A stretch of 42,054 bases of DNA from contig CAMAVD010000014.1 of NCBI GenBank assembly GCA_945861575.1, positions 1 through 42,054 of the forward strand, given 5' to 3'. This DNA is from Akkermansia muciniphila. Its GTDB lineage: Bacteria > Verrucomicrobiota > Verrucomicrobiia > Limisphaerales > UBA11320. The notes under the pieces are model-generated. The model was not told the origin of the DNA, ran no database searches, and saw only the letters and a list, made by a program, of their open reading frames with translations. The position numbers were made by a program, and so were the translations under genes. Shown piece after piece: positions 1 to 42,054 of the stretch; position 1 is the stretch's first letter, and each line of letters starts with the position of its first letter.

Positions 1-395
1 TTTGTCCAGGTCGCATGACGAGGAACCAAGCCCAGATGACCGACGACCGGGATCCCCTCGCGTGCCATTGCCTCGATGATCGAGGGACTAGCCGAGCAGT
101 ATACAGAGCTCGCACCCAGCTCGAGAGCACGGAATCCGACACGAATCGCCTCCTCAGGGGAGGCGAGCCCGTGGGGAGTCGCGCAGGAAAGGAAACTCTT
201 GGGAGCGGCCGCCACGAGTAAAGGCAGACGCGCCTGCGATACAGGAGAATCAAAGCTGCAACTCAGCAGATCAATCCCGGCCGCTTCCGCCGCCGCCGCT
301 TCCTCCGGGGACTTCACATGGACATGAATCAGACAGCGTTTTCCCTTAAGCTGCCGCAGGTCATAGACGGAATACTTTTTATCCGGTCGAAGCAT
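1..395 (-). CDS. PanB-like (ketopantoate hydroxymethyltransferase superfamily) protein, 3' end outside window
   Basis: A reading frame starts at ATG 395-393 on the minus strand and stays open to base 1, so only about the first 131 residues are visible. The segment around residues 70-128 follows the PanB pattern: ATPHGLASPEEAIRVGF aligns with the ATPEQAFENA region of E. coli PanB, and IPVVGHLGLVP matches the strongly conserved PVCGHLGLTP motif. PanB makes ketopantoate in pantothenate synthesis. The usual active-site landmarks look altered, however. The VGDS metal-binding motif reads LLSCSFDS, the LLLADLPF aspartate is replaced by LLVAAAPKS, and the lysine of the MVKIEGG motif is absent (SVYCSASPS). 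It may therefore be a divergent PEP-mutase/PanB-fold protein with another role. No clear Shine-Dalgarno precedes the start. Family assignment is fairly sure; function is open. Confidence 0.7.
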   Translation of the reverse strand, partial: MLRPDKKYSVYDLRQLKGKRCLIHVHVKSPEEAAAAEAAGIDLLSCSFDSPVSQARLPLLVAAAPKSFLSCATPHGLASPEEAIRVGFRALELGASSVYCSASPSIIEAMAREGIPVVGHLGLVPRHATWT

Positions 396-470
396 GCTCG
401 AACAGTGTCTGGCAGGGCCCTGCGCTTCAAGAAGGAAAGGCGTGGCACGGGCAAACGTAGAACATAGTTG

Positions 471-672
471 GCCTTTGCGTTACTCCCCGCCACGCAGGCC
501 ACCCCTCGCCAAGACAAGGACTTTATCGCAAAGGCGCGGGACCTGCCGCAAAGACGCAAGCCGGACAAAACCTCATACTAATGAACCGAATCCACGGGCC
601 CGACACATCACCGTTTTCCTCCTGGCCTTCTCGCGCCTCTGCGCCCTGTCCCGCGCCTTTGCGTTACTCCCC
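471..672. repeat. Hairpin repeat element, copy A
   Basis: Two 31-nt arms at 527-557 and 633-663 are inverted repeats (26 of 31 positions pair; the outer 16, CGCAAAGGCGCGGGAC, are perfect) around a 75-nt centre. The sequence GCCTTTGCGTTACTCCCC occurs at both ends (471-488 and 655-672), so the element is bounded by direct repeats about 184 bp apart. The whole unit, including the centre with ACGGGCCC, recurs as copy B at 1234-1430. Just upstream (about 443-470) lies a degenerate form of the 20-bp unit described for 1430-1529. The rest of the 396-784 gap before the next gene holds no supportable gene. Confidence 0.85.
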
Positions 673-784
673 ACCACGCCCTCACCAATCCCAATCACCG
701 TGAAGTCTAAACAAGCAAAATGCTGTCTTGTTTGCGCTTGAAGCGAGCAGGAAAGGCGGCTTCGATTGGTCAGGGAGGTTTTGA

Positions 785-1186
785 ATGAATCAAGAGAACG
801 CTATTGCCTTGATAGTTGTGGACGCCGCCATCGAAGTGCACCGGACCTTAGGTGGCCCTGGGCTTCTAGAAGACCTATATGAAGAAGCGTTGCACGCCGA
901 ACTCTGCATGCGTGGACTGCGAGTGGAACGACAGCAAGTCATCCCAGTCGTCTACAAAGGTCGCAAACTTCGCTACCCGTTGAGATTGGACATGCGAGTA
1001 GAGGGTCTGTTGGCGGTGGAGAACAAGTCAGTCGTGCAATGGAACCCAATCTTCGAGGCCCAGATGCTTACCTACCTCCGTCTAACAAATCTTCGACTCG
1101 GGCTCGTGATCAACTTCGGTGAGCGCTGGGTAAAATCCGGGATACACCGAGTGGTGAACGGCCTACCAGAGAGGCCATCCCCCTAA
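785..1186 (+). CDS. GxxExxY family protein (PD-(D/E)XK nuclease-like)
   Basis: This 133-residue protein matches the GxxExxY family. The naming motif is GLLEDLY at residues 26-32, preceded by the typical AIEVHRTLGGPG segment. Pfam places the family in the PD-(D/E)XK nuclease superfamily, and a matching D...ExK arrangement is visible: Asp69 in LRLDMRVEG, then Glu79 and Lys81 in VENKSV. No biochemical role is established for the family. The start is well supported: GGAGG at 774-778 sits 6 nt before the ATG. Length is normal for the family (about 120-135 aa). The gene stands alone between two copies of a palindromic repeat element (471-672 and 1234-1430), with 20-bp hairpin units beginning 28 bp after its stop codon. 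The arrangement resembles REP elements around their transposase genes, but that link is inference. Confidence 0.9.
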   Translation: MNQENAIALIVVDAAIEVHRTLGGPGLLEDLYEEALHAELCMRGLRVERQQVIPVVYKGRKLRYPLRLDMRVEGLLAVENKSVVQWNPIFEAQMLTYLRLTNLRLGLVINFGERWVKSGIHRVVNGLPERPSP

Positions 1187-1213
1187 CGATCCGGAAGTTG
1201 CTCGCCTTCTCGC

Positions 1214-1233
1214 GCCACCGTGGAACGTGGCAA
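1214..1233 (+). repeat. Single 20-bp palindromic unit
   Basis: The sequence GCCACCGTGGAACGTGGCAA is identical to the last unit of the array at 1510-1529. Its core forms a small hairpin (GCCAC...GTGGC). It lies exactly between TTCTCGCG and a CCTTTGCGTTT sequence, the same junction at which the five-unit array is inserted. Confidence 0.85.
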
Positions 1234-1430
1234 TCCTTTGCGTTTCACCCCACCGCACACACCACCACGCAGGTCACCCCTCGCCAGGATCAAGGAGTTT
1301 ATCGCAAAGACGCGGGACCTGCCGCAGAGACGCAAGCCAGACAAACCCAATACGAATGAACGGAATACACGGGCCCAACCCATCATCGTTTCCCTCCCGG
1401 CCTTCTCGCGCCTCTGCGCCCTGTCCCGCG
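1234..1430. repeat. Hairpin repeat element, copy B
   Basis: This is a second copy of the 471-672 element in the same orientation. The left arm is at 1303-1333. The right arm begins at 1408 and is cut off after CCCGCG at about 1430, where a 100-bp tandem array starts. Sequence shared with copy A includes the CACGCAGG..CACCCCTCGCCA leader, both arms and the central ACGGGCCC segment. The two copies flank the GxxExxY gene. Confidence 0.85.
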
Positions 1431-1529
1431 CCACCGTAGAAAATACCTGGCCACCGTAGAAAATACCTGGCCACGGTAGAAAATACCTGGCCACGGTAGA
1501 ACGTGGCAAGCCACCGTGGAACGTGGCAA
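1430..1529 (+). repeat. Five-unit tandem array of a 20-bp hairpin repeat
   Basis: There are five units of exactly 20 bp (1430-1449, 1450-1469, 1470-1489, 1490-1509, 1510-1529). Units 1-3 read GCCAC(C/G)GTAGAAAATACCTG. Units 4-5 read GCCAC(G/C)GT(A/G)GAACGTGGCAA, which folds as GCCAC...GTGGC. The array splits the sequence that reads CCCGCGCCTTTGCGTTAC in copy A: CCCGCG lies before it and CCTTTGCGTTAC after it. The rest of 1530-1582 holds no gene. Confidence 0.9.
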
Positions 1530-1582
1530 GCCTTTGCGTTACCTACCATCAAGCGAAAAAAGCTTCCAACCCGACCGCATGC

Positions 1583-1861
1583 TCATCGGCAATACCACCA
1601 GGATGCGATCGCTGCGCCGAATGGGATAAACGCCATGGCGTACTTGATGCGAAAGCTGCGCTTGATGGTCTTGTGCCGAAACAGCCTCGCCCCCAGGAAA
1701 CCTCCTGGCCATCCCCCCAAGGCACCGAGCAGAATCAGCGTTCGCTCCGACACGCGACGGCCTGAGCGAGAGGCACGCCACTTGTCCCATCCAAACATCA
1801 GGAATGCGACTAGGCTCAAGCCCCCAAACCAAACAAGAACCAGCCCATCAACCCACCTCAC
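1583..1861 (-). CDS. DUF1294 domain-containing small membrane protein
   Basis: This 92-residue protein matches DUF1294. Visible family features are [11 protein letters not shown] (about residues 20-30), RRVSE (35-39), [22 protein letters not shown] (44-65) and SFRIKY. Three hydrophobic stretches, near residues 6-24, 42-57 and 74-90, suggest an inner-membrane protein with at least two spanning segments. The family has no established biochemical function. The start at 1861 is 24 bp downstream of the alpha-galactosidase-like gene's stop, so it could be the last gene of the minus-strand run, though the roles are not obviously connected. Length fits the short members of the family. The 20-bp repeat array begins about 50 bp beyond its stop codon. 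Confidence 0.85.
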
Positions 1862-1885
1862 GGCACCTCCCAGACAGGGTCTTCA

Positions 1886-3766
1886 TCATCGGGATAGCGG
1901 ACGGACCTCAATCAGCCTGGCCGAATGAGCCGGCAAAGAGTCCACCCGATAGTCTCCGGAGAAGTCACCCAGGACTTCGCCGGTCCAGTAATCCGTAAGG
2001 CGCGACTTCCTCTTCAGCCGGAGTGTCCGGCTCACCGAGGTGTCGCCCCAATTGAAGAGCGAAACCATCTCGCGCCCCCGCAAGGCTGTGACGCCCACCG
2101 TAAACGCATCGTCCTCGAAGCGCGCGCAGACACCCGAAGGGGGAACAAGCTTCTTCAACATCTCGGCTCGCCGTGGGGTGATCCGCGTAAGATCATCCCC
2201 GCTCAGCAACATCCCGCCGGTCGCATAGATCCAAGTCGCGTGGAACTGATATTCATGATCGGGGACCTTCCCCATGGTAGTCGGTCGGCCACCGGCATCC
2301 ATCACATCCTTGGAACCTCCGTCATGCAACACAACGCAATCAGGGTCATTCCACCACAGACGCCCATTCTGCCAACCGCGCAAGAGATTCTCCCGGCCAA
2401 TACTGGCAAAGCTGCCCCAGGACCGCTCGATATCCAGAGAACTGCGCGACGCGTGTATGAGCCCGAGCGAGGGCCAGATGGGATGATTGCAGCCCATGAT
2501 AAGCGCATCGCCAGCACCCCGACGGATCGCTTCCATGCCTTTCCGATAGGCCTCAATACGTGTGGCGCTCCGATCATACCGATGGCCTTCTGGTAGAGTT
2601 CCCCAATAGGTCGCATCCAGCTTGAAATAGGTGCAGCCCCAGTCGCGGCGCAGGGTCCGGAAAAGCTCTGTGAGCCAGCGTTGTGCTTCAGGATGCGTTC
2701 CGTCCAGGGCATACCATGGACCCAAACGCCATCCGCCGAAGCCCACTTTGTCGGACCGGAGCGGTACGCCCTTGGAATCTTGGACGAACCAATCCGGATG
2801 ATCCTTGAAGAGTTTGGACTCGCCGCTGGCGATGAATGGGGCCACCCAGAGTGCGGGTTCGAAACCCCGCTGACGAATCTCTTGAAGCACGCCACGCAGG
2901 TCTCCTCCGAAGGCCCGGCCAGACTCAAGCCAGTCCCCCATCCACGGCTGATACCCATCATCGATCTGGATGTAGCGCAATGCGGGAATGTGTGTGCTGA
3001 TCCAGTCAAGATTGTCGGTGATGTTCCGCGCAGTGACCTTGGGACCAAAACAATACCAGGAGCACCAGCCAGTCGGAACCGGTTCATGCCGAAGCCGGGG
3101 ATGCTTTTTCCCAATAGCGCTGGCCAACCTCTCCAGCAAGTGATCCCTGGACGCATGGCTCAGGACCACGAATTCTTCAAGCTCCCAGCTCTTCCCTGGG
3201 CCGAGCTCCAGATCCTCGGTTTCAAGCACGGCCTGCAGACGCGTGGCGTTGAAGTGAATCTTGCCGTTGAAGCGGCGGCAGGAAGTGAAACCTAGGAGCA
3301 ATCGATCCGCCTCTCGGGGCGAGAGAAGGAGCATGCCATAGACCGTACGAAAACCAGCAGGCTCTGGAAGGCGATAGTGGCCGCGATCCGTATAGGAACC
3401 CACATCGACAGGCTGAGCCAAAGTGCCGACGGTCTGGGAAAGCATCTGAAATCCCTCTCCATAGACCGGGGTGTCCGCATCGAGACCGTGGGGGACATCC
3501 AAAAGAATCACCTCACGGACTCGCACCTTCGTCGTTCCCGTATTCAGAAGTCGAACACGACACGCATCGCCACGCCAGCGAGCGTCGAGTCGAAGCGCCG
3601 AGGCATCGCCGCCATCCGCCAATGCCACCCGCGCACCCGACCGAGCACGGAGCGCAGCGACCGCCGAAGCGGGAGAGGCAATCGCACCAGCCAGGGGCAC
3701 ACAGCCCAGGGATGCGAGTAACAAACACCGGATCAACAGGACTGACTTACGCGATGCGGAGGACAT
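1886..3766 (-). CDS. Exported alpha-galactosidase-like glycoside hydrolase (GH36/clan GH-D)
   Basis: The enzyme has 626 residues and probably releases terminal alpha-galactosyl (or related) residues outside the cytoplasm. The start at 3766 was chosen because MSSASRKSVLLIRCLLLASL gives a good signal peptide ending near AIASPASA; the upstream 40-residue extension to 3886 looks non-coding. A beta-rich N-terminal domain covers roughly residues 30-225. The catalytic barrel follows with TGWCSWYCFGP, YIQIDDGYQPW and ALWVAPF. The probable nucleophile is Asp384 in YFKLDATYWG and the probable acid/base Asp445 in SRSSLDIERSW, the positions used by clan GH-D enzymes. A small beta domain ends the protein. 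It lies downstream of the propeller gene on the same strand (185-bp gap). Other GH36 activities, such as raffinose synthase or alpha-N-acetylgalactosaminidase, cannot be excluded. Confidence 0.85.
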   Translation of the reverse strand: MSSASRKSVLLIRCLLLASLGCVPLAGAIASPASAVAALRARSGARVALADGGDASALRLDARWRGDACRVRLLNTGTTKVRVREVILLDVPHGLDADTPVYGEGFQMLSQTVGTLAQPVDVGSYTDRGHYRLPEPAGFRTVYGMLLLSPREADRLLLGFTSCRRFNGKIHFNATRLQAVLETEDLELGPGKSWELEEFVVLSHASRDHLLERLASAIGKKHPRLRHEPVPTGWCSWYCFGPKVTARNITDNLDWISTHIPALRYIQIDDGYQPWMGDWLESGRAFGGDLRGVLQEIRQRGFEPALWVAPFIASGESKLFKDHPDWFVQDSKGVPLRSDKVGFGGWRLGPWYALDGTHPEAQRWLTELFRTLRRDWGCTYFKLDATYWGTLPEGHRYDRSATRIEAYRKGMEAIRRGAGDALIMGCNHPIWPSLGLIHASRSSLDIERSWGSFASIGRENLLRGWQNGRLWWNDPDCVVLHDGGSKDVMDAGGRPTTMGKVPDHEYQFHATWIYATGGMLLSGDDLTRITPRRAEMLKKLVPPSGVCARFEDDAFTVGVTALRGREMVSLFNWGDTSVSRTLRLKRKSRLTDYWTGEVLGDFSGDYRVDSLPAHSARLIEVRPLSR

Positions 3767-3951
3767 GGCAAGAGAGTCAACCGGAATCCCGAGCGGAGTC
3801 GATGAGAGTTTTAAGGAGTCGAGACGGCGTAGAGTCACCCTTGACGCCCCGCGCGCAAGCGTGCTGAAAAAAGGGCAACCCACCAAGAAAGCCCCCTCCG
3901 AAAGCTTCGTGAGCTTCGTGCCTTAGTGTGAGGAACTCGGCGGCCCTGCTT

Positions 3952-5274
3952 CTAGTTCTTCCCGATCCGGAACAAATGCTGAGCGCCTCGGATGAAGAGC
4001 GCTCCGTTGTCCACCGCGTAGCTGGCAAGGGTGCGCTCTCCCAGATCGTTCTTGGAAAGCACCTCATACTCCCTGCCCGCCTTCAGCACATAACCCATGC
4101 CTTCCTCGTTCTGAAAATAGACCCGGCCCTCCGCGAAAACAGGCGAAGCCGAGAAGCCTCCCCCGAGCCTTTCGTTCCAATGCACCTTCCCCGTCTTCGC
4201 ATCGGCGCAGGTCGCAATGCCGGCATCGGAGACAAAATAGAGCTCGGAGCCAACCACCAGCGGCGAGGGCGTGCTGGGAGCGCCTCGTCCCGTCTGCCAG
4301 ACCACATTTGTGGCGGTCACATCCCCCTCGCCGCCGGGCCGGATTGCGTAGAGCTTCGGGAAGTCATAGTCGGTGTTCACGAACAGCAAGCCGTGCGCGA
4401 AAACCGGCCGAGGAACCACGGAGAAGCCGTTCCCAGTGCTCACCCGCCACAAGGGACGCCCGGTGGCCGGATCATAGGCATAGGTACCGCCCGCGCCCGG
4501 GCTGATGAGCTCGGAACGTCCGGCATTGGTGATGAGGAGAGGAGTGCTGAAGGCGAATTTTTTCGGCACGGATTCGTTCTGCCGAGGGGTCTTCCACAGA
4601 ATCTTCCCCGTGTGACGATCGAGCGCGATCACCACGGGGTCGGTGAATCCGTCGCAACTGAAGATCAAGCGGTCGCCCACCAGAACAGGCGATCCGCCAT
4701 TGCCGTGAACGGACGGATACTTGATGGAGGTTTGTCTCCACAGAACGCGTCCGGCCAGGTCCAAGCACGCGGTTCCCAGGTGCCCAAAGTGGACATACAG
4801 GCGACCATCGCGTACGAGAGGGGTCGGGCTCGCATAACTGTTTTTGGCATGCAGGTTAGCCCCATCGTCGGGACTGAATACATTGGTGGTCCAGATCGAC
4901 CTGCCATCTCGCGCATCCAGACATATCGCGGCCAATTCAAGCTGCTTGGAGCCTGGGATGGATTTTGCCCCGGTAAGATAGAGGCGATCCTTCACCAGCA
5001 CCGGCGAAGACCATCCCGCACCCGCGATGGGCACCTTCCAGGCTAAGTTCTCCGTCCCGCTCCATCGGACGGGAACGTCCTTGGCAGGCGAGTGTCCTTG
5101 ACCGGTAGGACCTCGAAACTCAGGCCAGTCGTGCGCGCAAAGGGAGAGGGACGCAACGGTCATCAACGCAGTGAAAAGGAGGCGGACCGTGAAGGTCGAA
5201 CCACTCAGAGGGCGCGAGCCTTGAGCGGATGAAAGGGCGAGCTCGCGTGGCCAATTCTCTTGAGATGCGTTCAT
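3952..5274 (-). CDS. Exported quinoprotein-like beta-propeller (PQQ-like repeat) protein
   Basis: This 440-residue protein folds as a PQQ-like/BamB-type beta-propeller. Blade signatures are visible: GRVLWRQ, GKILWKTPR, GRPLWRVST and GKVHWNERLGGG, together with the mature N-terminal DWPEFRGPTGQG that is typical of PVC propellers. The start at 5274 leaves an N-terminal region containing a hydrophobic signal segment (FTVRLLFTALMTVASLSLCA, about residues 28-47). The N-terminal part before the signal is long, so an inner Met cannot be excluded. There is no CxxCH and no obvious catalytic motif, so it may be a scaffold or a binding protein rather than an enzyme. It sits between DUF1501 and the alpha-galactosidase-like gene. 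A paralogue lies at 39466-40707 and shares the DWPxxRGP signature. Confidence 0.88.
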   Translation of the reverse strand: MNASQENWPRELALSSAQGSRPLSGSTFTVRLLFTALMTVASLSLCAHDWPEFRGPTGQGHSPAKDVPVRWSGTENLAWKVPIAGAGWSSPVLVKDRLYLTGAKSIPGSKQLELAAICLDARDGRSIWTTNVFSPDDGANLHAKNSYASPTPLVRDGRLYVHFGHLGTACLDLAGRVLWRQTSIKYPSVHGNGGSPVLVGDRLIFSCDGFTDPVVIALDRHTGKILWKTPRQNESVPKKFAFSTPLLITNAGRSELISPGAGGTYAYDPATGRPLWRVSTGNGFSVVPRPVFAHGLLFVNTDYDFPKLYAIRPGGEGDVTATNVVWQTGRGAPSTPSPLVVGSELYFVSDAGIATCADAKTGKVHWNERLGGGFSASPVFAEGRVYFQNEEGMGYVLKAGREYEVLSKNDLGERTLASYAVDNGALFIRGAQHLFRIGKN

Positions 5275-5390
5275 GGGGAGGGACGTTACACATCCAGACT
5301 TGGAGGCCAAGCCTGATGTGAGGGCACCTTTCGTTTGCAACTATCCCCCAACCCAAGAATGACCCTGGCGGACACCCTGCAGAACGGAGC

Positions 5391-6782
5391 TCAGGCAAGA
5401 ATCTCGTGAACCACTTTTCCGTAAACATCCGTCAGCCGGAAGTCACGGCCAGCGTAGCGGAAGGTCAGCCGCTCGTGATCGAACCCAAGCAACTTCAACA
5501 TAGTGGCGTGCAGGTCATGCACGGAAACAGGATTCTCCACCGCACGGAAGCCGAACTCATCGGTCGCACCGTAAATCGTTCCGCCCTTGATGCCACCTCC
5601 TGCCATCCACAATGAAAATCCCCAGTGATTGTGGTCCCGTCCCTGGGCCGCTCCCGAGCCGTTCTGCCCCATCTCCACGGAAGGCGTGCGTCCAAATTCT
5701 CCGGTGCACAGGATCAGCGTGGTGTCGAGCAACCCACGCTGCTTCAAGTCCATGATCAGTGCGGCCAAGCCCTGGTCGCATTCATTGGCCACCTTCCGAT
5801 GCTCCTCGCGAATATTTGAGTGGCTGTCCCAGGGCTGCAGATTGCCATGCCAGGTTTGAACGTAACGAACACCCCTCTCGACCAGCCGTCGGGCGATGAG
5901 CAGTTGCCGGTTCTGCGGGCCCTCACCATAGGCCTTCCGAATATGATCGGGTTCCTGATCCACATCAAAGGCATCGGTCGCCTCCATTTGCATGCGGTAA
6001 GCCAGCTCAAAGGAACGGATCCGAGACTCGAGTGCCGCCTCCCCGGGACGAGCGGCCAGATGGTGAGCGTTTAGATCCCTCAATAGCTCGAACTGCTCCC
6101 GCTGGGCTTTGGGAGCCAGCCGGGCGTTGCGAATATGATCGATGAGCTTGCGCGGATCGGCCTGCGAGGTGTCCACATGGGTGCCTTGATAGGCCCCGGG
6201 CAGAAAGGCAGACCGCCAGTTCGCAGCCCCACCCACGGGCATGCCGCCCGGACATAGGGCGACGAAGCCCGGAAGGTTCTGGTTCTCGGACCCCATCCCC
6301 CAAGTCAGCCAGGAGCCCAGACTTGGACGCACTTGCCTCTGATCGCCGGTGTTCATCAGCATCAAGGACAGCTCATGGCTAGGGAGCTCAACATGCATGG
6401 ATCGGATCACCGCCAGCTCATCCGCGCATTGCGATAGATGAGGAAACAGATCGCTGATGGGGATACCGCTCTGCCCATAGTTCCGGAAGGTGAACGGCGA
6501 TGGCAATGCGACCCCGGTCTTTCGTTCAGTCTGGAGATTCTCATAGGGCAGCATCTGTCCTGCGCGCTTGGTCAACTCAGGCTTGGGGTCGAAGGTGTCC
6601 ACCTGCGACATTCCTCCATTCAAAAACACGTGGATCACGCGCTTGGCTCTGGGTGCGAAATGCGGCGTGAGATCTCCTGCAACCGCGCGTTGACTGAGCA
6701 GATCCACGAGAGCGAGTGAGCCGAAACCCATGCCACAGCGTTTGAGGAACTCTCGCCGCGAAGGAGGGAAAGGGGTGTTCAT
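5391..6782 (-). CDS. DUF1501 domain-containing protein, Tat-exported
   Basis: This 463-residue DUF1501 protein belongs to an alkaline phosphatase/sulfatase-like superfamily. Family landmarks are [20 protein letters not shown] near the N terminus, [38 protein letters not shown] and the C-terminal HDLHATMLKLLGFDHERLTF with FRLTDVYG. The N terminus carries a twin-arginine signal, SRREFLKRCGMGFGSLAL, consistent with folded export. The substrate is unknown; these proteins almost always accompany PSD1 proteins, as here. The gene starts 9 bp after the stop of the upstream PSD1 gene, so the two are probably translationally coupled. Unlike the plus-strand pairs, no Shine-Dalgarno is embedded in the PSD1 3' end. 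Three paralogues occur in the window. Confidence 0.93.
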   Translation of the reverse strand: MNTPFPPSRREFLKRCGMGFGSLALVDLLSQRAVAGDLTPHFAPRAKRVIHVFLNGGMSQVDTFDPKPELTKRAGQMLPYENLQTERKTGVALPSPFTFRNYGQSGIPISDLFPHLSQCADELAVIRSMHVELPSHELSLMLMNTGDQRQVRPSLGSWLTWGMGSENQNLPGFVALCPGGMPVGGAANWRSAFLPGAYQGTHVDTSQADPRKLIDHIRNARLAPKAQREQFELLRDLNAHHLAARPGEAALESRIRSFELAYRMQMEATDAFDVDQEPDHIRKAYGEGPQNRQLLIARRLVERGVRYVQTWHGNLQPWDSHSNIREEHRKVANECDQGLAALIMDLKQRGLLDTTLILCTGEFGRTPSVEMGQNGSGAAQGRDHNHWGFSLWMAGGGIKGGTIYGATDEFGFRAVENPVSVHDLHATMLKLLGFDHERLTFRYAGRDFRLTDVYGKVVHEILA

Positions 6783-6791
6783 AGGTCGGAT

Positions 6792-9368
6792 CTAGTCTAC
6801 GAAGGAAAACTCATTGGCCGCAAGCAGGGCATGCGCCGCCTGCTGCCAGGCCGCTGACGGCTCGGTCGTGGCACGCACGAAACGTAGGACACGATCCAGC
6901 TCGCTCGTCTCGGGATCTCTCGAAAAGACTCGCCGATATAACTCCCGAACGCGGCGATTGTCGTCGTCGCCTGCGCTCTTGCTCACCCTCGCGGCCAGGG
7001 CAGTCGCACGGTCCTGGATGAACTCCGAGTTCAGAGCGAAAAGGGCTTGCTGGGGCACGGTGGTGTCCGGACGCCGGGCGGTGCAGGAGCTCGGATTCGC
7101 GGCGTCAAACGTGCTCGAAAGAGTGGAGACGATATCCCGGTTCACAAAGGCGTAGACGCTTCGACGCAGCACACCGGGTTGGGCCTGGCGATCGAAGGGC
7201 TTGCCTCCCAAGGTGAGATCGAGCTCTCCGGACGTCGCCAGCATGGAATCCAGCATGGCCTCCAGCTCGAGCCGCCGGGTCGGCATCCGCCAGAGTAGCT
7301 CGTTTTCCGGATCGGCGTTCCGCGATCGTTCGTCCTCCACGGCACGCTGCGCATAAACGGAGGAGAGCATGATACGACGGTGCAGCTGCTTAAGAGAGGC
7401 TCCGTCCTCCAAAAACACCGATGCAAGGTAGTCTAACAATTCGGGATGCGTCGGCAGGCGTCCGCGTGTGCCCCAGTCATCAGGGGTCCTAACCAGTCCC
7501 TGCCCAAAATGATGTTGCCACACCCAATTCACCAGCACGCGGCGGGTCAGGGGGTTGGCGGGAGAAACGACCGCGCGCGCCAAGCCCAAACGCCGGTGTC
7601 CCTCTGGAAATGGCTCAGCATTTGTGCGGCTCAAAATGGACAGAAAGCCAGGTGAAACCACCGCACCTCGGTTCAACGGATTTCCACGTTGCAGAACATG
7701 GAACGGCCCAGGCGTCTCCTGTTCCTGAAGCGCCATGGCTCGCGCGGGCGATCCTGGGGAATTCAGGTGCAACTCGTGGATGGCTCCCCGACGCCCCGAC
7801 AGAGCGTCATTCACGGAGCGATTCAGAAGACTCAGGGCCACGCTGTCAGAAACCGCCGTCGGGGTGTTGTTGGCGTAGAGATGACGCCGTAACTGACGGG
7901 TGACGGGGGTGTTGATTTCAAGTTGTCGCGGGTCTTCATCCGGAATGATCGCCGCCCCGGGGGCTGCTTCCGCAGAAGCGTTTTGGAGTCCTTTCAGCCA
8001 CGCCAGGTGCACGTTGGTGAACAGCGTCCCGTAGGCTTCCGCGACCTCGATCATGGACTTCGGCAGCTGTTGATTGAGGGCGTCGATAACCCGCGGATTC
8101 CACCGAGGAGCCTCCGCCGAGAGCTTGTGGAGTTCCTTGAACTTCGCAGGATCCCCATTTTCTTTCTCCAGGCTGCGGACCAGGTTCGTGCACGCCTCCG
8201 CAAATCCGGCAGCAGGCAGGCGGGACAAGCGTGCCCAGGGGCCGAAGACTGCGTCGGTCTCGGGCATCTTGCTGAGATAGTCCCGCCAACGATTGAGAAT
8301 CAACGGGCGGATATCGTCGGTTCGATACGAGAGGAACTCGGTGGAGATATCCTGCTCCGGCACTCCTTTGGCAAGCTCGCGCAGGTACAAACCCACCTGC
8401 ATGCGCAGCCGGCTGCGCATGACCTCGTTCTGCTCGCCGGCCATGTCGTCATGCCAACTCTGGAGGCGTGCGAGTTCACGCTGGTAGTCACGGTAAGCGT
8501 CTCCGTCTTCCGGATGTCCCAGGATGGGGAGGGTCCTGGGGACTTGGCTGGCCGCGAGGCTTGCGTAAAGGGAGTAGTAATCTTTGGTGGAGATGGCGTC
8601 GAATTTATGGTCATGGCATCGAGCGCAAGCAACGGTCAGCCCCATCAGCCCTCGCGATATGACATCGATCTGGTCGTCAATGACATCATGCCGATTTCGA
8701 TACTGCATTCCAACAGTCAGGAAACCCAAGCCTGCCAGCGCGGGATCGTTGTCCTTCAGGCCCAGCTGATCGGCTGCCAGCTGTTCGGTCACGAAGCGAT
8801 CGTAGGGCACGTCCGCATTAAAGGACCGGATGACATAGTCTCTATAGGTGTAAGAGAAGGGAAACCGGGTGAACCCAATCGCGCTGCCTCCCAAAGTGTC
8901 CGCGTATCGGGCGAGATCAAGCCAGTGGCGCCCCCAACGCTCACCGTAGCGCGGAGAACTCAACAGGCGGTCCAGGACCTTTTCCCGAGCGTCCGAGGAG
9001 GTATCATTGACGAAGGCCTGCACCTCGTCCCAGGTCGGCGGAAGCCCGGTGAGATCGAAGGTCGCGCGGCGGATCCACTGCCAGCGCGGAAGAGACGGAG
9101 CGAGGGACAAACCGCGTGCTTGAAGCGCTCCGACGATAAAGCGATCGATCTCGGTGTGCGCAGGTTGGACCTGAGACGGAAGGGACGGTTTTTTCACCGG
9201 CTCGAAAGACCAGTGCCTGCCCTTTGGGGCCACGGAAGCCCCACTTGCCACCGCAGGGACCAACCCCAGAAGGAAGCAGGCGGTCAGCACCCACGTCGCA
9301 AGGTCCGCTTCGGCGGCTCTGGCTACTTTGCTCAGGATTCGGGCAGCTGCGCTACGATTTAGGCTCAT
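6792..9368 (-). CDS. PSD1-type protein (DUF1549 + DUF1553), short form without PSCyt1
   Basis: This 858-residue protein has DUF1549 at roughly residues 65-270 (RRATFDLTGLPPTWDEV, SPRYGERWGRHWLDLARYADT, YRDYVIRSFNADVPYD) and DUF1553 at about 570-840 ([40 protein letters not shown]). A CxxCH site is present within DUF1549 (CARCH at 248-252, followed by DHKFDAIS), so covalent haem is possible. The start at 9368 was chosen over the upstream Met at 9512 because it leaves a short N-terminal region before the hydrophobic signal TWVLTACFLLGLVPAVASGA. Unlike the members at 9694 and 27692, it has no N-terminal PSCyt1 cytochrome domain and no recognisable jelly-roll insert between the two DUFs. The function of the family is unknown; its partner DUF1501 follows 9 bp downstream. 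Confidence 0.92.
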   Translation of the reverse strand: MSLNRSAAARILSKVARAAEADLATWVLTACFLLGLVPAVASGASVAPKGRHWSFEPVKKPSLPSQVQPAHTEIDRFIVGALQARGLSLAPSLPRWQWIRRATFDLTGLPPTWDEVQAFVNDTSSDAREKVLDRLLSSPRYGERWGRHWLDLARYADTLGGSAIGFTRFPFSYTYRDYVIRSFNADVPYDRFVTEQLAADQLGLKDNDPALAGLGFLTVGMQYRNRHDVIDDQIDVISRGLMGLTVACARCHDHKFDAISTKDYYSLYASLAASQVPRTLPILGHPEDGDAYRDYQRELARLQSWHDDMAGEQNEVMRSRLRMQVGLYLRELAKGVPEQDISTEFLSYRTDDIRPLILNRWRDYLSKMPETDAVFGPWARLSRLPAAGFAEACTNLVRSLEKENGDPAKFKELHKLSAEAPRWNPRVIDALNQQLPKSMIEVAEAYGTLFTNVHLAWLKGLQNASAEAAPGAAIIPDEDPRQLEINTPVTRQLRRHLYANNTPTAVSDSVALSLLNRSVNDALSGRRGAIHELHLNSPGSPARAMALQEQETPGPFHVLQRGNPLNRGAVVSPGFLSILSRTNAEPFPEGHRRLGLARAVVSPANPLTRRVLVNWVWQHHFGQGLVRTPDDWGTRGRLPTHPELLDYLASVFLEDGASLKQLHRRIMLSSVYAQRAVEDERSRNADPENELLWRMPTRRLELEAMLDSMLATSGELDLTLGGKPFDRQAQPGVLRRSVYAFVNRDIVSTLSSTFDAANPSSCTARRPDTTVPQQALFALNSEFIQDRATALAARVSKSAGDDDNRRVRELYRRVFSRDPETSELDRVLRFVRATTEPSAAWQQAAHALLAANEFSFVD

Positions 9369-9693
9369 GGAGTGCAACAGTGTGCTCTTCAGCCAAGTCA
9401 CCTTCCCTCGGCCATTCAGAGGCTGAATTTCTGAGAGACGAGTCGTCGAGACATTGGACTGAGTGTTGAGCACTATCCAGTAATTGCCCGTCCCCATCAA
9501 GTTCGGAAGCAACTGATTCTCGGCGGGACGCTAAGGGGTCCAGCCTCAATATCTCGCACGGCCACCGTAGAAGGTGGCAAGCCGACGTAGAACGTGGCAA
9601 GCCTTTGGGTTACACCCCCCGCACGGTGCCCCAGATCAGGCAGGCTGTCTTTGGGTGAATTCGACACGCGTGAGGATCGTCTCCACTAGCTCA
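9369..9693. other. Divergent intergenic region between two PSD1 genes
   Basis: These 325 bp separate the leftward PSD1 operon from the rightward one and must contain both promoters if the starts are right. I see no convincing -35/-10 pair. The only structured feature is the two-unit 20-bp repeat at 9561-9600. An open frame runs through the region in front of the plus-strand PSD1 gene, but it begins inside the repeat and does not look like protein. Confidence 0.5.
9561..9600 (+). repeat. Two tandem 20-bp hairpin units
   Basis: Units GCCACCGTAGAAGGTGGCAA (9561-9580) and GCCGACGTAGAACGTGGCAA (9581-9600) are variants of the units at 1214-1233 and 1490-1529. They are followed by GCCTTTGGGTTACACCCC, the same downstream module seen next to the other arrays. 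The preceding CTCGCACG resembles the TCTCGCG seen before the unit at 1214. No full hairpin element is attached here. Confidence 0.85.
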
Positions 9694-12600
9694 GTGAACC
9701 CTCACGCACCTCAACAGATCCTGGTGTTATGCCTAGCGCTTCCGATCGCATCCGCGAGCGCAGCGGGATCGATCTCCCCCCAGCAGGCTGAATTTTTCGA
9801 GCAACACATCCGCCCCTTTCTCGCGAACGACTGCTACGAGTGCCATGGCGCGAAGAAGGCGAAGGGTGGGCTTCGCGTGGATTTTCGCGACGGACTGCTC
9901 AAGGGGGGCGAGTCGGGCCCGGCCATCGTTCCCGGCAAGCCCATGGAAAGCTTGCTGATCCAGTCGATCCATCACACGCATCCCGATCTCAAGATGCCGA
10001 AGGATCGACCGAAACTCTCCCAGTCTGCCCTGTTCAACTTCATCAAGTGGGTGAACGACGGAGCGCCCGACCCACGCGACCATCCTCCTAGTGCGGAATC
10101 CGTGGGGAGCGCGGGTTGGGAGAGCGTGTTCAAAGCGCGCCGGGAGTGGTGGAGTTTTCAGCCCATCAAAAGGACAGCCCTGCCGACAGTGAAGGACACG
10201 GAAGGATGGGAACAGCCGGTCGATCGATTCATCAAGGCAAAGCTGGAGGCGGAAGGGTTCCGACCCGCTCCCCCCGCGCTCCCCCAAGCCTGGCTTCGAC
10301 GTGTCCATTTCGCGATCACTGGACTCCCCCCTACCGTTCAGGAACTCCAATCGTTCCTGAACGATTCCTCTCCGGATGCCCGTGCTAAAGTGGTCAATGA
10401 CCTGCTGAATTCCCCTCATTTCGGTGAACGTTGGGCTCGCCACTGGATGGATCTTATTCGTTTCGCGGAAACCTACGGCCACGAGCAGGACTACACGATA
10501 CCGCATGTCTGGCGGTATCGGGACTATCTGATACGTGCGTTCAACAGTGATGTTCCCTACCCCCAGTTCGTGAAGGAGCATCTCGCCGGCGATCTGCTGA
10601 AGAGCCCCCGACGACACCCTACGGCAGGATTCAATGAGTCCGTCATCGGCACGGGATGGTGGTATCTGCACCAGGCCACGCATGCTCCAGTGGACCCGCT
10701 CCAAGACGAGGCGGACCGCATCGACAATCAGATCGATGTCGTCTCAAAAACCTTCCTTGGGCTCACCGTGGCCTGCGCCCGCTGTCATGATCATAAGTTC
10801 GATGCAATCTCCACCCAGGACTACCACAGCCTCACCGCGTTTCTTCGCTCCTCCCGTCAGAACATCGCTTTTCTTGATCCCGATGGGACACTGGAACCTC
10901 GAGCGGAATCACTGCGTCAACGCCACAGCGAAGAAAGCCAGATCTTGGAGGCGAGCCTCAGAAAGCTCCGCCAAACAGGCGAGCCTAAGATTGTAGCCTA
11001 TCTTTCAGCCGCGCGTGAGATACTCCAGGTTCAGGCCGATTCCAATAAGGCTGGAACCAATGGACCAGCGGAGACCGCCTCCAAGGGTTCACTGAGCTCT
11101 CAGCAAACAAATACCCTCACAGGTCCAATAGAGGCGGTCGCCGCCCGGAAAGGGCTGAAAGCCTCGATTCTCGGAAGCTGGGTGAAGGAATTGAGCACTC
11201 CTGCGGCACAGAAATCGCCACACCCCCTGCAGCCCTGGTTGGCAGCCGTGGCCGTTGAACTTAAGAACCACTCAAACAACCCTGCCGCGACCGTGCCACA
11301 CCCTGTCACGCCGCTGGCTGCTGGCCGATCAAACGCGCCAGTCGAAGCCGTGGTGTATGCACCGTTTGAAGCGTCCGACTTCAAGGCATGGTTTCCGAGC
11401 GGCCAAGCCTTCACCCCCCAGGAACATTTCGGTGGCAACTGGCGGGTAGGGAGCAACGGGTTAGACTTTCTCCCCGCACGAGTCGCGCACAGCGGAAGAA
11501 TTGCCGGCGCGCTGCAGGGAGCCCTTCGGTCACCCACCTTCACCCTCACGCATCCCAACATCCACCTTCGCCTTGCCGGCGAAGCCGGGCGGGTTCGATT
11601 GATCATCTCTCGCTACGGCCTACGCGAGTTCAATCCGCTTCTCTTCGAGAAAACCCAAATCGACGTCAACACAGGTGGTGCGTTCACATGGCATTCCATC
11701 ACCTCGCAACTCCAGAGGCATGTCGGTCGACCCGCCTACTTTGAGCTCATCGATGCTGGGGACGGCTACCTTGCGCTGGATCGGATCCTCTTCTCCCAGA
11801 GCGACAAGCCGCCCTCGGAAGGTCCGACAATCGCGGTCGAGCCGACCGACTCGTCGCTGGAGCAGGCAAAACGCCTGGAAGCAACAGCTCACCAAGCCCT
11901 GGATTCCTGGATTCGCCGCTCGCCTGACGAAAACTCCCTGGCATCACTTTCCTGGCTGTCGCGAAGGCGGCTTCTCGACTGGAGCGAAGCCACCCCCGCG
12001 ATCTCAGGGGTGATCGAACGGATGAACAAGGCAGCCGAAGGCCTGCCCGCTCCCCTCCGGGTGCTAGCCATGACCGATGGGAGCGTGGAGAAAACGCATG
12101 TTTTCGTCCGAGGGGATCCTAAGCTTCTCGGCCCTGCGGTGAGTCGACGCTCCCTGGAAGCCGTGTCTGGATCCGAACCGATGCCCATCACGACAGGAAG
12201 CGGTCGACTCGAACTGGCCGAGGCCTTGCTGGCAGAGGGCAATCCATTTCTCTATCGGGTGATCGTCAATCGGGTTTGGGCTCATTTGTTCGGACGTGGG
12301 CTGGTGGCCACCGTCGACAACCTGGGATCGATGGGACGCACGCCCTCGCATCCTGAACTTTTGGATTACTTGGCCCTGACCTTCCGCGAGAACGGTGGAT
12401 CCATCAAACAGTTGATCCGAACACTCTGCTTGACCCGCACCTTTGAGATGTCCAGCTCACCCGCGGACGCCGTGGCTGAGGCCCGGGATCCGGACAATGC
12501 CCTGCTCCATCGGATGCGACTTCGACGCCTGGAGGGCGAAGCCATTCGTGACAATCTCCTGGCCGTCTCAGGCCAGCTGAATCGGACCCAGTTCGGCCCT

Positions 12601-13089
12601 TCGGTTCCAACCTATTTCACGCCCTTCATGGGGGCTCGCATGTGGGTTAGGAATGAGAATGGCCCCATGGACGGCAATGGTCGCCGCTCCCTCTATCAGG
12701 AAACGCGCCGAAACTTTCTATCCCCCTGGATGCTGAGCTTTGATCTGCCGCTTCCAGACACCACGGTGGGCCAAAGAAACAGCTCCAACGTCCCCGGCCA
12801 GGCGTTGGCCCTGATGAACGATCCGCTGGTAAAGAAGCAGGCTGAAGCCTGGGCCAAGGAGTCGACCGCAAACACCAGGCTCTCCGACCGTGAGCGAGTC
12901 GAGCTCCTGTTTCTCCAAGCCCTGGCACGCCCCGCGACGACGCTCGAACTCGAGAAGATGCTGGCCTTTCTACACACACAGGCAAACGCCAGAGAACTCT
13001 CCCCCGAAATTGCCCGACACGATCCGGCCTTGTGGGCCGACGCCTGCCATGTGGTTTTCATGATGAAGGAGTTTATCCATGTTCCTTAA
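9694..13089 (+). CDS. PSCyt1-DUF1549-DUF1553 (PSD1) exported cytochrome-like protein
   Basis: This protein has about 1131 residues. No ATG lies close to the signal sequence, so I take GTG 9694, giving QQILVLCLALPIASASAAGS as signal peptide; GTG 9670 is also possible, and the far ATG at 9574 falls inside repeat DNA. The PSCyt1 domain has CYECH at 47-51 followed by KGGLRVDFRDGLLKGGESGP. DUF1549 covers about 175-400, with [17 protein letters not shown] and a second CxxCH, CARCH at 361-365. A jelly-roll-like segment with an ALRSPTF motif occupies about 545-710. DUF1553 spans about 840-1130 ([32 protein letters not shown]). It is probably an envelope haem protein of unknown substrate. Its end overlaps the DUF1501 start by 11 nt. 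Confidence 0.92.
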   Translation: MNPHAPQQILVLCLALPIASASAAGSISPQQAEFFEQHIRPFLANDCYECHGAKKAKGGLRVDFRDGLLKGGESGPAIVPGKPMESLLIQSIHHTHPDLKMPKDRPKLSQSALFNFIKWVNDGAPDPRDHPPSAESVGSAGWESVFKARREWWSFQPIKRTALPTVKDTEGWEQPVDRFIKAKLEAEGFRPAPPALPQAWLRRVHFAITGLPPTVQELQSFLNDSSPDARAKVVNDLLNSPHFGERWARHWMDLIRFAETYGHEQDYTIPHVWRYRDYLIRAFNSDVPYPQFVKEHLAGDLLKSPRRHPTAGFNESVIGTGWWYLHQATHAPVDPLQDEADRIDNQIDVVSKTFLGLTVACARCHDHKFDAISTQDYHSLTAFLRSSRQNIAFLDPDGTLEPRAESLRQRHSEESQILEASLRKLRQTGEPKIVAYLSAAREILQVQADSNKAGTNGPAETASKGSLSSQQTNTLTGPIEAVAARKGLKASILGSWVKELSTPAAQKSPHPLQPWLAAVAVELKNHSNNPAATVPHPVTPLAAGRSNAPVEAVVYAPFEASDFKAWFPSGQAFTPQEHFGGNWRVGSNGLDFLPARVAHSGRIAGALQGALRSPTFTLTHPNIHLRLAGEAGRVRLIISRYGLREFNPLLFEKTQIDVNTGGAFTWHSITSQLQRHVGRPAYFELIDAGDGYLALDRILFSQSDKPPSEGPTIAVEPTDSSLEQAKRLEATAHQALDSWIRRSPDENSLASLSWLSRRRLLDWSEATPAISGVIERMNKAAEGLPAPLRVLAMTDGSVEKTHVFVRGDPKLLGPAVSRRSLEAVSGSEPMPITTGSGRLELAEALLAEGNPFLYRVIVNRVWAHLFGRGLVATVDNLGSMGRTPSHPELLDYLALTFRENGGSIKQLIRTLCLTRTFEMSSSPADAVAEARDPDNALLHRMRLRRLEGEAIRDNLLAVSGQLNRTQFGPSVPTYFTPFMGARMWVRNENGPMDGNGRRSLYQETRRNFLSPWMLSFDLPLPDTTVGQRNSSNVPGQALALMNDPLVKKQAEAWAKESTANTRLSDRERVELLFLQALARPATTLELEKMLAFLHTQANARELSPEIARHDPALWADACHVVFMMKEFIHVP
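13066..13071 (+). promoter_or_regulatory. Shine-Dalgarno AAGGAG inside the upstream coding sequence
   Basis: AAGGAG lies 7 nt before ATG 13079 and is formed by the Lys-Glu codons of the PSD1 C-terminal MKEFIHVP. It decides the DUF1501 start at 13079 rather than the later Met at 13112, which has no comparable site. Confidence 0.75.
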
Positions 13090-14509
13090 AGGGCCAGAAC
13101 GTTTTCGCTCCATGAACCGTCGCCAAGCGCTCCGCGACGGGGCGCTTGGTTTCGGAGCCATCGCCCTGACCTCGCTGCTCGCGGACAGAGCCTACGGCGC
13201 CGAGACTGCCTCAAAACGTCCTAGACCCCCTGGGTCTCATCGTCCATCGCGGGCCCGCAACATCATCTTTCTCTACATGGACGGCGGCGTCTCACAAGTG
13301 GATAGCTTCGACCCCAAGCCCCGGCTCAGGCAGGAAGATGGGAAACCCTTTAGAATGAAAATGGAGCCCACCCAGTTCGAAGAGAATGGCGCGGTGCTTG
13401 GCAATCTGTGGGACTTCAAAGCCTATGGACAGAACGGCCTTCCCGTCAGCGATCTCTTCCCCTTTGTCGGCAGCTGTGCAGACGACCTGTGCGTCATCCG
13501 GTCGATGTTCTCCAATTTCTCTGAGCACAATGCCGCCAACTATTTCCTGCACACCGGAAGCGGGATGGCCGGTCGGCCGAGCATGGGTGCCTGGACCACC
13601 TACGGGCTCGGTTCGGAGAATCAAGATCTTCCCGGATATGTGGTGCTGGATGGCGGACTGATTCCCTCGGGGGGTGTGGATTGCTTTGCGTCGGGATTTC
13701 TGCCCGCCAGCTATCAGGCCTCCTTGCTGCAGAACCAGATGCCCGCCCTTGCCAACGTGCAGCCGCTGGAGTCGAATACGCGCCTTCAACAAAACAAGCT
13801 AGCAACCCTGGGAGCGCTGGATGCTGGCACCGTGCAGGCACTCGGTCGGCATGACGCCTTGGAAACCGCCATCGCCAACTACGAACTCGCCTATCGCATG
13901 CAGATGGCCGTCCCTGAGGCAACGGACATCACGGGCGAGACCGCCGCAACCCAGCGGCTCTACGGCCTCGAATCCTCCTTTGTGCACACTCGAAATTACG
14001 GGCGCCAATGCCTGGTCGCACGTCGTCTGATTGAGAGAGGCGTTCGATTCATTGAATTGACCTGCCCCCGTGCTCACGCCGACGCCAGATGGGACGCCCA
14101 CGGAGATCTCAAAAACAACCACTCTCTCAACGCTCGGGCCATCGATCAGCCCATCGCGGCCCTTCTGAAGGATCTGAAAAGTCGCGGCCTTTTGGACGAA
14201 ACGCTGGTCGTCTGGTCGGGGGAGTTTGGGCGTACCCCGTTCGCCCAGGGCCGCGACGGACGCGACCACAATCCCTTCGGCTTCAGCCTCTGGCTCGCGG
14301 GCGGGGGCATCCGAGGCGGCATGTCCTACGGTGCCACCGATGACTACGGCTACAAAGCCGTCGAAAACAAGGTGTCCATCCACGATCTTCATGCCACCAT
14401 GCTCCATCTCCTAGGACTGGACCATGAGCGGCTTACGTTCCGTTTTGGCGGTCGCGACTATCGACTCACCGACGTCCATGGGAATGTGCTGAACGCTGTA
14501 ATCACTTAG
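13079..14509 (+). CDS. DUF1501 domain-containing protein
   Basis: This 476-residue DUF1501 protein has a twin-arginine-like export signal (MNRRQALRDGALGFGAIALT, residues 12-31). The start at 13079 is favoured by a perfect AAGGAG 7 nt upstream, although it adds 11 residues before that signal. Family motifs are [72 protein letters not shown] and the terminal [20 protein letters not shown] and YRLTDVHGN. The reading frame overlaps the end of the PSD1 gene by 11 nt, so translation is very likely coupled. The family has an alkaline phosphatase/sulfatase-like fold, but no activity is established. A Gfo/Idh/MocA gene follows closely. Confidence 0.93.
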   Translation: MFLKGPERFRSMNRRQALRDGALGFGAIALTSLLADRAYGAETASKRPRPPGSHRPSRARNIIFLYMDGGVSQVDSFDPKPRLRQEDGKPFRMKMEPTQFEENGAVLGNLWDFKAYGQNGLPVSDLFPFVGSCADDLCVIRSMFSNFSEHNAANYFLHTGSGMAGRPSMGAWTTYGLGSENQDLPGYVVLDGGLIPSGGVDCFASGFLPASYQASLLQNQMPALANVQPLESNTRLQQNKLATLGALDAGTVQALGRHDALETAIANYELAYRMQMAVPEATDITGETAATQRLYGLESSFVHTRNYGRQCLVARRLIERGVRFIELTCPRAHADARWDAHGDLKNNHSLNARAIDQPIAALLKDLKSRGLLDETLVVWSGEFGRTPFAQGRDGRDHNPFGFSLWLAGGGIRGGMSYGATDDYGYKAVENKVSIHDLHATMLHLLGLDHERLTFRFGGRDYRLTDVHGNVLNAVIT

Positions 14510-14531
14510 ATTGACTCAATAAATGCTAGCT

Positions 14532-15887
14532 ATGAAACCCCTCAATCGTCGCCAGTTCATCGCATCCTCTGGCAAGGCAACCGCTACGCTCGCCGTGGGC
14601 TCTGCCTTGGTCAGCGCTCCACGCATTGCACGTTCACAAAGCCCCGGCGACCGGATTGTCCTCGCGCTCATCGGTGCCGGCGGCCGTGCCGGCAGTCATG
14701 CGGCGGGCATGTCGCGCCTACCCGGCGTGGAATTCAAGTATGTCTGCGACATCTGGAAGGATCGCGGTGCCGGGATCATGAAGGATCTCACGGGCGTTCA
14801 AAAGCGCGCGCCACAGCGGATCTCTGACATGCGTGTGGCGTTCGATGACAAGGAAGTCAACGCGGTGGTCATCGCCACTCCGGAACACTGGCACGCACTC
14901 GCCACGGTCTGGGCCTGCCAGGCGGGCAAGGATGTCTACGTCGAAAAGAACCCATCGATCTCGATCTGGGAAGGCCGGAAGATGATCGAGGCGGCGCGCA
15001 AATACCAACGCATCGTGCAGGTCGGCTTTCAGAATCGCAGCGGCCCCTATGCGGCCTCCGCGCGCGACTATATCGCCAGCGGCAAGCTGGGCCGGATCGT
15101 TCACGTCAAAGTTTACAATATGCTGGACGGGTCCAAGTGGGAGCCCAAGCCGGACAGCGCGGTCCCGGCGGGACTCGACTGGGACGCGTGGCTCGGGCCC
15201 GCACCCGAGGTGCCCTACAATGCGGGACGCCACATGGACTGGCATCCCTGGTGGGATTATAAAGGCGGCACGCTCGCGGATGATGCCAGCCATCAACTGG
15301 ATCTCACCCGCATGGCACTGGGCGATCCGCCGCATCCGAAGTCCGTCCTCTGTATCGGCGGCAACTACGCTTACCAATCCCAGCGCGAGGTGCCCGAGTT
15401 TCAGTGCATCACCTATGATTACGGCGACTTCGCGATGACCTGCGAGAGCGGCAATGCGACCCAGTATATGCGGAAGTTTCCTGGCGAAGTTCGCTATGGA
15501 GACAAATGGCCGCACTGGCCAACCTCCGCCACGCGCGTGGAGATTTACGGCACCAAGGCCCTGATGTATCTGGGTCGCCACGGATGCGGATGGCAGGTCG
15601 TGGTCGAGGGCGGAAAAGTCATCGATCAGGACAAGGGCTATTTCCCGGACAAATGGCATCAGCCAAACTTCATCGACTGCCTGCGCACGCGAAAGCAGCC
15701 AAATGCTGACATCGAGCAGGCCCATCACAGCGCTTGCCTGGTGCATCTGGCGAACACGTCCTATCGCGTCGGGAAGAAGCAACTGATGTTCGACGGCGCC
15801 GCAGAGCGTTTCACCAATAGCGACGCTGCCAATGCGCTTCTCAAGCCAGCGTATCGGAAACACTATCGTATACCCAATGAGGTTTGA
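14532..15887 (+). CDS. Gfo/Idh/MocA family oxidoreductase, Tat-exported
   Basis: This 451-residue NAD(P)-dependent oxidoreductase acts on sugars or related polyols in most family members. The N-terminal twin-arginine signal MKPLNRRQFIASSGKATATL is followed by the Rossmann motif ALIGAGGRAGSH (GxGxxG). Next come VIATPEHWHALATVWACQ and VYVEKNPSISIWEGRKM, where the usual EKP motif reads EKNP. The second domain contains GLDWDAWLGPAP, DWHPWWDYKGGTLADDASHQ with the usual His, and a C-terminal HSACLVHLANTSYRVGKK. The start is uncertain between 14523 and 14532; neither has a clear Shine-Dalgarno, and the later one puts the Tat motif at the usual distance. It lies 22 bp after DUF1501 and 46 bp before the next PSD1 gene, so it belongs to the same transcript. 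The substrate is unknown. Confidence 0.9.
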   Translation: MKPLNRRQFIASSGKATATLAVGSALVSAPRIARSQSPGDRIVLALIGAGGRAGSHAAGMSRLPGVEFKYVCDIWKDRGAGIMKDLTGVQKRAPQRISDMRVAFDDKEVNAVVIATPEHWHALATVWACQAGKDVYVEKNPSISIWEGRKMIEAARKYQRIVQVGFQNRSGPYAASARDYIASGKLGRIVHVKVYNMLDGSKWEPKPDSAVPAGLDWDAWLGPAPEVPYNAGRHMDWHPWWDYKGGTLADDASHQLDLTRMALGDPPHPKSVLCIGGNYAYQSQREVPEFQCITYDYGDFAMTCESGNATQYMRKFPGEVRYGDKWPHWPTSATRVEIYGTKALMYLGRHGCGWQVVVEGGKVIDQDKGYFPDKWHQPNFIDCLRTRKQPNADIEQAHHSACLVHLANTSYRVGKKQLMFDGAAERFTNSDAANALLKPAYRKHYRIPNEV

Positions 15888-15933
15888 TCGGTGGTCGCAC
15901 GGCGAAAAGAGGAGTCATACCTCGGAATCACAA

Positions 15934-18900
15934 ATGGGCACAAACATTAGCCTGTTCCAGGTCCTGAGCGGGTCTGCCAGCAGGCCCATCGTCCTGCTCA
16001 TCCTCGCCACGGCTGTCTTGCATGTCACGCTCGGCGGCGCGACGGCAGCCTCACCGGAGGCGATCGCCCCACGCGATCAAGCCCCAACCAGTGAGGCCAC
16101 GAACACGCTAGGCTGGGAGGCCACTCGCAATGCACGCAAGGATTGGTGGAGCTTCAAGCCCGTTCAAGCACCAGCCGTGCCCAAAGTAAAGAACACAGCC
16201 TGGTCTGACCATCCGGTGGATCGCTTTCTTCTGGAGAAAATGGAAGCACGTGGGCTCAAACCTGCGGCCAGGGCCGACCGCGATTCCCTGCTCCGCCGCG
16301 CCACCTTCGCACTGACAGGGCTGCCTCCCAACTCGGACGAGATCGAGTCATTTCGCAGCGATTCTTCACCCGACGCCTATGAGAAGCGACTGGATGTCCT
16401 CCTCGCGTCACCTCGTTTCGGCGAGCGTTGGGCGCGCCACTGGATGGACTTAGTCCGCTATTGTGAATCGCACGGCAGCCAGGGCGACCCGGAACTGCCC
16501 ATGGCCTGGCGCTATAGGGACTACCTGATTCGCGCCTTTAACAGCGACGTGCCCTACAACCAATTCGTGCGGGAGCAGATCGCCGGCGATCTACTCCCGG
16601 ATCCACGTCTGAACTCGGCAGAAGGCTTGAACGAATCCAAATTGGGCATCGCGCATCTGCGCATGGTGGAACTAGGCTTCGTCCCTGTGGATGCCTTGGA
16701 CGATCAGGTCAAGGTGGTGGACAATCAGATCGACGTCTTCTCCAAGGCTTTTCTCGGGCTCACCGTTTCCTGCGCGCGTTGCCACGATCATAAATTCGAC
16801 CCCATAAGTCAGAAGGACTTCTACGCCCTCTACGGAATCTTCGCCAGCAGCCGTCCGGGCCAGGTCGTCGTCGACGTCCCAGAGCTGATTCGAACCAACC
16901 GCACAGAGCTTACCGCCTTGAAGCGGGAGATTCGCGCCGGTTTGGCCGAAGCGTGGGCAGCGGCAGCGGCCAGAATGGGAAGGGAGCTGCAAGAACAGGC
17001 GGCACAGCGCAGAGAGAAAGATCGCCTGGATGCGGAGATCCGCAGAGTCAGCGAGAGGGTCGCCCAAGTGGAATCTCGAGCGCGGGCCGAGCTAGCCCAA
17101 AAGAATAGCGCAGACGTTTCGACCCCACTGCCAAATCCGCTGGCGCAATGGAGTTTTGAAAAGGACTTGCGCGATTCTATCGGGGCGATGCACGGAAAAG
17201 CCTACGGTGCAGCAACCGTTCGCAATGGACGTCTGATCCTCACAGGCAATGACTCCTGGGTAGCCACCGACCCACTGAAGCAAAGTGTGAAGGAAAAAAC
17301 TCTGGAGGTATGGGTGACTCTGGCTGAGTTGGGTCAGAGAGGAGGGGGGGCCTTGACCCTGCAGACGTTGGATAGCGAGAACTTTGACTCGATCGTTTTC
17401 GGCGAGCGGGAAGCGGCGCACTGGATCGCAGGGAGCGACTTTTTCCGTCGCACACGTGACTTGGGCGGAGTTACTGAAACATCCAAGCCGGGAGAATGGA
17501 TCCATCTCGCGGCTGTTTATGGAGCCGACAACTCGATCACCCTCTACCGGAATGGAACCCTCTATGGGGGTAGCTACCAGCAAGGCAGTTTGCAGACTTT
17601 CGCAGCGAACCAAGCACGGGTGTTGCTGGGCAAGCGACACCTGGCCAATGGGATCACCTCCCTCGCCTGCGAGATCGAGGAGGCTCGACTTTACTCTCGA
17701 GCCCTTACGGCCACCGAAGTAGTCGCCTCCTTTCGCGCAGGCACCCTGCGAGTCGACGCCGCCACCTTGACCCGAGCGCTCACCCAGGACGAACTTCAAA
17801 AACGGTCAGCCCTTCTCGAAGAATTGGAACAGCTCCAGAGCGACCAGGCGAAGCTGATGAAGGACCTGTCCGCGCTCGAGATCTGGAAGACCTCCCTTGC
17901 GGAGGCTGTCAAGAACACCTCCAGCCCGCTTCAACCCTGGGCGAAGTTATCAGAGCTCAACGAGGCCGCATTCCAAGACGGCTGGAACGAACTGGCGAGC
18001 TACTGGAAAAGCGAGCTGGCCAACCGACGCGAGTTCAACCGAACAAACTTCACCCGAGTCTGGGATCTGCGCGGTGAGGATGCGGGCCGTTGGTTCATGT
18101 CCGACAAGAGTTCAGGAACAGCAGCGGCGGTTGGAGAGTTCTCCGTGGAGGCCAAAGGGGACCGGGTTCTGAGAGGGCTGTATCCGGCGGCGGTTCTCAC
18201 CCATTCCCTCACCCGGAAGCAGAACGGAGTCTTCACCTCCCCGCGATTCAAAGTAACCACGGACAACATCAGTGTTCGCGGGCTAGGAGAACGCAGCAGA
18301 GCACGGCTCGTGGTTGAGAACTACGCCATTGGCGGAGGCGGCCTCTACCCGGCCTCAGGTTTAGGTTCCGATGAGATGAGGTGGTTCCGAATGGATACCG
18401 CCTACCGCAAAGGGGCGCATGCCTATCTTGAGTTCATCACCGCCGATGATTCCCCGAACTCGGATGCTTCCGACGGCGGACGCGCTTACTTTGGGGCGGC
18501 AGAAGTGGTCTTTCACACGATCCCAGAAGCACCCAAAGAACTGCTAGTGCCCGTCGCCCACTTTCTCGCCGGCGGGCCACCGCGATCGGTTTCAGAGCTC
18601 GCTGAGCTCTACAGCCGCTCACTGAGCCTCGCCATCTCACAGTGGCGGGAGGGCAACGCCAGCGACGAAACCCTCACCTTCCTCGATTACTTCATCCGAC
18701 GAGACCTGCTGCCTGCCACACTAGCGCGCCTCCCGCAGCTTGGCAAAGCGGTTGCCGCCTATCGGGAGCTCGAGGAGAGAATTCCGGTTCCCCGTCGCGC
18801 GCCGGGGGTCCATGAAGCCGCCGCTTTCGATCAACCGCTGTTTGCGAGAGGTTCCATCACTCAGCCAGGCGACCCTGTTCCCAGGCGTTTCCTTGAGATG

Positions 18901-19803
18901 TTCGACGAGAGGGCGTTTCCGACCACCTTGAGTGGAAGACTGGAACTGGCCGAGAAGGTGGCAAGCCCGGAGAACCCGCTGACCGCACGTGTCATGGTGA
19001 ACCGTCTTTGGCATCATCTCTTCGGACGAGGCCTTGTCGGAACGGTCGACAACTTCGGACGCCTCGGCGAGAAGCCAACCCATCCGGAGCTCTTGGACTA
19101 TCTGGCCAGCTATTTTATCGAACACGGATGGTCCGTGAAGCAGACCCTGCGTCTTCTGATGACCTCGAAGGCGTTCCAGCAATCCGCGATTCCTTCCGCT
19201 GAGGCCCGTAGACTCGATCCGAGCAATGAGCTCGTTTCGCATGGGCGTGTGCGTCGACTGGAAGCAGAGGCGATCCGCGATGCCGTGCTGGCCACCTCGG
19301 GGCAGCTGGATCTGAAAATGTACGGCCCCGGTGTGAATGTCTACTATCTGGCAAAAACAGAGGGTGGGGGTGCCAAAGGGCCGCTGGATGGGGACAGGCG
19401 TCGCAGTGTCTATCAACGAATCCGACGCAACGCCGCCAATCCGTTCCTGGAAGCGTTCGACGCGCCCAAGCCGATGAGCACTCGAGGTAAACGGGATGCC
19501 ACCAATGTTCCCGCACAGTCGCTCACCCTGCTCAACGACCCGTTCATCATCGATCAATGCTCCAAATGGGCGAAGACGCTGATAGGAGAAGGTCGCGCCC
19601 GCGACTCGAGGGTCGAGAGCATGTTTCTGAAGGCCTTCGCTCGATCCGCGACTCCAGCGGACTTGACGGCTGCCCGAGAGTTCCTTGATGAACTCGCTGC
19701 CGAACACACCGTTCCCAGCAACGAAATACAAGCGAGCGAAGTGGTATGGAGAGACTTTGCGCAATCCCTTTTCTGCCTCAAGGAGTTCATCTATGTCGAA
19801 TAA
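15934..19803 (+). CDS. PSD1-type protein with LamG/concanavalin-like insert and coiled coils
   Basis: This protein has 1289 residues. The start at 15934 gives the signal [20 protein letters not shown]; an in-frame Met at 15877 inside the preceding gene is the alternative. There is no PSCyt1 domain. DUF1549 lies at about residues 85-310 ([34 protein letters not shown]), with CARCH at 280-284. A charged helical, probably coiled-coil segment follows at about 325-390. A LamG/concanavalin-like domain covers about 406-605 ([49 protein letters not shown]). A second coiled coil runs 620-655, then a jelly-roll-like part with [14 protein letters not shown], then DUF1553 at about 990-1285. The LamG insert suggests carbohydrate binding. 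The C-terminal LKEFIYVE codons contain the ribosome-binding site of the next gene. Confidence 0.92.
19780..19785 (+). promoter_or_regulatory. Shine-Dalgarno AAGGAG inside the upstream coding sequence
   Basis: AAGGAG lies exactly 7 nt before ATG 19793 and is encoded by the Lys-Glu codons of the PSD1 terminal LKEFIYVE. Motif and spacing are the same as at 13066-13071. It fixes the DUF1501 start at 19793. Confidence 0.78.
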
Positions 19804-21262
19804 TCCATCACGATTTTCCATACAGCGCCCCGACTTGGTTTCCCGTCGTGCCATGCTGGCGAAGTGTAGCACCGGCTTCGGCCTCGTTGCCTTGTCCGGA
19901 CTCATGGGAGGCGGCAAATCTTTGGCGGACGCGCCTGCGCGGGAGATCGCTAATCCCTTTGCACCACGCCGGCCCCACTTCACCCCGAAGGTGAAGAGCG
20001 TCATCTTCTGCTTCATGTCCGGCGGCGTCTCACATGTCGATACGTTTGATCCCAAGCCACGCCTGAAGCGGGATCATGGCAAGCCAATGCCCGTGCCTGT
20101 CCGTGCGACCATGTTCAACGAGAACGGCAACATCATGGCCAGCCCATGGGAGTTTCGGAATCACGGAAAGTCTGGGCTGCCCATCAGCGAGCTTTTTCCC
20201 CATATCGCTAGCTGCGCGGATGACCTGGGTGTGATCCGTTCGATGACCAGCATCGCCAATGAACACGCTCAAGGGAACTACTTCATCCATACCGGTTTCT
20301 CATTCGCCGGTTTTCCAAGTGCGGGGGCTTGGACGACCTATGGCCTGGGAAGCGAGAACCAAAACCTGCCCGGATTCGTCGTTCTGAGCAGCGGGGGCGC
20401 CCCTCTGGGCGGTGTGAACATCTTCGGGAATGGATTTTTGCCCGCCGTCCACCAGGCTTCGTTTATTGATCCCAGCCAGAAGGAGCCGTTGCCCAATATC
20501 ACCCCTCGAGAAGCGGACGGGCTTCAGCGCAAGCGCCTTCGATTCATCGACCGATTGGATCAGCGCCATCTCGCCAGCCTTCATGGGGATGAGCAGGTTG
20601 ACTCTGCCATCCGCAACTATGAGATCGCCTACCGCATGCAATCGGCCGTTCCTGACCTGGTCGATCTGCGAGGCGAAAGCGAGGCAACGAAGCAGCTCTA
20701 CGGGATGGATTCGCCCGTCCGGGAAAAAGCCGAGTATGGCCGACAATGCCTGCTCGCTCGGCGGCTCGTTGAACGTGGGGTCCGGTTTGTAGAACTTACG
20801 TGTTTCGCGCGTCCCTCCGACCAGGGTCAAATCGGCAACCCGTGGGATCAACACGGCGGCCTGAAGACGGGACACACGGAAATGGCTTTCCAGGTGGATC
20901 AGCCCATCGCCGGTCTGATCAAGGATCTGAAGGCGCGTGGTCTCTTTGAGGAAACCCTCATCGTTTGGGCCGGCGAGTTCGGTCGCACCCCCTTCGCGCA
21001 GTCGAAAGACGGACGGGACCATAATCCGTTCGGATTCAGCGTCTGGCTAGCGGGCGGCGGAATCAAAGGCGGAACCGCCCATGGAGCCACCGACGAACTG
21101 GGCTACTACGCGGTGGAGAACGTCTGCACTGTCTATGATCTCTGGGCCACGGTGCAGCACCTGCTCGGCCTGGATCATGAACGGCTGACCTACCGTTTCG
21201 GCGGCCGCGACTATCGCCTCACCGACGTCCACGGCCACGTCATCCGACCTATCCTGGCATGA
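19793..21262 (+). CDS. DUF1501 domain-containing protein
   Basis: This 489-residue DUF1501 protein has an RR-type export signal, [20 protein letters not shown] (about residues 15-34). The start at 19793 is supported by AAGGAG 7 nt upstream and by overlap with the PSD1 stop; the in-frame Met at 19685 lies far inside the PSD1 gene. Motifs are [89 protein letters not shown] and [15 protein letters not shown]. The sequence is close in plan to the copy at 13079. It ends the 9694-21262 run; the next gene begins 128 bp later after a stretch with a small GCCGC-TTC-GCGGC hairpin (21358-21370). Confidence 0.93.
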
Positions 21263-21390
21263 GACCGTCACAACAGCCTGCCAAGGCAGGGGTTCGACGG
21301 GCAACATCCGCCTGGAGCAGCACACTGCACAATCCAGGATAAAGTCCTAGAAAGTTTGCCGCTTCGCGGCCAAGACTGTCCCTACTCATT

Positions 21391-22980
21391 ATGAAACCAA
21401 TAGGCCTCGCCTCTCGATCCATTCAGCTTGCCGTGCTGACGCTGCTCATAGCCTGCGACCCGCGGCCGCTTCAGGGACTGACTCTAGACCTTCAACGCCG
21501 CGATCCTGTTACCGGATCAGTCACCCTCCGGACCGAAACCGTCGATCCCAAGCGTGTGGGTGTCATCGCCGTGGACGTGTGGAACTATCACTGGTGCAAA
21601 ACGGCTACCATGAGGGTCGATGCCTTTGTGCCTCGCATGAACAAGGCACTCGATGCCGCTCGTGCGATGGGCATGACAGTGATGCTCTGCCCGAGCGACG
21701 TGGTGGACAACTACGGGGGCTACCCGCAGCGCGAGGCGATCTTCGCCCTGCCCAAAGTCGAGGTGCCGTCCGTCGTCAACGTGACCTGCCCACCCGTTCC
21801 CGATGCCGGCGGATGCGCGTGCGGACGCGAGCGCTGTGGGGGAAACTTCGGCTGGGATGGCATGCATCCGGCCTTACGGATCGACGAGGCGGATCTCATG
21901 CCAGACACCCAGGCAGAAGTTTACGCCATCTGCAAGAAGATGGGGCTAACCCATCTGATCTATGTCGGCTTTCACACTCAGGTTTGCCTACTCGGCAAGC
22001 CCATGGGACTGCGGGCGATGAAATCGGCGGGACTTCAGTGCGTCCTGGCACGCGATATGACGGACGCGCATCCTGGATACGATCCGTCCCGCAACTTCAC
22101 CCCTGATCTGAACACCGAACAAGTCGTGGAGCATTTTGAGAAGCATCTCGCTCCCACCATTCATTTCGAGGCAGAACTCACCAAGCTGGGAAAATGGGAT
22201 CCGAACTGGGTGGTCGATCCGGTCCGCATCGCTCCCTGGGGCACCCTCATGCGCCCGCACCTATTCGAGCAACCCATCACCGTCACCCTCACGGCTCCCC
22301 TCCAGCCAGGCGCTGAGATTCGATACACCCTGGACGGCTCACATCCAACCTCGGCTTCCACCCTCTACCTTAAGCCATTGGTGTTTACGAATGCGACGAC
22401 GCTAAGAGTCACGGCCTTTAGAGACGGGCGGGCGGTTTGCCTGGAATCCGAGGGCTCCTTCGCACGGCTGGGACCGATGCCCCCAACGCCACAGATCGCC
22501 ATCGGCGACTTGAAACCCCTCCGCAATGTGGGCTTCGGTCACACCTACAACAATGTCGTCCGTTACTCAGGCAACACCCAAGCCCCTCAGAAGGATCGGT
22601 CAAACCTGGGTCAGCCTCTAAAAGTGAACCGGACAACCTATCAGACCGGCATGGGAGTTCATGCACCTTGCTCGTTGATGTATGAGATCAAGCCGGAATA
22701 CGAGCGCTTCGTCGGCTTGGCTGGGGCGGACGAAAATCTGATCAACATCAGCAACGGCTCGAATCTCGCGAAACACCCCAGCATCGTGTTTAAGGTGTTC
22801 ATCGACGGCAAGGAAGCCGCCAGGAGCCCCGTGATGCGCGTGGTTTCCACAGCGTGGCGCTTTGATGTGCCCCTCCCAGCAGGCTCCCGACAGATCAACC
22901 TGGTCGCGATGGATGCAGGCGACGGGTCCCGTCAGGATTTCGCCGATTGGGCCAATGCTGGTTTTATCGTCCGCAAGTGA
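21391..22980 (+). CDS. Isochorismatase-fold lipoprotein with chitobiase-C-like and NPCBM domains
   Basis: This 529-residue protein has a lipobox-like LLIAC near residue 22, so it is probably a lipoprotein. The cysteine-hydrolase (isochorismatase) domain spans about 50-250, with probable catalytic Asp62 in VIAVDVWNYHWC and Cys199 in GFHTQVCLLG. A Cys-rich insert (Cys133, 142, 144, 149, including CACGRERC) precedes the HPALRID segment. A beta domain resembling the chitobiase/hexosaminidase C-terminal fold follows (about 288-350, IRYTLDGSHPTSASTLYLKP). Last comes an NPCBM-type carbohydrate-binding domain (about 375-529, YQTGMGVHAPCSLMYEI). The hydrolase part suggests amide or ester cleavage and the tail sugar binding; neither substrate is known. 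It lies directly upstream of a larger gene whose first domain is a paralogue. Confidence 0.88.
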   Translation: MKPIGLASRSIQLAVLTLLIACDPRPLQGLTLDLQRRDPVTGSVTLRTETVDPKRVGVIAVDVWNYHWCKTATMRVDAFVPRMNKALDAARAMGMTVMLCPSDVVDNYGGYPQREAIFALPKVEVPSVVNVTCPPVPDAGGCACGRERCGGNFGWDGMHPALRIDEADLMPDTQAEVYAICKKMGLTHLIYVGFHTQVCLLGKPMGLRAMKSAGLQCVLARDMTDAHPGYDPSRNFTPDLNTEQVVEHFEKHLAPTIHFEAELTKLGKWDPNWVVDPVRIAPWGTLMRPHLFEQPITVTLTAPLQPGAEIRYTLDGSHPTSASTLYLKPLVFTNATTLRVTAFRDGRAVCLESEGSFARLGPMPPTPQIAIGDLKPLRNVGFGHTYNNVVRYSGNTQAPQKDRSNLGQPLKVNRTTYQTGMGVHAPCSLMYEIKPEYERFVGLAGADENLINISNGSNLAKHPSIVFKVFIDGKEAARSPVMRVVSTAWRFDVPLPAGSRQINLVAMDAGDGSRQDFADWANAGFIVRK

Positions 22981-23017
22981 GATGTCACATCTCAACAGGC
23001 GCCTCCCATACAGCCTC

Positions 23018-26000
23018 ATGAAATCCACATTCCGCCTTACCCTGATCGTCCCGACGCTGCTTGTTCTTTCCTGCGTCCTGCCGGGTTCTTCTGCCGAGTC
23101 AATCACCTTGCATACCCGCGGCCGGGCGCGCAGCGCTGCCGACACCAACACAGTCGACGTTATCGAGAAGCAGGTTCAATGGAACCCAGCCCAGACGGCC
23201 GTAGTGATCTGCGATATGTGGGACAAGCATCATTGTCCCGATGCCACCGAACGCGTTGGTGAAATGGCCCCACGCATGAACGAGGTGCTGAAGGCCGCTC
23301 GTGCGAAAGGGATGCTCATCATTCACTGCCCGAGCGACACCTTGGGATTCTACAAGGATCATCCAGGGCGGAAGCTCGCCCAAGCCGCTCCAAAAGTTGA
23401 AACCAAGGTGCCACTTCAAGGCTGGTGCTCCCTCAATGGCGTCAAAGAACCCGCTCTGCCCATCGACGATTCCGATGGCGGCTGCGACGGTTGCCCGGAG
23501 TGTCCGTCCTATGGCGCGTGGAAGCGCCAGCATCCGGCCTTGGAGATCATGGACGGCGATGCGATCACCGATTCCGCCGAGGCGTTCTATCTCATGCGCC
23601 AGCGTGGGATCACCAATGTGGTCATTATGGGGGTGCACATCAATATGTGCGTCCTTGGGAGATCATTCGCCATCCGGCAGATGGTCGCGCAGGGACAAAA
23701 CGTCCTGCTCGTGCGGGATCTAACGGACTCGATGTACAATCATCGGATGCGCCCCTACGTCTCGCACTTTCGCGGCACTGAGCTGGTGGTGGAGCATATC
23801 GAACAGTTCTGGTGCCCCAGCATTACGAGCACCGACTTCCTGGGCGGCCAGCCGTTCCGGTTTAAGGAAGACGTAAAAAAGCGGATCGCGATGGTGATTG
23901 GCGAGAACGAGTATCACACGTGGGAAACACTGCCCGAGTTTGCCCGAAAGGAGCTCGATTGGCGCGGCTATCAGGTGTCGTATGTCCTGGCTTCACCCAC
24001 AGACGGCGATCCGAACTTTAAGAACTTCGAGGCCATAAAAGAGGCGGATCTCGTGGTGGTAAGCGTCCGACGTCGCACCCCTCCGAAAGCGATGATGGAT
24101 CTGCTCCGCGAACATATCGCCGCAGGAAAACCGGTGGTGGGCATCCGCACCGCCAGCCATTCCTTCGCCGCTACGCCCAGCAGCGCCGACTTCTCATCCT
24201 GGAACCACTTTGACGCGGAAGTGCTCGGTGGCCGCTACGAGGGTCACTACAATAACAAGCCCCCAACCGCTCCACACAGCGTCATCGAAACCGTCCCGGC
24301 AAGCGCCTCCCATATCGTTCTCACCGGTGTGAAGTCCACCCCGTTTCTGGTAACCTCGCATCTCTACAAGAACCGCGGCCTAGCCTCCACCGTGATGCCG
24401 CTCCTGCAAGGGCGGGTGGAAGGGCAGGATGTCGTCGAACCCGTGGCGTGGGTGAATACCGCAGAGGATCGACGAGTTTTCTACACCTCACTGGGAAACC
24501 TAGATGACTTTCAACTCCCTGCCTTCCGCCGCTTGCTCCTGAACGGCATCCTGTGGTGTCTGCACGACCCGCTGCCACCACCCGCTCCGGAACCTGCGTC
24601 CAAATCCACTAAACCGCTCCCCCCCCCGCCAACCGCCCCGGCAAAGGCTCCTGCACAGCCTATCCCCGCCGCTCCTCCCCGGGATCTGCCGCAGGAAGCC
24701 AACGCGCCCGCCCTCAGTCCAAAGGAAGCTCTGGCGGGCTTCCAGGTCGCCGACGATCTCGAGTGGGAACAGCTCCTGACCGAACCTCAAATCGCTCAAC
24801 CGGTCTTCCTCAATTTCGATGAACGAGGTCGTATGTGGGTGGTAGAGTACAGGCAGTATCCGTCGCCTGCGGGCTTGAAGAGGGTGAGCCACGACAGCGT
24901 CTGGCGCTCGGTGTACGACAAGGTACCCCCGCCCCCACCGCACCACTACAAGGGAGCTGACAAAATCACGATCCATGAAGACACGGATGGCAATGGAACA
25001 TTCGACCGGCACACCACCTTCCTCGACGGGCTCAACATTGTCACCTCGGTGGAACGCGGACGTGGCGGGGTGTGGGTCCTGAATCCGCCCTATCTCCTCT
25101 TCTACCCGGATGCAAACAACGACGACGTACCGGACGGAGATCCCGAAGTTCGCCTCTCCGGCTTCGGCCTTGAGGACACCCACAGCGTCGCGAACTCCCT
25201 GCGCTGGGGCCCGGACGGATGGCTCTACGGCGCCCAAGGGAGTACGGTCACCGCCAATATCGTGGTGGCTGGTGCCGATGGAAAGCCCCAGAACGCCAAG
25301 CCGTTTTACTCTCAGGGCCAAAACATCTGGCGCTACCATCCCAAGAAGCGAGTTTACGAAGTGTTCTCCGAAGGAGGGGGCAACGCATTCGGCTGTGAGA
25401 TTGACAGCCAGGGACGGATTTTCTCGGGCCACAATGGCGGTGACACCCGCGGCTTCCATTATCTGCAAGGCGGTTATCTACAGAAGGGCTTCGAAAAGCA
25501 CGGCCCGCTCTCCAACCCCTACGCCTTTGGCTACTTCCCCGCCATGCCACATGGCAGTGAGCCTCGCTTCACCCACAACTTCATCATTTACGATCAGGGC
25601 GCTTTGCCCGCGCGTTACGCAGGCAAACTGTTCGGCATCGAACCTCTGCAAGGCCGCATCGTCGAGAGCGAGCTCCTGGTCGATCAATCTTCCTTTCGCA
25701 CGCGAGACGTTTCCCGCCCTGTGACCAGCACGGATCGTTGGTTCCGTCCGGTGGACATCAAGGTCGGTCCTGACGGCGCGGTCTATGTTTGCGATTGGTA
25801 CGACCAACAGGTGAACCACTTTCGCAATCATGAAGGCAAGATGGACAACAGCAACGGCCGGATCTACCGGCTGAAAGGCAAGGGAGCACAGCCACAACGA
25901 GCGGAGGATCTCTCCCGGCTCTCCACGACAGATCTGGTTGAGCGCCTCAAGCATCCCAACCGCTGGGTGCGACAGACCGCCTTGCGCCTGCTAGGGGATC

Positions 26001-27664
26001 GCCACGAGGCCTCCCTCGTGCCCGCCTTATCGTCGACCTTGCAAAAGAGCTCCGGCCAGAACGCCCTCGAGACGCTCTGGGCCCTGCATCTCTGCGGCGG
26101 CCTTGTAGAGGCTGAGGCGCTTCGGGCCCTGGACCATTCCGATCCCTTCGTGCGGCTCTGGACCGCGCGCTTGCTGGGCGACACAGGTCATGTCTCCGCA
26201 GCGATCGCTTCCAAGTTCATCGCGGTGGCTTCGACCGAGCCAAACCTTGAAGTGCGAAATCAGCTGGCCGCCACTGCCAGACGATTGCCCGCACAGGAAG
26301 GTCTCGCGCTGGTGAAAGCCTTGGCCGCGCGATCAGAAGATACCGAGGACAACCGGATGCCACTCCTGCTCTGGTGGGCGATCGAGGCCCAGTGCGAAAG
26401 TCATCGGGACGAGGTCGTGCGCCTCTTCGAAGATGCCGGCTTCTTGAAAAGCTCACTGGTAGAAACCCATCTTCTCCATCGCACCACTCGGCGTTTCGCT
26501 CAGTCGGGGTCGCGCCGGGACTTGCTGACCTGCGCCCGGTTGTTTGAGCTGTCACCCTCGAAGGAGCACAGTCGCCGTCTCATGTCGGGCTTTGAAGCCG
26601 CCTTCAAGGGACGCACCCTCACGGGTTTGCCCGATGAGCTCGTTCAAGCCATGTCACGACACAAGGTGGGCTCGCCTGCCTTCGGCCTACGACAGGGCGA
26701 TCCTCGTGCGGTTCGCAAAGCCATCCAAGTTGTGGCGGACGAAACTGCCCCTCGTGCTGAGCGCCTGGAGTTCCTGGGCGTGATGGGCGAGTTAAAGGTT
26801 CCTGGAGCCCTACCGGCGCTCACCCGGGCTTACCGGGGCGTTTACAAGGACGATGCCCTGCGCAAAGCGATCCTCTCAACCTTCCAGAATTACGATGAGC
26901 CCGCCGTCGCGGACATCATTCTCAGCGCGTATGCCGCGCTGGGCCGCGAGTCCCTGCCCACAGCTCAAACCTTGCTCGCGAGCCGCCCAGCCTGGGCCTT
27001 GAAGCTGGCTCAATCCATCAGCCCCAACGGCGTTTCCTGGGCGGGATTCGGAATCAAACCAGAAAGCATCCCCTTGAACATCGTCCGGAAGCTGAAACAG
27101 CATCGCAACCCGGAACTCCAGGCACTCTTGGAAAAGCAATGGCCCAATACGGGCAGCCCGACCACCGAGGCGATGGAGAAGAAGATCACCCAGCTTGCCT
27201 CGGTTGTTAGAGGGGGGATGGGTGACCCCTATCAGGGACGCACGCTCTTTCAGAACAACTGTGCCAGCTGCCACAAGCTCTTCGCGCAAGGGGGGGAAGT
27301 GGGTCCGGATCTCACGGTCTACAACCGGGCAGATCTGGAATCCTTGCTCCTCGCCATCGTGAATCCGGGCGCAGAGATTCGCGAGGGTTTCGAGAACTAC
27401 TCGGTGGAAACCAAGGATGGACGTTTGCTGGCCGGTTTCTTGATCGAGCAAAACAATCAGCTCATCGTCCTGCGCGGACTGGACAATCAGAATGTGACCC
27501 TGGCGAGGACCGAACTGGAGGAACTCAAGGCCGTGGGTATGTCGTTGATGCCCGAGGGATTGTTGGATGGATTCAGCGAGGAACAGACCCGCGCACTCTT
27601 CGCCTATCTCCGAAGCACTCAACCGCTGGTGGGTGAGCCTCCGCGCCCCAGCGCCAAACCTTGA
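23018..27664 (+). CDS. Multidomain fusion: isochorismatase-ThuA-PVC dehydrogenase propeller-HEAT-cytochrome c
   Basis: This 1548-residue exported protein starts at 23018 to give the signal FRLTLIVPTLLVLSC; ATG 22982 is an alternative. The isochorismatase-like domain spans about 40-275 (Asp66 in VVICDMWDKHHC, Cys211 in GVHINMCVLG, Cys-rich insert with Cys137, 156, 159 and 162). A ThuA-like domain covers about 288-515 (RIAMVIGENEYHTWE, GKPVVGIRTASHSFA). A Pro-rich linker runs about 518-567. A PVC-type membrane-bound dehydrogenase propeller follows at about 575-957 (AGFQVADDLEWEQLLTEPQI, FNFD-like FLNFDERGRMWVVEY, VYVCDWYDQQVNHF). HEAT-like helices cover about 970-1370. A C-terminal haem domain has CASCH at 1415-1419 and GEVGPDL. 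It probably couples substrate processing to electron transfer in the envelope; the reaction is unknown. Confidence 0.9.
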   Translation: MKSTFRLTLIVPTLLVLSCVLPGSSAESITLHTRGRARSAADTNTVDVIEKQVQWNPAQTAVVICDMWDKHHCPDATERVGEMAPRMNEVLKAARAKGMLIIHCPSDTLGFYKDHPGRKLAQAAPKVETKVPLQGWCSLNGVKEPALPIDDSDGGCDGCPECPSYGAWKRQHPALEIMDGDAITDSAEAFYLMRQRGITNVVIMGVHINMCVLGRSFAIRQMVAQGQNVLLVRDLTDSMYNHRMRPYVSHFRGTELVVEHIEQFWCPSITSTDFLGGQPFRFKEDVKKRIAMVIGENEYHTWETLPEFARKELDWRGYQVSYVLASPTDGDPNFKNFEAIKEADLVVVSVRRRTPPKAMMDLLREHIAAGKPVVGIRTASHSFAATPSSADFSSWNHFDAEVLGGRYEGHYNNKPPTAPHSVIETVPASASHIVLTGVKSTPFLVTSHLYKNRGLASTVMPLLQGRVEGQDVVEPVAWVNTAEDRRVFYTSLGNLDDFQLPAFRRLLLNGILWCLHDPLPPPAPEPASKSTKPLPPPPTAPAKAPAQPIPAAPPRDLPQEANAPALSPKEALAGFQVADDLEWEQLLTEPQIAQPVFLNFDERGRMWVVEYRQYPSPAGLKRVSHDSVWRSVYDKVPPPPPHHYKGADKITIHEDTDGNGTFDRHTTFLDGLNIVTSVERGRGGVWVLNPPYLLFYPDANNDDVPDGDPEVRLSGFGLEDTHSVANSLRWGPDGWLYGAQGSTVTANIVVAGADGKPQNAKPFYSQGQNIWRYHPKKRVYEVFSEGGGNAFGCEIDSQGRIFSGHNGGDTRGFHYLQGGYLQKGFEKHGPLSNPYAFGYFPAMPHGSEPRFTHNFIIYDQGALPARYAGKLFGIEPLQGRIVESELLVDQSSFRTRDVSRPVTSTDRWFRPVDIKVGPDGAVYVCDWYDQQVNHFRNHEGKMDNSNGRIYRLKGKGAQPQRAEDLSRLSTTDLVERLKHPNRWVRQTALRLLGDRHEASLVPALSSTLQKSSGQNALETLWALHLCGGLVEAEALRALDHSDPFVRLWTARLLGDTGHVSAAIASKFIAVASTEPNLEVRNQLAATARRLPAQEGLALVKALAARSEDTEDNRMPLLLWWAIEAQCESHRDEVVRLFEDAGFLKSSLVETHLLHRTTRRFAQSGSRRDLLTCARLFELSPSKEHSRRLMSGFEAAFKGRTLTGLPDELVQAMSRHKVGSPAFGLRQGDPRAVRKAIQVVADETAPRAERLEFLGVMGELKVPGALPALTRAYRGVYKDDALRKAILSTFQNYDEPAVADIILSAYAALGRESLPTAQTLLASRPAWALKLAQSISPNGVSWAGFGIKPESIPLNIVRKLKQHRNPELQALLEKQWPNTGSPTTEAMEKKITQLASVVRGGMGDPYQGRTLFQNNCASCHKLFAQGGEVGPDLTVYNRADLESLLLAIVNPGAEIREGFENYSVETKDGRLLAGFLIEQNNQLIVLRGLDNQNVTLARTELEELKAVGMSLMPEGLLDGFSEEQTRALFAYLRSTQPLVGEPPRPSAKP

Positions 27665-27691
27665 TGGACCGTGACGCTGGAGATCCTAGGC

Positions 27692-30600
27692 ATGACTCCG
27701 AATCCAAACCTGCCCCTTTCATTCCTAGGTCCCCTTTGCGTCACCGCCATCCTTCTGGTCTCGCCATCCTTCGCGAAAGCAGCAGATCACGCTTCCACAT
27801 TCTTTGAGAGCCGGATCCGTCCCTTGCTCGTCACGCACTGCTACGAATGCCACAGCTCCGCAACCAAACAGAAAGGGGGACTGACACTTGATTCAAAGGG
27901 GGGCTGGGAGAAAGGGGGCGATTCGGGTCCGGCGTTGGTTCCAGGTAAACCCAGAGACTCTTTGCTTCTCAAAGCCGTGCGTTGGACAGACAAGGAACTC
28001 CGCATGCCCCCGGAGAAGGCGGGCGGAAGATTGACGGACGCACAGATTGCCGACTTTGAATCCTGGATTTCAGAGGGGGCGTTCGATCCGCGGCTATCGG
28101 AGACTGCGATAGCCGCCAAGAAAAGTTGGGAAGAGCTTTTTACGGCACGACGGCAGTGGTGGAGCTTACAACCACTGCATGTCACGCGCCCACCCGTTGC
28201 GATGGCTGCTGAGTGGTCTGCTTCAGCTGTGGACCGTTTTGTCCACGATAGGATCCTGAAGGCCGGAGTGGTCGCGTCCCCCAGGGCGGATGCCACAAGC
28301 TTGATCCGTCGAGCGACCTTGGTGCTCACGGGACTGCCTCCCACTACAGAGGACGTGGAGACCTTCGCCCTGAAAGCTCGCAAGAACCTTCCCAAAGCTT
28401 ACGGGGAACTGGTGGATCACCTGCTGTCGCGTCCTCAGTTTGGTGAGCACTTTACGCGGCACTGGCTTGATGTCGTGCGCTTCACCGAGACGCATGGCAA
28501 CGAATGGAACTACGATGTCGCTTACGCGTGGCGCTATCGCGACTATGTCATCAGGGCCTTCAACGAGGATCTGCCCTACGACCAGTTCGTGCGGGAGCAG
28601 ATCGCAGGCGATCTATTGCCGAAGCCACGGTGGAATCGAAAGGAACGCTACAATGAGTCCGCCATCGGCACGGCCTTCTTTCGCTTCGGTGAGGTGAATC
28701 ATGACAGCTGCGTCACGTTCGCAGCCATTGGCTACGATATCGTAGACAACCAGCTCGACACCCTGACCAAGGCGTTTCAGGCCACCACCGTCGCATGCGC
28801 CCGCTGCCACGACCACAAGATGGATGCGGTTTCGACCAAGGACTATCACGCCCTGCTAGGCGTCCTCAGAAGCACGCGCTCGGTGCAACACACCCTAGAT
28901 AGTCCGGAGGTCAATCGAGATGCCCTGGCCCAGTTGCGACGCTTGAAACGGCAACTGCGTTCTGAGCTGGTCGATGTGTGGCGCACGGACGCGAAGGCGC
29001 TGACCGTATCAAATCTCAGCGGGCAAGTCGGGGCGCTCAAGGGCAAATCACCCGCGTCCAGCGATCCCCTCCATCCCTGGTTCACCGCCTGTCACACCGA
29101 AACGCAAACTGTGGCGCAGGCATGGGCGATGCTGGCGACAAACCATTCCTTGGAACGCATGAGAGTCGCAGAGTTTAACCGCACCAACTTTAGCACCCTG
29201 GCGGATTTCCGCGAACAGCTCCCGTCGGGTTGGACCCACACGGGCATGGGATTGCGCTCTGGCGTGTCGAGCCAAGACGACTTCGTGGTAGCCCACGAAG
29301 GTGAGCGTGCAGTGAAAGGGCTTTTGCCTTCCGGGCTGTTCACCTATTCGCTCTCAGATCGACTGAATGGTGCGCTCCGGTCCCCTCCCCTGCGACGAAC
29401 GCATGGCAAGGTTAGTTTCGAGGTGCTCGGCGGACGGTTTAGCCTAGCCCGCATTGTCTTCAACAACTGCCAGCTCAACTACAATCACCAGCACTCCCTG
29501 CATCACACCAACTGGTCCTGGGTCACGGTGGACCTTCCGGAAAAAACCGACGAGCTACACCCTTATGCGGAGCTGCTCACGTATTGGGATAATCCTAAGT
29601 TCCCGGATCCGTTAGGAACGCTTGGCAAAGACACGGAGAACCAGCGCGGGCCCTATTCGGAACACGCCAAGAACCCACGCACATGGTGGGGAATCCGACG
29701 CATCGTTCAGCACGACAGCTCAGAGACTCCGCGGGAAGAATTGAGCCATTTATCCCGACTCTTTGAGGGGCCCGTTCCGCAGTCCAAGGAGGCGGTTGCG
29801 GCACGCTACGCCTCTGCTGCAGAAAAAGCAGTGGAAGCCTTCACAAGCCGCAGCGCGAGCGATGACGACGTCCGCTGGCTGGATTGGCTGGTTAAGAATG
29901 GATTGCTCTCGAATCGGAAAAGTTCCAGCCCGCGCCTGGCGAAACTGGTAGAACATTACCGCTCCATCGAAAATCAACTATCACTGCCCACGGTAATGCC
30001 AGGCATGGCCGACGAAGGCGCCCCCTTCACCCAACCCATCCTGCTTCGCGGGGACTACAACAAAAGAGGCGCGCGGGTAGATCCCGCTTATGTAGAGGCT
30101 CTGACGCCGACTGGATACACCCTGAGCGGAAAAGGGAGCGGTCGCGCTGATGTGGCCAAACTCATCGCCAGTCCGGACAACCCGATCACCAGTCGAGTCA
30201 TGGTTAATCGTGTTTGGCAGTGGGTCTTTGGCAAGGCATTAGTGGCCACCCCGGACGATTTTGGACATCTGGGTGAGAGTCCTTCCCATCCCGACCTCTT
30301 GGACTATTTATCCTCCCGCTTTGTGAAAGAGGGATGGTCGACAAAACAGTTGATTCGCACCCTGGTGCTGAGCCGAACTTTTCAGTCCGCCAGCGCACCC
30401 ACCCCCCAGGCCCAGCAGCTGGACCCACAAAATCTTCTACTCTCCCATCACTCCGCCCGCCGAGTTGAGGCTGAGGTTATTCGCGATAGCATCCTGGCAG
30501 TCTCCGGGCGCCTCGACCCCCAGCTCTACGGGCCGAGCGTTCATCCCTTTCGCGAAAAGGCAGATCCCGAGAAACGCCTCTTTACCGGTTCCGTGGACGG

Positions 30601-31015
30601 CGAGGGACGGCGCAGTCTCTACCTCAAGGTTCAACTGATGGAGGCTCCCCATTTCCTCAGCGCCTTCAATCTTCCTGGCGGCAAGGTCACGCAAGGCCGG
30701 CGCGACAACTCCAATGTGCCCGCTCAAAGTCTGGCGCTGCTCAACGATCCTTTTGTCCGTGGAATGAGCGATCTGTGGGCATCCCGCCTGCTGAAGGAGG
30801 GGCACCGAAACGTGGAACACCGCCTGACGGCAATGTTCAGCGCTACACTGGGTCGCTCACCCAAACCTCTGGAGCTCGAGCGGTTCAAGGCGATGGTTCG
30901 TGATCTCGCGAGCACTCACGGGGTCTCTGAATCCGGTCTCATGGCCAGCCACGCTGTCTGGAAGGATTTGGCGCACACACTTTTCAATCTCAAGGAATTC
31001 ATCTTCATACCATGA
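27692..31015 (+). CDS. PSCyt1-DUF1549-DUF1553 (PSD1) exported protein
   Basis: This protein has 1107 residues. ATG 27692 is preferred over GTG 27671 because GGAG (27679-27682) lies 9 nt upstream and a signal peptide follows (FLGPLCVTAILLVSPSFAKA). The PSCyt1 domain has CYECH at 50-54, KGGLTLDSKGGWEKGGDSGP and ELRMPPEKAGGRL. DUF1549 covers about 175-400 (RRATLVLTGLPPTTEDV, FTRHWLDVVRFTETHGNEWN), with a second CxxCH, CARCH at 369-373. A central beta-rich part includes FNRTNFSTLADFRE and LNGALRSPPL, related to the central part of the 15934 protein. DUF1553 spans about 800-1105 (NPITSRVMVNRVWQWVFGKA, SPSHPDLLDYLSSRF). The gene follows the large fusion by 27 bp and overlaps DUF1501 through ATGA. 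Confidence 0.92.
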   Translation: MTPNPNLPLSFLGPLCVTAILLVSPSFAKAADHASTFFESRIRPLLVTHCYECHSSATKQKGGLTLDSKGGWEKGGDSGPALVPGKPRDSLLLKAVRWTDKELRMPPEKAGGRLTDAQIADFESWISEGAFDPRLSETAIAAKKSWEELFTARRQWWSLQPLHVTRPPVAMAAEWSASAVDRFVHDRILKAGVVASPRADATSLIRRATLVLTGLPPTTEDVETFALKARKNLPKAYGELVDHLLSRPQFGEHFTRHWLDVVRFTETHGNEWNYDVAYAWRYRDYVIRAFNEDLPYDQFVREQIAGDLLPKPRWNRKERYNESAIGTAFFRFGEVNHDSCVTFAAIGYDIVDNQLDTLTKAFQATTVACARCHDHKMDAVSTKDYHALLGVLRSTRSVQHTLDSPEVNRDALAQLRRLKRQLRSELVDVWRTDAKALTVSNLSGQVGALKGKSPASSDPLHPWFTACHTETQTVAQAWAMLATNHSLERMRVAEFNRTNFSTLADFREQLPSGWTHTGMGLRSGVSSQDDFVVAHEGERAVKGLLPSGLFTYSLSDRLNGALRSPPLRRTHGKVSFEVLGGRFSLARIVFNNCQLNYNHQHSLHHTNWSWVTVDLPEKTDELHPYAELLTYWDNPKFPDPLGTLGKDTENQRGPYSEHAKNPRTWWGIRRIVQHDSSETPREELSHLSRLFEGPVPQSKEAVAARYASAAEKAVEAFTSRSASDDDVRWLDWLVKNGLLSNRKSSSPRLAKLVEHYRSIENQLSLPTVMPGMADEGAPFTQPILLRGDYNKRGARVDPAYVEALTPTGYTLSGKGSGRADVAKLIASPDNPITSRVMVNRVWQWVFGKALVATPDDFGHLGESPSHPDLLDYLSSRFVKEGWSTKQLIRTLVLSRTFQSASAPTPQAQQLDPQNLLLSHHSARRVEAEVIRDSILAVSGRLDPQLYGPSVHPFREKADPEKRLFTGSVDGEGRRSLYLKVQLMEAPHFLSAFNLPGGKVTQGRRDNSNVPAQSLALLNDPFVRGMSDLWASRLLKEGHRNVEHRLTAMFSATLGRSPKPLELERFKAMVRDLASTHGVSESGLMASHAVWKDLAHTLFNLKEFIFIP
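30992..30997 (+). promoter_or_regulatory. Weaker embedded Shine-Dalgarno AAGGAA
   Basis: AAGGAA is encoded by the Lys-Glu codons of the C-terminal LKEFIFIP and lies 14 nt before ATG 31012, farther than at the two other pairs. Here the start and stop codons overlap as ATGA, which itself favours re-initiation. Confidence 0.45.
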
Positions 31016-32433
31016 GCGTGGCCAGCCAATCCGTCCGATCGTCCTCGGGTTTAGGGTGTCAGGGTAGACTGCCGCAGCCCCTCTCGCGCCGCGGCATGCT
31101 CAAGACCAGTGCCACAGGGTTCGCCTGGCTTGCGTGGTCGGCGCTCGCGCAGGGGAAAGCACCGAATGGAGTTTCAGCCCGTCCGCATTTTGCAGCGAAG
31201 GCCAAAAGCGTGATTTTTCTTTTCATGGACGGCGGCGTTTCGCACGTGGATACGTTTGATCCGAAGCCCATGCTCGAGAAGCAAGTAGGCCAGCCATGGA
31301 GCGGCGACCCTACACGCAAATGGGTGAGAAGTCCTTGGAAGTTTTCCTCGCACGGTCAAAGCGGCACGCCCGTGAGCGAGCTCTTTCCTCACATCGCCAG
31401 CTGTGCAGACGACATCGCCGTGATCCGCTCCATGAAAGCGGAGCTCCCCATCCACTCGACCGGAGTATTGCTGCTTCATACCGGGCATAATCTGAGTGGG
31501 CGGCCTAGCCTTGGCTCGTGGATGAACTACGGTCTCGGCAGTGAGAATCAGAATCTTCCCGGCTATGTGGTCCTGAGTTTCGGCCATGTCCCCGTGGGCG
31601 GGATGGAAGCCTTTAGCAGCGGATTCTTGCCGGCAAATCATGAGGCCACGCTTATTCGAGCAGAGGGATCGCCCATCGACAATCTGGTGCCCTCCGATTC
31701 TCAAGCTACCCAGCAGGCCAAGCTCGAGATTCTAGGCCAGCAAGACATGGAGTTCGCGGCTCAACTCGGTGGAAACGACGCGGTGGAGAGCGCGGTCCGA
31801 AACTACGAACTCGCTGCCCGCATGCAGTCATTAGTGCCCGATGTTCTCAACGAAAGTCGGGAGAGCAAATCAGTGCGAGAGCTCTACGGTCTGGACGACC
31901 CCGACCTCAACACCCGGCTCTACGCGCGCCAGATTCTGCGGGCACGGCGACTGGTGGAGAACGGAGTTCGCTTCGTTCAAGTGAATTGCCCGTATGGCTT
32001 ATCGAACGGCACTTGGGACCAACACGGTGGATTGAAAGCGGGTCACGAGAAGAACGCGCGCCAAACAGACCGGGCTGTCGCTGCGCTCATCAAGGACCTG
32101 AAGCAGCGCGGCTTGCTCGACAGCACGCTGGTCCTCTGGGCCGGTGAGTTCGGAAGGACGCCGCACGCCCCCGGGCCTGACGGCCGCGATCATCACTCAG
32201 AAGGCTTCAGCGTGTTTCTGGCCGGAGGGGGGGTCAAAGGAGGCACCGTTTGCGGGGCCACCGATGAATTCGGGATGCATGCCGTCGACCAGGTTGCCGA
32301 CTTTCACGATCTTCACGCCACCGTGCTCCACCTCGCCGGCCTGGATCACGAAAAACTTACCTTCCGCCATGCCGGTCGCGACTATCGCCTGACGGATGTG
32401 CATGGCCACGTCATCCGTTCCATCCTTAGCTAA
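31012..32433 (+). CDS. DUF1501 domain-containing protein
   Basis: This 473-residue DUF1501 protein has an RR-type export signal, LSRRGMLKTSATGFAWLAWS (about residues 24-43). Motifs are [89 protein letters not shown], then DLHATVLHLAGLDHEKLTF and [10 protein letters not shown]. The region corresponding to NPFGF/NHWGF in the paralogues reads HSEGF. The ATG overlaps the PSD1 stop codon (ATGA), so the pair is translationally coupled. It is followed 96 bp later by a sugar-isomerase-like gene. Function unknown beyond its constant association with PSD1. Confidence 0.93.
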   Translation: MSVASQSVRSSSGLGCQGRLPQPLSRRGMLKTSATGFAWLAWSALAQGKAPNGVSARPHFAAKAKSVIFLFMDGGVSHVDTFDPKPMLEKQVGQPWSGDPTRKWVRSPWKFSSHGQSGTPVSELFPHIASCADDIAVIRSMKAELPIHSTGVLLLHTGHNLSGRPSLGSWMNYGLGSENQNLPGYVVLSFGHVPVGGMEAFSSGFLPANHEATLIRAEGSPIDNLVPSDSQATQQAKLEILGQQDMEFAAQLGGNDAVESAVRNYELAARMQSLVPDVLNESRESKSVRELYGLDDPDLNTRLYARQILRARRLVENGVRFVQVNCPYGLSNGTWDQHGGLKAGHEKNARQTDRAVAALIKDLKQRGLLDSTLVLWAGEFGRTPHAPGPDGRDHHSEGFSVFLAGGGVKGGTVCGATDEFGMHAVDQVADFHDLHATVLHLAGLDHEKLTFRHAGRDYRLTDVHGHVIRSILS

Positions 32434-32529
32434 GGCAGCACTCCCTCACCGATTTCCGAATTCCCTATGCGGCGGCACTCATCGAAATACCTCGTTCCGC
32501 TCAGGAACATGTAACGTTCGACTCATCCT

Positions 32530-33369
32530 ATGAAGAACTGCTTTGGTTTCATCCGCTTGCTCAGACTCCTTGTGCTGTGCACTTTGTCGCTAGAACGCCT
32601 CGCCGGCGCGGACTGGGCGCCTCAGCTGGCGATCCAGACCTGGACGTTGCGAAATTTGAATTTCGACCAGGTAGTGTCCTTCGCCGTGGAGCATGGGTTT
32701 CGGGATCTCCAACTGAGCCTTCATCTGAACCCGAAGGCGTCTCGGGAGGAGAACGCCCGAAAGAAGGCTATTTTGGATGCCAATGGCTTGAGAGTTTACA
32801 CCTTTGGCGTCAATGAAACCTCCCTCGACAAGGAGGAGAACCGGAAGCTGTTTGAGTTCGCCAAACTCATGGGGATTCAGCTCATCATCGTGGAGCCACC
32901 GGACTTCAAAATCTGGGACAATCTGGAGGAGTTGGCCAAGGAGTACGATATTCGAGTCGCGGTGCATAATCATGGCATCAGATCCCTCTACGGCAATCCA
33001 GCGGTAGTAAGGAACATCCTCAAGCACAGGGACCGCCGCCTCGGAGTCTGCCTGGATGTGGGCTGGGTGACGGCTGCTGGATTCGATGCGGCGAAGGTGT
33101 TCGCCGAATACGATGGACGCGTCTTCGACATTCATCTTAAGGACAAACGCATTGAGAAGATGAAAGAAGGCGAAGACGTGGCGTTGGACACCCCCATCGG
33201 AGAGGGACACGCGAACCTAAAAGGCCTCTTGCGACTCCTCAAAGAGACCAAGTGGCCAGGCCGTTTGGCCATCGAAACAGACAGCCCTGAACTGGCCAAG
33301 AACCCAGGACCTTTTGTCGACGGAGCAAAGGCCTTTGTTCGAGACCAACATCAGGGGACGGGTAAGTGA
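32530..33369 (+). CDS. Exported sugar phosphate isomerase/epimerase-like TIM-barrel protein
   Basis: This 279-residue protein belongs to the xylose-isomerase-like TIM-barrel superfamily (AP endonuclease 2 fold). Candidate metal and substrate residues fall where expected: Glu122 in LIIVEPP, His146 and His148 in AVHNHG, Asp176 in CLDVGW, His202 in FDIHLKD and Glu249 in AIETD. The N terminus (MKNCFGFIRLLRLLVLCTLS, then a cleavage-like LAGADW) looks like a Sec signal, so the enzyme probably works outside the cytoplasm on free sugars rather than sugar phosphates. It ends the plus-strand run that contains the fusion protein, PSD1 and DUF1501. Such isomerases commonly occur beside Gfo/Idh/MocA oxidoreductases in sugar catabolism. 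Substrate unknown. Confidence 0.9.
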   Translation: MKNCFGFIRLLRLLVLCTLSLERLAGADWAPQLAIQTWTLRNLNFDQVVSFAVEHGFRDLQLSLHLNPKASREENARKKAILDANGLRVYTFGVNETSLDKEENRKLFEFAKLMGIQLIIVEPPDFKIWDNLEELAKEYDIRVAVHNHGIRSLYGNPAVVRNILKHRDRRLGVCLDVGWVTAAGFDAAKVFAEYDGRVFDIHLKDKRIEKMKEGEDVALDTPIGEGHANLKGLLRLLKETKWPGRLAIETDSPELAKNPGPFVDGAKAFVRDQHQGTGK

Positions 33370-33404
33370 GCGTATCCGCTTAAGGCACACTTCTTCTGCC
33401 AAGC

Positions 33405-33785
33405 ATGGTCACGACGCGGCTTTGTGCAGGATCCTGGTCTGGCCCGACCAGCACTCATCTCCCCGATGACGATTCCATGATGTATCTGACGTTCAGGACC
33501 GACGGCCAAGCGCTCATCCGGCTAGGAAGCACGAATAAAACACTAGTTTTCTACGGCACCTGGAATCTGCGATTTAAGGCCCTGGGAGTCATCCCTAAGG
33601 TTGAGCTTGCCGGGTTCGGTCATGCGGACCACTTGAAGTTTGATTCACTCCTGATGCACGGCTTCCTGGACACCGCCACCACCCGCAGCGAAGTTTACGG
33701 GAGGCTCGTTCGTAGCGAAATCAGCATCGAGCAGGTGGGCTCAGTTGGACCTACCGCAAACATCGCCCGTCCCGCTCGCCTATGA
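33405..33785 (+). CDS. Hypothetical protein
   Basis: An open frame of 126 codons starts 35 bp after the isomerase stop. I do not recognise it. The first 25 residues look unlike protein (Ser/Thr/Pro-rich), and a later start at 33477 or 33480 (MMYLTFRTDGQALIRLG) is plausible, giving about 101-102 residues. The central part (LVFYGTWNLRFKALGVIPKV and GHADHLKFDSLLMHGFLD) has a mixed hydrophobic/charged pattern compatible with a small beta-rich domain. No signal peptide, membrane segment or Shine-Dalgarno is visible. It borders the decayed repeat region, so it may be a remnant rather than a working gene. Confidence 0.4.
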   Translation: MVTTRLCAGSWSGPTSTHLPDDDSMMYLTFRTDGQALIRLGSTNKTLVFYGTWNLRFKALGVIPKVELAGFGHADHLKFDSLLMHGFLDTATTRSEVYGRLVRSEISIEQVGSVGPTANIARPARL

Positions 33786-33913
33786 AAACACGCATGCGCA
33801 CTCCTGTGAGTCAATGGGGCTACCGACGAAGGTCTTTGAGCACCTCTGAGTTGGGAGGCTCTCAGAATCGCTCGTTGGATCTTGGGGTCGCCCTATTGCT
33901 TTCTGTGTGGCTT

Positions 33914-34001
33914 GCGCCTCTGCGTCACTCCCGCGCCTTTGCGTCGATGTCTGTGGCTGGGGGGGAAGTAACGCAAAGGCGCGGGAAGGACGCCAAGGCG
34001 C
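33914..34001. repeat. Hairpin repeat element, copy C (short-loop, opposite polarity)
   Basis: Arms at 33914-33944 and 33971-34001 are inverted repeats of 31 nt with 27 pairing positions, around a 26-nt loop. Arm sequence is the same family as copies A and B (CGCGCCTTTGCG / CGCAAAGGCGCG), but the order of the arms is reversed. The surrounding 33786-34154 stretch has no supportable gene. Confidence 0.8.
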
Positions 34002-34154
34002 CAGCAAGAAGGAGTGGGGAGCGGAACCCTGTTCAGGAATACCGCAAGCCAGGGGGCGGAGTCGCAAGAAGAGTGTTCAACCTGAAGGGGACAATTGCTC
34101 GGCCCGCTCCAGTACACCTGTCCGATTCTCGGATCTCCGGTTACTCTTGGATAA

Positions 34155-34301
34155 GTGAACCACAAAAGTGACAGGCAACTCTTAGGTGACTACTCCGAGA
34201 ATCACTCGGAGGCCGCATTTGCGGAATTGACCCGCCGCCACGTGGATTTGGTCTACTCGGCAGCGCTCCGAATGGTCCGAGATACTCATTTGGCCGAAGA
34301 G
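34155..34301 (+). pseudogene. ECF-type RNA polymerase sigma factor, N-terminal fragment
   Basis: From GTG 34155 about 49 codons match sigma-70 region 2 of ECF factors: DRQLLGDYSENHSEAAFAEL, RRHVDLVYSAALRMVRD and HLAEE. In intact relatives HLAEE continues with a VTQ.VF segment, the rest of region 2, and then region 4. Here the similarity stops abruptly at 34301 and the frame continues into repeat DNA (GEFRAQDQVSVER..., stop at 34442). No later part of a sigma factor is found downstream. I read it as a truncated, inactive gene. The cognate anti-sigma factor is not present. Confidence 0.75.
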
Positions 34302-34332
34302 GGTGAGTTCCGCGCGCAAGACCAAGTGTCGG

Positions 34333-34355
34333 TCGAACGGGTCGAACTTTTCAAA
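34333..34355 (+). repeat. Direct repeat, left copy
   Basis: The 17-mer GAACGGGTCGAACTTTT within this segment is repeated at 34655-34677, with flanking similarity (GTCGG before, AAA after). The two copies bracket the long palindrome at 34385-34608. Confidence 0.75.
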
Positions 34356-34384
34356 GAAGGCTTTCAGCTTCATGCGGCGGTTCC

Positions 34385-34608
34385 TTTAGCCGCAACGCGG
34401 CGTCCCATACCAGCCCAGGGCAACGCCCTGGGAATGGCGTGAAAAACGAATCAAGCCCTGAAGGGGCGATCCAAACCGCGCCGCCCACAAACCGCATCGC
34501 CACGGATCGCAATCCGTTGGCCCGCCCCTTCAGGGCTTGGGATGAATCTGGGGCGGTTTTCCTGGGGCGTTGCCCCAGGCTGGTATGGGGCGCGCCGTTG
34601 GCGCTAAA
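34385..34608. repeat. Long palindromic (REPIN-like) element of about 224 bp
   Basis: Two arms of about 86 nt (34385-34470 and 34522-34608) are imperfect inverted repeats. Matching blocks include TTTAGC/GCTAAA at the outer ends, CCCATACCAGCC/GGCTGGTATGGG, GGGCAACGCCC/GGGCGTTGCCC and, innermost, GCCCTGAAGGGGCG/CGCCCCTTCAGGGC. The central 51 nt contain a further small hairpin (CGGATCGCAATCCG). No transposase is encoded inside. It resembles the paired-REP (REPIN) elements mobilised by Y1/RAYT transposases in other bacteria; that relationship is inferred. Confidence 0.88.
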
Positions 34609-34654
34609 TCCAGGCACCAGCTCGCGCATCTTCGCCACCGCATCGGACGCGTCG

Positions 34655-34677
34655 GCGAACGGGTCGAACTTTTGAAA
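34655..34677 (+). repeat. Direct repeat, right copy
   Basis: Second copy of the 34333-34355 sequence, sharing GAACGGGTCGAACTTTT exactly and differing at a few flanking bases. It is too long for an ordinary IS target-site duplication, so it more likely reflects duplicated sequence or a composite repeat. Confidence 0.7.
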
Positions 34678-34731
34678 ATCGGCGTGCCTCTTTCTGGGAG
34701 TGGTTACCCTCTGATCCGCTCCGCTCCCGTG

Positions 34732-35034
34732 CGACCCCGCCAGGGTCGTGATGTTTGCTGGGCACCAACCCCGGGTGTCCTCCTTCGCATAAAGCTTCCG
34801 CCGTCGCTAAAGCTATGGTGGACAGGATGGCGGACAGGATGGAGGACAGGTCCCTTCGGTCAACCCGGGGCTACCGGCTTCGAACCCTCCGGGTTCAGCG
34901 GCCCAAGAGATCGTTCACACAAGTAGCCCCTCTCTCCGATCCCGAAGGGATCACAGCCCATAGCCGGTCGGTTGAGGACCTCCGGGACGACACCACCGGT
35001 ACTCTGTTTTAGTGGAAGGATCCTGGAGGGATCC
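34732..35034. repeat. Tract of short GC-rich hairpins
   Basis: Four compact palindromes occur in 300 bp: CGACCC-5 nt-GGGTCG (34732-34748), GAACCC-TCC-GGGTTC (34882-34896), GATCCC-GAA-GGGATC (34938-34952) and GGATCC-TGGAG-GGATCC (35018-35034). All share a CCC/GGG stem with a 3-5 nt loop. CCGGTCGGTTGAGG...CACCACCGG (about 34964-35000) is a similar looser pair. No open frame in the tract looks like protein, and 35035-35334 holds nothing I can support. Confidence 0.65.
34817..34852 (+). repeat. Three tandem 12-bp units
   Basis: Units GGTGGACAGGAT, GGCGGACAGGAT and GGAGGACAGGTC follow one another. They lie within the hairpin tract and have no coding support. Confidence 0.7.
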
Positions 35035-35334
35035 CAGGCCTCGGCAAGCGATGAGCCGTATGGGGGACAGGCGTTCCCTGCCATAATGAGTTTCCTGTTC
35101 CGTTTGGACCTGCTCACGGACCATGAACTTATTACCATGAATTCACCTCCCCGTCCTCCAAGTTCATGGAAAGAACTGCTGCGCAATGGACGCCACGCTG
35201 TCGCCACGCTTGACGGCAACAGTCCCTTACTTATGCTGAGGGGAGCACACTGCATGCCGCATACCGACAACTCTCCTGCCGTGTAGCCGGTTGTTTTGCC
35301 TCGCGATGACCGCTATCAATCGCTTGAGCAACGA

Positions 35335-35541
35335 ATGCAGGAACACACGCTGCCAGCAGGTGAACGGACTATGAACTGCGCCGTCAGCCCGGAGAACGCT
35401 CCGCCACTCGTGCTCTTTCACGGCGTGACGCGCTGTTGGCGGGAGTGGCGTCCGCTGCTTCCCGCGTTGACCGAACGTTGGCTCGTGGTGCGCTTCAGCG
35501 AGCTACGGGACCCCAACATCATTCGTTTCCAAGCACCATGA
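35335..35541 (+). pseudogene. Alpha/beta hydrolase, N-terminal fragment
   Basis: From ATG 35335 the frame reads MQEHTLPAGERTMNCAVSPE and then PPLVLFHGVTRCWREWRPLL followed by PALTERWLVV. This is the start of an alpha/beta-hydrolase, with the oxyanion-hole HG motif. Homologues continue with D-RGHG-S and the catalytic domain. Here the similarity ends at about 35490 and the frame runs out at 35541, just past the amidohydrolase start. The nucleophile, acid and His of the triad are absent, so the fragment cannot be an active hydrolase. A deletion joining it to the amidohydrolase gene would explain the arrangement. Confidence 0.65.
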
Positions 35542-36833
35542 AAATCGCCACTGGAACCACCATTATAACGAACGGCCAATTGATTGACGGGACAGGCGCG
35601 CCAGCGGTGCCGAACGCGGCGTTGATCATCAAGGATGGACGCATTGAGTTCGCCGGTCCGGCCGCGCAGGCTCCCGCGGTGCCGCCAGAGGCGGAACGGA
35701 TCGACGCGCGAGGCGGCACCATCATGCCCGGCTTGGTAGAAGCCCATTTCCATGCGACCTACTTCAATATCGCCGCGCTCGAAGACCTCGACATCAAATA
35801 CCCCGTCGAATACGTCTCGCTCCTTTCCTCGGTAAACTGCCGCCTCGCCCTTGAGTGCGGCTACACGGCGGCACGCTCCGGGGGGTGTTTGTTCAATGTG
35901 GATGTCTGGCTGAAAAAGGCCATCGAAAGCGATCTTATCCCCGGCCCGCGCCTCGCTTCGTCGGGACGCGAGATTTGCTCCGCTGGCGGGCTCATGGATT
36001 GGAACCCCGAGTTTCGAAAAATTGGGATGGAGGGACTAGTCTTCATCATCAACGGACAGGAAGACGCGCGGAAGGCGGTACGCGCACTCGTGAAGGACGG
36101 CATCGAGTGGGTGAAGACGTATCCCACAGGCGACGCGGCTTCTCCCGACATCAACGATCATCACACGCTTTGCATGACCTTCGAAGAGATGCATGCCGTC
36201 GTGGCAACGGCGCACAACCACAAGCTCAAGGTGACTGGCCATTGCCGTGCCACCCAGGGAATCAAGAACGCCCTGCGCGCTGGCTACGACACCATCGAGC
36301 ATGGAACGTTCATGGATGACGAAGCCCTGGACCTGCTTCTGATCCGCAACACTCCCGTCATTCCGGCGCTGTATTTTGAGAAGGCAAGCGTTGAGAGAGG
36401 ACCGGAGTTTGGGTTGTCGCAGGCTGTCATCGATGGCCATCAGGAGACCCTTGAAGGCGGTGCCGAGAGCGCACGCCAAATCCTCAAGGCCGGCGGCCGA
36501 CTTGGCATGGGCGGCGACTACGGCTTCGGCTGGAATCCACACGGCGACTACGCCAAGGAGTTGGTCTTTTTCGTGAAGACTGTCGGGCTCACTCCGCTCG
36601 AAGTGATCAAATGCGCCACCAAGACCGGCGCGGAAATCATGGGACGCAGCGATGAGTTCGGCACCTTGGAGAAAGGGAAGCTTGCTGACGTTCTGGTGGT
36701 AGATGGCGATCCGATCAAAGATATCGGCGTGCTGACCGAACGTTCAAAATTCCTGGCCGTCATGCAAGGGGGTATCATCAAGGCCGGCTCTCTCGCCAAG
36801 CCCTTCCCCACAGTGGTGACGCGAGAGAAGTAA
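35538..36833 (+). CDS. Amidohydrolase family protein
   Basis: This 431-residue metal-dependent amidohydrolase resembles the imidazolonepropionase/prolidase-like group. An N-terminal beta sandwich (INGQLIDGTG-type start, residues 9-20; IIKDGRIEFAG) leads to the barrel. Metal and catalytic residues are complete: His70 and His72 in GLVEAHFHAT, Lys193 in WVKTYPTG (possibly carbamylated), His235 in TGHCRA, His255 in IEHGTF and Asp327 in GGDYGFGW. The C-terminal GTLEKGKLADVLVVDGDPIK is typical. No signal peptide is seen, so unlike its neighbours it is probably cytoplasmic. The start at 35538 fits the family; the frame extension upstream belongs to a hydrolase remnant. It hydrolyses an unknown amide, peptide or cyclic substrate. 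It is convergent with the PQQ dehydrogenase gene. Confidence 0.9.
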   Translation: MKIATGTTIITNGQLIDGTGAPAVPNAALIIKDGRIEFAGPAAQAPAVPPEAERIDARGGTIMPGLVEAHFHATYFNIAALEDLDIKYPVEYVSLLSSVNCRLALECGYTAARSGGCLFNVDVWLKKAIESDLIPGPRLASSGREICSAGGLMDWNPEFRKIGMEGLVFIINGQEDARKAVRALVKDGIEWVKTYPTGDAASPDINDHHTLCMTFEEMHAVVATAHNHKLKVTGHCRATQGIKNALRAGYDTIEHGTFMDDEALDLLLIRNTPVIPALYFEKASVERGPEFGLSQAVIDGHQETLEGGAESARQILKAGGRLGMGGDYGFGWNPHGDYAKELVFFVKTVGLTPLEVIKCATKTGAEIMGRSDEFGTLEKGKLADVLVVDGDPIKDIGVLTERSKFLAVMQGGIIKAGSLAKPFPTVVTREK

Positions 36834-36843
36834 GAACATCAGC

Positions 36844-36864
36844 TCGTGTCGCTTGCAGACACGA
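36844..36864. terminator. Possible bidirectional terminator hairpin
   Basis: TCGTGTC-GCTTGCA-GACACGA forms a 7-bp perfect stem with a 7-nt loop in the 58-bp gap between two convergent genes. There is no T-tract on either side, so an intrinsic terminator is only suggested by position. Confidence 0.3.
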
Positions 36865-36891
36865 TGCAGCACGCTCAGGTCTCAAACACCC

Positions 36892-39036
36892 CTACTTCGG
36901 AGACTGAGGAAGAGCGAATGCAACGATGCTGCCCCCTGCTGGGCGGCCGGACTTTCCTCCTCCAGCTGAGATGACCACAAATTGCCGACCGTTTACCATG
37001 TAGGTGCTGGGAGACGCATTGCCTCCAAACGGAAGGGGGGCCTGCCAAAGAACAGCGCCGGTTGCCTTGTCGAACGCACGAAAGGTTTCGTCCGCGCTCG
37101 CACCGATAAAAATCAATCCCCCTGCAGTCACCATAGGGCCTCCATAGTTTTCGGTGCCAGTGGGCGGGATTCCGCGGGCCTTCAGTTTCGCGTATTCACC
37201 GAGCGGCACCTTCCATTTGATCTCTCCTGTGTTCATGTCCACGGCGTTCAAGGTCCCCCATGGCGGCTTGATCGCGGGATATCCCTCGGCATCCAGCCAT
37301 CTCCGAAACCCGGAGAATGCGTAGGGCGGGGAGGCACTGACGTGAGCAGCGGCAGGACGGGTTCTCGTAGTGGCTTCATCGGGGCGCGAGCCCGACGGCG
37401 GGGCCACCCCCACCACATAATCCAGGATGGCATTTCGCTGCGTATCGGAAAGCTGATGGAACGCGGGCATGCGTCCTGCACCCTGCCGGGTGATCAGCGC
37501 TATTTGATCACGAGGCTTTCGCGTCGCGATGTCTATCAGCGAGGGAAATCCACCGAGCGGATTCCCCTTTCGATCCAAGCCGTGGCAAGGCGCACAAAAC
37601 CCCATGTAATCCTTCTCGCCGTTCGGCACAGGCGTCCCATCGGCGCGAACTGTTTCCACCATCTGCATCAGCCAAGGCATCTCATTGACGTTTACATAAT
37701 AAATCCCATCAGGATCTGCTGCACCACCGCCCCATTCCATCCCTCCATCGAATCCCGGAAACATCACCGTCTCTCTCAGGCTCGGGGCGGGAAACGGACC
37801 AAAGTTGGGAGAAACCCGAATTCGATCCAGCGTGTTGGTGCGGGCTTGTTCTGAGACATTCGAGATATCAGCTTCTCCGTAACCTTGTCGCATCAAAGGT
37901 GGGGGCTTGGTGGGAAACGGCTGCGTTGGCCACGCTTGCTCCCCACGGAGATCCGACTGCGGAACGGCCCTTTCCTCGATGGGCCAGAGCGGCTCGCCGG
38001 TGACGCGATTGAAAACGAACACCAACCCATGCTTGGTGCCTTGGGCCACGGCATCGATCTTCTGTCCATGGTGCGTCACCGTCAACAGCACGGGCGGGCA
38101 AGGCAGGTCCTTGTCGAGAAGGTCGTGGTGGACAATCTGGTAATGCCACAAACGTTTGCCGCTGGCGGCATCGAGAGCCACGAGGCAATTGGCAAACAGA
38201 TTCATCCCGTGTCGATTGCCTCCGTAGAAATCCGGTTCCGCCGTTTTGGTGGGGATGTAAACAATGCCGCGTGCTTCATCCAACGACTGACCGGACCAAG
38301 GCATCAGGCCGGTGGCCGTTTTATAGGCCTCAGCCGGCCACGTGTCGTACCCCAACTCTCCAGGACGCGGGATGAGATGGAATATCCACCGAGGCAGACC
38401 CGTCCGTACATCGAACGCGCGAACCGCCCCAGGACCACCAAGCCCGCCAAGGATCAGAAGGTCCTTGTAGGTAACACCGGGGGTGTTGAGACCCACGCTG
38501 GGTGTTCCCTCGACATCCAAGCCGGTACCGAGATGGATGGAACCCTTCTGTCCGAAGCTGCGGATCAGTTCGCCTGACTTGGGGTCGATGGCATACAAGT
38601 AATTGCCCACGGCGGAGAAGAGACGCTGTTCCCCGCCCGCTTCATTTTCCCAGAAAACCAATCCCCGCTGCCGACCGCCACCGCCACCGGGCCGTTCCTT
38701 TGTGGCATCCCATTTCCACAATTCCCGGCCGCTGGCCGCGTCGAGGGCGATCACTTTGCGAGTGGGTGAAGGCGTGTAGAGCACGCCGTTCACAATCAGG
38801 TTATTCGCTTGGTACTCTCCCTTGTCACCTGTGTCGTAAGTCCATGCAACGGTGAGCTGAGTGACATTGCTTCGGCGGATCTGCCGAAGCGGGGAGTAGA
38901 GGTTGCGCGCCTTGCTTCCAAGATAGGCCGACCAATCGACGCCAGCGAGCGGTTCGGTGGCGTCTGCGGCATGAAGATTCGTCCCCGTGTGGCTGCTCGC
39001 AAAGACAAGCAGCAAGAGAAGCCCACGCATCGACAT
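36892..39036 (-). CDS. PQQ-dependent dehydrogenase with internal cytochrome c domain
   Basis: This 714-residue quinoprotein resembles membrane-type PQQ glucose/alcohol dehydrogenases. It starts at 39036 (MSMRGLLLLLVFASS signal, mature from about residue 24); the upstream frame to 39219 looks non-coding. Propeller motifs include WSAYLGSKARNLYSPL, LTVAWTYDTGD, GRELWKWDA, GLPRWIFHLIP, GKRLWHYQIVHHDLLDKDLP and GEPLWPIEERAVPQS. A cytochrome c domain with CAPCH at 481-485 and a possible Met ligand in GAGRMPAF is inserted before the last blades (GEIKWKVPLGEY, NYGGPMVTAGGLIFIGASAD, GAVLWQAPLPFGGNASPSTY). It probably oxidises a sugar or alcohol in the periplasm and passes electrons through its own haem. 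It is convergent with the amidohydrolase gene and divergent from the propeller gene at 39466. Confidence 0.9.
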   Translation of the reverse strand: MSMRGLLLLLVFASSHTGTNLHAADATEPLAGVDWSAYLGSKARNLYSPLRQIRRSNVTQLTVAWTYDTGDKGEYQANNLIVNGVLYTPSPTRKVIALDAASGRELWKWDATKERPGGGGGRQRGLVFWENEAGGEQRLFSAVGNYLYAIDPKSGELIRSFGQKGSIHLGTGLDVEGTPSVGLNTPGVTYKDLLILGGLGGPGAVRAFDVRTGLPRWIFHLIPRPGELGYDTWPAEAYKTATGLMPWSGQSLDEARGIVYIPTKTAEPDFYGGNRHGMNLFANCLVALDAASGKRLWHYQIVHHDLLDKDLPCPPVLLTVTHHGQKIDAVAQGTKHGLVFVFNRVTGEPLWPIEERAVPQSDLRGEQAWPTQPFPTKPPPLMRQGYGEADISNVSEQARTNTLDRIRVSPNFGPFPAPSLRETVMFPGFDGGMEWGGGAADPDGIYYVNVNEMPWLMQMVETVRADGTPVPNGEKDYMGFCAPCHGLDRKGNPLGGFPSLIDIATRKPRDQIALITRQGAGRMPAFHQLSDTQRNAILDYVVGVAPPSGSRPDEATTRTRPAAAHVSASPPYAFSGFRRWLDAEGYPAIKPPWGTLNAVDMNTGEIKWKVPLGEYAKLKARGIPPTGTENYGGPMVTAGGLIFIGASADETFRAFDKATGAVLWQAPLPFGGNASPSTYMVNGRQFVVISAGGGKSGRPAGGSIVAFALPQSPK

Positions 39037-39465
39037 CAACCCACGTGCCAATCTCCATCCGGGGAGGTCGCGGCAGCCATGGATTCCTAGCGAGACCCGC
39101 TTTGGTGCAGAGTGAGATAACATTCCATTCAAGAGTGGACAAAGGTCTAGGTGGAATAGGAACGGCAGAAGAAGAGAATGACAATGCCGAAGTTGGTACC
39201 CACTCTTCATTGTCACCACGCCGGAGGGTGGCCATCTCCCAGCGAGGGGGATTCGGTTAGAAGGCTTCCCTTTGCTGGTCCGCGAGCTCCCCCTTCAGGC
39301 TCCCGAGTCCCGGAGCAGGCCTTAATCCCCCCCTAAAACGACCTTCGAGGAGGAATGGAAAGGCGGGTCGCACCCTGCTAGATGTGGCGAGGAATGAGCC
39401 TGGATTGACAGAAGAATGTCTCGCGTCTATCCCCTAGTTTGATTTCCAATCAAATCCATCTGGTC
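39037..39465. other. Divergent intergenic region
   Basis: These 429 bp separate the leftward PQQ dehydrogenase from the rightward propeller gene. Both promoters should lie here. Apart from one promoter-like pair (39405-39433) I see no gene, long repeat or clear operator. The open frame continuing the dehydrogenase to 39219 has no coding character that I recognise. Confidence 0.5.
39405..39433 (+). promoter_or_regulatory. Candidate sigma-70-type promoter for the propeller gene
   Basis: A perfect -35 TTGACA (39405-39410) is followed after a 17-bp spacer by a weak -10, TATCCC (39428-39433). The expected start of transcription is about 25 nt before ATG 39466. Only the -35 half is strong, so this is tentative. 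Confidence 0.3.
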
Positions 39466-40707
39466 ATGAACACAAGAATCCCTGAACTTTTCCTGCGGCT
39501 ACGAAGCTCCACGGTCGCGGTTCTATTCGTTGCCTGCCTCTGTCCAGCCATCCAGGCGGAGGACTGGCCCCACTGGCGTGGGCCGGAGCGCACAGGTATC
39601 TCTTCCGAGACCGGCTGGCTAGATGTCTGGCCAACGGCCGGACCAGTCACTGCCTGGAAGGGAAAGGTGGGTTGGGGTTATTCCTCCTTTGTCATTTCGC
39701 AAGGACGCGCCTTTACGATGGGCAACGCCGAGGGAAAGGACACGGTATGGTGCTTTGAAGCAGCCACCGGAAAGGAGATCTGGAAGCATTCCTATCCCGC
39801 TGAACTGGGCGATAAATATTTTGAAGGCGGAACCACCGGCACGCCAACAGTAGCGGGAGACCGACTCTATACCTTAAGCCGCTGGGGCGACACGTTTTGC
39901 TTCGAGGCAGCAACAGGGAAGATCGTCTGGTCCGTCAATGTGCAGAAGGAAACAGGGGCCCCCATTCCCGATTGGGGGTTCACTGGGGCCCCACTGATCC
40001 ATGAAAACCTGGTTCTCCTGAATGTCGGGGATGCGGGACTCGCGCTCGACAAGGCGACGGGCAAGATCGCTTGGAAGTCGGAGAATAAGAACGCGGGCTA
40101 CTCGACCCCCTTCCCCATGCAACGAGCGGGACAATGGCTTGCGGTTATTGGCAATGGTGCAGCCTACGTCGCAGTGAATCCCCGGGACGGGAAAGAAGCC
40201 TGGCGCGTCCGCTGGGTGACCGAGTATGGCGTGAACGCCAGCGACCCGATTGTAGACGGCGATCGGCTTTTCCTTTCATCGGGATACGGCAAAGGCGGCG
40301 GCCTTTTTAAGCTCGGAGCCGGAGAGCCGGAGGCAGGCTGGAAGAACAAGAAGCTTCGGACGCAGCTCAACGCTGCTGTGCTCTACCAAGGGTTTCTTTA
40401 CGGCGTTGACGGCGACACCTCCCAGAAAGCAGCGCTCAAATGTCTAGATCTGGCCACAGGCGAAGAAAAATGGACCCAGCCCGACTTCGGCTCCGGCGGG
40501 GTGATTGTCGCAGAGGGCAAGCTGATCGCCTTCAGCGGCGCGGGCGAGCTTTCGGTTGGCATAGCCACAGCCGAGGGCTTCAAGCCCACGGCGCGAGCGC
40601 AGGTGCTGGGTGGGAAATGTTGGACGGCCCCCGTCTTGGCCAATGGGCTCGTCTACTGCCGCAACGGTCGCGGCGATGTGGCAGTGGTGGACTTGCGGAA
40701 GAAGTGA
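39466..40707 (+). CDS. Exported quinoprotein-like beta-propeller (PQQ-like repeat) protein
   Basis: This 413-residue PQQ-like propeller protein starts at ATG 39466, giving the signal SSTVAVLFVACLCPAIQAED; the TTG at 39439 is less likely. The mature protein begins DWPHWRGPERTGIS, the signature also seen in the propeller at 3952-5274. Blade motifs are GKEIWKHSYPAE, GKIVWSVNVQKE, GKIAWKSENKNAGYSTPFPM, GKEAWRVRW and GEEKWTQPD. There is no CxxCH and no catalytic motif. It probably binds or scaffolds in the periplasm. The Gfo/Idh/MocA gene begins 22 bp after its stop, so the two form an operon. Confidence 0.9.
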   Translation: MNTRIPELFLRLRSSTVAVLFVACLCPAIQAEDWPHWRGPERTGISSETGWLDVWPTAGPVTAWKGKVGWGYSSFVISQGRAFTMGNAEGKDTVWCFEAATGKEIWKHSYPAELGDKYFEGGTTGTPTVAGDRLYTLSRWGDTFCFEAATGKIVWSVNVQKETGAPIPDWGFTGAPLIHENLVLLNVGDAGLALDKATGKIAWKSENKNAGYSTPFPMQRAGQWLAVIGNGAAYVAVNPRDGKEAWRVRWVTEYGVNASDPIVDGDRLFLSSGYGKGGGLFKLGAGEPEAGWKNKKLRTQLNAAVLYQGFLYGVDGDTSQKAALKCLDLATGEEKWTQPDFGSGGVIVAEGKLIAFSGAGELSVGIATAEGFKPTARAQVLGGKCWTAPVLANGLVYCRNGRGDVAVVDLRKK

Positions 40708-40729
40708 CACCGTTTCGAAAGGACAAATC

Positions 40730-42049
40730 ATGCATCTCAACCGACGGCATTTTCTTAAAGGCACGGCGGCAGCGGGCATCGCCTTCAACGCCATCCCCTT
40801 GCTGGGTGCCGGGCCTGAGCGTAAATATCGCACTGCACTCATAGGCTCCGGTTGGTGGGGGAAGAACATCCTCAAGGAAGCGATGGCCAGCGGTCGTGTC
40901 AAGGTGGTGGCCGTCTGCGATGTGGATAGCAGCAAGCTCGAAGTGGCGGCCGACCAAGTGAACGATCTTTCTGGCGATCAGCCGAAGACCTACAAGGACT
41001 ACCGCGAGCTGTTGGAAAAGGAGAAACCCGAGATCGTCATTATCGCCTCTCCCGATCACTGGCACGCGCTGCAAACCATCGCAGCGCTCCAGGCAGGCGC
41101 GCATGTCTTTGTCGAAAAACCCACCGGGCATACGGTCAACGAGAGCCGCGCCATGTTTTCTGCAGCCCAACAAAGCGGCAAGGTGGTGCAAGTGGGGCTC
41201 CATCGCCGCATCGGGCCGCATCATGTGAGCGGAATGAAGTTTCTCAAGTCTGGGGCCGTGGGGGACGTGGGAATGGTGCGTCTTTTCGCCCATGGCGGCG
41301 GCGGGCCAGAAAAGCCCGGCCTCAACAGCGCCCCGCCGGAGGGACTGGATTGGAATGCGTGGTGCGGTCCCGCGCCTGTTAGGCCCTTCAATACCAAGAT
41401 ACACCCTGGAGGCTGGCGGCAGTTCCTCGACTATGGCAATGGCCAACTCGGCGACTGGGGCGTTCACTGGTTGGATCAGGTGCTGTGGTGGAGTGAGGAG
41501 AAGTATCCACGCCGTATCTATTCGACAGCAGGACGCCAGATAGCCGGGGACGCGGTGCTCAACGACAAGGAGCAAACCACCGATGCGCCGGACCATCAGA
41601 TCGCTGTGTATGAGTTCGAGAAATTCACCTGCACCTGGGAGCACCGCAGATTCGCAGAGAACGGGGCTGAGAAACACAAGATTGGCTCCTACTACTACGG
41701 CACGAAGGGAATGCTGCACATCGGTTGGCGCGACGGTTGGACCTTTTATCCAACCAACTCGCGCGACAAGATCCTCCACGAAGATTCCCAACTGCAGGAA
41801 CCCGACGGGCACAATCTCACCCTGCTCTGGTCCGATTTTCTGAAAAGTATCGAAACGAAATCGAAGGCCGTGGCGAATATAGAAGTCGCGCACCGCGCCT
41901 CGGTGCTCCCCTTGCTAGGCATGATCTCCTGGCGCGTGGGACGCAGCATTGAATGGGATGGCGCGAAAGAACGGATCGTCGGAGACATCGAGGCGAGTAA
42001 ACTACTGGCCCGCCCCTACCGCACGCCTTGGATTTACCCGGACGTGTAA
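40730..42049 (+). CDS. Gfo/Idh/MocA family oxidoreductase, Tat-exported
   Basis: This 439-residue NAD(P)-dependent oxidoreductase has the twin-arginine signal [20 protein letters not shown] at the N terminus. The start at ATG 40730 is supported by AAAGGA (40718-40723) 6 nt upstream. The Rossmann motif is [13 protein letters not shown], followed by [32 protein letters not shown] and the canonical [10 protein letters not shown]. The second domain has [30 protein letters not shown] with the usual His, and a C-terminal [18 protein letters not shown]. It is complete; the window ends 5 bp later. The family oxidises or reduces sugars and cyclitols; its export suggests use of a pre-bound cofactor outside the cytoplasm. 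A paralogue lies at 14532-15887. Confidence 0.92.
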
Positions 42050-42054
42050 GAAGG

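Follow-up and report, generated by a model that had tools for sequence, protein, structure and literature searches.

RAYT (TnpA-REP), the protein associated with REP and REPIN repeats, is an HUH tyrosine transposase that acts on single-stranded, GTAG-tagged hairpins of 20-40 nt (PMC3116915, PMC8266576). The IVS of 23S rRNA that carries the S23/IVP protein is an element of ~430 nt that has inverted repeats at its termini and contains a single small gene, and has been described as selfish; rRNA IVSs occupy particular 23S rRNA helices, and the Coxiella IVS has a 28-bp stem that is cut by RNase III (PMC4990558). These IVSs are the nearest known single-gene hairpin elements, and their gene encodes a four-helix bundle unrelated to the protein considered here.

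The locus described here, in which a gene of the GxxExxY family is framed by hairpin repeats, resembles the REP/REPIN and RAYT systems in its small extragenic palindromes, its many gene-less copies, the gene associated with the repeats and the co-evolution of protein and repeat. It differs from them in its protein, a predicted PD-(D/E)XK nuclease, and in its ends, which are arrays of units conserved over their spacers. The gene beside the repeats is not an HUH Y1 transposase but a PF13366 member with a predicted PD-(D/E)XK fold, and CRCRRAG-type units 8-11 nt apart take the place of GTAG/CGTC-tagged palindromes of 20-40 nt. The likeness to REP elements flanking a RAYT gene, drawn in an earlier note on this DNA, holds only as a working analogy, given the differences in enzyme fold, in repeat architecture and in likely chemistry.

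With insertion sequences and MITEs, the locus shares terminal inverted repeats, internal-deletion derivatives and occupied and empty sites. In contrast to them, it has one nuclease of ~130 aa and no DDE, HUH or serine/tyrosine recombinase, its ends are iterated arrays instead of a single terminal repeat, and the single site that was inspected for it, a filled/empty pair at the gcvPA-gcvPB junction, shows no target-site duplication. PD-(D/E)XK homing endonucleases are also small, lone nuclease genes that behave as selfish units, but they have one conserved host site, whereas GxxExxY elements have conserved ends of their own and varying insertion sites. In the open-access literature we found no paper linking GxxExxY to repeats, and an earlier description elsewhere is possible; the papers that mention PF13366, TIGR04256 or the array spellings are unrelated as judged by their titles and abstracts.

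The GxxExxY protein and the window locus

The window, the whole stretch of 42,054 nt that was analysed, is contig C14 of a genome of 5.2 Mb in 377 contigs; its features are compiled in Table 1. The window protein scores 112 bits against PF13366/PDDEXK_3 (cut-off 22) and 118 bits against TIGR04256 GxxExxY (cut-off 35), both above the curated cut-offs, and carries the GxxExxY motif together with the D and ExK residues. Across 69 aligned sequences, D69 and E79 are invariant, with a conservation of 90% or more for K81, Q93 and Y97; the invariant or near-invariant set includes H19, G26xxE29xxY32, D69, E79xK81, Q93 and Y97. The active-site-like residues of the window protein are D69, E79-x-K81 and Q93-x3-Y97, and D, ExK and QxxxY form the signature of RecB-family nucleases. 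Its AlphaFold2 model (pLDDT 93) has as nearest solved folds SSO0001, which we take to be a Cas4, LHK-Exo and lambda exonuclease, with modest E values of 0.006-0.02 and Foldseek probabilities of 0.91-1.00 for the closest hits (0.87-1.00 over the nearest folds as a whole). Based on these fold matches and on the D/ExK/QxxxY residues, which are common to the RecB family, we read GxxExxY as a predicted minimal RecB/Cas4-like PD-(D/E)XK nuclease. The protein differs from Cas4 in its size, with 133 residues against ~202 in SSO0001, and a sequence search of the PDB returned no convincing solved homologue.

The gene is present in 52 of 115 genomes sampled from the phylum, with up to 12 copies per genome, and its distribution is very wide but patchy, extending over more than 20 phyla, archaea included. 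Three other identities were ruled out: a defence gene (the PADLOC profiles have no match at E<=1), a phage cargo gene (zero matches in 50,697 phage records) and a known RNA family (Rfam has no match in eight loci of the GxxExxY-array kind). Eight plasmid records carry GxxExxY, none of them mobilizable. The neighbours identified from sequence include gatA/gatB, gcvPA/gcvPB and ABC-transporter genes, and no cas genes were noticed among these.

Table 1. Coordinates of the features of the GxxExxY locus and its repeats in the window.
Feature	Positions	Strand	Description
GxxExxY gene	785-1186	+	133-aa ORF; PF13366/TIGR04256 matches; predicted minimal RecB/Cas4-like PD-(D/E)XK nuclease
Upstream hairpin element	471-680	+	Arms 524-567 / 623-666 (77% complementary); CGCAAAG/CGCGGGA units; repeat search
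Outer border repeat GCCTTTGCGTTACTCCCC	471-488 and 655-672		In upstream hairpin element
Leader, GxxExxY gene and start of 3' arm (block)	671-1216	+	95.4% identical copy on contig C374 (L002); blastn
Decayed 3' arm (CTTCTCGCGCC...)	1200-1248	+	Interrupted by CCACCGTGGAACGTGGCAA; intact counterpart in L002 is CTTGCGCCTTTGCGCCCTGTCCCGCGCCTTTGCG; comparison with L002 and L006
Downstream hairpin copy	1262-1432	+	Direct orientation; 89% identical to 487-657 over 172 bp
Solo hairpin	33910-34005	.	Same family as the gene-flanking hairpins; arms 86% complementary

The gene does lie between two same-orientation copies of a hairpin element, as the earlier note had reported, and the cassette recurs in the genome. 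The recurring block comprises 547 bp including the gene, and more hairpin copies are found on ~10 contigs; the arm core CGCAAAGNCGCGGGAC has 24 sites genome-wide at <=1 mismatch. Since both the block and the hairpins occur elsewhere in the genome, the arrangement in the window is not due to chance. Partial further copies lie at two contig ends (C158, 89%; C18, 95%), and contig C31 keeps the last ~50 nt of the gene and an arm, nothing more. The genes of the window and of C374 differ by 11 synonymous and 3 non-synonymous codons (dN 0.010, dS 0.120), a dN/dS of ~0.08 that indicates purifying selection; judging by these codon differences, selection on the protein therefore seems to have continued as the unit multiplied.

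Both hairpins of the window are composite. At most of the other loci, the gene sits within a single pair of inverted arrays and not between two complete hairpins, which makes the window copy a rearranged example. Two more full-length GxxExxY genes in the same genome belong to other subfamilies, L001 with CACAGAG-type repeats on both sides and L004 with CGCGAAT-type repeats in inverted orientation; given this difference, distinct GxxExxY subfamilies bear distinct repeats.

Other repeats are present in the window. A tandem 20-nt repeat, GCCACCGTAGAAAATACCTG / GCCACCGTGGAACGTGGCAA, abuts the downstream hairpin at 1430-1529 and has a related copy at 9561-9613; it also breaks the 3' arm near 1214-1244, and represents another dispersed repeat family. 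Three diverged copies of gene-like repeats (13238-14502, 19976-21255 and 31186-32426) are presumably DUF1501/DUF1549-type genes, which we take to be common in Verrucomicrobiota and Planctomycetota.

Inverted arrays framing GxxExxY genes

The GxxExxY gene is usually framed by inverted arrays, and this framing is specific compared with control genes. Our phylum set consisted of 40 loci from 40 of the 52 gene-bearing genomes plus four loci of the window's own genome, of which one was dropped for having too little flank, leaving 43 scored. The score was that of the best inverted repeat between the 300-bp flanks on either side of the HMM domain, whose limits were used because gene limits set by start codons hid several left arms; 715 mock intervals of equal length, taken within the same loci, served as controls. 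The median score was 24 for the GxxExxY loci and 11 for the mock intervals. Beyond the 99th percentile of the mock intervals fell 38 of the 43 phylum loci (p=4e-25) and 52 of 78 named loci obtained by scanning GTDB species genomes in more than 20 phyla (p=6e-35), these values referring to loci picked by the best profile score per genome or by subfamily pattern, in genomes many of which are MAGs or drafts, and to arms partly defined by the search. The named loci include Planctomycetota, Bacteroidota, Chloroflexota, Cyanobacteria, Acidobacteriota, several proteobacterial classes, Omnitrophota, Spirochaetota, archaea and others; GPGLLES-type proteins are over-represented among them because the search used a closer subfamily.

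By a second statistic, the presence of iterated units in both arms, 90 of 124 loci were positive against 5 of 354 controls. Two control families, likewise of small genes and taken from genomes of the same set, gave no locus above the cut in the same test: Uma2 (0/10) and ParE (0/29), the latter added because Uma2 was too rare. The earlier note had suggested looking for enrichment of the repeats beside GxxExxY genes, and strong enrichment of inverted arrays was found. The association is not specific to hairpins of the CGCAAAGGCGCGG type; each subfamily has its own motif, which co-varies with the protein. Some named loci (e.g. L081, L093) have no arrays by the measures used. Framing by direct repeats was rejected as a general rule, not being clearly enriched (p=0.10 in the 43 loci, 0.03 in the 78).

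A typical arm is an array of 3-4 units of 7 nt each, 8-11 nt apart. The pooled unit consensus is C-(A/G)-C-(A/G)-(G/A)-A-G, with variants such as CACGAAA, CGCGAAT, CGCAAAG, CACAGAT, CAGGAAA and CGCCAAG, and the units run from the outside towards the gene in 82 of 90 loci. Arms of four units with a spacing of 10-11-10 occur in L097, L118, L128, L129 and L154, which are mostly from Bacteroidota and Ignavibacteria (L129 is from Anaerolineales), while most other arms have three units with a spacing of 8-10. Of the 64 loci with three or more units in each arm, 55 have identical left and right spacing vectors; shuffling the arms among loci 5000 times gives an expectation of 9.7 and a maximum of 19. 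The varying spacer lengths argue against simple tandem slippage. When the arms were aligned solely by the outer unit and its adjoining outer bases, and the remaining units were compared, identity between arms was 82% in units, 51% in spacers and 29% in the inner flank (Wilcoxon 1.6e-8). What is kept is thus the units and not base-pairing as such, a pattern that would be expected of protein-binding sites.

The motif follows the protein lineage. Over 90 loci, protein distance and motif distance are correlated with a Mantel r=0.62, a value reached in 0 of 2000 permutations, and the correlation persists once the 3-mer composition of the locus is removed; base composition itself showed no relation to the motif in these 90 loci. 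The correlation also holds within a single phylum (r=0.48, 0/2000 permutations) and is weaker in the named set dominated by GPGLLES (r=0.16, 48/2000). We regard this covariation as support for recognition and not as proof of it, since joint inheritance of arms and gene could contribute and could by itself give such a correlation.

Occupied sites, empty sites and gene-less hairpins

In 30 loci of one family that span the gatA-gatB junction, 29 of them readable, several states of the same site were found. The junction is empty or nearly so (0-26 bp) in L203, L204, L209, L214, L216-L219 and L224; it holds a gene-less hairpin in L200, L202, L213 and L220, and less clearly in L201 and L211; it holds an internally deleted gene in L205 and a full element in L199, L206, L210, L212, L215, L223, L225, L226 and L228. 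L207 and L208 have hairpins of another motif, GTAGCGAG, and L222 has an IVP-type gene (PF05635) between arrays of the GTAGCGAG type. Within one genus, two species have a filled gcvPA-gcvPB junction and three have an empty one. Its empty form is a stop/start overlap (...GTGCTGTGAAATT...), and the filled form keeps both reading frames. Most filled intervals at these two junctions measure ~440-600 bp and are taken up by the ~400-bp gene and its arms; no DDE, HUH, serine or tyrosine transposase was found inside them. Internal deletions are present at L205, C31 and L301, the last being a tandem of three copies of a single element, of which one is complete and two carry internal deletions. Occupied and empty states in relatives and multiple copies per genome are features of mobile elements in general, and both are seen here.

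Certain operon junctions are reused by elements of differing motif families, as if they were landing sites. This is the case for gatA-gatB (L039, L041, L045, L058, L199-L228), which is also used by a different gene, for the junction of an ABC ATPase and its permease (L049, L064, L067, L070) and for gcvPA-gcvPB (L229-L232). Further unrelated short arrays (ATACGCAGTACGAAATACGGA; GTTCAGAGTTAGGAGTTCAGGG) are found at the gcvPA-gcvPB junction, in L238 and L233 upstream of gcvPB and in L234 and L237, and are possibly yet other element families.

Arrays without a gene of their own are concentrated in genomes that have the gene. Triple CACAGAG-type arrays occur in 30 of the 115 genomes, of which 28 carry GxxExxY; by gene status, they are found in 28/52 genomes with the gene and 2/63 without it (p=2e-10), with 280 and 7 arrays, respectively. 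The co-occurrence gives p=0.0015 when gene-poor families are left out and is not significant at the family level (p=0.22). For triple CACGAAA arrays, every one of the 15 genomes that contain them also has the gene (hypergeometric ~2e-6). Genomes with the repeats and no such gene, which in the earlier note's terms would have spoken against a link if numerous, are therefore rare (2/30 for CACAGAG, 0/15 for CACGAAA). In three genomes the arms of the resident gene have the middle units CACAAAA, CACGAAA and CACCAAA, and the resident spelling is found in 32 of 50 solo arrays of these genomes (chi-square p=8e-6, permutation p<5e-5), a bias that would follow if the solo hairpins descend from the resident element or owe their movement to it.

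In genome G004, a gene-less hairpin of ~125 bp has been amplified. In 17 aligned copies, conservation falls sharply outside the left array, at TTAGC/CACAGAG, and less sharply at the right border. This genome has ~84 CACAGAG arrays, but this spelling is absent from the arms of all five GxxExxY genes detected in it; the mover has therefore been lost, is unassembled or acts across spellings.

The 23S-rRNA-IVP four-helix-bundle genes (PF05635) of the phylum have iterated inverted arrays of their own in 21 of 30 loci (L241-L270), for example CGTGAATCGTGAATC, AGAACGGAGAACGG and GTAGCGAG. The IVP gene of L222 (1710-2072) sits in gatA-gatB, where another genome of the same genus has a GxxExxY element.

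A candidate nuclease-driven element and its alternatives

Our preferred reading, with a probability of roughly 0.6, is that GxxExxY genes are the gene-carrying form of small mobile elements whose protein binds and cuts its own arrays. We infer binding, cutting and mobility from the array anatomy, its specificity against controls, its breadth, the conservation of units, the covariation, the site states and the within-genome copies, all of which are directly observed. Against this reading stand the lack of a visible target-site duplication at the one clean filled/empty site, the non-significant co-occurrence of gene and arrays at the family level, the mismatch in spelling between arrays and gene arms in G004, and the named loci without arrays. 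The earlier proposal that the protein acts on the hairpins gains partial support from the enrichment and from the rarity of gene-free arrays, and it is a prediction that the protein would cut or move them.

Under this reading, the element would be a unit of ~450-600 bp with 3-4 motif copies at each end, ~8-11 bp or about one helical turn apart, and with the two arrays facing each other. Units about one turn apart would let several GxxExxY subunits, probably forming a multimer, line up on the DNA and draw the ends together; the nuclease would then nick, cut, trim or resect the DNA at the ends. An element without an integrase may insert by being freed, with or without its gene, after which host repair or replication would copy it into intergenic gaps that tolerate it. 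The hairpins that have no gene would be internal-deletion derivatives mobilised in trans.

The main rival mechanism, which we consider unlikely, is homing: the nuclease would cut an uninterrupted hairpin, in which the arrays are close, and repair would copy the gene into the loop, the gene-bearing copy being immune because the gene splits the site and the solo hairpins spreading by another route. Hairpin-only, full and deleted forms at the one gatA-gatB site are consistent with this, as is a single gene between two arrays that would jointly form one site, in an element that has no integrase and whose arms could serve as homology. However, the internally deleted genes indicate a direction from full to gene-less, different motif families and even a different gene (L222) are found at the same site, and the amplified gene-less families need another mover.

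It is less probable that the arrays serve regulation instead of mobility, as operators or processing sites that GxxExxY binds in autoregulation or maintains for the host, with ordinary duplication spreading the copies. Arrays on both sides of the gene, within operons, and with units conserved over spacers would suit such a role, but it does not account for sites that are empty in related genomes, for the amplification of gene-less hairpins, for the very wide but patchy distribution or for internal deletions that keep both arms.

A passenger role, in which a RAYT-like or host enzyme moves the hairpins and GxxExxY is cargo captured once and kept, seems more doubtful still. The motif co-varies with the GxxExxY lineage, arrays are nearly absent from gene-free genomes and the protein is under purifying selection between copies, even though the element does not encode an integrase and a different gene, that of the IVP four-helix protein, is similarly framed. 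Chance, or ordinary intergenic repeats or terminators beside a small gene, can practically be dismissed, for although unrelated intergenic repeats exist in the window and at several other loci, the control families (ParE 0/29, Uma2 0/10), the mock intervals and the identical arm spacing refute it.

On the reading that we favour, GxxExxY probably drives a small mobile element of a kind not described before, which is present in more than 20 phyla. A broader proposal, to which we would give slightly less than even odds, is that GxxExxY and IVP-like genes represent two families of transposase-less, single-gene mobile elements with array ends and shared sites, of which GxxExxY spans bacteria and archaea and has a nuclease that would read its own unit code and mobilise both the element and its gene-less hairpins. 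If this is true, the motif-protein pairs would constitute a large natural set of new DNA-binding specificities. That the orphan IVP family is framed in the same way suggests that this lifestyle is general and has been overlooked.

For GxxExxY, a small orphan family of wide occurrence, our results offer a concrete, testable role and, with it, an explanation for an extensive class of the hairpin repeats found here. They point to an element whose mobility would depend on a single exonuclease-type nuclease, without any known transposase, and to many natural pairs of protein and motif whose specificity may be read and tested.
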